Made by a program: the position numbers and the translations under genes. Below, piece by piece: positions 1 through 39,793 of a stretch of 39,793 bases of DNA (its first letter is position 1; every line of letters starts with the position of its first letter). The notes beneath the pieces were generated by a model that did no database searches, had not been told where the DNA came from, and saw only the letters and a list, made by a program, of their open reading frames with translations. The stretch lies in NCBI GenBank assembly GCA_030620115.1, contig JAUXFG010000013.1, forward strand, positions 1 through 39,793. The letters are read 5' to 3'. The stretch comes from Candidatus Fermentibacterota bacterium. Lineage in GTDB: Bacteria; JAFGKV01.

Positions 1-1
1 C

Positions 2-898
2 CTAGTCGCGCCCGACCGGTTACGATTCGACTTCAATCACTATCAACCGGTGACAAGGTCCGAGCTTCTGAACATCCAAGAGACGGTGAATCGTTGGGTC
101 GATGGTGATCTTCCTGTGGAAGTGGCCGCTGATGTTCCTTTAGAGGAGGCCAGACAGGCAGGAGCCATGGCATTTTTCGGCGAGAAGTACGGAGACAAGG
201 TTCGTGTGGTAAAGGTACCCGGGGTGAGCATTGAGCTCTGTGGTGGCACGCATATGAACAGGACATCCTGCGTGGGTCTCATGTGGATCTACTCGGAGAA
301 CGGCATTGCGGCCGGCGTTCGTCGTATCGAGGCGGTATGTGGCAGAGGGTTGCTCGAGAGAACAGTGACGCTTGACGGCAGAATCGACCGGATGAGCCGG
401 ATCCTTGGCGGGCCTAAAGATGAGGTGGAGGCGCGTGTCGAGAAGCTGACGGAGAGAGTACGGATGCTGGAGGAAGAGCGGGGAGAGATGAGGTTGACGC
501 TCCACAACCAGCGCATGGCCACACTGATCAGTGCGGGCAAGAAGGTCAATGATGTAAGGGTCGTGGGAGGGACCCTTCCGCAGGCTTCCAGGAAGGAACT
601 GCGCGCTGTTGCAGATCAGATGCGGGAATCCGAGCAGCGTACGGTGATGGTTCTTGCGTCCGAAGAAGGTGATCGTCTCCAGCTCTTGGCAGCGGTGACC
701 GACGATCTGCTCGATGAAGGAGCCCACGCGGGCCGTCTTATCGGGGAGCTGGCCAAGAGGATGGGAGGCAGAGGAGGAGGGAGGTCTCATCTGGCAGAGG
801 CCGGGGCGCGAGTCGAGCAGGCAGGGACAGTGCTGGAGGATCTGGAGAGCATTGTGGCCTCACTGGTGGAGCAACAGCTGTGTGCTTCGAAAAGCTAG
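2..898 (+). CDS. alaS: Alanyl-tRNA synthetase, C-terminal part (5' truncated by window edge)
   Basis: The frame is open from base 2, so the gene starts outside the window; the ORF track's Met at 50 is internal. The visible 298 codons hold the end of the editing domain and the C-terminal domain. The zinc-site signature ELCGGTHM is followed by a block ending GVRRIEAVCG, as in AlaRS. A coiled-coil stretch (about residues 115-165) leads into a DHHA1-type domain with a glycine-rich GGRGGGRSHLAEAG motif close to the C-terminus. The enzyme charges tRNA-Ala in the cytoplasm and clears mischarged Ser/Gly. The catalytic class II domain is not visible. The gene ends normally with TAG and overlaps the next ORF by 19 nt. 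Confidence 0.97.
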   Translation, partial: LVAPDRLRFDFNHYQPVTRSELLNIQETVNRWVDGDLPVEVAADVPLEEARQAGAMAFFGEKYGDKVRVVKVPGVSIELCGGTHMNRTSCVGLMWIYSENGIAAGVRRIEAVCGRGLLERTVTLDGRIDRMSRILGGPKDEVEARVEKLTERVRMLEEERGEMRLTLHNQRMATLISAGKKVNDVRVVGGTLPQASRKELRAVADQMRESEQRTVMVLASEEGDRLQLLAAVTDDLLDEGAHAGRLIGELAKRMGGRGGGRSHLAEAGARVEQAGTVLEDLESIVASLVEQQLCASKS

Positions 899-1314
899 TC
901 GCCTCGCATCTGGAGCAGCAAATAGGCCTCGCATTCCCCGGAGATCTGTATCAGCAGGCTTTCAGTCATGTCAGCCGCGGAGGCGGCCTCTTCGTTGCAG
1001 TGGAGGCCCTGCAGCCCGGTTCTGGGGCAACGCTGGGTTTGTCACTTGAGTATCTGGCCTCGGCGGTAGAGCTGCATCGAAGTGCACTAGAAAAGAAAGG
1101 ATGGCCCGCTGCCGCTGATCTACTCCTTGGGGATGGGTTGGTCGCCCTGTGTCTCCAACTTGCGGGAGAACAGGGGCACGATGCTCTCGCGCGAACCGCC
1201 ACGTGGGCTCGAGGCATCTTTGGCCAGCAGGATCCTCGAGCTTACTTGCTCCGGTGTTTACGCGTGGAGGGTCTTGCCGGGACTTACGATCGCTTCGCTC
1301 TCTCCGGAGCGTAG
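880..1314 (+). CDS. Small protein of unknown function, faintly polyprenyl-synthetase-like
   Basis: A 144-residue ORF starts at a GTG lying 19 nt inside the alaS 3' end, which suggests translational coupling. The family is not recognised with certainty. The middle (EYLASAVELH... then LLLGDGLVALCLQLA) resembles the helix pair around the first aspartate-rich motif of all-alpha polyprenyl synthetases. No DDxxD is present and the protein is less than half the usual length, so prenyltransferase activity is unlikely. The last codons (SGA, stop) run into a sequence, gcgtaggacccatgggccggaggc, closely matched in the repeat region near 21131, so a repeat may have supplied the stop. It could be a decayed gene or a small helical protein. 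Confidence 0.5.
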   Translation: MCFEKLVASHLEQQIGLAFPGDLYQQAFSHVSRGGGLFVAVEALQPGSGATLGLSLEYLASAVELHRSALEKKGWPAAADLLLGDGLVALCLQLAGEQGHDALARTATWARGIFGQQDPRAYLLRCLRVEGLAGTYDRFALSGA

Positions 1315-1423
1315 GACCCATGGGCCGGAGGCCGCAATTGTGGAAGATGTTGCGTGTCAAGGAGTTGAAGGTGCTCAAAGGAGTAAAGTAGAAGAATCAT
1401 TGCCGATTTGCGGGCTTGCGAGG

Positions 1424-1484
1424 AACTGAACATCCAACGTCCAATCCGCCAGCCGGCGGATTCGATGTTCGGCGTTTTCTTATC
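1424..1484. repeat. Short inverted repeat of the AACATCGAAC family
   Basis: The 228-nt spacer between the small ORF and rmlA contains gaacatccaacgtccaatccgcc followed at once by ggcggattcgatgttcggcgtt. The two halves are an imperfect inverted repeat meeting at the palindrome aatccgccagccggcggatt. The arms carry the same gaacatc/caacgtc words as the larger element near 10600. Nothing else recognisable was seen in this spacer. Confidence 0.6.
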
Positions 1485-1542
1485 CGCGCGAAGTCTCGGA
1501 AGAAGCGTAGAGTCTTTGATACCTCATAGATGGAGGAAAAAG

Positions 1543-2283
1543 ATGAAAGGGGTTGTACTCGCCGGCGGGCTTGGTTCCCGGCTGCTTCCACTCACCAAGG
1601 CAACAAACAAACATCTTCTTCCGGTCTACAACAGACCCATGGTCTACTTCCCCATAGAGACCTTGGTGGAAGCAGGCATTCGGGATATCCTGGTAGTCAC
1701 GGGCGGAGCCAATGCCGGCGATTTCTTGAAGTTGCTTGGGAACGGTAAGCAGTTTGGCCTTTCTCACGTGAACTACACGTATCAGGAGGGGGAGGGGGGC
1801 ATCGCCGAGGCCCTCTTATTGGCGGAGGATTTCGCCGAGAACGAGAGAATCGTGGTGATCTTGGGTGACAATATCATAGGCGGTTCCATCAAAAAGGCGG
1901 TCAAGGAGTTCGAGCAGCAGCCAGAGGGAGCCAAGATTTTCTTGAAGCGGGTACCGGATGCCGAGCGTTTTGGCGTGGCAAGTATTGAGGGTAACCGAGT
2001 ATTGGCAATCGAGGAGAAACCCCCAAAGCCGAAGTCCGATCTCGCAGTGGTGGGTATCTACATGTATGACAATCGTGTTTTCGAGATTATTCGCGAACTC
2101 GAGCCATCTGCCCGGGGCGAGTATGAGATCACCGATGTGAACAACAATTACATCAATGACGGCGCCATGACCTTCGAGGTATTGGACTGCTGGTGGACCG
2201 ATGCAGGCACCTCCTTCGATTCACTGCTTCGGGCCAACAATATGGTGGCCAGCTGGGTCAAGGAGGGGACGGTCAGCGCATGA
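1543..2283 (+). CDS. rmlA: Glucose-1-phosphate thymidylyltransferase (short RmlA)
   Basis: Makes dTDP-glucose from dTTP and glucose-1-phosphate, the first step to dTDP-rhamnose and related surface sugars. The N-terminus MKGVVLAGGLGSRLLPLT is the nucleotide-binding signature, followed by KHLLPVYNRPM and a DN pair (VVILGDNII) that typically holds the metal. EYEITDVNNNYI and WTDAGT near the end are family hallmarks. At 246 residues it lacks the C-terminal extension of the roughly 290-residue enterobacterial enzyme and resembles the short RmlA type. The ORF track's start at 1408 is rejected because ATG 1543 follows TGGAGGAAAAAG and begins exactly at the conserved N-terminus. It overlaps rmlD by ATGA. 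Confidence 0.95.
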   Translation: MKGVVLAGGLGSRLLPLTKATNKHLLPVYNRPMVYFPIETLVEAGIRDILVVTGGANAGDFLKLLGNGKQFGLSHVNYTYQEGEGGIAEALLLAEDFAENERIVVILGDNIIGGSIKKAVKEFEQQPEGAKIFLKRVPDAERFGVASIEGNRVLAIEEKPPKPKSDLAVVGIYMYDNRVFEIIRELEPSARGEYEITDVNNNYINDGAMTFEVLDCWWTDAGTSFDSLLRANNMVASWVKEGTVSA

Positions 2284-3125
2284 GAATAACTGTCACGGGC
2301 GCCGATGGGATGCTTGGGCGGGCTGTGATGTCCGAATTGGATCGATGGGAGCTTACTCCACTCACCGAACCGACGTTCAAGCTTGAAGATAGAGAAGGCG
2401 CCGTGAAGGCCATAACAGAGAGCAATCCCGAGTGGGTGGTCCATACCGCCGCCATGACCAATGTAGATGGCTGCGAGCGTGATCTGGCCCAGGCCTATAG
2501 AATCAATGCCTTGGGCACGAGGAATGTGGCGCTGGGGTGTGCCGCCTGCGGCGCGGGATTACTCTATGTGTCAACGGATTTCGTATTTGGGCGGGGGCAT
2601 CATACCTCCCCTATCGAAGCATGGGAATTGCCGGCGCCGCTCTCCATCTATGGCAGGTCCAAATATGGTGGTGAGCGCTACGCCGAGGCCCTTGCCCCCA
2701 AGCATATCATCGCCCGGACTGCCTGGCTCTATGGCAGGGGGGGAGCGCATTTTGTGGGCGCCATCCTCCACCGTGCACGAGAGGGGAAGCCGCTCCGGAT
2801 CGTTGACGATCAGCGCGGTTCACCCAGTTTTGCTGACGATGTTGCTGTCGGCATCGCGTGTCTCCTGGAGGGGGGAGTACCGGGGTGGTATCATTTGGTG
2901 AACGAGGGGTCGGCGACCTGGTTTGAATTCGCCAAGGCCGCTCTGGCAATGATGGGATTCGATTCTGGTGTTATTGTGCCTTGTTCCACCACCGCATTGA
3001 ACCGGCCTGCCCCACGACCCGCATACTCCGTGTTGAGTACTTTCACGTATACCGAGACCACTGGGCATGCCATACGATCATGGGAATCGGCGCTGGAAGT
3101 CTTCCTGGAGGGCGAAAAGGCTTGA
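2280..3125 (+). CDS. rmlD: dTDP-4-dehydrorhamnose reductase
   Basis: An NAD(P)H-dependent SDR-type enzyme for the last step of dTDP-L-rhamnose synthesis. The Rossmann motif GADGMLG lies at residues 7-13, a conserved VSTDFVF strand carries the Ser/Thr, and YGRSK supplies the catalytic Tyr-Lys (YxxxK). The C-terminal part has the FADD and WYHLVNEG blocks typical of RmlD. Length (281 aa) is normal. The start at 2280 overlaps the rmlA stop by 4 nt, so the two are translationally coupled; the ORF track's 2193 start is an upstream extension. rmlB and rmlC are not in the window, so the pathway must be completed elsewhere or the operon is split. Confidence 0.93.
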   Translation: MRITVTGADGMLGRAVMSELDRWELTPLTEPTFKLEDREGAVKAITESNPEWVVHTAAMTNVDGCERDLAQAYRINALGTRNVALGCAACGAGLLYVSTDFVFGRGHHTSPIEAWELPAPLSIYGRSKYGGERYAEALAPKHIIARTAWLYGRGGAHFVGAILHRAREGKPLRIVDDQRGSPSFADDVAVGIACLLEGGVPGWYHLVNEGSATWFEFAKAALAMMGFDSGVIVPCSTTALNRPAPRPAYSVLSTFTYTETTGHAIRSWESALEVFLEGEKA

Positions 3126-3242
3126 TTCTTTGGAATGGTCATATAGCATGCGTGCCAAACCGATAACGCTCTGGGATTCTTCCGATTCCGAGGGCGCTGG
3201 TCTTTTATTGATTCGTTCTCGGTGACCCGATAGGAGCGCTAC

Positions 3243-4271
3243 ATGAGCATCAAGAAACTAGACCAGGCTGCCTTGGATCGTTGGGTAGATGGTCTCATCG
3301 AGAGGAAGAAGGTGGTTGGAGCTGCGCAGAGGGGGGATCATTTTTCCTTCGGCGAGCTGACATCCGCTTCCGAGCTTCGGCTCGACTACGATATGAGCAT
3401 CCTTCCACCGAAAAAGTACTTTCTCCCCCCCACGGAAGACCTGATCTCTTTCCGACGGGACGGTGGCTTCGAGAGTATCTTCGAAGAAGATCCGATGGTT
3501 CTCCTCGGCGTACATCCCTACGACATGTTTGCGATCTCGCAGCTGGATACCCTCTTCTCGGAGGATAATGACGACATCCATTACAGGAAGAGGAGAGAGG
3601 CGATCACCATCGTGGCCAGCGACGTACAGACTGCGTCGGAGGATGTGTTCGCCGGATGCATGGGTACTGCCACCATAGACCATGGATTCGATATTCTTCT
3701 CACGAAGATCGGTGACCAGTACCTGGTGGATATCAGGACCGAGAAGGGCCAGGCTATCACCATGGGTTTCGGCGAAATGCCTGATGCCACGGATGATGAT
3801 CTGGACCAACGCGAGCGTCTCTGGGCAGAGAATCAAAAGGTGCTGCGCAAGCATGAGCTCCGCCCTGCAGTGGGCTATCTTCCCAAACTCCTTGGGGAGA
3901 GTTACGACCATCCGATCTGGGAAGAGAAGGCAGAGCTCTGTTTCTCCTGTGGGTCGTGCAATCTGGTCTGCCCGACGTGCTACTGTTTTGATGTACAGGA
4001 CGAATTGAATTGGGATGTGACCAGTGGACATCGCTATCGCATCTGGGATGGCTGTATGCTTGCGAATTTTGCTATAGTAGCCGGAGATCACAACTTCAGG
4101 GCAGCAAAGTCAGAGCGATTTCGTCACCGCTACTTCCGAAAAGGCAAGTACATCCCCGAGAAGATCGGACAGACGGGCTGTGTCGGTTGTGGCCGATGTG
4201 TTTCCGCCTGTGTTGCCAAGATCGCCAACCCTGTGGAGATTTACAACCGGATCGCGGAGGGTAAGGAATGA
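3243..4271 (+). CDS. hydB: [NiFe] hydrogenase (group 3b, sulfhydrogenase type) beta subunit, iron-sulfur protein
   Basis: An electron-transfer subunit of a soluble heterotetrameric NAD(P)-linked hydrogenase. Two cysteine clusters are visible: CFSCGSCNLVCPTC (about residues 233-246) and CVGCGRCVSAC (about 313-323), each able to bind a [4Fe-4S] cluster and flanked by typical RYRIWDGC and RHRYFRKGK blocks. The 342-residue length fits HydB/HyhB. The start ATG follows GATAGGAGCGCTAC. This is the first gene of hydB-hydG-hydD-hydA, each overlapping the next by 4-8 nt. The spacer upstream (3126-3242) probably holds the promoter, but I see no convincing consensus. The exact electron acceptor cannot be read from the sequence. 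Confidence 0.93.
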   Translation: MSIKKLDQAALDRWVDGLIERKKVVGAAQRGDHFSFGELTSASELRLDYDMSILPPKKYFLPPTEDLISFRRDGGFESIFEEDPMVLLGVHPYDMFAISQLDTLFSEDNDDIHYRKRREAITIVASDVQTASEDVFAGCMGTATIDHGFDILLTKIGDQYLVDIRTEKGQAITMGFGEMPDATDDDLDQRERLWAENQKVLRKHELRPAVGYLPKLLGESYDHPIWEEKAELCFSCGSCNLVCPTCYCFDVQDELNWDVTSGHRYRIWDGCMLANFAIVAGDHNFRAAKSERFRHRYFRKGKYIPEKIGQTGCVGCGRCVSACVAKIANPVEIYNRIAEGKE

Positions 4272-5125
4272 GTACCGCAACAGTGGCTCAGATGGATCTA
4301 GCACAGAAGGACATATACCTCCCCGATCTTGCCACGGTCACCAAGGTTGCTTCCATGACTGAGATGGAGATGTTTCTGGAGTTCACTTTGGACTCCGGGC
4401 AGGAGCTTGGCCATGAGCCGGGGCAGTTCGTGGAGGTCTCCATTCCAGGTATCGGCGAAGCGCCCATCTCGGTTTCCTCTTCCCCCACACAGAAGGGCAT
4501 GTTTCAGCTGGTGGTGCGGAATGCGGGGAATGTGACCAACGCCATGCATCAGCTTCAGCCTGGCGACAAGGTGGGAATTCGTGGACCGTTCGGCACCTGT
4601 TTCCCTGTTGAAGAGGCCATGAAAGGCAAGGACATACTCTTCATCTGTGGAGGCATCGGCCTCGTTCCCGTGAGATCGGCCATCGATTATGTGCTCAGCA
4701 ACCGATCGCAGTATGGTGATGTGACCATTCTTTTTGGGGCCAAGAGCCCCGCCGAACGGCTTTTCACGGATGAGATCGAAGTCTGGAAGGCCCGCGACGA
4801 TGCTTCGTTCTATGAAACGGTTGATCGCGCCGATGAGACATGGAAGGGGAATGTGGGCGTCATCACGCGGCTCATCCCGCCGCTGAAGTTTGATCCTCTC
4901 AACACCATATGCCTCGTTTGCGGACCACCGGTCATGTATAAGTACGTGGTGCTCGAGCTCTGGTGGAAGCGAGTGCCGAATGAGAGCATTTATGTATCAT
5001 TGGAGCGAAGAATGAAATGTGGGGTCGGCAAGTGTGGGCACTGTCAAATCAATGGGCTCTATGCCTGCCAAGATGGGCCTGTCTTTAAGTTTGCCGATAT
5101 CATTGAAGTTCCGGAGGCCCTATGA
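4268..5125 (+). CDS. hydG: [NiFe] hydrogenase (group 3b) gamma subunit, FAD/NAD(P)-binding reductase
   Basis: The flavoprotein that passes electrons between the iron-sulfur chain and NAD(P). The N-terminal half is a ferredoxin-reductase-like FAD domain (PISVSSSP, GDKVGIRGPFG). The middle has the pyridine-nucleotide-binding motif ILFICGGIGLVPVRSA. The C-terminus carries CGVGKCGHC plus a further Cys (YACQDGPVF), the [2Fe-2S] site shared with dihydroorotate dehydrogenase electron-transfer subunits. Length is 285 aa. ATG 4268 overlaps the hydB stop (ATGA) after AAGGA. Its place between the beta and delta subunits makes the hydrogenase assignment firm; alone it could be read as a PyrK-like or NfnA-like protein. 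Confidence 0.93.
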   Translation: MSTATVAQMDLAQKDIYLPDLATVTKVASMTEMEMFLEFTLDSGQELGHEPGQFVEVSIPGIGEAPISVSSSPTQKGMFQLVVRNAGNVTNAMHQLQPGDKVGIRGPFGTCFPVEEAMKGKDILFICGGIGLVPVRSAIDYVLSNRSQYGDVTILFGAKSPAERLFTDEIEVWKARDDASFYETVDRADETWKGNVGVITRLIPPLKFDPLNTICLVCGPPVMYKYVVLELWWKRVPNESIYVSLERRMKCGVGKCGHCQINGLYACQDGPVFKFADIIEVPEAL

Positions 5126-5874
5126 TGAGCAAGCCAAGAGTGGCCATATTCGACTTTGCCTGCTGCGAGGGGTGCCAGCTTCAGATCGTCAATATGGAGG
5201 AGGAGATCCTCGATCTGATCAATCTTGTGGATGTTGTCGAGTGGCGCGAGGCCATGTCAGAGCAGAACACCGAATACGATATTGCCCTAGTTGAGGGCTC
5301 GATAACCCGCCCGGAGGATGAAGAACGAATCAAGGAGATCCGGGGGCGGGCCAAGATTCTCGTCGCACTTGGTGCATGTGCCGTCATCGGAGGCGTGAAT
5401 AAGCTCAAAAATCGCTTCGATCTCGAGGATGTGCGGAGGTATGTATACCATGATGACGCAGACATGCCCCATCTTCAGACCGCGCAGACCAAGGCTCTCC
5501 ATGAGGTCGTTGATGTTGATTACAAGATACCCGGCTGCCCCATCGACCGGAAAGAGTTCAGCTACGTGGTGAAGTGCCTGGCAGTTGGCAAGAAGCCCGA
5601 GATTCCTTCGTATTCGGTGTGTGTCGAGTGCAAGATGAAGGAGAATGTGTGCCGCTTCGAGTACAATGAGGTGTGCTTAGGCCCGATCACGCGGGCAGGC
5701 TGCGGAGCGAGGTGTCCATCCAATGGATTCTGGTGTTTTGGATGTCGTGGTCTTGTTGACGATCCCAATGTCAATGCGGCCAAAGATGTGATGGAGAAGT
5801 ACGGGAAGACGATTGACGATCTGAAGCACAGATTGGCGTTGTTCAATACAGATGAGGAGCGCGCTCATGCCTAG
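5122..5874 (+). CDS. hydD: [NiFe] hydrogenase (group 3b) delta (small) subunit
   Basis: The small subunit related to the 20-kDa subunit of complex I; it carries the iron-sulfur relay from the [NiFe] site. Proximal-cluster ligands are visible in FACCEGCQ (residues 9-16), LGACA and PGCPIDR. A second Cys-rich region in the C-terminal half (CVECKMKENVC, then EVCLGP, AGCGARCPSNGFWCFGC) can bind two further clusters. Length is 250 aa with no twin-arginine signal, consistent with a cytoplasmic enzyme. ATG 5122 overlaps the hydG stop after CCGGAGGCCCT; a second ATG at 5125 is possible. Confidence 0.95.
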   Translation: MMSKPRVAIFDFACCEGCQLQIVNMEEEILDLINLVDVVEWREAMSEQNTEYDIALVEGSITRPEDEERIKEIRGRAKILVALGACAVIGGVNKLKNRFDLEDVRRYVYHDDADMPHLQTAQTKALHEVVDVDYKIPGCPIDRKEFSYVVKCLAVGKKPEIPSYSVCVECKMKENVCRFEYNEVCLGPITRAGCGARCPSNGFWCFGCRGLVDDPNVNAAKDVMEKYGKTIDDLKHRLALFNTDEERAHA

Positions 5875-7165
5875 TACCATGGAGATCAATGTACATCATG
5901 TTACCAGGGTAGAGGGTCATGGCAACATAGCGATCAGGGCGACCGACGGGACCATCGAAAAGGTAGAGTGGCAGGTCCCGGAGGCTCCTCGCTTCTTCGA
6001 GGCCATGGTCAGGGGAAGGAGCTATGAGGATATCCAGACCATTGTCAGCAGGATCTGCGGCATCTGCTCCATCACCCATTCGCTGGCGAGCCTGAAGGCC
6101 GTAGAGAACGCCCTGGACATAGAGGTCTCTGAACAGACCGACAAGTTGAGAATCCTCACCCACTACTCCGAGCAACTGCAGAGTCATTCGTTGCACGTGG
6201 GGTACTTGGTATCACCGGATCTGGTAGGCAAGAAATCGGTGGTGGGCATGCTTGGGGAGTTTGGCGATGCGGTGAAGACGGTGATCCGGATACACCGGGT
6301 GGCGAATGAATGGTCTGATCTTCTGGCCGGCAGGACGACCCACCCGGTCAGGTTGAAGCCGGGCGGCTTTTCGAAGCTTCCCACGGAAGGCGAGCTGAGA
6401 GAGCTGAAGGGGATGCTGGAGAAGGGTGTGGACGATCTCAAGGCTCTGGCAGAAGTGGTGCTTTCGGTGGCTGATGCGCTGCCTGATTTCCAACGGGAAA
6501 CGGAGTATATCGCACTGATTCATCCAGGGGTTTATACGTTCTATCACGGGAGCATCGGCAGCACGGATACGGCGGAACTGGTTCCCATCTCTGAGTTCGA
6601 GCGGGTGGTGAATGAATATGTGGTGCCGCAGTCCACCGCCAAATGGACGAAGTGGCACCGGGACGCATATGCGGTTGGTGCGCTGGCGAGATTCAATGTG
6701 AATGCAGAACACCTCCTGCCTTTGGCGAAAGCAACGGCCGCGAAGTTCGGTTTGGAGAAAGGAAACACCAATCCATACATGAACAACGTGGCACAGTTAG
6801 TAGAATGCGTGCACGTGGTGGAAGCTTCGCTCCAGATCATCGATGAACTGCTGACGGATGGGATCAAGCCCGAGGTTCCCAAGGTCAGTCCGAAAGCGGG
6901 AGAGGGTGCCGGGTGCGTCGAGGCGCCCAGGGGCATTCTGTTCCATCGGTATGCGTTCGAAAAGAATGGTATCTGCACTGGGGCCAATATCTCCATTCCG
7001 ACGAATCAGAATCATGGCAATATTCAGAAGGACTTCGAGGCATTGGTTCCCCAGATCATGGATCGGGATCAGGATGAGATCCGGCTGCTGTTGGAGATGC
7101 TCGTGCGTTCATACGATCCATGCATCTCGTGCTCCACGCACTATCTGGATGTGAAGTTCATATAG
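5867..7165 (+). CDS. hydA: [NiFe] hydrogenase (group 3b) alpha (large, catalytic) subunit
   Basis: The catalytic subunit that binds the Ni-Fe(CN)2CO centre. The first ligand motif is RICGICSITHS near the N-terminus and the second is DPCISCSTH at the C-terminus, so all four cysteine ligands are present. Seven residues (YLDVKFI) follow the final His; this short tail should be cut off by the protease encoded downstream. The start ATG 5867 sits 7 nt after GAGGAG and overlaps the hydD stop by 8 nt; ATG 5852 (ORF track) and 5879 are alternatives. Length is 432 aa. Hyp maturation genes are not in the window. Confidence 0.96.
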   Translation: MPSTMEINVHHVTRVEGHGNIAIRATDGTIEKVEWQVPEAPRFFEAMVRGRSYEDIQTIVSRICGICSITHSLASLKAVENALDIEVSEQTDKLRILTHYSEQLQSHSLHVGYLVSPDLVGKKSVVGMLGEFGDAVKTVIRIHRVANEWSDLLAGRTTHPVRLKPGGFSKLPTEGELRELKGMLEKGVDDLKALAEVVLSVADALPDFQRETEYIALIHPGVYTFYHGSIGSTDTAELVPISEFERVVNEYVVPQSTAKWTKWHRDAYAVGALARFNVNAEHLLPLAKATAAKFGLEKGNTNPYMNNVAQLVECVHVVEASLQIIDELLTDGIKPEVPKVSPKAGEGAGCVEAPRGILFHRYAFEKNGICTGANISIPTNQNHGNIQKDFEALVPQIMDRDQDEIRLLLEMLVRSYDPCISCSTHYLDVKFI

Positions 7166-7186
7166 TAAGCCCGTAGCTGCAGCGTA

Positions 7187-7242
7187 TAGCCCGGACTTCT
7201 CACCGGCTGTCGTAGCAGGAAGCTGGTGAGAAGTTCGGGCTA
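7187..7242. repeat. Paired ends of the AGCCCGGACTTCTCACC repeat family, no interior
   Basis: tagcccggacttctcacc and ggtgagaagttcgggcta form an 18-nt inverted repeat with one mismatch around a 20-nt loop. The arms are the same as the ends of the roughly 180-200 bp copies at 8610 and 28186, so this looks like a form with the interior deleted. It lies 22 nt after the hydA stop and could also fold in the mRNA. Confidence 0.8.
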
Positions 7243-7246
7243 GGCC

Positions 7247-7280
7247 AAGAGGGGTCGTCTGATATCAGGCGACCCCTCTT
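7247..7280. terminator. Strong hairpin after hydA, probable terminator
   Basis: aagaggggtcg and cgacccctctt are perfect 11-nt complements, and the interior tctgatatcagg is itself near-palindromic, so the stem may be almost continuous. The 3' side is followed by only a weak T-run (ctcttct). It may end or attenuate hydBGDA transcription and could stabilise the mRNA 3' end. The rest of the 286-nt spacer to the protease gene holds the repeat at 7187 and an atggaatgatggaata tract also seen near 28389. Confidence 0.55.
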
Positions 7281-7451
7281 CTGAACTTGGGGTTATGGAA
7301 TGATGGAATACTGGAATGATGGCTCGGAAGGATTGGGATTTGATCATTTTTTCTCCAACCGCCATTCGAGATTTCATCAAGCATTTGATAGCCTGCGAAC
7401 AAGGTCACCGACAGGAATGGAACCCTGAACCTGTGAACGCCTACCTCTTAC

Positions 7452-7922
7452 ATGGCAGTGTCCAAGATGAGTGATGTGGTGGTGATCGGTCTGGGTAATC
7501 CCTTTATGTCGGATGACGGCGTTGGCGTGGAAATTATTCATCGGCTGGCCGCACAGTCGAGCCGTTTCCCTGACGTTGAGTTCCTTGATCTCGGTTCAGC
7601 AGTGCATGGTGTGCTCCATGTGGTCTCCGGCAAGAAGCGGGTGATACTGATCGACTGTGGCTTCATGGACGCGGAGCCGGGGACCATGCGCAGGTTCACT
7701 CTCGATGAGGTCATCACAAAGAAGGAGGTCTCGGGTCTCTCGTTTCACGAAGCAGACCTTTTCTCGATTCTCGAACTGTCTCGCCGTCTCAACGAACTCC
7801 CGGCGAACACGATCATCTATGCCATTCAGCCTCAATCAGTGGCATTCGGGGACACGATGTCGCCCGAGCTGATACAACAGCTTCCGCATTACGTGGAGCG
7901 AATCATGGCGGATCTTGAGTGA
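7452..7922 (+). CDS. Hydrogenase maturation protease (HycI/HybD family)
   Basis: An endopeptidase that removes the C-terminal tail of the [NiFe] large subunit after nickel insertion. The N-terminus IGLGNPFMSDDGVGVE is the family signature, with the acidic nickel-sensing residue in the DDGVG block. A second acidic site is in LIDCGFMDAEPG, and the His is in SFHEADLFSILEL. The C-terminal IYAIQPQSVAFG also fits. Length (156 aa) is normal. No clear Shine-Dalgarno precedes ATG 7452; ATG 7467 is equally possible and starts nearer the conserved strand. The natural substrate is HydA, whose gene lies 286 nt upstream across a hairpin and a repeat. Confidence 0.92.
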   Translation: MAVSKMSDVVVIGLGNPFMSDDGVGVEIIHRLAAQSSRFPDVEFLDLGSAVHGVLHVVSGKKRVILIDCGFMDAEPGTMRRFTLDEVITKKEVSGLSFHEADLFSILELSRRLNELPANTIIYAIQPQSVAFGDTMSPELIQQLPHYVERIMADLE

Positions 7923-7937
7923 GTTCGCTTAAGAGGT

Positions 7938-8037
7938 AAGCGTTCAGGGGTTCAGCGTTCAGAGGTTCAGCGTTCAGGAAAAAGCCTAGTCCATGCCCGC
8001 GGATCCCCCCTGAAATCTGAACGCTGAACACTGAACT
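7938..8037. repeat. GTTCAG-family inverted repeat
   Basis: The left arm is three tandem-like units (aagcgttcaggggttcagcgttcagaggttcagcgttcagg). The right arm (cctgaaatctgaacgctgaacactgaac) is the reverse complement of the same words. It begins 15 nt after the protease gene and its right half lies inside the end of the minus-strand MobB-like ORF. A second element of the family occupies 20978-21190. Confidence 0.8.
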
Positions 8038-8603
8038 CCCCCATTCCTCAATAGCTTCCATTGCCCGTTCTCGATGATGAGCTCCGAAGGGTCGAGATCA
8101 AATGTCTTGCCGTCCGACCATATCCATCGGTCCACGTGATGAGAGACTTCCAGGGCTGATGGCTTGGTGAACATCCATCCGGTGCGACGAACCACAAAGA
8201 AGAGGTCCGGTTGTACGACGAGACGAATGCTGTTCGACTCGCAAATGATGAGTTGTCTTTTGTGGAATTCCTGAAGAAGGGTAGTCAATCCGTCGTCAAG
8301 GTGCAGGCGGGATGCCTGAAGCCGGAACACGCGCGTTGCACCGGCTGCTAATAGGCGTCCCGTGTCTTTGGCATTACCTGGATCCTTCTCTTCCGTGATC
8401 ACGAAACGCTCGTTCACAAGCTCACTCGTTTCGTGGTTCCGAACGAATGAGTCCGGTGGTGTATGGAGCGTGGAGACCTTGATCGCGCAAAGTGAGTACT
8501 GGGACCTGAATCGGCGAATAATCCTGCAGCAGAGCTCGGTCTTCCCGCTATTCCGTGCCGCAGATCCAATGAGCAGCATGCCGGGACGGCGCAGGGGTTC
8601 CAC
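7986..8603 (-). CDS. MobB-like P-loop NTPase
   Basis: A 205-residue P-loop protein. The N-terminus LLIGSAARNSGKTEL is a Walker A motif, followed by a strand AIKVS and a block DPGNAKDTGRLLAAGATRV that closely resembles the MobB (molybdopterin-guanine dinucleotide adapter) pattern. IICESNS matches the later strand that ends in Glu. Molybdenum-cofactor work is possible but no moa/mob genes are nearby; MobB-like NTPases also occur in other roles. The last 15-20 residues (VQCSAFRFQGGSAGMD) are encoded by the GTTCAG repeat, including the stop. The likely start is GTG 8603, with no clear ribosome site; the ATG 7 codons downstream is an alternative. The 5' side abuts the repeat at 8610. Confidence 0.7.
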   Translation of the reverse strand: MEPLRRPGMLLIGSAARNSGKTELCCRIIRRFRSQYSLCAIKVSTLHTPPDSFVRNHETSELVNERFVITEEKDPGNAKDTGRLLAAGATRVFRLQASRLHLDDGLTTLLQEFHKRQLIICESNSIRLVVQPDLFFVVRRTGWMFTKPSALEVSHHVDRWIWSDGKTFDLDPSELIIENGQWKLLRNGGVQCSAFRFQGGSAGMD

Positions 8604-8609
8604 GTTGAT

Positions 8610-8792
8610 TAGCCCGGACTTCTCACCAGCGTTCGGCTGCAGCAGCCGATATGGAACTGCCTGCTTCGTTACGCTTCATCGGTCTCCTCGACGTATCGCA
8701 GAGGATACGCCTGCGGGGTCCTCAGTCGCAAGCCTCGCATCCAGAACCATCTCGGCGGCTTCGCTTCGAAAGCCGGTGAGAAGTCCGGGCTA
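8610..8792. repeat. Full-length copy of the AGCCCGGACTTCTCACC...GGTGAGAAGTCCGGGCT element
   Basis: About 183 bp with terminal inverted repeats (tagcccggacttctcacc / ggtgagaagtccgggcta). The interior (cgatatgg, cttcgttacg, cagaggatacgcctg, gtcctcagtcgcaagcctcgcat, agaaccatctcgg, cgcttcgaaagccgg) is shared with the copy at 28186. It encodes no transposase. It lies 6 nt upstream of the MobB-like GTG and 3 nt beyond the stop of the PAP2 gene, filling nearly the entire spacer. Confidence 0.85.
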
Positions 8793-8795
8793 GCT

Positions 8796-9461
8796 CTATT
8801 CCGCTTTTTTCCGGGGAGGGAGGGGGAATTTGGCGACAATAGCCATGGTTGCCCACGTGATCAAGGCAGCCCACAGGGCATCAGAGAGGAAATGTGCGCC
8901 TTGCGCCATTCTGGCAATGCTCATCAACAGACCGTACGCAAGCGAGACGACAAGCAGTGGGATATTAAGCCCTCCTGCACAAAGCCAGGCAAGGGAGCCT
9001 GTGTAGAATGCGGTGGCCACGTGGCCTGAAGGAAATGATCTCCCCGAAGCGTCGGAAAGTGGCTGTAGGACTGGCCGGAACTCCTTGCCATCAGCCCGGA
9101 ACTGAACGATGTTTCTTGGCCGTGGCCGGCCCCAGAGAGGCTTGAGCACACTGTTCACCATGAGGCCGGGCCCCAATAGCAAGCTTATCACCAAGAACAG
9201 CCCGACACGTGTGCTTCTCCCTCTCCGGCGCGTGATTTCTCCTCGAATGACGAGGATGAGGCCGACAATGCCGATGGTGATCCCTGGAATGTTCCCATGG
9301 TGATAGAACCAGTCCCATGGCTGTGTCTGTTTGTGACACCAGGATCCTGGGACTTGGTCGCAATAGAAAAAAGATGCCACCTCGAGATCAAGATGAGGCA
9401 GGATCGTCGGCATCATCGTCATCAGGGCGAGGCCCGCCAGGACATATCGGGATTGTCTCAT
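8796..9461 (-). CDS. PAP2-family membrane phosphatase
   Basis: An integral membrane acid-phosphatase fold protein of 221 aa with about six hydrophobic segments. All three PAP2 motifs are visible: KPLWGRPRP (K-x6-RP), FPSGH, and ARMAQGAHFLSD (R-x5-H-x3-D). The active site faces the periplasm in family members, which dephosphorylate undecaprenyl pyrophosphate, phosphatidylglycerol phosphate or lipid A; the substrate here cannot be told. The start overlaps the stop of the upstream minus-strand gene by 4 nt, so the pair form an operon. The 3' end is 3 nt from a repeat element. Confidence 0.9.
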   Translation of the reverse strand: MRQSRYVLAGLALMTMMPTILPHLDLEVASFFYCDQVPGSWCHKQTQPWDWFYHHGNIPGITIGIVGLILVIRGEITRRRGRSTRVGLFLVISLLLGPGLMVNSVLKPLWGRPRPRNIVQFRADGKEFRPVLQPLSDASGRSFPSGHVATAFYTGSLAWLCAGGLNIPLLVVSLAYGLLMSIARMAQGAHFLSDALWAALITWATMAIVAKFPLPPRKKAE

Positions 9462-10309
9462 GGGATCGGGAAAAGGGAGATTCTCGTGCCTCCGGCTATG
9501 ATGTCCAACGAGGGGCCATCACCACCAGCTGATATGAGGATCGCTCCGTTGTTCTCCGTGGTGGCGGAGAGGCCAGACTCGTTCTCCGGCATGATAACGT
9601 GCGCCTTCCTTTGGAGGATGTGGAGGTCGCCTGAAACGCCCGGCGTGAGATGGATGTTCATGGATCCACCAAAACTCACGATTTGAGATAAATCCTGGAA
9701 TTCCGAACGCAAGAACACCTCTGTATCCACCTTGTTGAGATCGAAGCGCAGGCTTCCTCCGCGCATATGAGCATGAAGAGAGCCGCCCTCTGCAATCACG
9801 GTGAGACTGCGCCGACTCGATGGGATCTTCACGGCAGAATCGATGGCGTGTATGTGTGAGACGTTAACGATACAATCCATGAGCAGGGTGCAGCTGTCTA
9901 CCACTGCAATGAGTTCTTCTGCCGTGACCTCTCGGAGGCGGATGGAGGAGGTCTGTGCTGATAGCAGGAGTTCGTTCGATCGGCTCCCGTCTATTTGTAG
10001 TACCGCATCGCGAAGTTCGAACGCCAAGGTGCTTCGCCCGATGCCTGCGGGGAGAAATGCAGTGACCAGACCACGGCTTGGCGACCTGCATTCCACAAGG
10101 AGTGAGTCGCCCGCTTGCCGGTATCTGGTCGTTGCCGGCTCTCGGGTGGTGATCACTATCTTCTTCTCGCTCCGGGAGGAGAAAAAGAGCGAACAGCCCC
10201 TGGCGGCAACATGGATATGGCTACTTTCATCCGGCCATGGCAACATGAGGTCTGGCGGTGCGTGCGCCCATTCGACGACCAGGAGAGCAAAGAGAAAGAG
10301 GATTGTCAC
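9458..10309 (-). CDS. Secreted beta-repeat protein (DUF4097-like), unknown function
   Basis: A 283-residue protein starting at GTG preceded by GGGAGGGG. A short hydrophobic N-terminus (ILFLFALLVVEWAHA) looks like a signal peptide. The rest alternates short strands and Gly/Ser turns (GGSLHAHMRGGSLRF, FGGSMNIHL, AGGTRISL), as in the DUF4097 right-handed beta-solenoid family. No catalytic motif is recognised. The gene overlaps the PAP2 start by 4 nt, so the two products are probably made together at the cell envelope. Alternative: a lineage-specific periplasmic beta-helix. Confidence 0.65.
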   Translation of the reverse strand: MTILFLFALLVVEWAHAPPDLMLPWPDESSHIHVAARGCSLFFSSRSEKKIVITTREPATTRYRQAGDSLLVECRSPSRGLVTAFLPAGIGRSTLAFELRDAVLQIDGSRSNELLLSAQTSSIRLREVTAEELIAVVDSCTLLMDCIVNVSHIHAIDSAVKIPSSRRSLTVIAEGGSLHAHMRGGSLRFDLNKVDTEVFLRSEFQDLSQIVSFGGSMNIHLTPGVSGDLHILQRKAHVIMPENESGLSATTENNGAILISAGGDGPSLDIIAGGTRISLFPIP

Positions 10310-10598
10310 GTGCCCCTCCCGAGGCTGTTAGTCCGGGCTAACCCGCATCACAGGCGAATGCAGGTTCAGAACAATTTTGCACACTCATGTGCATGAGATT
10401 TCCGAGTCAATCTATTCGCAGGAAAGTCAATGGGTCAAGAATACAGGATGCGAGACGACGGCGGATCTTGTGGATGGTCACCCATATTGTCGGCCTCTTT
10501 GTCCTGCAACTGATAGGCTGAATGGATACCAATCCACCGCCTTTCTGGCAGTGAGAATTCGAAGGATTCAACCGTGACGCGCGAGAATTCTGTGGGGA
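10310..10598. other. Non-coding spacer upstream of the minus-strand operon
   Basis: No convincing gene was found. The first part should hold the promoter and ribosome site of the minus-strand beta-repeat gene. At 10327-10342 gttagtccgggctaac is a short palindrome containing agtccgggct, the terminal sequence of the repeat family at 8610, and may be a remnant end. Track ORFs here are short and show no family features. Confidence 0.5.
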
Positions 10599-10746
10599 AG
10601 AACGTCCAACATCGAACATCGAACGCCCAACGTGGAAGTACAAGAGAGCGGGGGAATGAGATGGCCAGGTTCATATTCGTAGCGCATGGCAGAGTGATCT
10701 TCTTGCCTTGGACGTTCGATGTTGAGCGTTGAATGTTGGACGTTCT
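10599..10746. repeat. AACATCGAAC-family inverted-repeat element
   Basis: agaacgtccaacatcgaacatcgaacgcccaacgt (left) and ggacgttcgatgttgagcgttgaatgttggacgttct (right) are imperfect inverted repeats flanking about 75 nt. The arms are built from tandem gaacrtcsaac-like words. Minus-strand reading gives ORFs with repeated FDVGR/TSNIQRSTSNVQ-type peptides (track ORFs 10407, 10435, 10568); these come from the repeat and are not called as genes. A short relative lies at 1424-1484. The stretch from 10747 to 10979 shows nothing recognisable. Confidence 0.75.
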
Positions 10747-10979
10747 GCTGTATGATATGTCTCGAATCTGAGCAGAACGCCTGAAATCTGCCCTTTGGGG
10801 TTTGGGTCTTTTTGGAGGGACCTTCCTCATGACACTGGTTCTGCCGCTGGAGCCGGATTGTCTCCTTGACATTGCCGATGCATCCGCTTGTTTCATCCGT
10901 GTTCTCCATGGGCGAAGAGCTCACTGGGAGAAGTAATGCCTGAGGGGAAGTACTCTATATCGGTGTGCCCCACAATCAT

Positions 10980-11055
10980 GCGCCGCTAGCTCAACTGGCA
11001 GAGCAGGTGACTCTTAATCACAAGGTTCCAGGTTCGATTCCTGGGCGGCGTACCA
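10980..11055 (+). tRNA. tRNA-Lys (anticodon CTT)
   Basis: Cloverleaf read by eye. The acceptor GCGCCGC pairs with GCGGCGT (one G-T pair), followed by discriminator A and an encoded CCA. TA at positions 8-9 precedes the D-arm GCTC...GAGC. The anticodon arm GGTGA-CTCTTAA-TCACA has loop CTCTTAA, giving anticodon CTT; the outermost stem pair is G-A. The T-arm is CCAGG-TTCGATT-CCTGG. It reads codon AAG, which is frequent in the surrounding genes. Confidence 0.95.
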
Positions 11056-11580
11056 GAATATGAAACAATCCCCGCCATTCTATCCGCTTAGTGGAGCGGA
11101 GTTTGCCAATCCCGCTTCCAGCGGGGTGAAGCTGGTCGTGGGTTGCCCGATGTGCCTTGTGGAATGCATTGCATAGGGCCGTGGGTTCGGTCTGTCATTC
11201 TGAGCGCATGCGAAGAATCTCAAGGCGTTCAATCTCGGCCATGAAGAAAGATTCTTCGCTCCCTGAGGTCACTCAGAATGACAGTGGTGCGATAGATGTG
11301 CGTCCATGATAGGATCCGTCTTCTGTCTATCCGGCCGGAACGGTCGGCTTTTGTTCCGTGCGGAGTCGCGGGACTGACCATAGGCGCTTATCGGGGGAGA
11401 GTAGACCCCGCTATAGGCCTGATAGCAGAATACACATAACATCGTGGCTATTCCCTCTTTTCCACAACATATAGCAATGCAGATCCCGATTCGGATTCCT
11501 CTATGCTATCAGGAATGAAGATATTGGCGGGCGTATTCATTCTCACCATTCGCTTACATCGTTTCGACAGAGGATGAGAA
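11056..11580. other. Non-coding spacer between tRNA-Lys and the DUF512 gene
   Basis: No gene was found in 525 nt. It contains a cccgcttccagcggg palindrome (11111-11125), the GTCATTCTGAG inverted repeat (11191-11284), and a more AT-rich stretch (about 11440-11580) that probably holds the promoter of the downstream operon. No confident -35/-10 pair could be assigned. Confidence 0.5.
11191..11284. repeat. GTCATTCTGAG / CTCAGAATGAC inverted repeat
   Basis: tctgtcattctgagcgcatgcgaagaatct and agattcttcgctccctgaggtcactcagaatgacag are imperfect inverted repeats about 30 nt long with a short spacer. The words tctgtcattctgag and cgaagaatct resemble dispersed intergenic repeats known from many unrelated bacterial genomes (from memory). 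No coding function. Confidence 0.7.
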
Positions 11581-12894
11581 ATGCGGGATAATCCCGGCGT
11601 CCGTATCATTGATGTAACCCAAGGCTCCGACGCGTGGATTCAAGGTTTTCGCCCGGGAGATCGCCTCCTTGCTGTTGAGAACGAAGAAGTAGAGGATTTA
11701 TTGGCCGCCCGGTTTCTGTTTTCCGGAGTGGACGATTGTGAGGTCTTGGTGGAGAGAGAGGATGGGACACGATTAGGGTGGTCTCTTGCGTATCCGGAAG
11801 ACATTCTCGAGGGGATGGAATTGGAGCCATTGACGGTGCGCCGGTGTGAGAATGATTGTATCTACTGTTTTTGCAAGCAGAATCCCCCTGAGGCACGGCC
11901 TTCACTCTCTTTCCGCGATGAGGATTTCAGGATGTCGTTCTTGGCGGGGTACTACACTACCCTCTCTTCCCTTTCGGAGACGGAACTCGCGCGTATTGTG
12001 CGCCACCGGTTGAGCCCGCAATACGTGACTGTCCCCGCCACGGATGAAGAGGTGCGGTCTCGCATGTTGGGAAGAACGCAACGTCGTCCAATCATGACGA
12101 GTCTGTGCTATCTGGTTTCTTCCGGAGTGATGATTCATGTCCAGATCGTGGTGTGCCCCGGTCTCAACGATGGAGCCGAGCTTCACAGGACACTCCATGA
12201 TTTGGCCTCGCTTGGTGATGGCATTGCATCAGTGGCGGTGGTGCCGGTCGGTACGACGAAGTTCACTCCTGATCCCAGGGTAAGAGGGCATAGTCAAGGG
12301 GAATTACGATCCCTGCTCTCCCTGGTAAGGCGATGGCAGCGGCATAGACCATGGGCAGAGGGAGTGCATTGGGTGGAGGCGGCGGACGAAGTGTATGTGG
12401 CTCTTGGCCTGCCCGTACCGCGCGCGCAGGCGTATGGCGATATGCCTCAGCTCTCATCCGGTGTCGGAATGGTTCGGTGTTTCTTGAAGGATTTCTCTCG
12501 TCTCAAGCGCAGGCAACCACCATCATGGTGGGGGAAGATCAAGATCATGGCGGTCACGGGAGAGCTTTTTGGCCCCCTTCTTGGACGTATGGTTGCCGAT
12601 TTGAATAGGAGATGGGGACAGGGTCTCTGTGTGGTGTCCGCACAAAACGACTATCTTGGTCCCCAGGTGACTGTTTCCGGTTTGCTTTCCGGCGCGGATA
12701 TCGCACGCGCAGCGGCGCCGGTCAGGGGAATCGAGGTGCTTCTGCTCCCCGGGGACTCGCAGGATGAAGGAGGGGCCATGTTTCTGGACAACATGCTCAT
12801 CTCGGAGCTTCAGGTGCGCATGGGAATTGAGAGAATCGTGTCCGGGCAGTCACTGTCGGATTGTTTCTCGTTACTCAGCGCGGAGATCTCATGA
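11581..12894 (+). CDS. DUF512 / PDZ-like radical-SAM-type protein
   Basis: A 437-residue protein with three parts. An N-terminal PDZ-like domain (residues 1-80; DVTQGSDAWIQGFRPGDRLLAV) is followed by a CxxxCxxC site (CENDCIYCFCKQNP, about residues 90-103), typical of radical-SAM enzymes in position and pattern. A C-terminal DUF512 domain has the GDMPQLSSGVGMVR and VSAQNDYLGPQVTVSGLLSG signatures. The family is widespread in clostridia and other anaerobes; its reaction is not established as far as I know. The start ATG follows GAGGATGAGAA. It is coupled by ATGA to the next gene and is first in a four-gene unit. Confidence 0.9.
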   Translation: MRDNPGVRIIDVTQGSDAWIQGFRPGDRLLAVENEEVEDLLAARFLFSGVDDCEVLVEREDGTRLGWSLAYPEDILEGMELEPLTVRRCENDCIYCFCKQNPPEARPSLSFRDEDFRMSFLAGYYTTLSSLSETELARIVRHRLSPQYVTVPATDEEVRSRMLGRTQRRPIMTSLCYLVSSGVMIHVQIVVCPGLNDGAELHRTLHDLASLGDGIASVAVVPVGTTKFTPDPRVRGHSQGELRSLLSLVRRWQRHRPWAEGVHWVEAADEVYVALGLPVPRAQAYGDMPQLSSGVGMVRCFLKDFSRLKRRQPPSWWGKIKIMAVTGELFGPLLGRMVADLNRRWGQGLCVVSAQNDYLGPQVTVSGLLSGADIARAAAPVRGIEVLLLPGDSQDEGGAMFLDNMLISELQVRMGIERIVSGQSLSDCFSLLSAEIS

Positions 12895-14201
12895 GAGCAT
12901 TCCGCTTGGTTCTCTGCGCGCTGGTGTTCTATCATATGGTGAGGGGGATATGGCTGCTTAGCATCGTCCCTCCGTGGCAGGGTCCCGACGAGCCCATACA
13001 CTTCCTTCTTGCCGTAGCGCCGGCATCGGATTCCATGACCGAGGCGGAGCGGGTTCATGTGGAGAGGACGGTCATTCTCTCAATGGCCGAATTTGACTTC
13101 TGGGGCCTGACCGGTCAGGTGGAGCCCAATCCGCTACCCCATCTTCTGCGTACCTCACGGGGATCTCCGCCGGCGACCTTATACCACCGGCTTCTCGGTA
13201 CATGGCTCCGAGTGACCAGAGCATGGGGTGATCGAGCCCCTGACGAGACATTGGTTGCACGGGCGGCGTATGCCCTAAGGATCGGCCGTCTGTTCTCAGT
13301 ACTGCTTGGAGCCGGTGCTCTCGTCTTCCTCTTCTTGCTTTCGTCTCGTCTTTTCGGTCATTCATGGCTTGCCGTGCTGCCGCCATTATTGCTTCTGGCG
13401 CATCCCCAGGCCTGCTTCATAGGCTCCTGCATGAATTCCGACAACCTGCTCGTATTCCTTTCGGCTCTTGGGTTGTACTTCCTCAGCACGCTTCTTCGCC
13501 GGCCTACAAGCATGGGGGCTCTTCTTCTGATCGTGGGGCTTAGTGTAGGCGCCCCCCTGGCGAAACGCGCCGGCCTCGTTGTCACTGCGACGCTTCTTCC
13601 TGCCGCGCTCTGGTATCGATTCTCGAGAAGGAGAATACTCCTCTCTGTCATGCTTCTCGGGGTGATGGTGGCGTCGTTGGCATCCCTGTGGTTTCTTGGC
13701 TTGGGCAAGAGTATGATGGCGGATCTTGCCGAAGTGCTGGGAGTTGGTGGATGGGTCGGAGAGCGGGTATCGGGATGGTGGGGGATCTTTCTGACTCATT
13801 TCTGGACCACCTTTTGGGGCAACTATGGCTGGGTACAATGCCCATTCGATCCTCTCTGGTATAAGCTATTGGCGTTGTTCCTCGCGGCAACCTTGGTTCT
13901 GATTCCTTTTGGCTACAAACGGGAACCGCGTGTGGGCGCGGTTTTTCTTGCAGTCATGGCGTCTCAGATTGTCCTTGCCTTGATGCAGGTTGTGGCCGCG
14001 CTTGGTTTCCGTGGAGAGCTGGGCCAGGGCAGACATGTTTTTGTTGCGCTCCCAAGCTTGGTCATTCTGTGCACTCTAGGGCTGAGAGGAATGATGAGAC
14101 AAGATATGCCCTGGTGGTCGTGGCCTCTTTTGGGACTTGTTTTTGTGGGTCTGAACGAAGCGGCAACATGTTTCGTATTGGTTCCTTGTTTCTTGCGATA
14201 G
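12891..14201 (+). CDS. DUF2142-like polytopic membrane protein (GT-C type glycosyltransferase)
   Basis: A 436-residue protein with about ten hydrophobic segments. After the first segment the loop reads VPPWQGPDEPIHF, the acidic loop typical of DUF2142 and related GT-C membrane glycosyltransferases that use polyprenyl-phosphate sugars. A large external loop follows (about residues 40-125). The function, probably sugar transfer to a lipid or protein on the periplasmic side, is inferred. The start at ATG 12891 has GGAG upstream and overlaps the DUF512 stop; the track's 12861 start is rejected. Its 3' end overlaps the next gene by 34 nt. Confidence 0.75.
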   Translation: MRAFRLVLCALVFYHMVRGIWLLSIVPPWQGPDEPIHFLLAVAPASDSMTEAERVHVERTVILSMAEFDFWGLTGQVEPNPLPHLLRTSRGSPPATLYHRLLGTWLRVTRAWGDRAPDETLVARAAYALRIGRLFSVLLGAGALVFLFLLSSRLFGHSWLAVLPPLLLLAHPQACFIGSCMNSDNLLVFLSALGLYFLSTLLRRPTSMGALLLIVGLSVGAPLAKRAGLVVTATLLPAALWYRFSRRRILLSVMLLGVMVASLASLWFLGLGKSMMADLAEVLGVGGWVGERVSGWWGIFLTHFWTTFWGNYGWVQCPFDPLWYKLLALFLAATLVLIPFGYKREPRVGAVFLAVMASQIVLALMQVVAALGFRGELGQGRHVFVALPSLVILCTLGLRGMMRQDMPWWSWPLLGLVFVGLNEAATCFVLVPCFLR

Positions 14202-15745
14202 CCTGCCTCGCCTCGTTGGCAGCGGCCGACGGGCTTATGGTGAAGCGGTGTATCGGTGGGGGGAATCAGGCGCCCGGGATCGCGGAGATCCATGAGGTGA
14301 ATCCCGATAATATGGTGTCCCAGAGTTTCGTGGCTCGTGGTATTCCTGTGGCGGGCATGGAGTTCTATGCGGCACGGTACCCCAAAGATGTCCCTTGTCA
14401 GTTGACTTTCCGTCTTCGCCAGGACGGACATATCCTGAGAAGCGGCCTCTGTTCCCTCCCTCTGGGAAGCCAAGATCCGGTTCGTGTGACGTTCCCCCCC
14501 TTGGAGGCTTCGGAGCGCCTTTGGATTGATTTCTGGGTGGAAGATGGGGCGCCAGGGCGATCCGCCCGGATGCTCTTTTTCCCGGTTGAGCACTATCCGG
14601 AGGGGGTTCTTCTGGTGGGAGGGGAGCAGGTGGCGGGTGATCTCCTGTTTCGGATTCTTACGCCTGCAACGAGCAGCCTGATTGAGGCCGTGGGAATGGA
14701 TCAGTTCCAGATCCAGGGAAGATTTCCCAGCTCGAACCTCGCGGATGGGACGCAGTTGGTTCAGGAGTTTGTGGTGCCTGCCGACAGCCTTGCTTCTCTA
14801 GAGTTCTTGATGGGCACGGGGGGGAGAGACACAGGTCCCGTGATGCGCTGGGAGCTCACCACCGGCTCATCTTACTTGGGCTGCGGGATAATTGCGGTCC
14901 CTGGGGACAACGTAGTCATCAGGATATCGTTTCCTTTCATCGCTCGAATCCGTGGTTCACCACTCAGCTTGAAGCTTGCGGTAGTATCGCCGTGGGATGG
15001 AGATCTAAGGGCTTGGCTCTGCCCGCGCGCGCCGGGAACGGGAGCGTTGGTGGTTGCGGATCGACTGCTCGATGCATCGTTGGTCTTGAGGAGCATTCAC
15101 GTCGTGCCTGCAGAGGATTCGCTGCAAGTGGCCATTGCCGCAATGCACACTCCGGTCCCCATGCCCGGACCAGCCGTGGCGGGAGGATGCGAATTGAAAC
15201 AGGAATTCCTCTGGCCTGAACCATGCTCGCCGCATGATCTTTTTGGTATTCGGCTTGCAGTGGGCGGTGGGATGGTGGCGGGCAGCATCGACTATTCGGT
15301 GCTGGACATGTCATCCAACAAGGTGGTGTGGGAGGGATGCCGGAGCCTTTCTGGTCTGGGGGCCGATGATTTCTTATGGCTTCCGTTGGGCTGGCCTCAC
15401 ACCAGTGGGCCACTACAGATCCGTCTGAAGGCACCGGGGACACGCGCGGAGAACGCGGCTCGTTTTTGGTGGATGCCCATGAATATCTACCCGGCTGGAG
15501 ACGCTTCTGGGTGCGTACCTTCTGCTGGCGGTGATTGCATATTCAGACTCGCCCGAAGATATTCCATCGTCCATTGGTTGACCTTGCTCCCATCCGTGTC
15601 TCTTGCGTTGTCGAGGGGGCATGGTGGTGAGATAATGGCATGGCTGATTGTTGTACGAATCGGGATGCTTGTGGTGGCCGGCGTTGCCGTTATCGGTGGA
15701 GCAGCACACTGGATGATCGGTTTTCGTTTGAGGAGCAGGAAATGA
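14168..15745 (+). CDS. Exported, C-terminally anchored protein with three beta-sandwich-like repeats
   Basis: The 525-residue product starts with a signal peptide (MFRIGSLFLAIACLASLAAA). Three divergent repeats of about 115 residues can be seen (about 49-162, 196-310, 342-461). Each opens with a Q-x-F strand (SQSFV, VQEFV, KQEFL), and the first two have an F-P-hydrophobic strand (TFPPL, SFPFI). Repeats 1 and 3 end with a Y-P-x-G then D-L/I-F-R pattern (YPEGV...GDLLFR; YPAGD...GDCIFR). The pattern resembles domains found with membrane glycosyltransferases in other bacteria. A C-terminal hydrophobic helix (about 491-515) and basic tail RLRSRK anchor it. ATG 14168 lies inside the DUF2142 gene; the stop overlaps larB by ATGA. 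Precise function unknown. Confidence 0.7.
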   Translation: MFRIGSLFLAIACLASLAAADGLMVKRCIGGGNQAPGIAEIHEVNPDNMVSQSFVARGIPVAGMEFYAARYPKDVPCQLTFRLRQDGHILRSGLCSLPLGSQDPVRVTFPPLEASERLWIDFWVEDGAPGRSARMLFFPVEHYPEGVLLVGGEQVAGDLLFRILTPATSSLIEAVGMDQFQIQGRFPSSNLADGTQLVQEFVVPADSLASLEFLMGTGGRDTGPVMRWELTTGSSYLGCGIIAVPGDNVVIRISFPFIARIRGSPLSLKLAVVSPWDGDLRAWLCPRAPGTGALVVADRLLDASLVLRSIHVVPAEDSLQVAIAAMHTPVPMPGPAVAGGCELKQEFLWPEPCSPHDLFGIRLAVGGGMVAGSIDYSVLDMSSNKVVWEGCRSLSGLGADDFLWLPLGWPHTSGPLQIRLKAPGTRAENAARFWWMPMNIYPAGDASGCVPSAGGDCIFRLARRYSIVHWLTLLPSVSLALSRGHGGEIMAWLIVVRIGMLVVAGVAVIGGAAHWMIGFRLRSRK

Positions 15746-16503
15746 ACAGGGAAAGACTGACGGAACTTCTCGTAAAGGTGAAATCGGGCGCAACGGCCGT
15801 GGAAGACGCCATGAAACAGCTCGAAGGGTTTCCCTTCGAGGAAATGGGTTTCGCCAGAGTGGATCATCATCGCGCGTTAAGGACCGGCCTTCCCGAGGTC
15901 ATATTCTGTCCGGGAAAGACAGCGATCCAAGCCGCGGACATATTCCTCTCACTTGCCGCGCGATCGAGACCCGTATTGGCTACCCGGGCGTCGCAGGAGA
16001 TCTATGAGCTGGTCAAGGAACGAGTGCCGGAGGCTTGCTATGATGAGCTGGCCCGCATGGTTTACGTGCCAGACCCACGAGTCACGGAAGAGGGGCTGGT
16101 GGTGGTGGCCAGCGCAGGGACTGCGGACATCGACGTGGCGCAGGAAGCGGTGCTTACCGCCGAGCTTATGGGTGCACATATCGAATCCTTCTGGGATGTT
16201 GGGGTGGCGGGGATTCATCGACTGTTTGCCGAACTGGAACTTCTGCGGAGCGCCTCGGTTATTGTGGTGGTGGCGGGCATGGAGGGGGCGCTGCCCAGTG
16301 TCGTGGCGGGTCCCGTGTCCACCCCGGTGATCGGCGTGCCCACCAGCGTAGGATACGGGGTCTCATTCAAAGGGCTGACGCCGTTGCTCGCCATGTTGAG
16401 TTCATGCGCGGCTGGTGTTTCAGTCGTCAATATTGACAATGGATTCGGAGCCGGCTACATAGCTGCCCTCATTAATCGCGGATCTTCCGCCCCGACGGGT
16501 TGA
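15742..16503 (+). CDS. larB: Pyridinium-3,5-biscarboxylic acid mononucleotide synthase LarB
   Basis: LarB carboxylates and hydrolyses nicotinic acid adenine dinucleotide, the first step to the nickel-pincer (NPN) cofactor. The C-terminal half is diagnostic: SAGTADIDVAQEA, FWDVGVAGIHRL, GMEGALPSVVAG, PTSVGYG and VVNIDNGFGAGY, a PurE-like fold. Length (253 aa) is normal. ATG 15742 follows GAGGAGCAGGAA and overlaps the upstream stop by ATGA; the track start at 15640 is rejected. larC and larE are not nearby, so cofactor synthesis must be completed elsewhere, or the protein has another use. It is the last gene of the four-gene unit; the probable pal promoter overlaps its stop. Confidence 0.93.
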   Translation: MNRERLTELLVKVKSGATAVEDAMKQLEGFPFEEMGFARVDHHRALRTGLPEVIFCPGKTAIQAADIFLSLAARSRPVLATRASQEIYELVKERVPEACYDELARMVYVPDPRVTEEGLVVVASAGTADIDVAQEAVLTAELMGAHIESFWDVGVAGIHRLFAELELLRSASVIVVVAGMEGALPSVVAGPVSTPVIGVPTSVGYGVSFKGLTPLLAMLSSCAAGVSVVNIDNGFGAGYIAALINRGSSAPTG

Positions 16504-16528
16504 CAGGTCTGCATTGCGTGGATAAGCT
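16500..16528 (+). promoter_or_regulatory. Candidate sigma-70 promoter for pal and the tol genes
   Basis: TTGACA at 16500-16505 is a perfect -35 hexamer and includes the larB stop codon. At 15-17 nt spacing the -10 candidates are GATAAG, ATAAGC or TAAGCT, all weak. It lies 43-66 nt upstream of the pal start. This would let the Tol-Pal genes be expressed independently of the preceding operon. Only the -35 box is convincing. Confidence 0.4.
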
Positions 16529-16570
16529 GAGTGAGCCATACAGAAGAGTACGCGCAAGGAGGTGTCTCTC

Positions 16571-17083
16571 GTGAAAGGTAAAATGTTTCTCGCCCTGTTG
16601 GTTCTTTTCATGGGGTCAATGCTGATCTCATCGTGCGGTGGTGCAAAATACGTTGAACAGCAGCCCCCCGTACCTGAGACCGAACCGGTGGTTCAGGAGC
16701 CCATGCCAGTTCCGGAACCCGAACCTGAACTGACCCCTGGAATCGAGGTATTGACCCTGAACACGGTCTATTTCGACTATGATCGTTCCAGCATACGGGC
16801 CGATCAGCGCTCCACGGTGGCGGAGAACGCCGGTTTGCTGGAGAGCAGCGCGGATGCCACCGTGATCGTCGAAGGCCATTGCGACGAGCGGGGTACCAAC
16901 GAGTACAACATGGCGTTGGGTCAGCGTCGGGCTGACAGTGTCAAACGATACTTGATGAACTATGGCATAGATCCTCCGAGACTGACCACGGTCAGCTATG
17001 GGGAGGAGCGCCCCGTGAACTATGGTCACGATGAAGATGCCTGGGGCAAGAATCGTCGGGCGGAGTTTGTAGTTCAGCAATAG
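16571..17083 (+). CDS. pal: Peptidoglycan-associated lipoprotein Pal (OmpA C-terminal domain)
   Basis: An outer-membrane lipoprotein that binds peptidoglycan and tethers the outer membrane with TolB. It has a lipoprotein signal with lipobox MLISSCGG, then a Pro/Glu-rich linker (PVPETEPVVQEPMPVPEPEPE), then an OmpA-like domain: VYFDYDRSSIR, VEGHCDERGTNEYNMALGQRR and GEERPVN. The residues that contact diaminopimelate in family members (the D and R in the GHCDERGT/LGQRRA regions) are present. GTG 16571 is chosen because AAGGAGGTG ends 7-8 nt upstream; the track's GTG 16562 overlaps that ribosome site. Length is 170 aa. First gene of the Tol-Pal set, unlike the usual tolB-pal order. Confidence 0.95.
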   Translation: MKGKMFLALLVLFMGSMLISSCGGAKYVEQQPPVPETEPVVQEPMPVPEPEPELTPGIEVLTLNTVYFDYDRSSIRADQRSTVAENAGLLESSADATVIVEGHCDERGTNEYNMALGQRRADSVKRYLMNYGIDPPRLTTVSYGEERPVNYGHDEDAWGKNRRAEFVVQQ

Positions 17084-17103
17084 CCACATGTTACTAGGTC
17101 GAG

Positions 17104-17137
17104 GCCTCCCCTTGCCCAGGGTTTGGGGAGGCTTTTT
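17104..17137 (+). terminator. Rho-independent terminator between pal and cpoB
   Basis: gcctcccc pairs perfectly with ggggaggc across a 13-nt loop and is followed at once by ttttt. It starts 21 nt after the pal stop, and the cpoB ribosome site (GAGGAGCGG) begins only 5 nt after the T-run. It probably terminates much of the pal transcript and lets a fraction read through, giving more Pal than Tol proteins. Confidence 0.85.
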
Positions 17138-17156
17138 CCTTGAGGAGCGGGGCCTT

Positions 17157-17891
17157 ATGCGATACAGAGCAGCATCGTTATGCATCCTGGCGTTTTTCGC
17201 GTGCAGCGGAGGGGTCAGCCAGTTTGAAGGTCGATTCGCTGAACATGATCAGCGGCTTCAGGACCTTGAGTCGACAGTCCAACAGATCGAACAAGAGAAG
17301 AGAGCGCAGGGGAGCGGGATCAAACGACAGACAGCCGAAGTAAGGCTCGCTTTGTCGAACATAGATGAGCTTGTGGCGCGAGTCGACGCCATGACGCAGG
17401 ATCTAGATCAACGCCAGCAAGACGTAGCCGTACTGCTCGATGATCTCACAAGTCGTGTACTTCGTCTCGAACGGAACTCATCGGCATCGAGTGAAAGTGG
17501 GACGCCGCAGGTTGAGGCCACTGCCAAGGAAGTGTTCGATAGGGCGCGGATGGATCTTGATGCCGGTCACTTGGAGCTGGCCGCAATGGGTTTTAAGTCC
17601 TTTATCGAGCAGTTCCCACAGAGCGTGCTCGCGGACGATGCACAGTTCATGATCGGCGAGTGTCACTATGCGGGCGATCGGTTTGGAGACGCGCTGAATG
17701 AGTATATGCTTTTCCTGGATCAGTACCCCACCAGTGACAAGATGGCTCGAGCCATGCTCAAAGCCGGAATCTGTCTCCTGAATTTGGACCGGGAGGACCG
17801 GGCCGTGAGCATGCTTCGGCGGCTCATGGAAGAGTATCCCGGCTCGAAAGAGGCTCGGCTTGCAAGGGAGCGGCTATCCGAAATCCGATAG
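17157..17891 (+). CDS. cpoB: Tol-Pal coordinator protein CpoB/YbgF
   Basis: A periplasmic protein that coordinates Tol-Pal with peptidoglycan synthesis in other bacteria. The N-terminus has a hydrophobic signal ending AFFACSGG, possibly a lipobox, then a coiled coil (about residues 25-115, with many Gln, Glu and Leu), then three TPR-like helices typical of the YbgF C-terminus (AKEVFDRARMDLDAGHLELA, SVLADDAQFMIGECHY, KARA-like repeats). Length is 244 aa. The start ATG 17157 follows GAGGAGCGGGGCCTT; the track's 17088 start lies upstream of the terminator and is rejected. Confidence 0.85.
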   Translation: MRYRAASLCILAFFACSGGVSQFEGRFAEHDQRLQDLESTVQQIEQEKRAQGSGIKRQTAEVRLALSNIDELVARVDAMTQDLDQRQQDVAVLLDDLTSRVLRLERNSSASSESGTPQVEATAKEVFDRARMDLDAGHLELAAMGFKSFIEQFPQSVLADDAQFMIGECHYAGDRFGDALNEYMLFLDQYPTSDKMARAMLKAGICLLNLDREDRAVSMLRRLMEEYPGSKEARLARERLSEIR

Positions 17892-17932
17892 CCACTTTGC
17901 ATTTCTGATTCGGGAGCTCGGAGGGGCCAAGA

Positions 17933-18616
17933 GTGCCTGCATCATTCATAGAGAACATTGTCCGCATGATGGCGGAAGCGGGGCCAGTGGCGAAGGCCAT
18001 CTATCTGATTCTCTTCGTCATGTCCATCGTGTCTTGGGCGGTCATCTTGGAGAGGGCGGCGACATTCAAGCACAATCGTCGAAATGTTGATACCTTCCTC
18101 AAAGCATTCAGATCTTATGCCCGGCTTTCCCATCTGCTGGTGTATCAGAGCCACTCCATTGGCGGCGCCATATCGAGGGTCTTTGAGGAGGGTTGCACCG
18201 AAATTCCCTATCTCGTACAGAAGGATGTCCAGACCGCAACGATTTCCGACGAACAGCTTCACCGTGTACGAAGCGCCCTTGATAGACGTATTGGAGTCGA
18301 GCTCGCCAATCTTGAGAGGAACCTTTTCTACTTGGCCACCACTGGATCCATCAGCCCCGCCCTGGGATTCCTCGGGACGGTATGGGGTGTGATGAAATCC
18401 TTTCTCTCTATGGGTGTTTCCCGAAGTACCGATCTCCTTGTAGTCGGCCCGGGGGTTGCCGAGGCATTGACCACGACAATTGCGGGGCTTATCGCCGCCA
18501 TCCCCGCCCTCGTGGCTTATAACTACTTCATCAATCAGGTCAGAGTATTTGATGTAGATCTCAACAACTTCGCCTCGGAGTATATCGACGCCTTGGCGAA
18601 GGGATCCAAACTGTGA
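17933..18616 (+). CDS. tolQ: TolQ/ExbB-type proton channel protein
   Basis: An inner-membrane subunit of the Tol motor that turns proton flow into movement of TolA. Three membrane helices are visible: about residues 20-40 (AIYLILFVMSIVSWAVIL), 135-160 (LATTGSISPALGFLGTVWGVM) and 175-200 (VAEALTTTIAGLIAAIPALVAYN). The GTVWGVM and EALTTTIAGL blocks are hallmarks of TolQ/ExbB/MotA. Length is 227 aa. The start is GTG 17933 after GGAGGGGCCAAGA, 41 nt after cpoB. The stop overlaps the tolR start by 4 nt (GTGA). The tolA/tolB neighbours favour TolQ over ExbB. Confidence 0.93.
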   Translation: MPASFIENIVRMMAEAGPVAKAIYLILFVMSIVSWAVILERAATFKHNRRNVDTFLKAFRSYARLSHLLVYQSHSIGGAISRVFEEGCTEIPYLVQKDVQTATISDEQLHRVRSALDRRIGVELANLERNLFYLATTGSISPALGFLGTVWGVMKSFLSMGVSRSTDLLVVGPGVAEALTTTIAGLIAAIPALVAYNYFINQVRVFDVDLNNFASEYIDALAKGSKL

Positions 18617-19005
18617 GAGAAGAGCGCTACCGCATACTCGCTGAGATCAACATGACTCCCATGGTGGATGCCATGATGGTCATTCTGATCATTTTTATGT
18701 TGACCGCTCCGATGATGCAGGGGGGCATTGATGTGCAGCTTCCCAGGGCCCAGGCTCGGCAGGTCGACGTGGAGAGCGGGATCGTGATCTCCATCACTAT
18801 CGAGGGGAAAATTTTTGTCAACGAACTCGAGGTGAAGAGCGAAGATCTGGAGAAAACCTTGACAAGAATCAAGGAGTATGGGCGGGAACGGCCGGTGTTC
18901 ATCAAAGCGGACAAGGATCTCCCGTACGGTTTGGTGCTTGGCATCATTGCCACGGTGAAGAAGGCGGGGATCTACAACATTGGCCTCATAACCGCTGATC
19001 GCTGA
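18613..19005 (+). CDS. tolR: TolR/ExbD-type protein
   Basis: The single-span partner of TolQ. The N-terminal INMTPMVDAMMVILIIFMLTAPMM contains the membrane helix with the proton-carrying Asp (in the MVD motif). The C-terminal periplasmic domain (about residues 45-130) has the usual VSITIEGKIFVNE and VFIKADKDLPYGLVLGIIATVKKAGI blocks. Length is 130 aa. It starts at GTG 18613 overlapping the tolQ stop and is followed 6 nt later by tolA. A 416-aa antisense frame (18535-19785) is a shadow and was not called. Confidence 0.93.
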   Translation: MREERYRILAEINMTPMVDAMMVILIIFMLTAPMMQGGIDVQLPRAQARQVDVESGIVISITIEGKIFVNELEVKSEDLEKTLTRIKEYGRERPVFIKADKDLPYGLVLGIIATVKKAGIYNIGLITADR

Positions 19006-19011
19006 TATGGT

Positions 19012-19665
19012 GTGGCGAACCGGCGGGAGGGGTTCTTGACAGGGTACACCATAGGATCCAGGGTGAAGGGGGAGGGCCTGCCTCTGGCATTGTTCGTGTT
19101 TCTTTCGTTGCTTTTCCACGGCGGCATGATTGCGCTGGTCATCCGGAACGCCTCGACGGGACGGATGCAGCTCACGATCCCGGAGTTTATCGCGGTGGAC
19201 GTCATTGAAGTCGAACCCAAAGCCGCCACTGAGCGGACAAGAGATGCGGCATCGCCGCGCTCGGCGGCGCCGGCGCTGGAGTGGCGTCCCGACAAGGCCG
19301 TGGACGCATTTGCAAAACCAGTTGAAACCTCGGAGAGTCAAGAGAAGATAAGCAGCCTTGAACTGGATACCGACGAATTCCCATTCGTCTTTTACGTCAA
19401 CATGATACGAAACAAGATATCGTCGAATTGGGATCCTCCGAGGACACATGGCGCCGGCACTGACTCGATCAGGACACGGGTACATTTCGTGATCCAACAT
19501 GATGGCCGCGTCCATCGAGTGGTCATAGAGGAAGGTTCCGGCGTACCCTTTTTCGACCAGTCGGCGCTGAGGGCGGTCTATGCGTCCGATCCGTTGCCGC
19601 CCTTGCCGGAAGAGTTCAGCGATACTGAGTTGGGAGTGCATTTTTCCTTCGAGTTTGTTCCATGA
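19012..19665 (+). CDS. tolA: Short TolA/TonB-type protein
   Basis: An inner-membrane anchored, trans-periplasmic linker. One membrane helix (LALFVFLSLLFHGGMIALVI, about residues 25-45) is followed by a Pro/Ala/Glu-rich spacer and a TonB-like C-terminal domain (FVFYVNMIRNKISSNWDPP, TRVHFVIQHDGRVHRVVIEEGSG, FDQSALRAVYASDPLPPLP). At 217 aa it lacks the long helical domain of enterobacterial TolA and looks like a TonB-family protein; its place between tolR and tolB makes TolA the likelier role. The start is GTG 19012; TTG 19036, which follows GGGAGGGG, is an alternative. Confidence 0.85.
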   Translation: MANRREGFLTGYTIGSRVKGEGLPLALFVFLSLLFHGGMIALVIRNASTGRMQLTIPEFIAVDVIEVEPKAATERTRDAASPRSAAPALEWRPDKAVDAFAKPVETSESQEKISSLELDTDEFPFVFYVNMIRNKISSNWDPPRTHGAGTDSIRTRVHFVIQHDGRVHRVVIEEGSGVPFFDQSALRAVYASDPLPPLPEEFSDTELGVHFSFEFVP

Positions 19666-19687
19666 ACCGATACCACTAGGAAACGTC

Positions 19688-20968
19688 ATGAATAGATGGA
19701 TCAATCTGAGTTTTTTGGCCACCGTCCTTCTCTTGGTCCTTTTTCTCGGCCGTGTGGAGGCCCAGAAAGAGGTGGAGCTTTCCATTCGAGAGAGCGGATT
19801 TCACCGATTGGATATCATACTCGGTGAGTTCACGGACCAGAGAACCCCTGATCACGATCGTCCCGTATTCGATGTCTTGAAACATGATCTGGAGCTATCC
19901 GGCTTCTTCCGCGTCCTGGATGGTCGAGAGCTCATCAGTGATTTGGGAGACCCGGGTCATGCGAAGGAGAAATGGGCCACCATTGGCGCCGATGCGCTCA
20001 TCGAAGGGCGGGTGGAACACAAGGGCAAGGATTCTGTATTGGAGATCTTCCTCTCGGATCTTGCTACTGGCCAGGTCATGGGCCGGGAGCAGCTCAAGGG
20101 GCGCGAGATGCGGCAGCTGGTTCACCGGGTGAGTGATGCTGTTGTCAAGAGAATGACGGGGGAACGGGGCGTCGCGAGTACCAAGATTGCGTTCGTTTGG
20201 CATCGAGGGGGAAAATCAGAACTCTACGTGGTGGACTACGATGGTCACAACCCGCGTCCCCTTTATGGTCCCGGCAGCCTCAAGATTGGTCCTGCATGGT
20301 CGCCGGTGGGGAAGCACCTTGCGTTTACTGCATTTGTGAACGGGGAGCCGGATCTTTTCTTGTGGAATTTCGAACAGCGAAGGGCGAAACAGCTCACACG
20401 ATTCCCCAGCATGGTGGCGGGAGCATCCTGGTCATCGGATGGGAAGAAGCTTGCCATGACATTGGCTAAGGATGGGAACTCAGAGATCTACATCATGCAG
20501 AACGACGGAAGCCGCATACGAAGGGTCACGAGGAATGCGGCGATAGACTGCTCTCCTTCATGGTCGCCCAGCGGCAGAGAGATCGCATTCACCTCGGATC
20601 GAAGTGGAAACCCTCAGATCTATGTGACTGACGTGGATGGGATGGAGCGGAGGCGTCTCACCTTCACCGGCCAGTACAATGAATCGGCCGCCTGGTCACC
20701 TAAAGGGGATCGAATTGCATATGTGGCGAGGGAAGCCGGATTCTTTGATGTGTGGGTCATGGATCCACTCGGTCGCCATCGACGGCGATTGACCTTCAAG
20801 GGGACGAGCAATGAGGACCCGGCGTGGGCCCCTGATGGCCGGCATATCGTGTACGTCAGCACCCGGGGCCATGAGAAGGAGTTGTTTCTCACCGATCTTT
20901 CGGGGCGCATGGAGTATATGCTTCCATTGGGTCCAGGGGACAAGGAAGAGCCAACCTGGTCGCCCTAG
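19688..20968 (+). CDS. tolB: Tol-Pal system protein TolB
   Basis: A periplasmic beta-propeller protein that interacts with Pal and TolA. It has a signal peptide (MNRWINLSFLATVLLLVLFLGRVEAQ), an N-terminal alpha/beta domain (about residues 30-165; FDVLKHDLELSGFFRVLD, IGADALIEGRVEHKG) and a six-bladed propeller with repeated AWSP/SWSPSG, IAFTSDRSGNPQIYV and RRLTF blocks. It ends in EPTWSP, the usual TolB end. The product is 426 aa. ATG 19688 follows AGGAAACGTC and matches the signal peptide; the track's 19580 start is inside tolA. Last gene of the Tol-Pal unit. Confidence 0.95.
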   Translation: MNRWINLSFLATVLLLVLFLGRVEAQKEVELSIRESGFHRLDIILGEFTDQRTPDHDRPVFDVLKHDLELSGFFRVLDGRELISDLGDPGHAKEKWATIGADALIEGRVEHKGKDSVLEIFLSDLATGQVMGREQLKGREMRQLVHRVSDAVVKRMTGERGVASTKIAFVWHRGGKSELYVVDYDGHNPRPLYGPGSLKIGPAWSPVGKHLAFTAFVNGEPDLFLWNFEQRRAKQLTRFPSMVAGASWSSDGKKLAMTLAKDGNSEIYIMQNDGSRIRRVTRNAAIDCSPSWSPSGREIAFTSDRSGNPQIYVTDVDGMERRRLTFTGQYNESAAWSPKGDRIAYVAREAGFFDVWVMDPLGRHRRRLTFKGTSNEDPAWAPDGRHIVYVSTRGHEKELFLTDLSGRMEYMLPLGPGDKEEPTWSP

Positions 20969-20977
20969 CGGGAATAG

Positions 20978-21190
20978 TAAGCGTTCACGGGTTCAGCGTT
21001 CACCGTTCAGGGTTGCCTGAAGTCAGCTTGGGCATGTGTAAGCGTTCACAGGTTCAGAATTTCCCGCTGGAAGCGGGACCTTTCAGATCCCACGAATCAA
21101 CGGGTCGATTTCCGGTGAACCCCCACCGGGGCGTAGGCCCCTATGGGCCGGAGGCTGAACCTATGAACCTTTCAACCCGTGAACGCTTAC
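20978..21190. repeat. Large GTTCAG-family imperfect inverted repeat
   Basis: The left side has two starts of the unit (taagcgttcacgggttcagcgttcac and gtaagcgttcacaggttcag). The right side (ctgaacctatgaacctttcaacccgtgaacgcttac) is the near-perfect reverse complement. Inside lie a tcccgctggaagcggga palindrome (21062-21078) and gcgtaggcccctatgggccggaggc, which resembles 1309-1333. Together with 21191-21340, where nothing recognisable was seen apart from the leader of the next gene, this fills the spacer after tolB. No terminator T-run is present. Confidence 0.8.
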
Positions 21191-21340
21191 AAATATCGAC
21201 GCTTTGATCCCAGGCGAGTCCACGGTACTTCCTCATCATGAACGGTCTTTCCCGGGATCCAATCTGGGGCAAGAAGCCCCGCATGAACCGCAGCCTCGAT
21301 TCGTGGAATATCAGCGTCAATGACCGGTGGGGGGGGTAAG

Positions 21341-22252
21341 ATGAGAGGGAAGGAGGCCCGTGCCGCGGAGGGACTACTGGATCCTATCCTTGTGTCTCGG
21401 ATTCGCAGTCTCAGCCTCCGGGCGAGATTGGTGGTGGAGGGATTCATTGCGGGGATGCATCGGAGCCCGTATCATGGATTCAGTGCGGAGTTCCGGGAGC
21501 ACAGAGCCTATCAGCCCTCCGATCCGCCTCGTCTCGTTGATTGGCGCCTGTTTGCCCGGAGTGATCGCCTTTATGTGAAGCAGTTCACCGATGAGACGAA
21601 TCTTCGAGCCTATCTTCTTGTTGATAGCAGCGCGTCCATGGCCTACAAGGGAAACGGGCCAGTCTCGAAGATCGACTATGCTCGCTCGCTTGCGGCCAGC
21701 CTCGCACTGCTTCTCTTAAAGCAACGTGATGCGGTGGGATTGGCGATCTTTGGCGATTCATTGCAGTCATGGGTTCGTCCCAGTACCTCATCCGGACATC
21801 TGGAACGCTTGCTCATCGAGCTAGTGAGGGCAGAGCCCCGTGGCGGGACCCGCCCGCTGGAGGTGTTTGTCAACATCGCCGGACGTATCCCGCCTCGAGG
21901 CATGGTTATCCTCATTTCCGATCTCTTGGTGCCCTCCGATGTACTGGTGACCGCACTTCGTCATCTCGCATCGGGGAAGCATGAACTCCTTGTCATGAGA
22001 ATCTTGGATCGGACGGAGAGAGTGCTCGCCGATACCGGCATCGTCACGTTGAAGGACATGGAAACAGGGGAAAATCTTACCACTCGTCCGTCACTGATCC
22101 GGAAAGCGTATGCCACGGCGCTTGCCGAAGCATGGCGTGTCTTGGAAGACGGCCTTGGCAGGTTTCGGGCGCATCTGGTGGATATCGATACCAGCGATGA
22201 TTTCTCCACCGCGCTTGCCGCCTTCCTCTCATCCAGGACCCGGATGAGATGA
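21341..22252 (+). CDS. DUF58 domain protein with VWA-like fold
   Basis: A 303-residue cytoplasmic protein. The N-terminal block (LRARLVVEGFIAGMHRSPYHGFSAEFREHRAYQPSDPPRLVDW) is the DUF58 signature, and LLVDSSASM is a MIDAS-type DxSxS metal site of a von Willebrand A fold. DUF58 proteins usually occur with MoxR ATPases and VWA membrane proteins and are thought to act in chaperone-like maturation or envelope stress. ATG 21341 has a G-run (ggtggggggggtaag) upstream; ATG 21320 is an alternative giving seven more residues. It overlaps the next gene by ATGA. Confidence 0.9.
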   Translation: MRGKEARAAEGLLDPILVSRIRSLSLRARLVVEGFIAGMHRSPYHGFSAEFREHRAYQPSDPPRLVDWRLFARSDRLYVKQFTDETNLRAYLLVDSSASMAYKGNGPVSKIDYARSLAASLALLLLKQRDAVGLAIFGDSLQSWVRPSTSSGHLERLLIELVRAEPRGGTRPLEVFVNIAGRIPPRGMVILISDLLVPSDVLVTALRHLASGKHELLVMRILDRTERVLADTGIVTLKDMETGENLTTRPSLIRKAYATALAEAWRVLEDGLGRFRAHLVDIDTSDDFSTALAAFLSSRTRMR

Positions 22253-24306
22253 CATTCCTGTCTCCGGGCTTTCTATTCGCCGTTCTGGGAGCCACGGTAC
22301 CGGTCATCATTCATCTATTAGCCCGGCGTGCGAGGCGGGCCAAACCATTCTCAAGTCTCCTTTTCCTGCGGGAGATCGAGCAGACCGCACTTCGCTGGCT
22401 CAAGGTGCATCAGAGACGATTGCTCATGCTGAGGATCATGATTCTTGTGGCTGCCGCGGTGGCTCTGGCGAGACCCACATGTGGGTCCGGACCGGGAGAC
22501 GTGCTCACTTTGGTAGTGGTGGACAGATCAGCGAGCATGGGGGCCCGGGAGGGGGCGGTATGGCGGAAGGCCGTTGAGCAAGCCTCGCGTTTCATGACGG
22601 CGATGCCACGAACTCGTTCGGGATTGGCCACTGCGGGAGATGGTATCTCGATGCTGGCGCCTTTGGGTTCGCAGCCTGAGGACGCATTGCTTCGGCTCGA
22701 GAATATGGGACCTGGTTCCGGGGCGTTGAATGTGCCGTTGATGTTGACCCGCGTGGCCTCGTGGGCTCGCTCCCAGGGGGAGGATCATGTCCGGATGATT
22801 CTGGTCAGCGATTTCCAACCGGGCAACTGGTCCGAGGCCTTGGACATTCCCGAGGAGATGGAGCTCTGGGGCGCTCCTGTGGACGGCACTCCCACGAATA
22901 TCGGGCTTGGACAGACCAAGGTGACAGGCGTGGTGGGCGGTGAGGCTGGATCGATTCGCCTGGAGGCAGTGGTCGAAAGGTATGGAGAAAGAAACGGAGA
23001 GCCGAATGTGGTCACACTGAGGTGGGAAGGATTGCTCCGGGAGATTGATGTTCCCGCCGGAGAACGCGTGTCGCATCTGGACCTTAGCCTGGGAAGAACG
23101 AGGCCGGGGCTCTTGAGAGGCGAGCTTGTGGTGCATGATCCACAGGGAATCGTGGTGGACAACAAATGCGTGTTCGCAGTGGATGTTCCCCGTACCAGGC
23201 GGGTATTGGTGATTGGCACAGAGGGAGAAGAGATGCGGCGGGTCAGGCTCGCCTTGGACCCTTTTCGAGATGGCGCCAGCGGCTTTCTGGTTGCATACGG
23301 GACCAGGAGGGAGCTGGAATCAGCGCGACTCGAATCACTGGATTCGCTGGTGCTTGTGGGAGGAGATCTCACGGGGGCCTGTGCGAGAAAGATCTTGGCG
23401 GCGTGGGAGCATGGCCTTGGGGTTGTGGTGATAGCGACACACCCGAGTATGAATGCTGCATGGGCAGGGTTGTACCTTCCGCTGTTCGGGGCTCTTCCTG
23501 GCGATCCACCGGTGATGGGGCCGGGAAGGGAAGGCTGGGGCGAAGGGAGCGTGGAATTCGATCACCCGTTGCTCTCCGAATTTCGAGGGCTTGGAGGATT
23601 CCCGTTCCCCACGGTATGGCGGGTCCGGACGTGGGATTCCACGGCGGGGTATCCGCTGATAAGCTTGCCCAACGGGTACCCTCTGCTTGTGGAGAATGAC
23701 ACTCGCGAGGGAGCGAGCTCGCTTCTCTGGCTCACTGGTCTTACTCCCCCGTGGTCTGATTGGAGTGGACGATCATCGTTCGTTCCGCTATTTCGGCTGG
23801 CGGTGGCGTATGTCTGCGGAATCAGAAGCCCGGTGGAGTTGGTGCTGGGCGAGGAGAAAAACGTTGAGCTCCCCTGTGATGATGGCGGATGCAGCTACTC
23901 TATGGAGATGCCCGATGGTTCAAGGCTCAACCTGTACCCAGAGACCATTTCGCCGGGGCGTATGACTGTTCGGTTGGGTCCCGTACACGATCCGGATCTC
24001 TACATCATAAGGCGTGGGAACGAGATTGTGGCGCTCTACCAGGGGGTCGTGGCGGAGTGCGAACGTGGTCCATCTTTTCCATCTGCGCGTCCCTCTGGTA
24101 TCACGAGATGGCTTGGTGAATCAGACGATTTGGAGAGCATCTCTTCCGGGAGATTTGAGGCCACCTCGCTTCTGCTTCTTCTTGTGGTGGTCTTGGTGCT
24201 CACCGAAACAGAATTGACGACGCGGCTTTCTGCCGGTCCGCCGCCCAAGCATGGGAGAATTGATCTCGCCGGTGAGTCCCACGATGGCTATCTTGGCCGC
24301 TTGTAG
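22249..24306 (+). CDS. BatA-like membrane protein with VWA domain
   Basis: A 685-residue protein. The N-terminus (FLSPGFLFAVLGATVPVIIHLLARRARRAKPFSSLLFL) is the two-helix BatA N-terminal domain, with a second membrane segment at about residues 58-76. LVVVDRSASMGAREG (about 88-102) is a MIDAS site of a VWA domain. The long middle part is rich in beta strands (CARDB-like or glutamine-amidotransferase-like region, unassigned). A C-terminal membrane helix (ATSLLLLLVVVLVLTETELTTRL) lies near residue 650. It is coupled to the DUF58 gene and followed by moxR, forming the known Bat/MoxR association. Confidence 0.85.
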   Translation: MTFLSPGFLFAVLGATVPVIIHLLARRARRAKPFSSLLFLREIEQTALRWLKVHQRRLLMLRIMILVAAAVALARPTCGSGPGDVLTLVVVDRSASMGAREGAVWRKAVEQASRFMTAMPRTRSGLATAGDGISMLAPLGSQPEDALLRLENMGPGSGALNVPLMLTRVASWARSQGEDHVRMILVSDFQPGNWSEALDIPEEMELWGAPVDGTPTNIGLGQTKVTGVVGGEAGSIRLEAVVERYGERNGEPNVVTLRWEGLLREIDVPAGERVSHLDLSLGRTRPGLLRGELVVHDPQGIVVDNKCVFAVDVPRTRRVLVIGTEGEEMRRVRLALDPFRDGASGFLVAYGTRRELESARLESLDSLVLVGGDLTGACARKILAAWEHGLGVVVIATHPSMNAAWAGLYLPLFGALPGDPPVMGPGREGWGEGSVEFDHPLLSEFRGLGGFPFPTVWRVRTWDSTAGYPLISLPNGYPLLVENDTREGASSLLWLTGLTPPWSDWSGRSSFVPLFRLAVAYVCGIRSPVELVLGEEKNVELPCDDGGCSYSMEMPDGSRLNLYPETISPGRMTVRLGPVHDPDLYIIRRGNEIVALYQGVVAECERGPSFPSARPSGITRWLGESDDLESISSGRFEATSLLLLLVVVLVLTETELTTRLSAGPPPKHGRIDLAGESHDGYLGRL

Positions 24307-24367
24307 AGAATTCTGAGGTAGACCTGGTTGCCTCCGAGGAGCGTTTCTCGAAGGAGGAGCATGTTTC

Positions 24368-25375
24368 GTGATAGAAATCCCGAACAATGAACGGGATGCC
24401 CTGGCCGCGTCCGCAGAGGCGTATAGGGAGATCAGGGGCCAAATTGCCCGTGTCATCGTGTCCCAAGAGCGGGTGATCGAAGAAGTCCTCGTCTGTCTCT
24501 TGGCTGATGGGCACGGGCTCATCGTCGGCGTGCCCGGCCTGGCCAAGACCCTGCTGGTCAGCACGCTTGCCGGAGTTCTGGATCTCTCTTTCGGCCGTGT
24601 CCAGTTCACTCCTGATCTTATGCCGTCCGACATCACGGGTACCGAGATATTGGAGGAGAATCCGGAAACAGGGCGCAGGAGATTCAGGTTTGTTTCCGGG
24701 CCGGTTTTCACCAATGTCCTCCTTGCCGATGAGATAAACAGAACTCCTCCCAAGACTCAGGCGGCACTCCTCCAGGCCATGCAAGAGCGAGAGGTGACAT
24801 CAGGAGGGGTCACCTATTCGCTCGAGCGCCCATTCCTGGTCCTCGCCACGCAGAATCCCATCGAGCAAGAAGGCACATACCCACTTCCAGAGGCGCAGCT
24901 TGACCGGTTCATGCTCCAGGTCGACATTTCGTATCCTGATTTGGATGATGAAGTGCTGATCGTGGAGCGCACCACCGGTGATGTGGCTGCCCACGCGGAC
25001 CTGGTGATCGGCAAGGATGAGATCCTGAAACTGCAGAGGCTTACCCGGCGCGTACCGGTTGCGAGTCATGTGGTGGAGGCGGCGGTTCGGTTGGCAAGGC
25101 TGACGAGACCGAGTGAATCGGATGCTCCGTCCTTTGTGAGGGAATGGGTTCGTTGGGGAGCCGGCGTACGGGGATCCCAGTTTCTGATCTTGGCGGCAAA
25201 GGCAAGGGCATTGCTCGATGGCCGTGCCACGCCGGAATTACAGGATCTTGATTCCCTGGCCTCCGCCGTGCTTTCGCACAGGATCGTGCCGAGTTTTCGT
25301 GCCGAAGCGGAAGGCATCGAGGCCAGCGAAATCATCCGGCGGATTGTCGACGAAACCCATGTCCTATTCGGGTGA
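24368..25375 (+). CDS. moxR: MoxR-family AAA+ ATPase
   Basis: A 335-residue AAA+ protein. It has a Walker A of the MoxR form GVPGLAKT (about residues 54-61), Walker B LLADEINR, the sensor-like LATQNPIEQEGTYPLPEAQLDRFM and a C-terminal lid domain. MoxR ATPases work with VWA proteins as chaperones for metal insertion or complex assembly. The start is GTG 24368 after GGAGGAGCATGTTTC; no in-frame ATG gives a better fit. The gene follows DUF58 and BatA-like genes, whereas moxR is commonly first in such clusters. The next gene starts 7 nt after its stop. Confidence 0.95.
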   Translation: MIEIPNNERDALAASAEAYREIRGQIARVIVSQERVIEEVLVCLLADGHGLIVGVPGLAKTLLVSTLAGVLDLSFGRVQFTPDLMPSDITGTEILEENPETGRRRFRFVSGPVFTNVLLADEINRTPPKTQAALLQAMQEREVTSGGVTYSLERPFLVLATQNPIEQEGTYPLPEAQLDRFMLQVDISYPDLDDEVLIVERTTGDVAAHADLVIGKDEILKLQRLTRRVPVASHVVEAAVRLARLTRPSESDAPSFVREWVRWGAGVRGSQFLILAAKARALLDGRATPELQDLDSLASAVLSHRIVPSFRAEAEGIEASEIIRRIVDETHVLFG

Positions 25376-25382
25376 TGGGGCG

Positions 25383-26288
25383 ATGAAATCCATGGAGACG
25401 ACTCTCATGGAGCGGATGACGCGCAACGGTCATACCACATTCTCCCAAATGTTGCCCCGGCATGCCGCCTTTGCATTCTGTTTCTGGCTGGTGCAGCTTA
25501 TCTATCGGATTACTTCCGGCACGCCGCCGGTCCTTTGTGATATTTTGTTTCCTCTCTTTCTCTTTGCACCCTGGGCAATTCGCCCCTTGACGTGGCGTCT
25601 GGTGATATCCATTGGATGCTACTTCGTCATCTATTATGTGGCATTCCTTCATCTCTTGGACGACATTGTGGTGCGTGCGCATTGGATGGAAATTCCAAAT
25701 CTCGAAACACGGCTTTTCGCCGGCTGGAGCCCGGTGGTCGAGCTCCAGAAGTACAGGATAGTTCCACTCAATGTTTTTTTCTGCGTAGGATACAGTCTTC
25801 ACATCGTGAACATCCTTCTCCCCTTCTTCTATCTTCTTTTCAAGAAGCAATATGCTCATGCAGAGGAATATGTGTCAGTCTTCCTTGCCTGCGGGTATCT
25901 TGGGTTCACCATCTATCTCCTCTATCCAGTGGTGCCGCCACGGCTTGCGTTGCTTGATGTGACATCTGTGAGCCCGCCATGGGCTTCGGGGGCGTGGGAG
26001 AGTGCGGGGCAGCTATTTCGAGCAAATCCGTATGCTGCCTTGCCGAGTCTTCACTGCGCGTTTCCATTCCTCTCGTTTCTCTACTTGAGGGCACGCGGAT
26101 ACTCCTTGGCCTGGCTCTTCGCGGGCATGTCGCTCTGGCTCTTCGTGGGAACCATCTATTTGGGAGAACACTACTTCCTCGATGTCCTTGGGGGTATGAT
26201 CGTGGCTTTTGTTGCGTTTTTTGCCATGACCTTGCGACCGAGGTTTGGCCACACGCGGAGCCTTGGCCAGTGTACAAAGGGACAATAA
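25383..26288 (+). CDS. PAP2/Aur1-like polytopic membrane protein
   Basis: A 301-residue protein with about seven or eight hydrophobic segments. The C-terminal half has the PAP2_3-type motifs AALPSLHCAFPFL and GEHYFLDVLGG (H-x3-D), as in inositol-phosphoceramide synthase (Aur1) and related lipid phosphotransferases. The reaction is probably transfer or hydrolysis of a phosphorylated head group on the outer face of the inner membrane; the substrate is unknown. The N-terminal KxxxxxxRP motif of classical PAP2 is not obvious, which favours the Aur1-like type. The start ATG 25383 lies 7 nt after moxR; 25359 and 25392 are alternatives. Its stop overlaps nadC by one base (TAATG). Confidence 0.8.
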   Translation: MKSMETTLMERMTRNGHTTFSQMLPRHAAFAFCFWLVQLIYRITSGTPPVLCDILFPLFLFAPWAIRPLTWRLVISIGCYFVIYYVAFLHLLDDIVVRAHWMEIPNLETRLFAGWSPVVELQKYRIVPLNVFFCVGYSLHIVNILLPFFYLLFKKQYAHAEEYVSVFLACGYLGFTIYLLYPVVPPRLALLDVTSVSPPWASGAWESAGQLFRANPYAALPSLHCAFPFLSFLYLRARGYSLAWLFAGMSLWLFVGTIYLGEHYFLDVLGGMIVAFVAFFAMTLRPRFGHTRSLGQCTKGQ

Positions 26289-27151
26289 TGGAGCTTTTCT
26301 TGACCCTCATTGATCGTGTAGAACTAACGGTCTTCCTGGCAGGGGCTCTGCGTGAGGATGTTGGTTCAGGTGATGTGACTACTACTGCCTTGGTGCCGGA
26401 GAGCCTGCCGGCGACTGCTCATCTGGTGGCCCGTGAAGAGGGGACCATGGCAGGTGGTCCTGTGGTGGATCATCTTTTCTCGATCATTGGCGTTGAACCG
26501 TGTTGGACATGGAAGAAAGAGGAAGGAGCGCGATTCAAGCGCGGAGAGGAGATCGGAAGAGCGAGCGCGTCGGCTTCAGCGCTCCTGACCGGAGAACGAG
26601 TTGCTCTGAATCTACTGCAACGCCTCTGTGGCATCGCAACGCTGACCAGGAAATATGCCGATGAATTGCAGGGAATGGATGTACTATTGCTGGACACACG
26701 GAAAACGATTCCTGGCATGAGGTTGCTGGAACGTTATGCCGTTCGAGTCGGGGGCGGGAGGAACCACAGATCCGGCCTCTACGATCGTGTGCTGATAAAA
26801 GACAACCATGTGGCGATTGTGGGAGATCCTGCACGGGCGGTAAGGCTGGCCCGACAGAGATGGCCGAATCTCGTAGTGGAAGTTGAGGTGGAGACCCCTG
26901 CTGAATTCGCTTGTGTTCTGAAGGCAGAGCCAGATTGGATTCTTCTCGACAATATGAGTATCCGTGATATCGAGGCCTGTGTGTTGGCCAGGCAGGCATG
27001 GCAAGGGAGCCCTCCTCTGTTGGAAGCATCAGGAGGAATAGATTTGCTTACCGTCGGGCGTATCGCGCGGCTCGGTGTGGATGCGGTGAGTGTGGGTGCG
27101 CTTACCCATTCTGCTTCCTGGCTCGACATATCCATGGAGGTGGAGCTTTGA
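26288..27151 (+). CDS. nadC: Nicotinate-nucleotide pyrophosphorylase (carboxylating)
   Basis: Converts quinolinate and PRPP to nicotinate mononucleotide in de novo NAD synthesis. Family blocks are intact: LREDVGSGDVTT, GERVALNLLQRLCGIAT, LLDTRKTIPGMR, VGGGRNHRSGLYDRVLIKDNH, VEVEVET and LLDNM. Length (287 aa) is typical. ATG 26288 overlaps the preceding stop by one base and starts at the expected N-terminus; the track's 25979 start is inside the PAP2 gene. It is coupled to birA by TTGA. nadA and nadB are not in the window. Confidence 0.97.
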   Translation: MELFLTLIDRVELTVFLAGALREDVGSGDVTTTALVPESLPATAHLVAREEGTMAGGPVVDHLFSIIGVEPCWTWKKEEGARFKRGEEIGRASASASALLTGERVALNLLQRLCGIATLTRKYADELQGMDVLLLDTRKTIPGMRLLERYAVRVGGGRNHRSGLYDRVLIKDNHVAIVGDPARAVRLARQRWPNLVVEVEVETPAEFACVLKAEPDWILLDNMSIRDIEACVLARQAWQGSPPLLEASGGIDLLTVGRIARLGVDAVSVGALTHSASWLDISMEVEL

Positions 27152-28134
27152 AAAGCGATTTAGGCCTGGTTACCGTGCTGGCGGCGAGACTCTGGGCGCA
27201 ACGAGGACAGTTGGTTAATTGGGAGCATCTTGGCGCCGATGTGAGGGGATATGAGAAGACCGTGGCCGCACTATCGCAACTTCTCGAGTTGGGATTCGAT
27301 GTTCGATTGTCCCCAGCCGGGGTACGGCTTGTGCCGCCGGCGGATACACCATGTGAGGCTGATCTCCTGCCAGAGCAGGCGGGGCCTTGCGTGTATTCCC
27401 CCGTAGTAGATTCCACGAACACCGCGGGTGTGCAGTTGGCCAGAGTAGGCGCACATCACGGGACTACTGTCATCGCCGAGGCACAGCTCAAGGGACGTGG
27501 GCATCACGGACACGAGTGGTTCTCTCCCGCCGGAATGGGGCTCTGGTTCTCGTTGATTCTTCGTCCCGCGGCAAGCGTGAAGAAACCCGGGTTGGTGCCG
27601 CTTTTGGTTGGCCTTTGCGTGGTGCGCGTACTCAGAGAGCTTGGCGCCCGGGCGGCAAGCTTGAAGTGGGCAAATGATGTGCTGTGGGGGAAACGGAAGG
27701 TGGCAGGGATCTTGGTGGAGCGGGTTGAATCAGGTCCGAGGGAGGCTTTTGTTGCGGGTGTGGGCATCAATATCCATCAGAAGGAATCGGATTTTCCCGA
27801 GGAGATCAGAGATCGTTGCCTTTCGTTGGATGAGATTCTCGGCGCTTCGATCAACCGGAGCGATCTGTTGCACAAGCTGGTGGAGGAACTCATCTCCCGC
27901 TGGCACGATGAGGTCTCGTCGGGATTTGGCGGTGTGGTGAAGTCATGGAATGAGGAATCGGGGACGGTGGGCATGTCCGTTAGGGCCGCGGTGGGGCAAG
28001 AGATACTAACCGGTGTCATAGAAGGAGTCGGTGATGCGGGGGAGCTGATGCTTCGCTGCCCGGATGGATCATTGAGAACCATGGCTTCGGGAAGAATCGA
28101 ACTCATGGCAAAGCCCGATCATGTGGGGCTATAG
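27148..28134 (+). CDS. birA: Biotin--[acetyl-CoA carboxylase] ligase BirA with N-terminal HTH
   Basis: Makes biotinyl-AMP and attaches biotin to carrier proteins. Residues 1-65 form a winged-helix-like domain (LAARLWAQRGQLVNWEHLGADVRG), suggesting a repressor role as well. The catalytic domain has VDSTNTAGVQLA, GRGHHGHEWFSPAGMGLWFS, KWANDVLWGKRKVAGILVE and GVGINI. The biotin-binding loop usually reads GRGRRGR; here it has three His instead (residues 119, 120 and 122). It starts at TTG 27148 after GGAGGTGGAGC, overlapping the nadC stop (TTGA). Length is 328 aa. A possible operator was not identified. Confidence 0.93.
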   Translation: MKSDLGLVTVLAARLWAQRGQLVNWEHLGADVRGYEKTVAALSQLLELGFDVRLSPAGVRLVPPADTPCEADLLPEQAGPCVYSPVVDSTNTAGVQLARVGAHHGTTVIAEAQLKGRGHHGHEWFSPAGMGLWFSLILRPAASVKKPGLVPLLVGLCVVRVLRELGARAASLKWANDVLWGKRKVAGILVERVESGPREAFVAGVGINIHQKESDFPEEIRDRCLSLDEILGASINRSDLLHKLVEELISRWHDEVSSGFGGVVKSWNEESGTVGMSVRAAVGQEILTGVIEGVGDAGELMLRCPDGSLRTMASGRIELMAKPDHVGL

Positions 28135-28185
28135 GCGTGATGATTCACGAGCAAACTTCGCTCTGCTTCGTGACGAAATTCGGGT

Positions 28186-28387
28186 TAACCCGGACTTCTC
28201 ACCAACTTTGGGCTACAGCGGCCGATATGGCATCCCCCGTCCGACGCGGGACTTCGTTACGTTCTGTCGGCTTCCTCGATCCGCCAGCTGGCGGACAGAG
28301 GATACGCCTGTGGAGTCCTCAGTCGCAAGCCTCGCATTCAGAACCATCTCGGCCGTTTCGCTTCGAAAGCCGGCGAGAAGTCCGGGT
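28186..28387. repeat. Full-length copy of the AGCCCGGACTTCTCACC-family element with extra palindromes
   Basis: About 202 bp from aacccggacttctcacc to ggcgagaagtccgggt, colinear with the copy at 8610. Compared with that copy it carries two short palindromic additions: ccgtccgacgcgg (about 28232-28247) and tccgccagctggcgga (about 28271-28286), the latter replacing acgtatcg. Track ORFs 28121 and 28137 lie in it and are not genes. It begins 51 nt after birA; downstream, atggaatgatggaataatggg links to the similar tract at 7293. Confidence 0.85.
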
Positions 28388-28430
28388 CATGGAATGATGG
28401 AATAATGGGTTGGAGGCATCGGGGATAGAG

Positions 28431-29183
28431 ATGTCTGGTGATGTGCTCCTGGTGAACATAGGCAATTCTCAAGTCAAGACCGCATGGTGGGGAGCAGGAG
28501 CGGATCTGCGACCGGGAAAGCAGTGGCCCACGCATCAAAAGGAGGGGCTTCTCTCTACCTTGTCGAAGGATCTCAAGGCCGTGGTGCTGGCGTCAGTGGT
28601 TCCTGATATCGACGACTCGTTTATGCGGGTGGCCCGTGATGCCGGAGTTCCCGTGATACTAGTGACTTCCGAGGCGGTGGCGGCGGCGGGGTTGATTGCC
28701 GGAACATATGGGAGCATTGGGGCTGACAGGCTGGTGAATCTGATAGCCCTGTCCCGCATGGAACCGCTGCCCGCCCTCTGTGTGGATGCGGGCACTGCCA
28801 TTACATTTGAGCTGATGGATTCAGAGAAGCGATTCGCGGGTGGCCTTATTGCACCCGGGCCCCGGCTCATGGCATCTGCGCTTTCCCATGGGACGGCACT
28901 CCTCCCCGAGATCGAGCCATGCGCGGGCGGTATTCTCCTGGGGCGGGACACTCCCTCGTCCATTGCTTCCGGCTGCTGGTGGGGAAGCATCGCTCTGGTG
29001 GAAGGTATTCTGGAGATCTTGAAGCGGAATGGAAGAACATGGCGGCTCTTGGTTCTCACTGGAGGGTTTGCGTCGATGCTTTCTACATTCTTGACGGTTT
29101 CACACCACGTTGAACCAGACCTCTCATTCAAGGGTCTGATTCATGTGTGGAAGGCATATGAAGCTGGCGATTACCCCGGGTGA
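28431..29183 (+). CDS. coaX: Type III pantothenate kinase
   Basis: Phosphorylates pantothenate, the first step of coenzyme A synthesis. The ASKHA-fold blocks are GADRLVNLIA, CVDAGTAITFEL (phosphate-2), GGLIAPGPRLMASAL and LTGGFA. The phosphate-1 motif, normally D-x-G-N-T/S, reads N-I-G-N-S here (Asn 9). Length (250 aa) is normal. ATG 28431 is chosen as the start closest to the conserved strand; the ribosome site is weak. The nadC-birA-coaX order is a known association, here broken by a repeat element. It overlaps pdxA by 26 nt. Confidence 0.9.
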   Translation: MSGDVLLVNIGNSQVKTAWWGAGADLRPGKQWPTHQKEGLLSTLSKDLKAVVLASVVPDIDDSFMRVARDAGVPVILVTSEAVAAAGLIAGTYGSIGADRLVNLIALSRMEPLPALCVDAGTAITFELMDSEKRFAGGLIAPGPRLMASALSHGTALLPEIEPCAGGILLGRDTPSSIASGCWWGSIALVEGILEILKRNGRTWRLLVLTGGFASMLSTFLTVSHHVEPDLSFKGLIHVWKAYEAGDYPG

Positions 29184-30126
29184 CCCCCTGGGAATAGGGC
29201 CTGAGATCGCCGCGAAGGCTCTTGCGCGCTGGCGCGAGGAAGAGACGAAAGCCGTGCTCTACGGCCCGGAGGAGGAGTGGGCTCGTGTAGCGGAGCATAT
29301 CGGCAATACTCACCATGTGGACATGGTCTCCCTCCCCAGCCCCTCCGGGAGGAAACCCGCGACGCCCCAGGCTTCGGCATGGGGCGGGGCGGTGGCCATG
29401 GAAGCCTTGGAGTGCGCTGTCCGCGATGCCATGGAAGGAGTGGTGGACGCCGTTGTCACGGGGCCCGTCAGCAAGCAGAGTATGCACCTGGCCGGTTGGA
29501 GATATCCGGGGCAGACGGAGCTGATCGCCAAGCTCACGGGGGCGGAAGAGTACGCCATGATGTTGGCCAATGGGGTACACTGTGCCGTTCTCGCGACACG
29601 GCACGTGCCAATCCGTGAGGTTTCTTCATGCTTGAGTGTTGAGGGATTGGTGACGTTAGTGCTTTTGGTCGATAGAGAGCTTCGGCGTTTGCTAAAAAGG
29701 CAGCCACGTATTCTGGTGTGCGGGCTAAATCCCCATGCGGGGGATCGTGGGCTCCTGGGCAGCGAAGAGCGGGAGATCATCGCTCCAGCTATGGAAGCTG
29801 CCCGGGGCCAAGGCATTTGCATCGTGGGACCGATTTCTGCCGAAGAAGCGTTTATGACTTGGGGACGAGACGGAGATGTGGTGATCGCTATGTACCACGA
29901 TCAGGCGGCCATCCCTATCAAGATGCTTGGGCTGCATTCCGCAGTGAACGTCACGTTGGGGATGCCCGTGGTGAGGACCAGCCCCGGCCATGGCACGGCA
30001 TTCTCCCTCGTGGGGACCGGCCGGGCGGATGAAGGGAGCTTTCTGGAGGCCATGAAGTGGGCCACTCGCTTGGCCTCTATCCCACATGACAGCCACGCGA
30101 AACGTGTGGTGAGATATTCGGGATAG
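29158..30126 (+). CDS. pdxA: 4-hydroxythreonine-4-phosphate dehydrogenase
   Basis: An NAD-dependent enzyme of the DXP-dependent vitamin B6 pathway; its product is condensed by PdxJ, encoded 4.6 kb downstream. Visible are ITPGDPLGIGPEI at the N-terminus, metal-binding His residues in ATRHVPIREV, NPHAGD and MYHDQ, and PVVRTSPGHGTAFSLVGTG near the C-terminus. Length (322 aa) is normal. ATG 29158 lies inside coaX after GGAAGGC; the track's GTG 29143 is five codons upstream and less likely. The following gene starts 9 nt later. Confidence 0.96.
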   Translation: MKLAITPGDPLGIGPEIAAKALARWREEETKAVLYGPEEEWARVAEHIGNTHHVDMVSLPSPSGRKPATPQASAWGGAVAMEALECAVRDAMEGVVDAVVTGPVSKQSMHLAGWRYPGQTELIAKLTGAEEYAMMLANGVHCAVLATRHVPIREVSSCLSVEGLVTLVLLVDRELRRLLKRQPRILVCGLNPHAGDRGLLGSEEREIIAPAMEAARGQGICIVGPISAEEAFMTWGRDGDVVIAMYHDQAAIPIKMLGLHSAVNVTLGMPVVRTSPGHGTAFSLVGTGRADEGSFLEAMKWATRLASIPHDSHAKRVVRYSG

Positions 30127-30135
30127 GGGTCAGTC

Positions 30136-30867
30136 GTGATTCGATTCAGCCACGTATCATTCCGGGGGAGGAGGAGCGATACGGGACTCCATAATATTTC
30201 GCTACGTATTCCGCGGGGCGAATTGGCTTTATTCGTGGGACCGCCCGGTGCGGGCAAGTCACTCATTCTCAAGCTGTGCACAGGGGAAATCGGGCCTGAC
30301 GAAGGGCGCGTCTTCGTTGATGGCATTGATACGACGCAGATGGGCGAGCGTAGGTTTCGAAGACTCCGTCTTCTCATGGGCATAGTCTCGAACCAATTGC
30401 CGCTCCTGGAAGACAGGACGGTGTTAGACAATGTGGTTCTCTCGCTGGATGTCCGGGGGTGGCCACCAGGCAGGGCGGTTCGGTCTGCCATGAAGGCGCT
30501 GCAAGAATCGGGTATTCTCGCCCTGAGAGGTTACTACCCCACCGAGCTATCGGATGGACAACGACGTTTGGCCCGTGTGGCTCGGGCCATCGCGCCCATG
30601 CCTCGGCTTCTTTTCGTGGACGAATCCTCCGCGGACGATAACGCTCCGGGCGATTTCTTGCTCTTGATTGTGCGTACCATGACCGCCTGGGGTGCCACGG
30701 TGCTGATTGCACGGCAACGAGTGCCGGATTCCGCCGTCGAAGGGGCGAGAGTCTGGCACATGGCTGAGGGGCAGATCGTTCGTGCCGAGGTAATTCCCGA
30801 GCGCGCGAAGTCGACCCCCAGCTCCGGGTTGATGGAACTCCTTCTCGGAAGAGGAAATCCTCCATGA
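30136..30867 (+). CDS. ftsE: FtsE-like ABC ATPase with altered nucleotide-binding motifs
   Basis: A 243-residue ABC ATPase. Walker A GPPGAGKS (35-42) and Walker B LLFVDE (158-163) are intact. The Q-loop region reads IVSNQLPLLEDRTVLDN where FtsE has a VFQD-type sequence. The signature is LSDGQ instead of LSGGE/Q. The D-loop is ADDN, not GNLD. The H-loop reads VLIARQR, with no His. ATP binding looks possible and hydrolysis doubtful. FtsE identity rests on the LEDRTVLDNV block and on the following FtsX-like gene, which overlaps by ATGA. The start is GTG 30136. In other bacteria FtsEX controls septal peptidoglycan hydrolases. Confidence 0.8.
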   Translation: MIRFSHVSFRGRRSDTGLHNISLRIPRGELALFVGPPGAGKSLILKLCTGEIGPDEGRVFVDGIDTTQMGERRFRRLRLLMGIVSNQLPLLEDRTVLDNVVLSLDVRGWPPGRAVRSAMKALQESGILALRGYYPTELSDGQRRLARVARAIAPMPRLLFVDESSADDNAPGDFLLLIVRTMTAWGATVLIARQRVPDSAVEGARVWHMAEGQIVRAEVIPERAKSTPSSGLMELLLGRGNPP

Positions 30868-31763
30868 GGGGATCTCGGCAATGGCTTCGGGCGATCTCTG
30901 AAGCCTATCGCCTGGGAACACAAGATCCGGGGCGCCATCTCCTGACAATTCTCATCATCGCGTTTGCCTATATCGGAGTCCTCCTCTTTGTGGTGCTTTG
31001 GCACAATATGACCATGCAGATGGATGGGATGATCGACAGTCTCTCTCTCAAGGTGGTGGTGAGACGAGGGATGGCGGGGATCGTTGCCTTGGGAGAATCG
31101 CTTCGTCGCCTGCCCGGGGTACGTGAGGCGACTTTTGTCCTTCGCAATGAGGACTTGGCTGGTCTCGGTGGAGTTCATGGGGGCGATGATGGGAGTGTTT
31201 TTCATGTTGCCCCACTGGAGTACTTCTCCGTGAAGACGCACGCCATCCATCCGGAAAGCCTCGCTGCGGTGGCGTCACGCGCCCATTCCTTGCGTGGCGT
31301 AGAAGACGTGCTGTTCCCAGAGCGATTGGCCGCAGAGACCACTAATCTGGTCTGGTGGATGCGTATGGGGTGGGCGAGCATTGGCACTCTGGTTTTTCTG
31401 CTTGTTTTCCTGGTGCTCTGTCTCAGGACAAGAATTGAAGTGTTGGAACAACGTCAGACGATACAGGTGATGCGTGCGCTGGGCGCTTCGTCATTTTTTA
31501 TGATTGCACCAGGTGTGATGCTGGGTGGCATCCGCGGGTTCCTTGCCTCTGTGGCGGCGTGCCTGGGAGGACACGCGGCAATGGCGGGGGTGGCAAGCCG
31601 GATTGGTGATTGCGTCTTTCTCTCACGCCAACAAATGTTTCTGTGTATGCTTTTTGGCACCATCATCTGTAGTGCCATTCCTCTTGTTGCATGGTGGCGT
31701 GTTTCGCGAGAGCGCAGCCCCGTCCCTCGACAACTGCGGGCTTTGCATACATGGAAAAGATGA
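30864..31763 (+). CDS. ftsX: FtsX-like membrane protein
   Basis: A 299-residue protein of FtsX architecture. There is an N-terminal cytoplasmic segment, a first helix (about 26-46, LLTILIIAFAYIGVLLFVVLW) and an extracytoplasmic domain (about 50-165). Three more helices lie near 170-192, 218-240 and 255-280. The motif RTRIEVLEQRQTIQVMRALGAS between helices two and three is typical of FtsX/MacB permeases (coupling helix). ATG 30864 overlaps the FtsE-like stop. The partner ATPase is unusual, so the pair may signal or anchor more than pump. Confidence 0.82.
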   Translation: MRGSRQWLRAISEAYRLGTQDPGRHLLTILIIAFAYIGVLLFVVLWHNMTMQMDGMIDSLSLKVVVRRGMAGIVALGESLRRLPGVREATFVLRNEDLAGLGGVHGGDDGSVFHVAPLEYFSVKTHAIHPESLAAVASRAHSLRGVEDVLFPERLAAETTNLVWWMRMGWASIGTLVFLLVFLVLCLRTRIEVLEQRQTIQVMRALGASSFFMIAPGVMLGGIRGFLASVAACLGGHAAMAGVASRIGDCVFLSRQQMFLCMLFGTIICSAIPLVAWWRVSRERSPVPRQLRALHTWKR

Positions 31764-32872
31764 AGAACGACCCTATGCACGGCCCTTTTTCGAATATCTT
31801 GGGGCAACATTGGGCGATCTCTTATCTGTCGGGTGCGGTGTCTAAGGGGCGTCTCCCACAGACCATGATATTCAGCGGGCCCGCCTACGTGGGGAAGGAG
31901 ACGACGGCCATTGCATTGGCGAGTCTTCTGCTCTGTGAGCGGGGATCCGGATGCGGGGAATGTGTTTCTTGTCGGCAGGTTCTTTCCTATCAGCACCCTG
32001 ATTTGCACTACTTTTTCCCTTGCCCTGCCTCGTGGTATCAGGACAAACCCGGCGCCGGGGAGGTGATCATTTCCCGGGCTGATCCGGGGAATAGACTCGG
32101 CGAACCGCTTGGTGACCCCAACCATGTGATCAGTATCGATGCGGTGAGGCGAATGACTCGCATTGCCTCAAGGAGCTCATTTGGCGGGCGGGCGAAAGTT
32201 TTTGTGATTCGTAATGCCGACAGGATGAAGGAGGAAGGGCAAAACGCGTTACTCAAACTACTCGAGGAGGCGCCTGCCGATACGTACTTGATTCTTCTGT
32301 CCGCCAGCCCCGGTGGAATTCTTCCCACCGTACGATCACGCGCACACCGTATCCGTTTCTCATCTCTGAACGAGCGTGATTGGATCGTCATCTTCACCTG
32401 CATCCGTGAGGTCGAAGAACAGCGCGCCCTCCTCCTGTACCGCCTCTCAGGAGGGTCGCTGGCCAAGGGCGCGTCGCTTCTGGAGGAGGAGAGCACCGAG
32501 GAAAGACTATTGGCGCTGGATTTGGTCTCCGGTGCATCGCGTGCTCCTCAAGGGTTTTGGGCAGCGAGAGCCATCGGTCGATTCGGAGATGGTAGGGATA
32601 GGGAGGGTTTCGATCGTCTCCTGGATCATATATTGCTCTGGCTGCGGGATGCGCTTGTATGGTCTGATGGTGGTGGAGCTTCGATCATACTGAACCGGGA
32701 TAGGCCCGACGCCGTGTCGGAGGTTGCCCGGCGCCTTACCAAGGAGCAACTTGTCCAACTCATTTGGGAATTCGAACATGTCCGGCAGTCCATGAGGCTG
32801 AATCTTGATCTACGGCTCGTGTGTTACCGAATGGAACGGCTGGTCCGTTTGATAAGGGAGCGATCCTGGTGA
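31760..32872 (+). CDS. holB: DNA polymerase III delta' subunit-like protein
   Basis: A clamp-loader component. The N-terminus FSNILGQHWAISYLSGAV and the P-loop-like GPAYVGKET match delta' proteins. Four Cys (CERGSGCGECVSC, then QHPDLHYF) form the zinc module typical of the family. ISIDAVRRMTRIAS, VFVIRNADRMKEEGQNALLKLLEEAP and TVRSRAHRIRF are strong signatures (the SRx motif is SRA). The product is about 370 aa. ATG 31760 overlaps the FtsX stop (ATGA); ATG 31751 three codons upstream is an alternative. It is followed by ricT with a GTGA overlap, an order known from Firmicutes and others. Confidence 0.92.
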   Translation: MKNDPMHGPFSNILGQHWAISYLSGAVSKGRLPQTMIFSGPAYVGKETTAIALASLLLCERGSGCGECVSCRQVLSYQHPDLHYFFPCPASWYQDKPGAGEVIISRADPGNRLGEPLGDPNHVISIDAVRRMTRIASRSSFGGRAKVFVIRNADRMKEEGQNALLKLLEEAPADTYLILLSASPGGILPTVRSRAHRIRFSSLNERDWIVIFTCIREVEEQRALLLYRLSGGSLAKGASLLEEESTEERLLALDLVSGASRAPQGFWAARAIGRFGDGRDREGFDRLLDHILLWLRDALVWSDGGGASIILNRDRPDAVSEVARRLTKEQLVQLIWEFEHVRQSMRLNLDLRLVCYRMERLVRLIRERSW

Positions 32873-33771
32873 GATGGAAGAAGACAATGAGCGAACAGAG
32901 TCGTGAGCATGGTGGCGGAGAAGCCAAGGGAGCGCTTCGTTTGATAGAGGTATCGTTCAAAGCGGGCAGGTTGGGCTATTATACGAATCCCCGGGAGCTT
33001 CCTGTCACCTCCGGGATGTATGTCGTGGTCTCCGCCGACAAAGGCGAGAATCTGGGAAGGGTAACCAGGGTCAATGTGACCCGAAAGAGCAGGAAGAGGG
33101 GCACTACCATACGGGCAATCGCGCGTTTGGCAAGTGATGAAGATGTCATGCTCCTGGAGAAGGTTCGTGCGCGGGAGCGGAGCCTGTTCGGCGTGTGCCA
33201 GGCCCGAATCAAGGCCCGCGGGCTGGAGATGAAACTCATCGATGTGGAAAGCCAGTTCGACGGGAATAAGGTGACATTCTTTTTCACTGCAGAGTCGCGT
33301 ATCGATTTTCGTGGCCTTGTGCGGGATCTGGCGAACACCTTCAAGATGCGCATCGAACTACGGCAGATAGGTGTGCGGGATCATGCACAGCGGCTTGGAG
33401 GTTGCGGCACCTGTGGTTTGACTCTCTGCTGTCACACCTTTCTCCAGGATTTCCAGCCCGTGACTCTACGGATGGCCAGGGATCAGAGCCTTTCCCTCAG
33501 CCCGTCCAAGATCTCCGGCGTGTGTGGGAGACTGAAGTGCTGTCTTGCTTATGAGCACGAGTTCTATATCAAACAAGCACGACGACTTCCTAGAGTCGGC
33601 CAGTGTATTGAGCGGGGTGGTGTGATGATGACCGCCGTGGCCGTGGATCTCTTAAAAGGGCAGGTCATACTCGCCAGCTCGGAAGGCGATGAATGTATCA
33701 TGACTCTCGCCGAGTGGGAGCAGGAGAATGAGCCGGAGATTCTTCCCCCGAAGGAGGGGAAATCTGTTTGA
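32869..33771 (+). CDS. ricT: PSP1/RicT family protein
   Basis: A 300-residue PSP1-domain protein. Diagnostic Cys-rich blocks are GGCGTCGLTLCCHTFL and CGRLKCCLAYEHEFY, and KVTFFFTAESRIDFRGLVRDLA is the usual central motif. In Bacillus RicT (YaaT) joins RicA/RicF to form an [4Fe-4S]-binding complex that adjusts RNase Y mRNA maturation; outside Firmicutes the role is unclear. GTG 32869 overlaps the holB stop and follows GGGAGCGATCCT; ATG 32887 after GGAAGAAGACA is nearly as good. The next gene begins with a TTGA overlap. Confidence 0.92.
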   Translation: MRWKKTMSEQSREHGGGEAKGALRLIEVSFKAGRLGYYTNPRELPVTSGMYVVVSADKGENLGRVTRVNVTRKSRKRGTTIRAIARLASDEDVMLLEKVRARERSLFGVCQARIKARGLEMKLIDVESQFDGNKVTFFFTAESRIDFRGLVRDLANTFKMRIELRQIGVRDHAQRLGGCGTCGLTLCCHTFLQDFQPVTLRMARDQSLSLSPSKISGVCGRLKCCLAYEHEFYIKQARRLPRVGQCIERGGVMMTAVAVDLLKGQVILASSEGDECIMTLAEWEQENEPEILPPKEGKSV

Positions 33772-34556
33772 AAAGAAGCCGCCTGAGTCAGGTCTTTCTC
33801 AAGGACCGCGGGGTGGTTTTGCGACTTCTCTCTTTTCTTCCTCCTCCCCAAGAGACTGGAACGATCCTTGAGATCGGTGCGGGAGAAGGCGCGGTGACCA
33901 CTGCGTTGCTGGAGGCCGGGTATGCCGTTACCGCAGTTGAGGTCGATCCGCACTGGGCTTCTCAACTGGCGGAACGTCATCCCGATCTCACTATGGTGAA
34001 TGCCTCGATCCTGGATCTTGTGCCCAACCAGTTGGTCAGGACGCCGGCGACCCTCGTGGGCTGTCTCCCCTATCATCTGTCCGGCGCGATTCTACGGTGG
34101 ATGGCTGACCATGCGGAGGATGTCAGCATGGCCATCCTTGTACTTCAGGATGAGGTTGTCTCGCGGATGGCCGCTTCTGCGGGGACCCGGGAACGCGGGT
34201 TGCTGAGTGTGGTAATCCAGTCCACCTATGCGGTGAAGCCTCTGTTCAAGATATCACCGAATGTATTCTGGCCCCGCCCCCGCGTATGGTCCAGGGTAGT
34301 CCGCTTGGATAGACGGGATGACGCCCGACCGGTGGAGGAATTGCAGGCAGTGTGGCGGGTGGCGGGGGCGCTGTTTCAGCAGCGGCGAAAGATGATCGGT
34401 GGGCGGATCGAAAGGCTCTATGGGCCTAGTATTCGCGCATATCTGGAGGATGCGGAGCTGGACTTGACCCGTCGACCCGAGACTCTAACTTTGGCCGAAC
34501 TTGAATTGGTGACGCGGGCGGTGTTGGATGCGGGTTCATCCAAGTCCGTGGTCTGA
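33768..34556 (+). CDS. ksgA: 16S rRNA dimethyladenosine transferase KsgA/RsmA-like, CLPY variant
   Basis: A SAM-dependent rRNA adenine dimethylase fold. LSQVFLKD, ILEIGAGEGAVTTALLEAG, AVEVD and VNASILDL match the SAM-binding motifs, and FQQRRKMIGG is the C-terminal family signature. Motif IV, which reads NLPY in KsgA/Erm, reads CLPY here (Cys 99). The normal target is two adjacent adenines in helix 45 of 16S rRNA. Length is 262 aa. The start is TTG 33768, overlapping the ricT stop (TTGA), after GGAGGGGAAATCTG. A KsgA role remains likeliest, but the substitution could alter methylation. Confidence 0.88.
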   Translation: MKRSRLSQVFLKDRGVVLRLLSFLPPPQETGTILEIGAGEGAVTTALLEAGYAVTAVEVDPHWASQLAERHPDLTMVNASILDLVPNQLVRTPATLVGCLPYHLSGAILRWMADHAEDVSMAILVLQDEVVSRMAASAGTRERGLLSVVIQSTYAVKPLFKISPNVFWPRPRVWSRVVRLDRRDDARPVEELQAVWRVAGALFQQRRKMIGGRIERLYGPSIRAYLEDAELDLTRRPETLTLAELELVTRAVLDAGSSKSVV

Positions 34557-34613
34557 CAAGAGAGAGATGGGGCAAAAAAGGCTCCTTTCGAAGGCGCATT
34601 TCTTGTTGCACTC

Positions 34614-34702
34614 GTAACTTCTCGATAAGTCCGGGCATCCGAAGGCCTCCCCTTTCGCGAAGGGGGATTTTCCCAGTATTGCACGGGGTTATTGAGAAGT
34701 CA
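34614..34702. repeat. Inverted repeat gtaacttctcgataa ... ttattgagaagtcac
   Basis: The 15-nt arms match at about 13 positions. The left arm continues into agtccgggc, which equals the end of the repeat family at 8610, so this may be a diverged relative. The hairpin at 34648 lies inside. The spacer from ksgA to pdxJ (180 nt) holds nothing else recognisable. Confidence 0.6.
34648..34672 (+). terminator. Rho-independent terminator after ksgA
   Basis: cccctt and aagggg form a stem around tcgcg, extended by neighbouring bases, and are followed by atttttcc-like T-rich sequence (gattttccc). It lies 92 nt after the ksgA stop and would end the ftsE-ftsX-holB-ricT-ksgA transcript. The T-run is only four bases. 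Confidence 0.6.
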
Positions 34703-34736
34703 CATGCACTCCTCCTAAAGAGAAAGAAGCGGCCCT

Positions 34737-35489
34737 ATGTGTTTGCTTTCAGTCAATGTAGATCACGTAGCCACGCTGCGTGAGGCCCGAGGAGTTTCAT
34801 ACCCTGATCCCGTTCGAGCAGCGGTCCTTGCAGAATTGGGGGGTGCCCATGGAATCACGGTCCACCTCCGAGGTGATCAACGCCATATCAAGATCAGGGA
34901 TGTCAGGCTTTTGAATGAAGTGATTCAGACGAGACTGACCTTGGAGATGGAGCCCACGGAAGAGATGGCCGCGTTCGCTGCGGGGATTCGGCCCTATATG
35001 GTGACTCTGGTTCCTGAACGTCCCGGGGAAGTCTCAACTGAAGGCGGGCTTGATCTCGTTTCACACGGTGCAAACCTGTCTCTGGCGATATCCGCGCTCC
35101 GCGACAGTGACATACTCCTGTGCGGCTTCGTCGATCCAAATGTGGATCAGATACAGGCAGCGGCCCAACTGGGATTGGACGCCGTGGAACTCTGTACGAC
35201 ACGCTACACTGAAAGCGGTGACCGAGACAGCCGCAAGGAGGAAATCGAGACATTGAAGGGCGCTTCCAGGCTTGCCTCCAGGAGGGAACTCCTGGTTCAT
35301 GCAGGGCACGGCATCAACTACGAGAACATCAATCCGATTGCGGCCATTCCTGAGATCTCTGAACTCAGCATTGGCCATAGCATCGTGGGGAGGGCGGTAC
35401 TGGTAGGGATGGAACGAGCGGTCCATGAGATGCGGGAGCTCATGTGGAAGGCTCGGGCCGAGATTGGGAGTGATAATCGACTTTTGTAG
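34737..35489 (+). CDS. pdxJ: Pyridoxine 5'-phosphate synthase
   Basis: A TIM-barrel enzyme that condenses the PdxA product with deoxyxylulose 5-phosphate to make pyridoxine 5'-phosphate. Conserved blocks are VNVDHVATLREARG, GITVHLRGDQRHI, TLEMEPTEEM, VTLVPERPGEVSTEGG, VELCTTRY, VHAGHGINYEN and ISELSIGHSIVGRAVLVGM. Length (250 aa) is typical. ATG 34737 has only a weak AGAAAGAAG upstream. Together with pdxA it shows the DXP-dependent B6 route in this organism. Confidence 0.97.
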   Translation: MCLLSVNVDHVATLREARGVSYPDPVRAAVLAELGGAHGITVHLRGDQRHIKIRDVRLLNEVIQTRLTLEMEPTEEMAAFAAGIRPYMVTLVPERPGEVSTEGGLDLVSHGANLSLAISALRDSDILLCGFVDPNVDQIQAAAQLGLDAVELCTTRYTESGDRDSRKEEIETLKGASRLASRRELLVHAGHGINYENINPIAAIPEISELSIGHSIVGRAVLVGMERAVHEMRELMWKARAEIGSDNRLL

Positions 35490-35540
35490 AATGGATCCAG
35501 GATCCTCGCCGCGTCCGGGGAGGAAGACTCGAGGAATGGT

Positions 35541-37208
35541 GTGGATATGACAAAAAGCATCTGGTGGCGTCTGGCGGTTGTACTATTCGTCATACTTGGC
35601 GCGCTTTTCGTACTTATTCCGTCGTATAAGTTCTATCGCCTCTCCGAGGAAGAGCTGGAGCGAATGTCGCCAAGTGAGGTCTCTTCCTTGCGATCACGGT
35701 CGTTTCATCTCGGCCTCGATCTGCGGGGCGGAACTCATCTCGTGCTGGAGGTTGATGAGAGCAAGCTGACGGAGGATCAGCGAAAAGATGCGACGGATCG
35801 TGCCATGGAGAAGATCCGCAACAGGATCGATGAGTTTGGTGTGGCGGAACCGATCATCCAAAAGCAAGGCAGATCAAGAATCGTAGTACAACTTCCCGGT
35901 GTTGACGCTGAGCGTGCCAAAGAGCTGGTGAAGCGGACGGCATTTCTCGAGTTCCGGCTGGTGGAGGATCCTGTGGAGGTTCAGGCGAGCATTCAACGTA
36001 TGGATGAAGCCGCCAAGGCATTGGACCTGCGTGCCGGCGCCATCGAAAGCCTGACTGCCCCGGTGGAAGTGACCGAAGACGCGGAAGACAGCACGTTGGC
36101 AGGGCTTTTTGCGGCGCGCTCCGACGATAGTACGGCTGCCTTGGGATTGGGCCCGGAGAGCAAGACCGAAAATCCGCTTGCATCAAGGATCTACATACTC
36201 GACAGTGGCGTCTGTTCCGTGAGGCTTGACGAGGAGTTCGTGGTGAAGCGCTACCTATCGGAGGCAACCATCCAACGTGCCATGGGGCGCCAGGCCGACT
36301 TTGTATGGGGCGAACGATTTACCGCCCAGGATGGAACCGAGTTCAGACGCCTCTATCTCCTCAAGACGGATCCCAAAGTCTCTGGAGAGGCCCTGTCCAA
36401 TGCACAGATCGGCATTGACTACGATGACGGCAGCGCAGGTGTCGATTTCTTCCTGAACAGAAGGGGCGGAAAGCAGTTTGGGCGGATCACCCGCGATAAT
36501 GTGGGAAAGCTCCTTGCCATCGTTCTGGATAATGTGGTCCAATCAGCTCCGCGAATCAATTCCGAGATCAGGACACGGGGCCAGATTACTGGCTCGTTCA
36601 CCGAGGATGAGGCTCGCGATCTGGCGGTGGTTCTGCGTACAGGCGCCCTTCCTGCTCCCGTGACCATCAGTGAAGAACGAAGCGTTGGCCCGTCCTTGGG
36701 CCAGGATTCAATCAGGCGAGGCGTTCGGGCCGCACTCTTTGGCCTTGGCATCGTGATCCTGTTCATGATTTTCTACTATCGCGCCTGCGGGATTCTTTCG
36801 GATTTCGCCCTGATTCTCAATATTTTTCTCATTCTGGGGGGCCTCGCTCTGTTCCGGGCAACGCTTACACTTCCAGGAATTGCGGGGGTTATCCTGACCA
36901 TTGGTATGGCAGTGGACGCGAATGTCCTCATTTTTGAACGCATCCGTGAGGAGCTAAGAGCCGGAAAAACGGTGGGAGCCGCAATCTCCGGCGGCTATTC
37001 ACGCGCTTTTCTCACCATCCTTGATTCGAATATCACGACCCTTTTGACTGCGTTGATTCTTCTTCAATTCGGAACAGGAGCAATCAAAGGATTTGCCGTT
37101 ACGCTCTCAATGGGGATAGTATTCAGCATGTTCACGGCGCTTTTTGTCACGAGACTGATACTCGACATGATTACTGCGAGATTCACCCTGAAGAAACTTA
37201 GCATATAG
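35541..37208 (+). CDS. secD: Protein translocase subunit SecD
   Basis: A membrane protein that uses proton motive force to help Sec-dependent export. One N-terminal helix (about residues 10-28) is followed by a large periplasmic region (LGLDLRGGTHLVLEV; FGVAEPIIQKQGRSRIVVQLPGV; FFLNRRGGKQFGRIT; TGSFTEDEARDLAVVLRTGALPAPV) and five C-terminal helices with GIAGVILTIGMAVDANVLIFERI and the transporter-type SGGYSRAF/DSNITTLLTALIL blocks. Length is 555 aa. GTG 35541 is 6 nt after GAGG; ATG 35547 two codons later is an alternative. secF starts 13 nt downstream. Confidence 0.97.
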   Translation: MDMTKSIWWRLAVVLFVILGALFVLIPSYKFYRLSEEELERMSPSEVSSLRSRSFHLGLDLRGGTHLVLEVDESKLTEDQRKDATDRAMEKIRNRIDEFGVAEPIIQKQGRSRIVVQLPGVDAERAKELVKRTAFLEFRLVEDPVEVQASIQRMDEAAKALDLRAGAIESLTAPVEVTEDAEDSTLAGLFAARSDDSTAALGLGPESKTENPLASRIYILDSGVCSVRLDEEFVVKRYLSEATIQRAMGRQADFVWGERFTAQDGTEFRRLYLLKTDPKVSGEALSNAQIGIDYDDGSAGVDFFLNRRGGKQFGRITRDNVGKLLAIVLDNVVQSAPRINSEIRTRGQITGSFTEDEARDLAVVLRTGALPAPVTISEERSVGPSLGQDSIRRGVRAALFGLGIVILFMIFYYRACGILSDFALILNIFLILGGLALFRATLTLPGIAGVILTIGMAVDANVLIFERIREELRAGKTVGAAISGGYSRAFLTILDSNITTLLTALILLQFGTGAIKGFAVTLSMGIVFSMFTALFVTRLILDMITARFTLKKLSI

Positions 37209-37221
37209 AGAGGCGGAATAC

Positions 37222-38145
37222 ATGCAGCTATTCGCTGAGCCGAACTTGAATCTTATAGGAAATCGCCGGATTGGCTATATTGTCTCCGGAGTACTGCTGG
37301 TGGGCACTATTATCCTTCTCTCTATCGGAGCTCTGAAGATGGGAGTTGATTTCACCGGTGGCCGCCTGGTGCACGTTCGATTCCATGAAGCATCCGTTAC
37401 CATTGGCGAAGTGCGCGCTCTCCTCGGTCGCGAAGGCTTCGAGGGGATTGAGGTACAGACCTACGGGAAAACCAATGAGCTGCTGATCCGCTTGCCGATT
37501 TCCCAAGCCGGACAAGAAGAGCAGGCAGTCACGGTCGAATCGGTCTTTCGGAATCATTACCCCGATCAGCACGAAGTGGTTCGAATCGACGATGTCGGCC
37601 CGAAGATCGGCAGGGAGCTGCAGCGGAATGCGGTGAAAGCGGTGCTCTGGGCACTGGTCTTGCTTCTCATATACATCTCATGGCGGTTCGAGCTTCGATT
37701 TGCCGTGGGCGCCGTCTTTGCGCTCACCCACGATGTACTGCTGACGCTTGGAGCATTCATGATTACAGGACGCGAGATGAGTCTGCCGGTGGTTGCCGCA
37801 CTACTCACCATAGTGGGATACAGTCTCAATGATACGATCGTTGTTTTCGACAGAGTCAGAGAGCAATTACGGCTCAAACGAAGGGAGATATTCGATGAAG
37901 TTATCAATATCAGCCTCAATAAGAGCCTTTCTCGTACCATTATTACTTCCATGACAACGTTGGTTGTCGTGCTTGCACTTTATCTCTTCGGTGGCAGAGT
38001 GATCAATGATTTCGCTTTCGCGCTGCTCATTGGAGTGATTGCGGGGACATATTCCTCCATCTTTGTGGCCAGTCCCGTGGTAGTCGAGTGGCAGAAGATC
38101 CGTGTCAAGCGGACGCAGGGACGGACCGCCAAGGGGCGGCAGTAG
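37222..38145 (+). CDS. secF: Protein translocase subunit SecF
   Basis: The SecD partner, 307 aa. The N-terminal helix, the MGVDFTGGRLVHVRF motif, then VGPKIGRELQRNAVKAVLWAL, ALTHDVLLTLGAFM, VGYSLNDTIVVFDRVRE and NKSLSRTIITSMTTLVVVLALYLFGG all fit SecF. ATG 37222 follows GAGGCGGAATAC. The C-terminus is basic and cytoplasmic (KIRVKRTQGRTAKGRQ). The next gene begins 17 nt after the stop and may be cotranscribed. Confidence 0.97.
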   Translation: MQLFAEPNLNLIGNRRIGYIVSGVLLVGTIILLSIGALKMGVDFTGGRLVHVRFHEASVTIGEVRALLGREGFEGIEVQTYGKTNELLIRLPISQAGQEEQAVTVESVFRNHYPDQHEVVRIDDVGPKIGRELQRNAVKAVLWALVLLLIYISWRFELRFAVGAVFALTHDVLLTLGAFMITGREMSLPVVAALLTIVGYSLNDTIVVFDRVREQLRLKRREIFDEVINISLNKSLSRTIITSMTTLVVVLALYLFGGRVINDFAFALLIGVIAGTYSSIFVASPVVVEWQKIRVKRTQGRTAKGRQ

Positions 38146-38162
38146 CAGGGAGATCTCCTTCC

Positions 38163-38579
38163 ATGAGAAGAACAATCTCAGCAGTGATTCTGGGACTGGT
38201 CCTGAATGTTTGGGCCGGGGGCATTTGCCCCGATGAGCCATGGGCAAGAGTACGATCCGTGCTCATCCAGGGCGATGCCCGGGGCATTGCGGATCTTGTT
38301 GGTGGAGGAAAAGTGTCCCTTAGATTGGACGGTATTCCCCAGGGGAGATACACCGCCGAGCAGGCCAGCAGGCTATTCCGGGAGTTTTTTAGGCAGACAG
38401 AGTCTCGGAAACTGAGACTTGATGCATGTGGAACAAGCGGGAATCGACTCTGGGCTGAGGCGCGTTATGAATACCGGTGGCGGAAGGGGGGTAGGGTTAG
38501 CGCGGAACGCATTTTGCTAGAACTATGTTATGAAGAGAGAGGGACACGATTATGCGGCATAAGAAGTGTCTCTCCATAG
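38163..38579 (+). CDS. Secreted DUF4783-like (NTF2-fold) protein
   Basis: A 138-residue protein with a signal peptide (MRRTISAVILGLVLNVWAGG). The body (VLIQGDARGIADLVGGGKVSLRL, YTAEQASRLFREFFRQTESRKLRLD, LWAEARYEYRWRKGG, ERILLELCYEERGTRLCGIRSV) resembles DUF4783 of Bacteroidetes and relatives, a small NTF2-like fold of unknown function. No catalytic residues are proposed. ATG 38163 follows GGGAGATCTCCTTCC; the track's 38088 start lies in secF. It probably belongs to the secDF transcript and may be an envelope factor. Confidence 0.7.
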   Translation: MRRTISAVILGLVLNVWAGGICPDEPWARVRSVLIQGDARGIADLVGGGKVSLRLDGIPQGRYTAEQASRLFREFFRQTESRKLRLDACGTSGNRLWAEARYEYRWRKGGRVSAERILLELCYEERGTRLCGIRSVSP

Positions 38580-38676
38580 CCCGGGGCGGGAAGACGGATA
38601 GTCTTGGTCCGGCAGGGGCGGCCGTTTGATCAGGTGGATGCAAATCGTGACACACAGGAAGACAAGGAGGTTCCAA

Positions 38677-39561
38677 GTGAGATATAGTGCTGCCAAGGCA
38701 TCTGTAGCCGTGGCGTGTATGTTTTTGCTTTCAGCAGTCTCTTTGGCCGAGAATGGGGAAGAGGCTTCGGGCCCTGATCCTAAGGCTGCTGAACATTACA
38801 ATGCAGGCGTCGCCAGTCTTGAAGAGCGAGACTACGAGAGCGCCGAACTCTCGTTCAAGGAGGCCTTGACCATCGATCCAAGCTATGCCGATGCTTCCTA
38901 TGGCCTTGGCCTAACCAACCTTGGCAAGGGCGACCAGGCGCAAGCGCTGGACTACTTCACGCAAGCAACCTCGGTTGATCCGGGGCATGCCAGGGCTCAT
39001 TTCAACAGAGGCAAGATCCTCTATGGGCAACGAAAGTATGCTTCCGCAAGCGACGCATACGCCCTGGCGGTGAAGGCCAAGGAAAATTATGCCGAGGCGC
39101 ATTATGGCCTTGGAATGGCCAAGAAGAAGGTCAAGCAGTATGCCGCCGCTCTGGCTGCTTTCGACAAGACCGTTGAGCTGGATCCCCAAATGGCTGCCGC
39201 CCATTACATGAAGGGCTCCACATTGAGGTCTATGCAGCGGTTCGATGACGCCGTGGCCGCCTACAGGGGCGCAATTACCGTCGATCCTCGGTATGCCATG
39301 GCGTACTACTGGCTCGGTGAGACTTACAAGGACCTTGGCAATCAGCAGGAAGCAATCGATGCTTTCGATAAAGCTGCCAAGTATGATTCCCGGAAGTTCG
39401 CCAAGGGCTATTGCAAGATCGGCGACATGTTGTATGAGCAGGGTGACATGGATGGCGCGTTGGCTCAGTACAAGAAGATGCCCCGACATGATCAGAAATG
39501 GTTCAAGTATGCGCAGGATCAGATAAAGTACATCGAGTCGAAACAGAAAAGCACCGGATAG
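38677..39561 (+). CDS. Secreted or periplasmic TPR-repeat protein
   Basis: The 294-residue product starts with a signal peptide (MRYSAAKASVAVACMFLLSAVSLA). At least six 34-residue TPR units follow from about residue 35 (AAEHYNAGVASLEERDYESAE, ADASYGLGLTNLGKGDQAQA, ARAHFNRGKILYGQRKYASA, AEAHYGLGMAKKKVKQYAAA, AAAHYMKGSTLRSMQRFDDA, AMAYYWLGETYKDLGNQQEA, and one weaker unit). TPRs bind proteins, so an assembly or scaffold role in the envelope is plausible. GTG 38677 is chosen because AAGGAGG lies 6 nt upstream and it starts the signal peptide; the track's 38626 start is rejected. Confidence 0.9.
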   Translation: MRYSAAKASVAVACMFLLSAVSLAENGEEASGPDPKAAEHYNAGVASLEERDYESAELSFKEALTIDPSYADASYGLGLTNLGKGDQAQALDYFTQATSVDPGHARAHFNRGKILYGQRKYASASDAYALAVKAKENYAEAHYGLGMAKKKVKQYAAALAAFDKTVELDPQMAAAHYMKGSTLRSMQRFDDAVAAYRGAITVDPRYAMAYYWLGETYKDLGNQQEAIDAFDKAAKYDSRKFAKGYCKIGDMLYEQGDMDGALAQYKKMPRHDQKWFKYAQDQIKYIESKQKSTG

Positions 39562-39625
39562 TACTCCGTCTCGGAAGTTTTGTCCTCTGTTTTGGCAATT
39601 CAAAATGAGAGGGTATTAGGAGATG

Positions 39626-39793
39626 ATGAGACATCTCCGGATTCTGCGATACGGGCGCGGGTGGGTGACATTGCCGGCTGCTGTGAAGGATGTAGAATTG
39701 CCGGAAACAGGTATAGAACCTCTGAAACACGATACTAGCGCGGACCTCTCTCCGGCTTTCGAGGCGAAACTGCCGAGATGGTTCTGGATGTCC
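39626..39793 (+). CDS. Possible ORF open to the window edge, running into a repeat
   Basis: From ATG 39626 (after AGGAG, spacing short) a frame stays open for 56 codons to the last base. The first 40 residues match nothing I recognise. The last 17 (LSPAFEAKLPRWFWM region) are translated from the reverse-oriented repeat that begins at 39735. It may be a real small gene fused to a repeat or only a chance frame; the window ends too soon to tell. Confidence 0.2.
   Translation, partial: MRHLRILRYGRGWVTLPAAVKDVELPETGIEPLKHDTSADLSPAFEAKLPRWFWMS
39735..39793 (-). repeat. Partial copy of the AGCCCGGACTTCTCACC-family element, reverse orientation
   Basis: The reverse complement of the window end (ggacatccagaaccatctcggc, then cgcctcgaaagccgga, then gagaggtccgcgcta) matches the right end of the copies at 8610 and 28186 with several mismatches. 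It is cut by the window edge. Confidence 0.75.

Follow-up and report, generated by a model that had tools for sequence, protein, structure and literature searches.

Introduction

ERIC sequences, also called IRU, are about 127 bp long and are known in Enterobacteriaceae and Vibrionaceae (PMC10969869). The RUP of Streptococcus pneumoniae measures 107 bp, is present in about a hundred copies and is attributed to IS630-Spn1 (PMC2229807). In Neisseria, the Correia/NEMIS repeats give stem-loop transcripts that RNase III cuts at the terminal inverted repeats (TIRs) (PMC10969869, PMC2229807). REP units are smaller, at 20-40 bp, and carry GTAG or CGTC tags (PMC3733652).

The repeat described here lies in a window of 39,793 bp, the whole stretch of DNA that was analysed, which is the entire contig C272 and ends at position 39793. 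We conclude that it is very probably a non-autonomous, TA-targeting MITE whose body is one long hairpin and which is moved in trans. No published description of the element was found in the open literature by topic, which does not prove that there is none.

Results

Copies of the element in the window

A sequence-only reading of the window had proposed a dispersed element of about 180-200 bp with TIRs in at least four places. Four sites proved to be real, and the window holds seven matches to the ends (≤3 mismatches) against 0.12 expected from shuffles. The features are listed below.

7187..7242, no strand assigned: 56-bp copy with an internal deletion; the two TIRs and the two TAs are kept, the core is gone
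8610..8792, minus strand (the better-folding strand): full-length copy, 183 bp including the TA at each side
10330..10340, no strand assigned: candidate degenerate end of 11 bp, AGTCCGGGCTA; doubtful
28186..28388, minus strand: 203-bp copy with two foreign palindromes in its interior; the target is the TA in a GGGTTATGGAATGATGG repeat
28233..28251, no strand assigned: small inserted palindrome TCCCCCGTCCGACGCGGGA; element bases replaced, judging from a comparison with unit copies
28280..28295, no strand assigned: small inserted palindrome TCCGCCAGCTGGCGGA, which takes the place of the left side of the apical hairpin
39736..39793, plus strand: partial copy, the 5' arm of the better-folding strand; stops at the contig end

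The end motifs AGCCCGGACTTCTCACC/GGTGAGAAGTCCGGGCT were located at 7188-7204/7225-7241, 8611-8627/8775-8791 and 28187-28203/28372-28388, and at 39737-39753. The stretches 8610-8792 and 28186-28387, which had been read as sharing ends and an interior, are both full copies, the second of which ends at 28388 with its TA; they are 93% identical over 91 bp and 87% over 46 bp. The palindrome TCCCCCGTCCGACGCGGGA occurs both within elements and elsewhere. The proposals of ends alone at 7187-7242 and of a reversed partial copy at the right edge were also borne out. As for the possible end remnants, the one placed at 10327 amounts to no more than an exact 11-mer at 10330-10340 whose identity as an end is doubtful, and the one at 34628 (CTTCTCGATAAGTCCGGGC) appears to be another palindromic repeat and no end of this element. 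The window also contains intergenic simple repeats of the GTTCAGCGTTCAG / GAACATCGAACG type, some of them inverted, at 7936-7976, 10599-10746 and 20977-21203.

Genome-wide abundance and anatomy

The sequence-only reading would have been refuted by window copies that stood alone in the genome and lacked consistent boundaries. Instead, 448 matches to the ends (≤2 mismatches) were found in the 4.10-Mb genome, compared with one for a reversed-pattern control, and the TA boundaries are fixed. A blastn search with the window copy gave 85 matches among the best 40 of 363 candidate places. In stretches totalling 1.55 Mb (38% of the genome) we counted 80 intact copies and 84 solo ends; such one-ended copies count against the MITE explanation. 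The standard copy is 183 bp long and consists of a 179-bp body, GCCC...GGGC, with a TA at either side. Copy sizes range from 42 to more than 500 bp because foreign palindromes (TCCCGCGTCGGACGCGGGA, TCCGCCAGCTGGCGGA, CCCGCACCCAAAGCTTTGGGTGCGGGA and others of greater length) have been substituted for stretches of the interior and because copies are nested in copies. One nested composite recurs at four loci (L016, L020, L023 and L024) with differing outer flanks, indicating that composites themselves have spread.

Searches of plasmids, phages and IMG/VR gave no matches to the element. Genomes of the sister genus each contain zero to two relatives according to the covariance models described below, and the amplification is therefore lineage-specific.

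Other repeats were seen in the same genome. Small perfect palindromes (TCCCGCGTCGGACGCGGGA, TCCGCCAGCTGGCGGA, GTAGGGGCACGGCATGCCGTGCCCCTAC and CCCGCACCCAAAGCTTTGGGTGCGGGA) are scattered genome-wide (L078, L083, L085, L087 and others), and in many cases one of them stands in for about 7-11 bases of another palindrome, which looks like substitution and not simple insertion. The copies at L012 and L013 (G000:C203 and C115) have a 25-base flank, AGTTTCCAACCTATTGARGACGGYT, in common, which suggests insertion beside another dispersed repeat.

Insertion at TA

The flanks of each copy were joined with a single TA, and uninterrupted versions were sought in the fetched sequence. In all five sets of uninterrupted repeat copies that were recovered, the difference was the element plus one TA, although a TA borne on the end of the element would be indistinguishable from a duplicated one. 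The target-site duplication, judged from these five sets, is TA. At L018, the joined flanks matched three uninterrupted repeat copies at 95-97% over 98 bp; at L011, the host module was also found uninterrupted, at 94%; and the copy at L089:11516 lies inside a multi-copy sequence that has paralogues without the insert. Between nested composites and solo copies the match is gap-free at about 90%, and the window copy at 28186-28388 splits a repeat that is whole at 7283-7314 of the window. For the nested composites and the gene families, the pre-insertion copies have CGA, or else GTAG together with substitutions close by, which leaves a length-exact alignment, and not an identical TA, as the support there.

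YTAR was the inferred target at 52 of 73 copies, whereas it accounts for 11% of NTAN sites between genes. The left letter was Y in 60 of the 73 and the right letter R in 65, which is the same preference at both ends. Such a symmetric preference is consistent with a TA-specific transposase that acts on double-stranded DNA. Double-strand, TA-specific transposition is a trait of the IS630/Tc1 type, and CTAG, one form of YTAR, is the IS630 target.

The hairpin, its covariation and its strand

RNAalifold folded the whole element into one long hairpin, of which the interior that had been singled out for folding is a part. The copy at 8610-8792 folded at -101.0 kcal/mol on the minus strand and -89.8 on the plus strand, and that at 28186-28388 at -105.9 (minus) and -92.7 kcal/mol. 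Among 27 copies from the source genome (G000), 90.8% of the cells pair. Both sides had changed in 27 pairs, compared with 13.7 in shuffled and 7-13 in slid controls, and in 69 cells, compared with 22.6 in shuffles; because these copies are related, the shuffle control is weakened, and the slid control is less affected. Genome G037 has an independent family with other TIRs, in which 15 pairs had changed on both sides.

One strand was favoured consistently. G-T cells outnumbered A-C cells on the same core-defined strand (74:35 in the source genome and 30:16 in G037) in structures predicted without G-U, and the better-folding strand was constant in 27 of 27 and 13 of 13 copies, respectively; the preference rests on these wobble counts and copy-by-copy energies, a strand-reflection null with a subset of pairs altered not being decisive.

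In a cross-lineage alignment (A5), compensatory changes were present in 66 of 71 pairs and in 452 cells, compared with 140 after shuffling, and covariation was 0.670 against 0.203 shuffled and about 0.1 slid. Since A5 was fitted to a covariance model, its counts lean towards that model; the gap is large nonetheless. The same strand was the more stable in 25 of 25 members of A5 and likewise in further lineages (L274 left out). Conserved letters cluster in internal loops, as UCGUNGCGAGG in the 5' arm and GCAGYAGA in the 3' arm, and at the apex, GGCGUAYC...GRUACGUYGAGGA. Matches of the element to Rfam 15 were at chance level only.

These data show that the body is under pairing constraint. The element as a whole has been amplified to hundreds of ends, nested composites included. 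The sequence-only reading had wavered between a MITE-like and a structured-RNA repeat, and each half holds. The first has exact TIR boundaries, a TA duplication seen against pre-insertion sites, hundreds of ends and no transposase within the copies examined; the second has a strand-specific hairpin that is supported by covariation and conserved across phyla.

Relatives in other lineages

The core pattern first tied the element to G037, to two Omnitrophota MAGs and to records labelled Nitrospira and Nitrosospira, labels that may err: L181 bears the title Nitrosospira and the name NOB2, and is similar in sequence to the Nitrospira record L184. The window copy aligned end to end with the Omnitrophota locus L183 at 71% identity (E=5e-26). 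We built a covariance model from the copies of the source genome (R1) and a cross-lineage model (R2); the E-values of both come from a short calibration. R1 scored the copy at 8610-8792, which is among its training sequences, at 201 bits (E=1.5e-45 in G000). Full-length R1 matches numbered 31 in G037 and two and four in the two Omnitrophota genomes, and were also present in G094, G001 and G051; the Nitrosospira- and Nitrospira-labelled genomes gave 14 and 49 matches, mostly full-length. A set of 193 genomes was sampled from distant groups, and R2 matched in 21 of them (E≤1e-5). The 21 belong to 19 families, one shared by G000 and G001 and another by G008 and G156, and most of them gave no sequence to R2. 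Several had at least 13 matches each.

The relatives keep the internal motifs, and their TIR sequences change with the lineage: the ends are AGCCCGGACTTCTCACC in the source genome, AGCCCGGATTATTCATGA in G037, AGCCCGGATATTTCATGG in Omnitrophota, GGAGTCTGTCCGAGTAATCC in Nitrospira, AGCCCACGTTGAGCGA in G001 and AGTTCGGGTGGCGGG in G068. TA flanks are visible in many relatives and not in all (G001, for example, is without them). That the relatives share the fold and the inner motifs but not the ends suggests an ancient class of hairpin elements that has not yet been described.

A second hairpin repeat (GACAAGGCGCGAGGAGCGCCGCGTACC...GGTACGCAAGTGACGAGCAACGCAG) was seen at L143 (G368:C34, 1354-1454), beside a core match and near a tRNA cluster. 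It is similar in design to the element and matches R1 weakly (E=0.14).

Search for the mobilising enzyme

As the sequence-only reading had it, the element encodes no transposase: none lies within any copy examined, and no TIR-bounded transposase was found in 1.55 Mb (38% of the genome). An autonomous copy was sought first in 1.12 Mb and then in 1.55 Mb, between TIR pairs spaced by 600-2600 bp; these pairs enclose ordinary genes only. There is no IS630-type DDE_3 gene (PF13358) in G000, G001 or G037. The DDE_3 gene of G002 was considered as a mobiliser and rejected, as it has no matching ends. The absence of a transposase is weak evidence because multi-copy insertion sequences are prone to drop out of MAG assemblies.

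The suggested REP-associated tyrosine transposase did not hold up, as the genes of this type in the genome have flanking repeats of their own and carry no element. In a REPIN-like scheme, a folded single strand would be moved by an HUH (Y1/RAYT) tyrosine transposase, with YTA in the role of the REP GTAG tag. We consider this improbable. Y1 genes are present in G000 and in most element-positive genomes, but the positive genomes G068 and G172 gave no Y1 match, 7 of 10 negative genomes have such genes, and one weak element match was found among 26 Y1 loci. The short RAYT of the source genome is flanked by its own REP, GTAGGTCGGGTTAGCG..., and a 331-aa Y1 transposase by its own GGGGTCAG inverted repeats. 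The scheme would fit the observation that each lineage examined has one better-folding strand and the lack of a significant bias in tandem gene pairs (22:15, see below), which is expected if the strand matters to the element and not to host transcripts; the equal target preference at both ends is unlike one-strand recognition.

At L174 (G000:C200:12766-13119), a short RAYT-type Y1 transposase has REP hairpins of its own, GTAGGTCGGGTTAGCGCAGCGTAACCCGAC, on its flanks, which makes it a classic REPtron apart from the element. At L169 (G000:C118:13885-14223), the 331-aa Y1 transposase lies between inverted GGGGTCAGATCTTTAATG repeats, which fit the GGGGWSAS ends described for TIRYT genes (PMC3733652).

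Gene context

Genes were called with a simple dicodon heuristic for the context counts. Of 67 classified cases, 63 were intergenic, with numbers proportional to the length of the gap. There was no excess of convergent gene pairs, the context tracking the available gap length, and orientation relative to flanking genes showed no significant bias (22 sense to 15 antisense in tandem pairs; also 20:14). Nothing indicated that selection acts on the preferred strand via host transcripts.

These counts bear on the idea that the element is a cis-acting RNA (a terminator, an mRNA stability element or an RNase III/E site) that spread through benefit to the host, mobility being secondary. The strong covariation, conserved unpaired motifs and strand preference agree with it, as does the distance to a gene end, which is at most 50 bp in 28 of 58 cases. 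Nevertheless, such a role is quite unlikely in view of the orientation counts, the dependence of gene-pair context on gap length and the persistence of short copies without a core, such as that at 7187-7242 of the window.

Discussion

That the interior hairpin is the functionless leftover of an inverted duplication in an ordinary decayed MITE is very unlikely: the arms are diverged copies of each other and stem-loop folding is common among bacterial MITEs (review PMC10969869), but the loop motifs, the apex, the length (~180) and the better strand have been kept in unrelated lineages while the TIRs changed.

For a non-autonomous MITE moved in trans, the reading we prefer, a TA-specific double-strand transposase would recognise the TIRs, cut at TA and duplicate it. 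This enzyme may have been lost, may be missing from the assembly or may belong to a family not recognised here. The strand-specific interior and its loop motifs are probably a second functional part, acting as a folded RNA or a single strand, because they are conserved across phyla while the TIRs change.

Bacterial MITEs are usually seen as local debris, in which the ends matter, the interior is filler and each genus has its own. What is new here is that the part common to the lineages is the structured interior and that the ends vary. The shared interior, together with the compensated pairs of A5, points to a step under selection, in which the structure is recognised, during the element's life. 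We tentatively raise the possibility of a phylum-spanning superfamily, in which a strand-specific folded RNA or ssDNA of about 180 nt with fixed loop motifs (UCGUNGCGAGG, GCAGYAGA and a GUAC-type apex) would be bound by a protein or host factor, the TIRs would be swapped in each lineage, and ERIC would be a shortened gammaproteobacterial branch.

Comparison with known systems

Like REP sequences and REPINs, the element is extragenic, forms hairpins, is present in hundreds of copies and is at times clustered. It differs from them in its length of about 183 bp, its symmetric YTAR target, its YTA-GCCC ends and the lack of linkage to a RAYT; neither a RAYT flanked by the same repeat nor GTAG/CGTC-tagged units of 20-40 bp, both of which mark REPINs, were found. 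Correia/NEMIS repeats, set beside the element by description, are likewise small and non-autonomous with stem-loop-forming transcripts, and they differ in size (107 and 155 bp).

RUP, also compared by description, shares with the element its TIRs, TA target, non-autonomous nature and high copy number (PMC2229807). RUP is accompanied in its genome by a matching IS630, whereas the source genome is without an IS630-type gene. Measured against IS630/Tc1-type MITEs, the element accordingly has the TA target and the duplication and is without the DDE_3 gene in the genome. It has the general features of a MITE, namely a length below 500 bp, TIRs, many copies, no transposase gene and a TA duplication. 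MITEs usually, though not necessarily, derive from an autonomous element that bears their TIRs, and none was found in 38% of the genome.

In its manner of working the element is akin to ERIC and RUP. ERIC resembles the element in being intergenic, in its long imperfect hairpin and terminal TA, in reaching hundreds of copies and in having no transposase of its own, and it is about 60 nt shorter. ERIC copies from E. coli plasmids gave no significant match to either model (R1, E=0.028/0.094; R2, E=0.026/0.036; 1.45 kb), although the R2 match lay at 303-425 where ERIC occupies 301-427. Kinship is thus a lead, with a suggestive placement and a match that is not significant. In the ERIC loci (L226, L227), one strand of the tested copy folds better (-58.4 vs -48.0 kcal/mol), and the apical layout, CCAGGAGCTTAC...GTAAGTGACTGGGG, is similar to that of the element. 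The covariance model allows the superfamily to be annotated, and with it the origin and the mover of ERIC-like repeats become testable.
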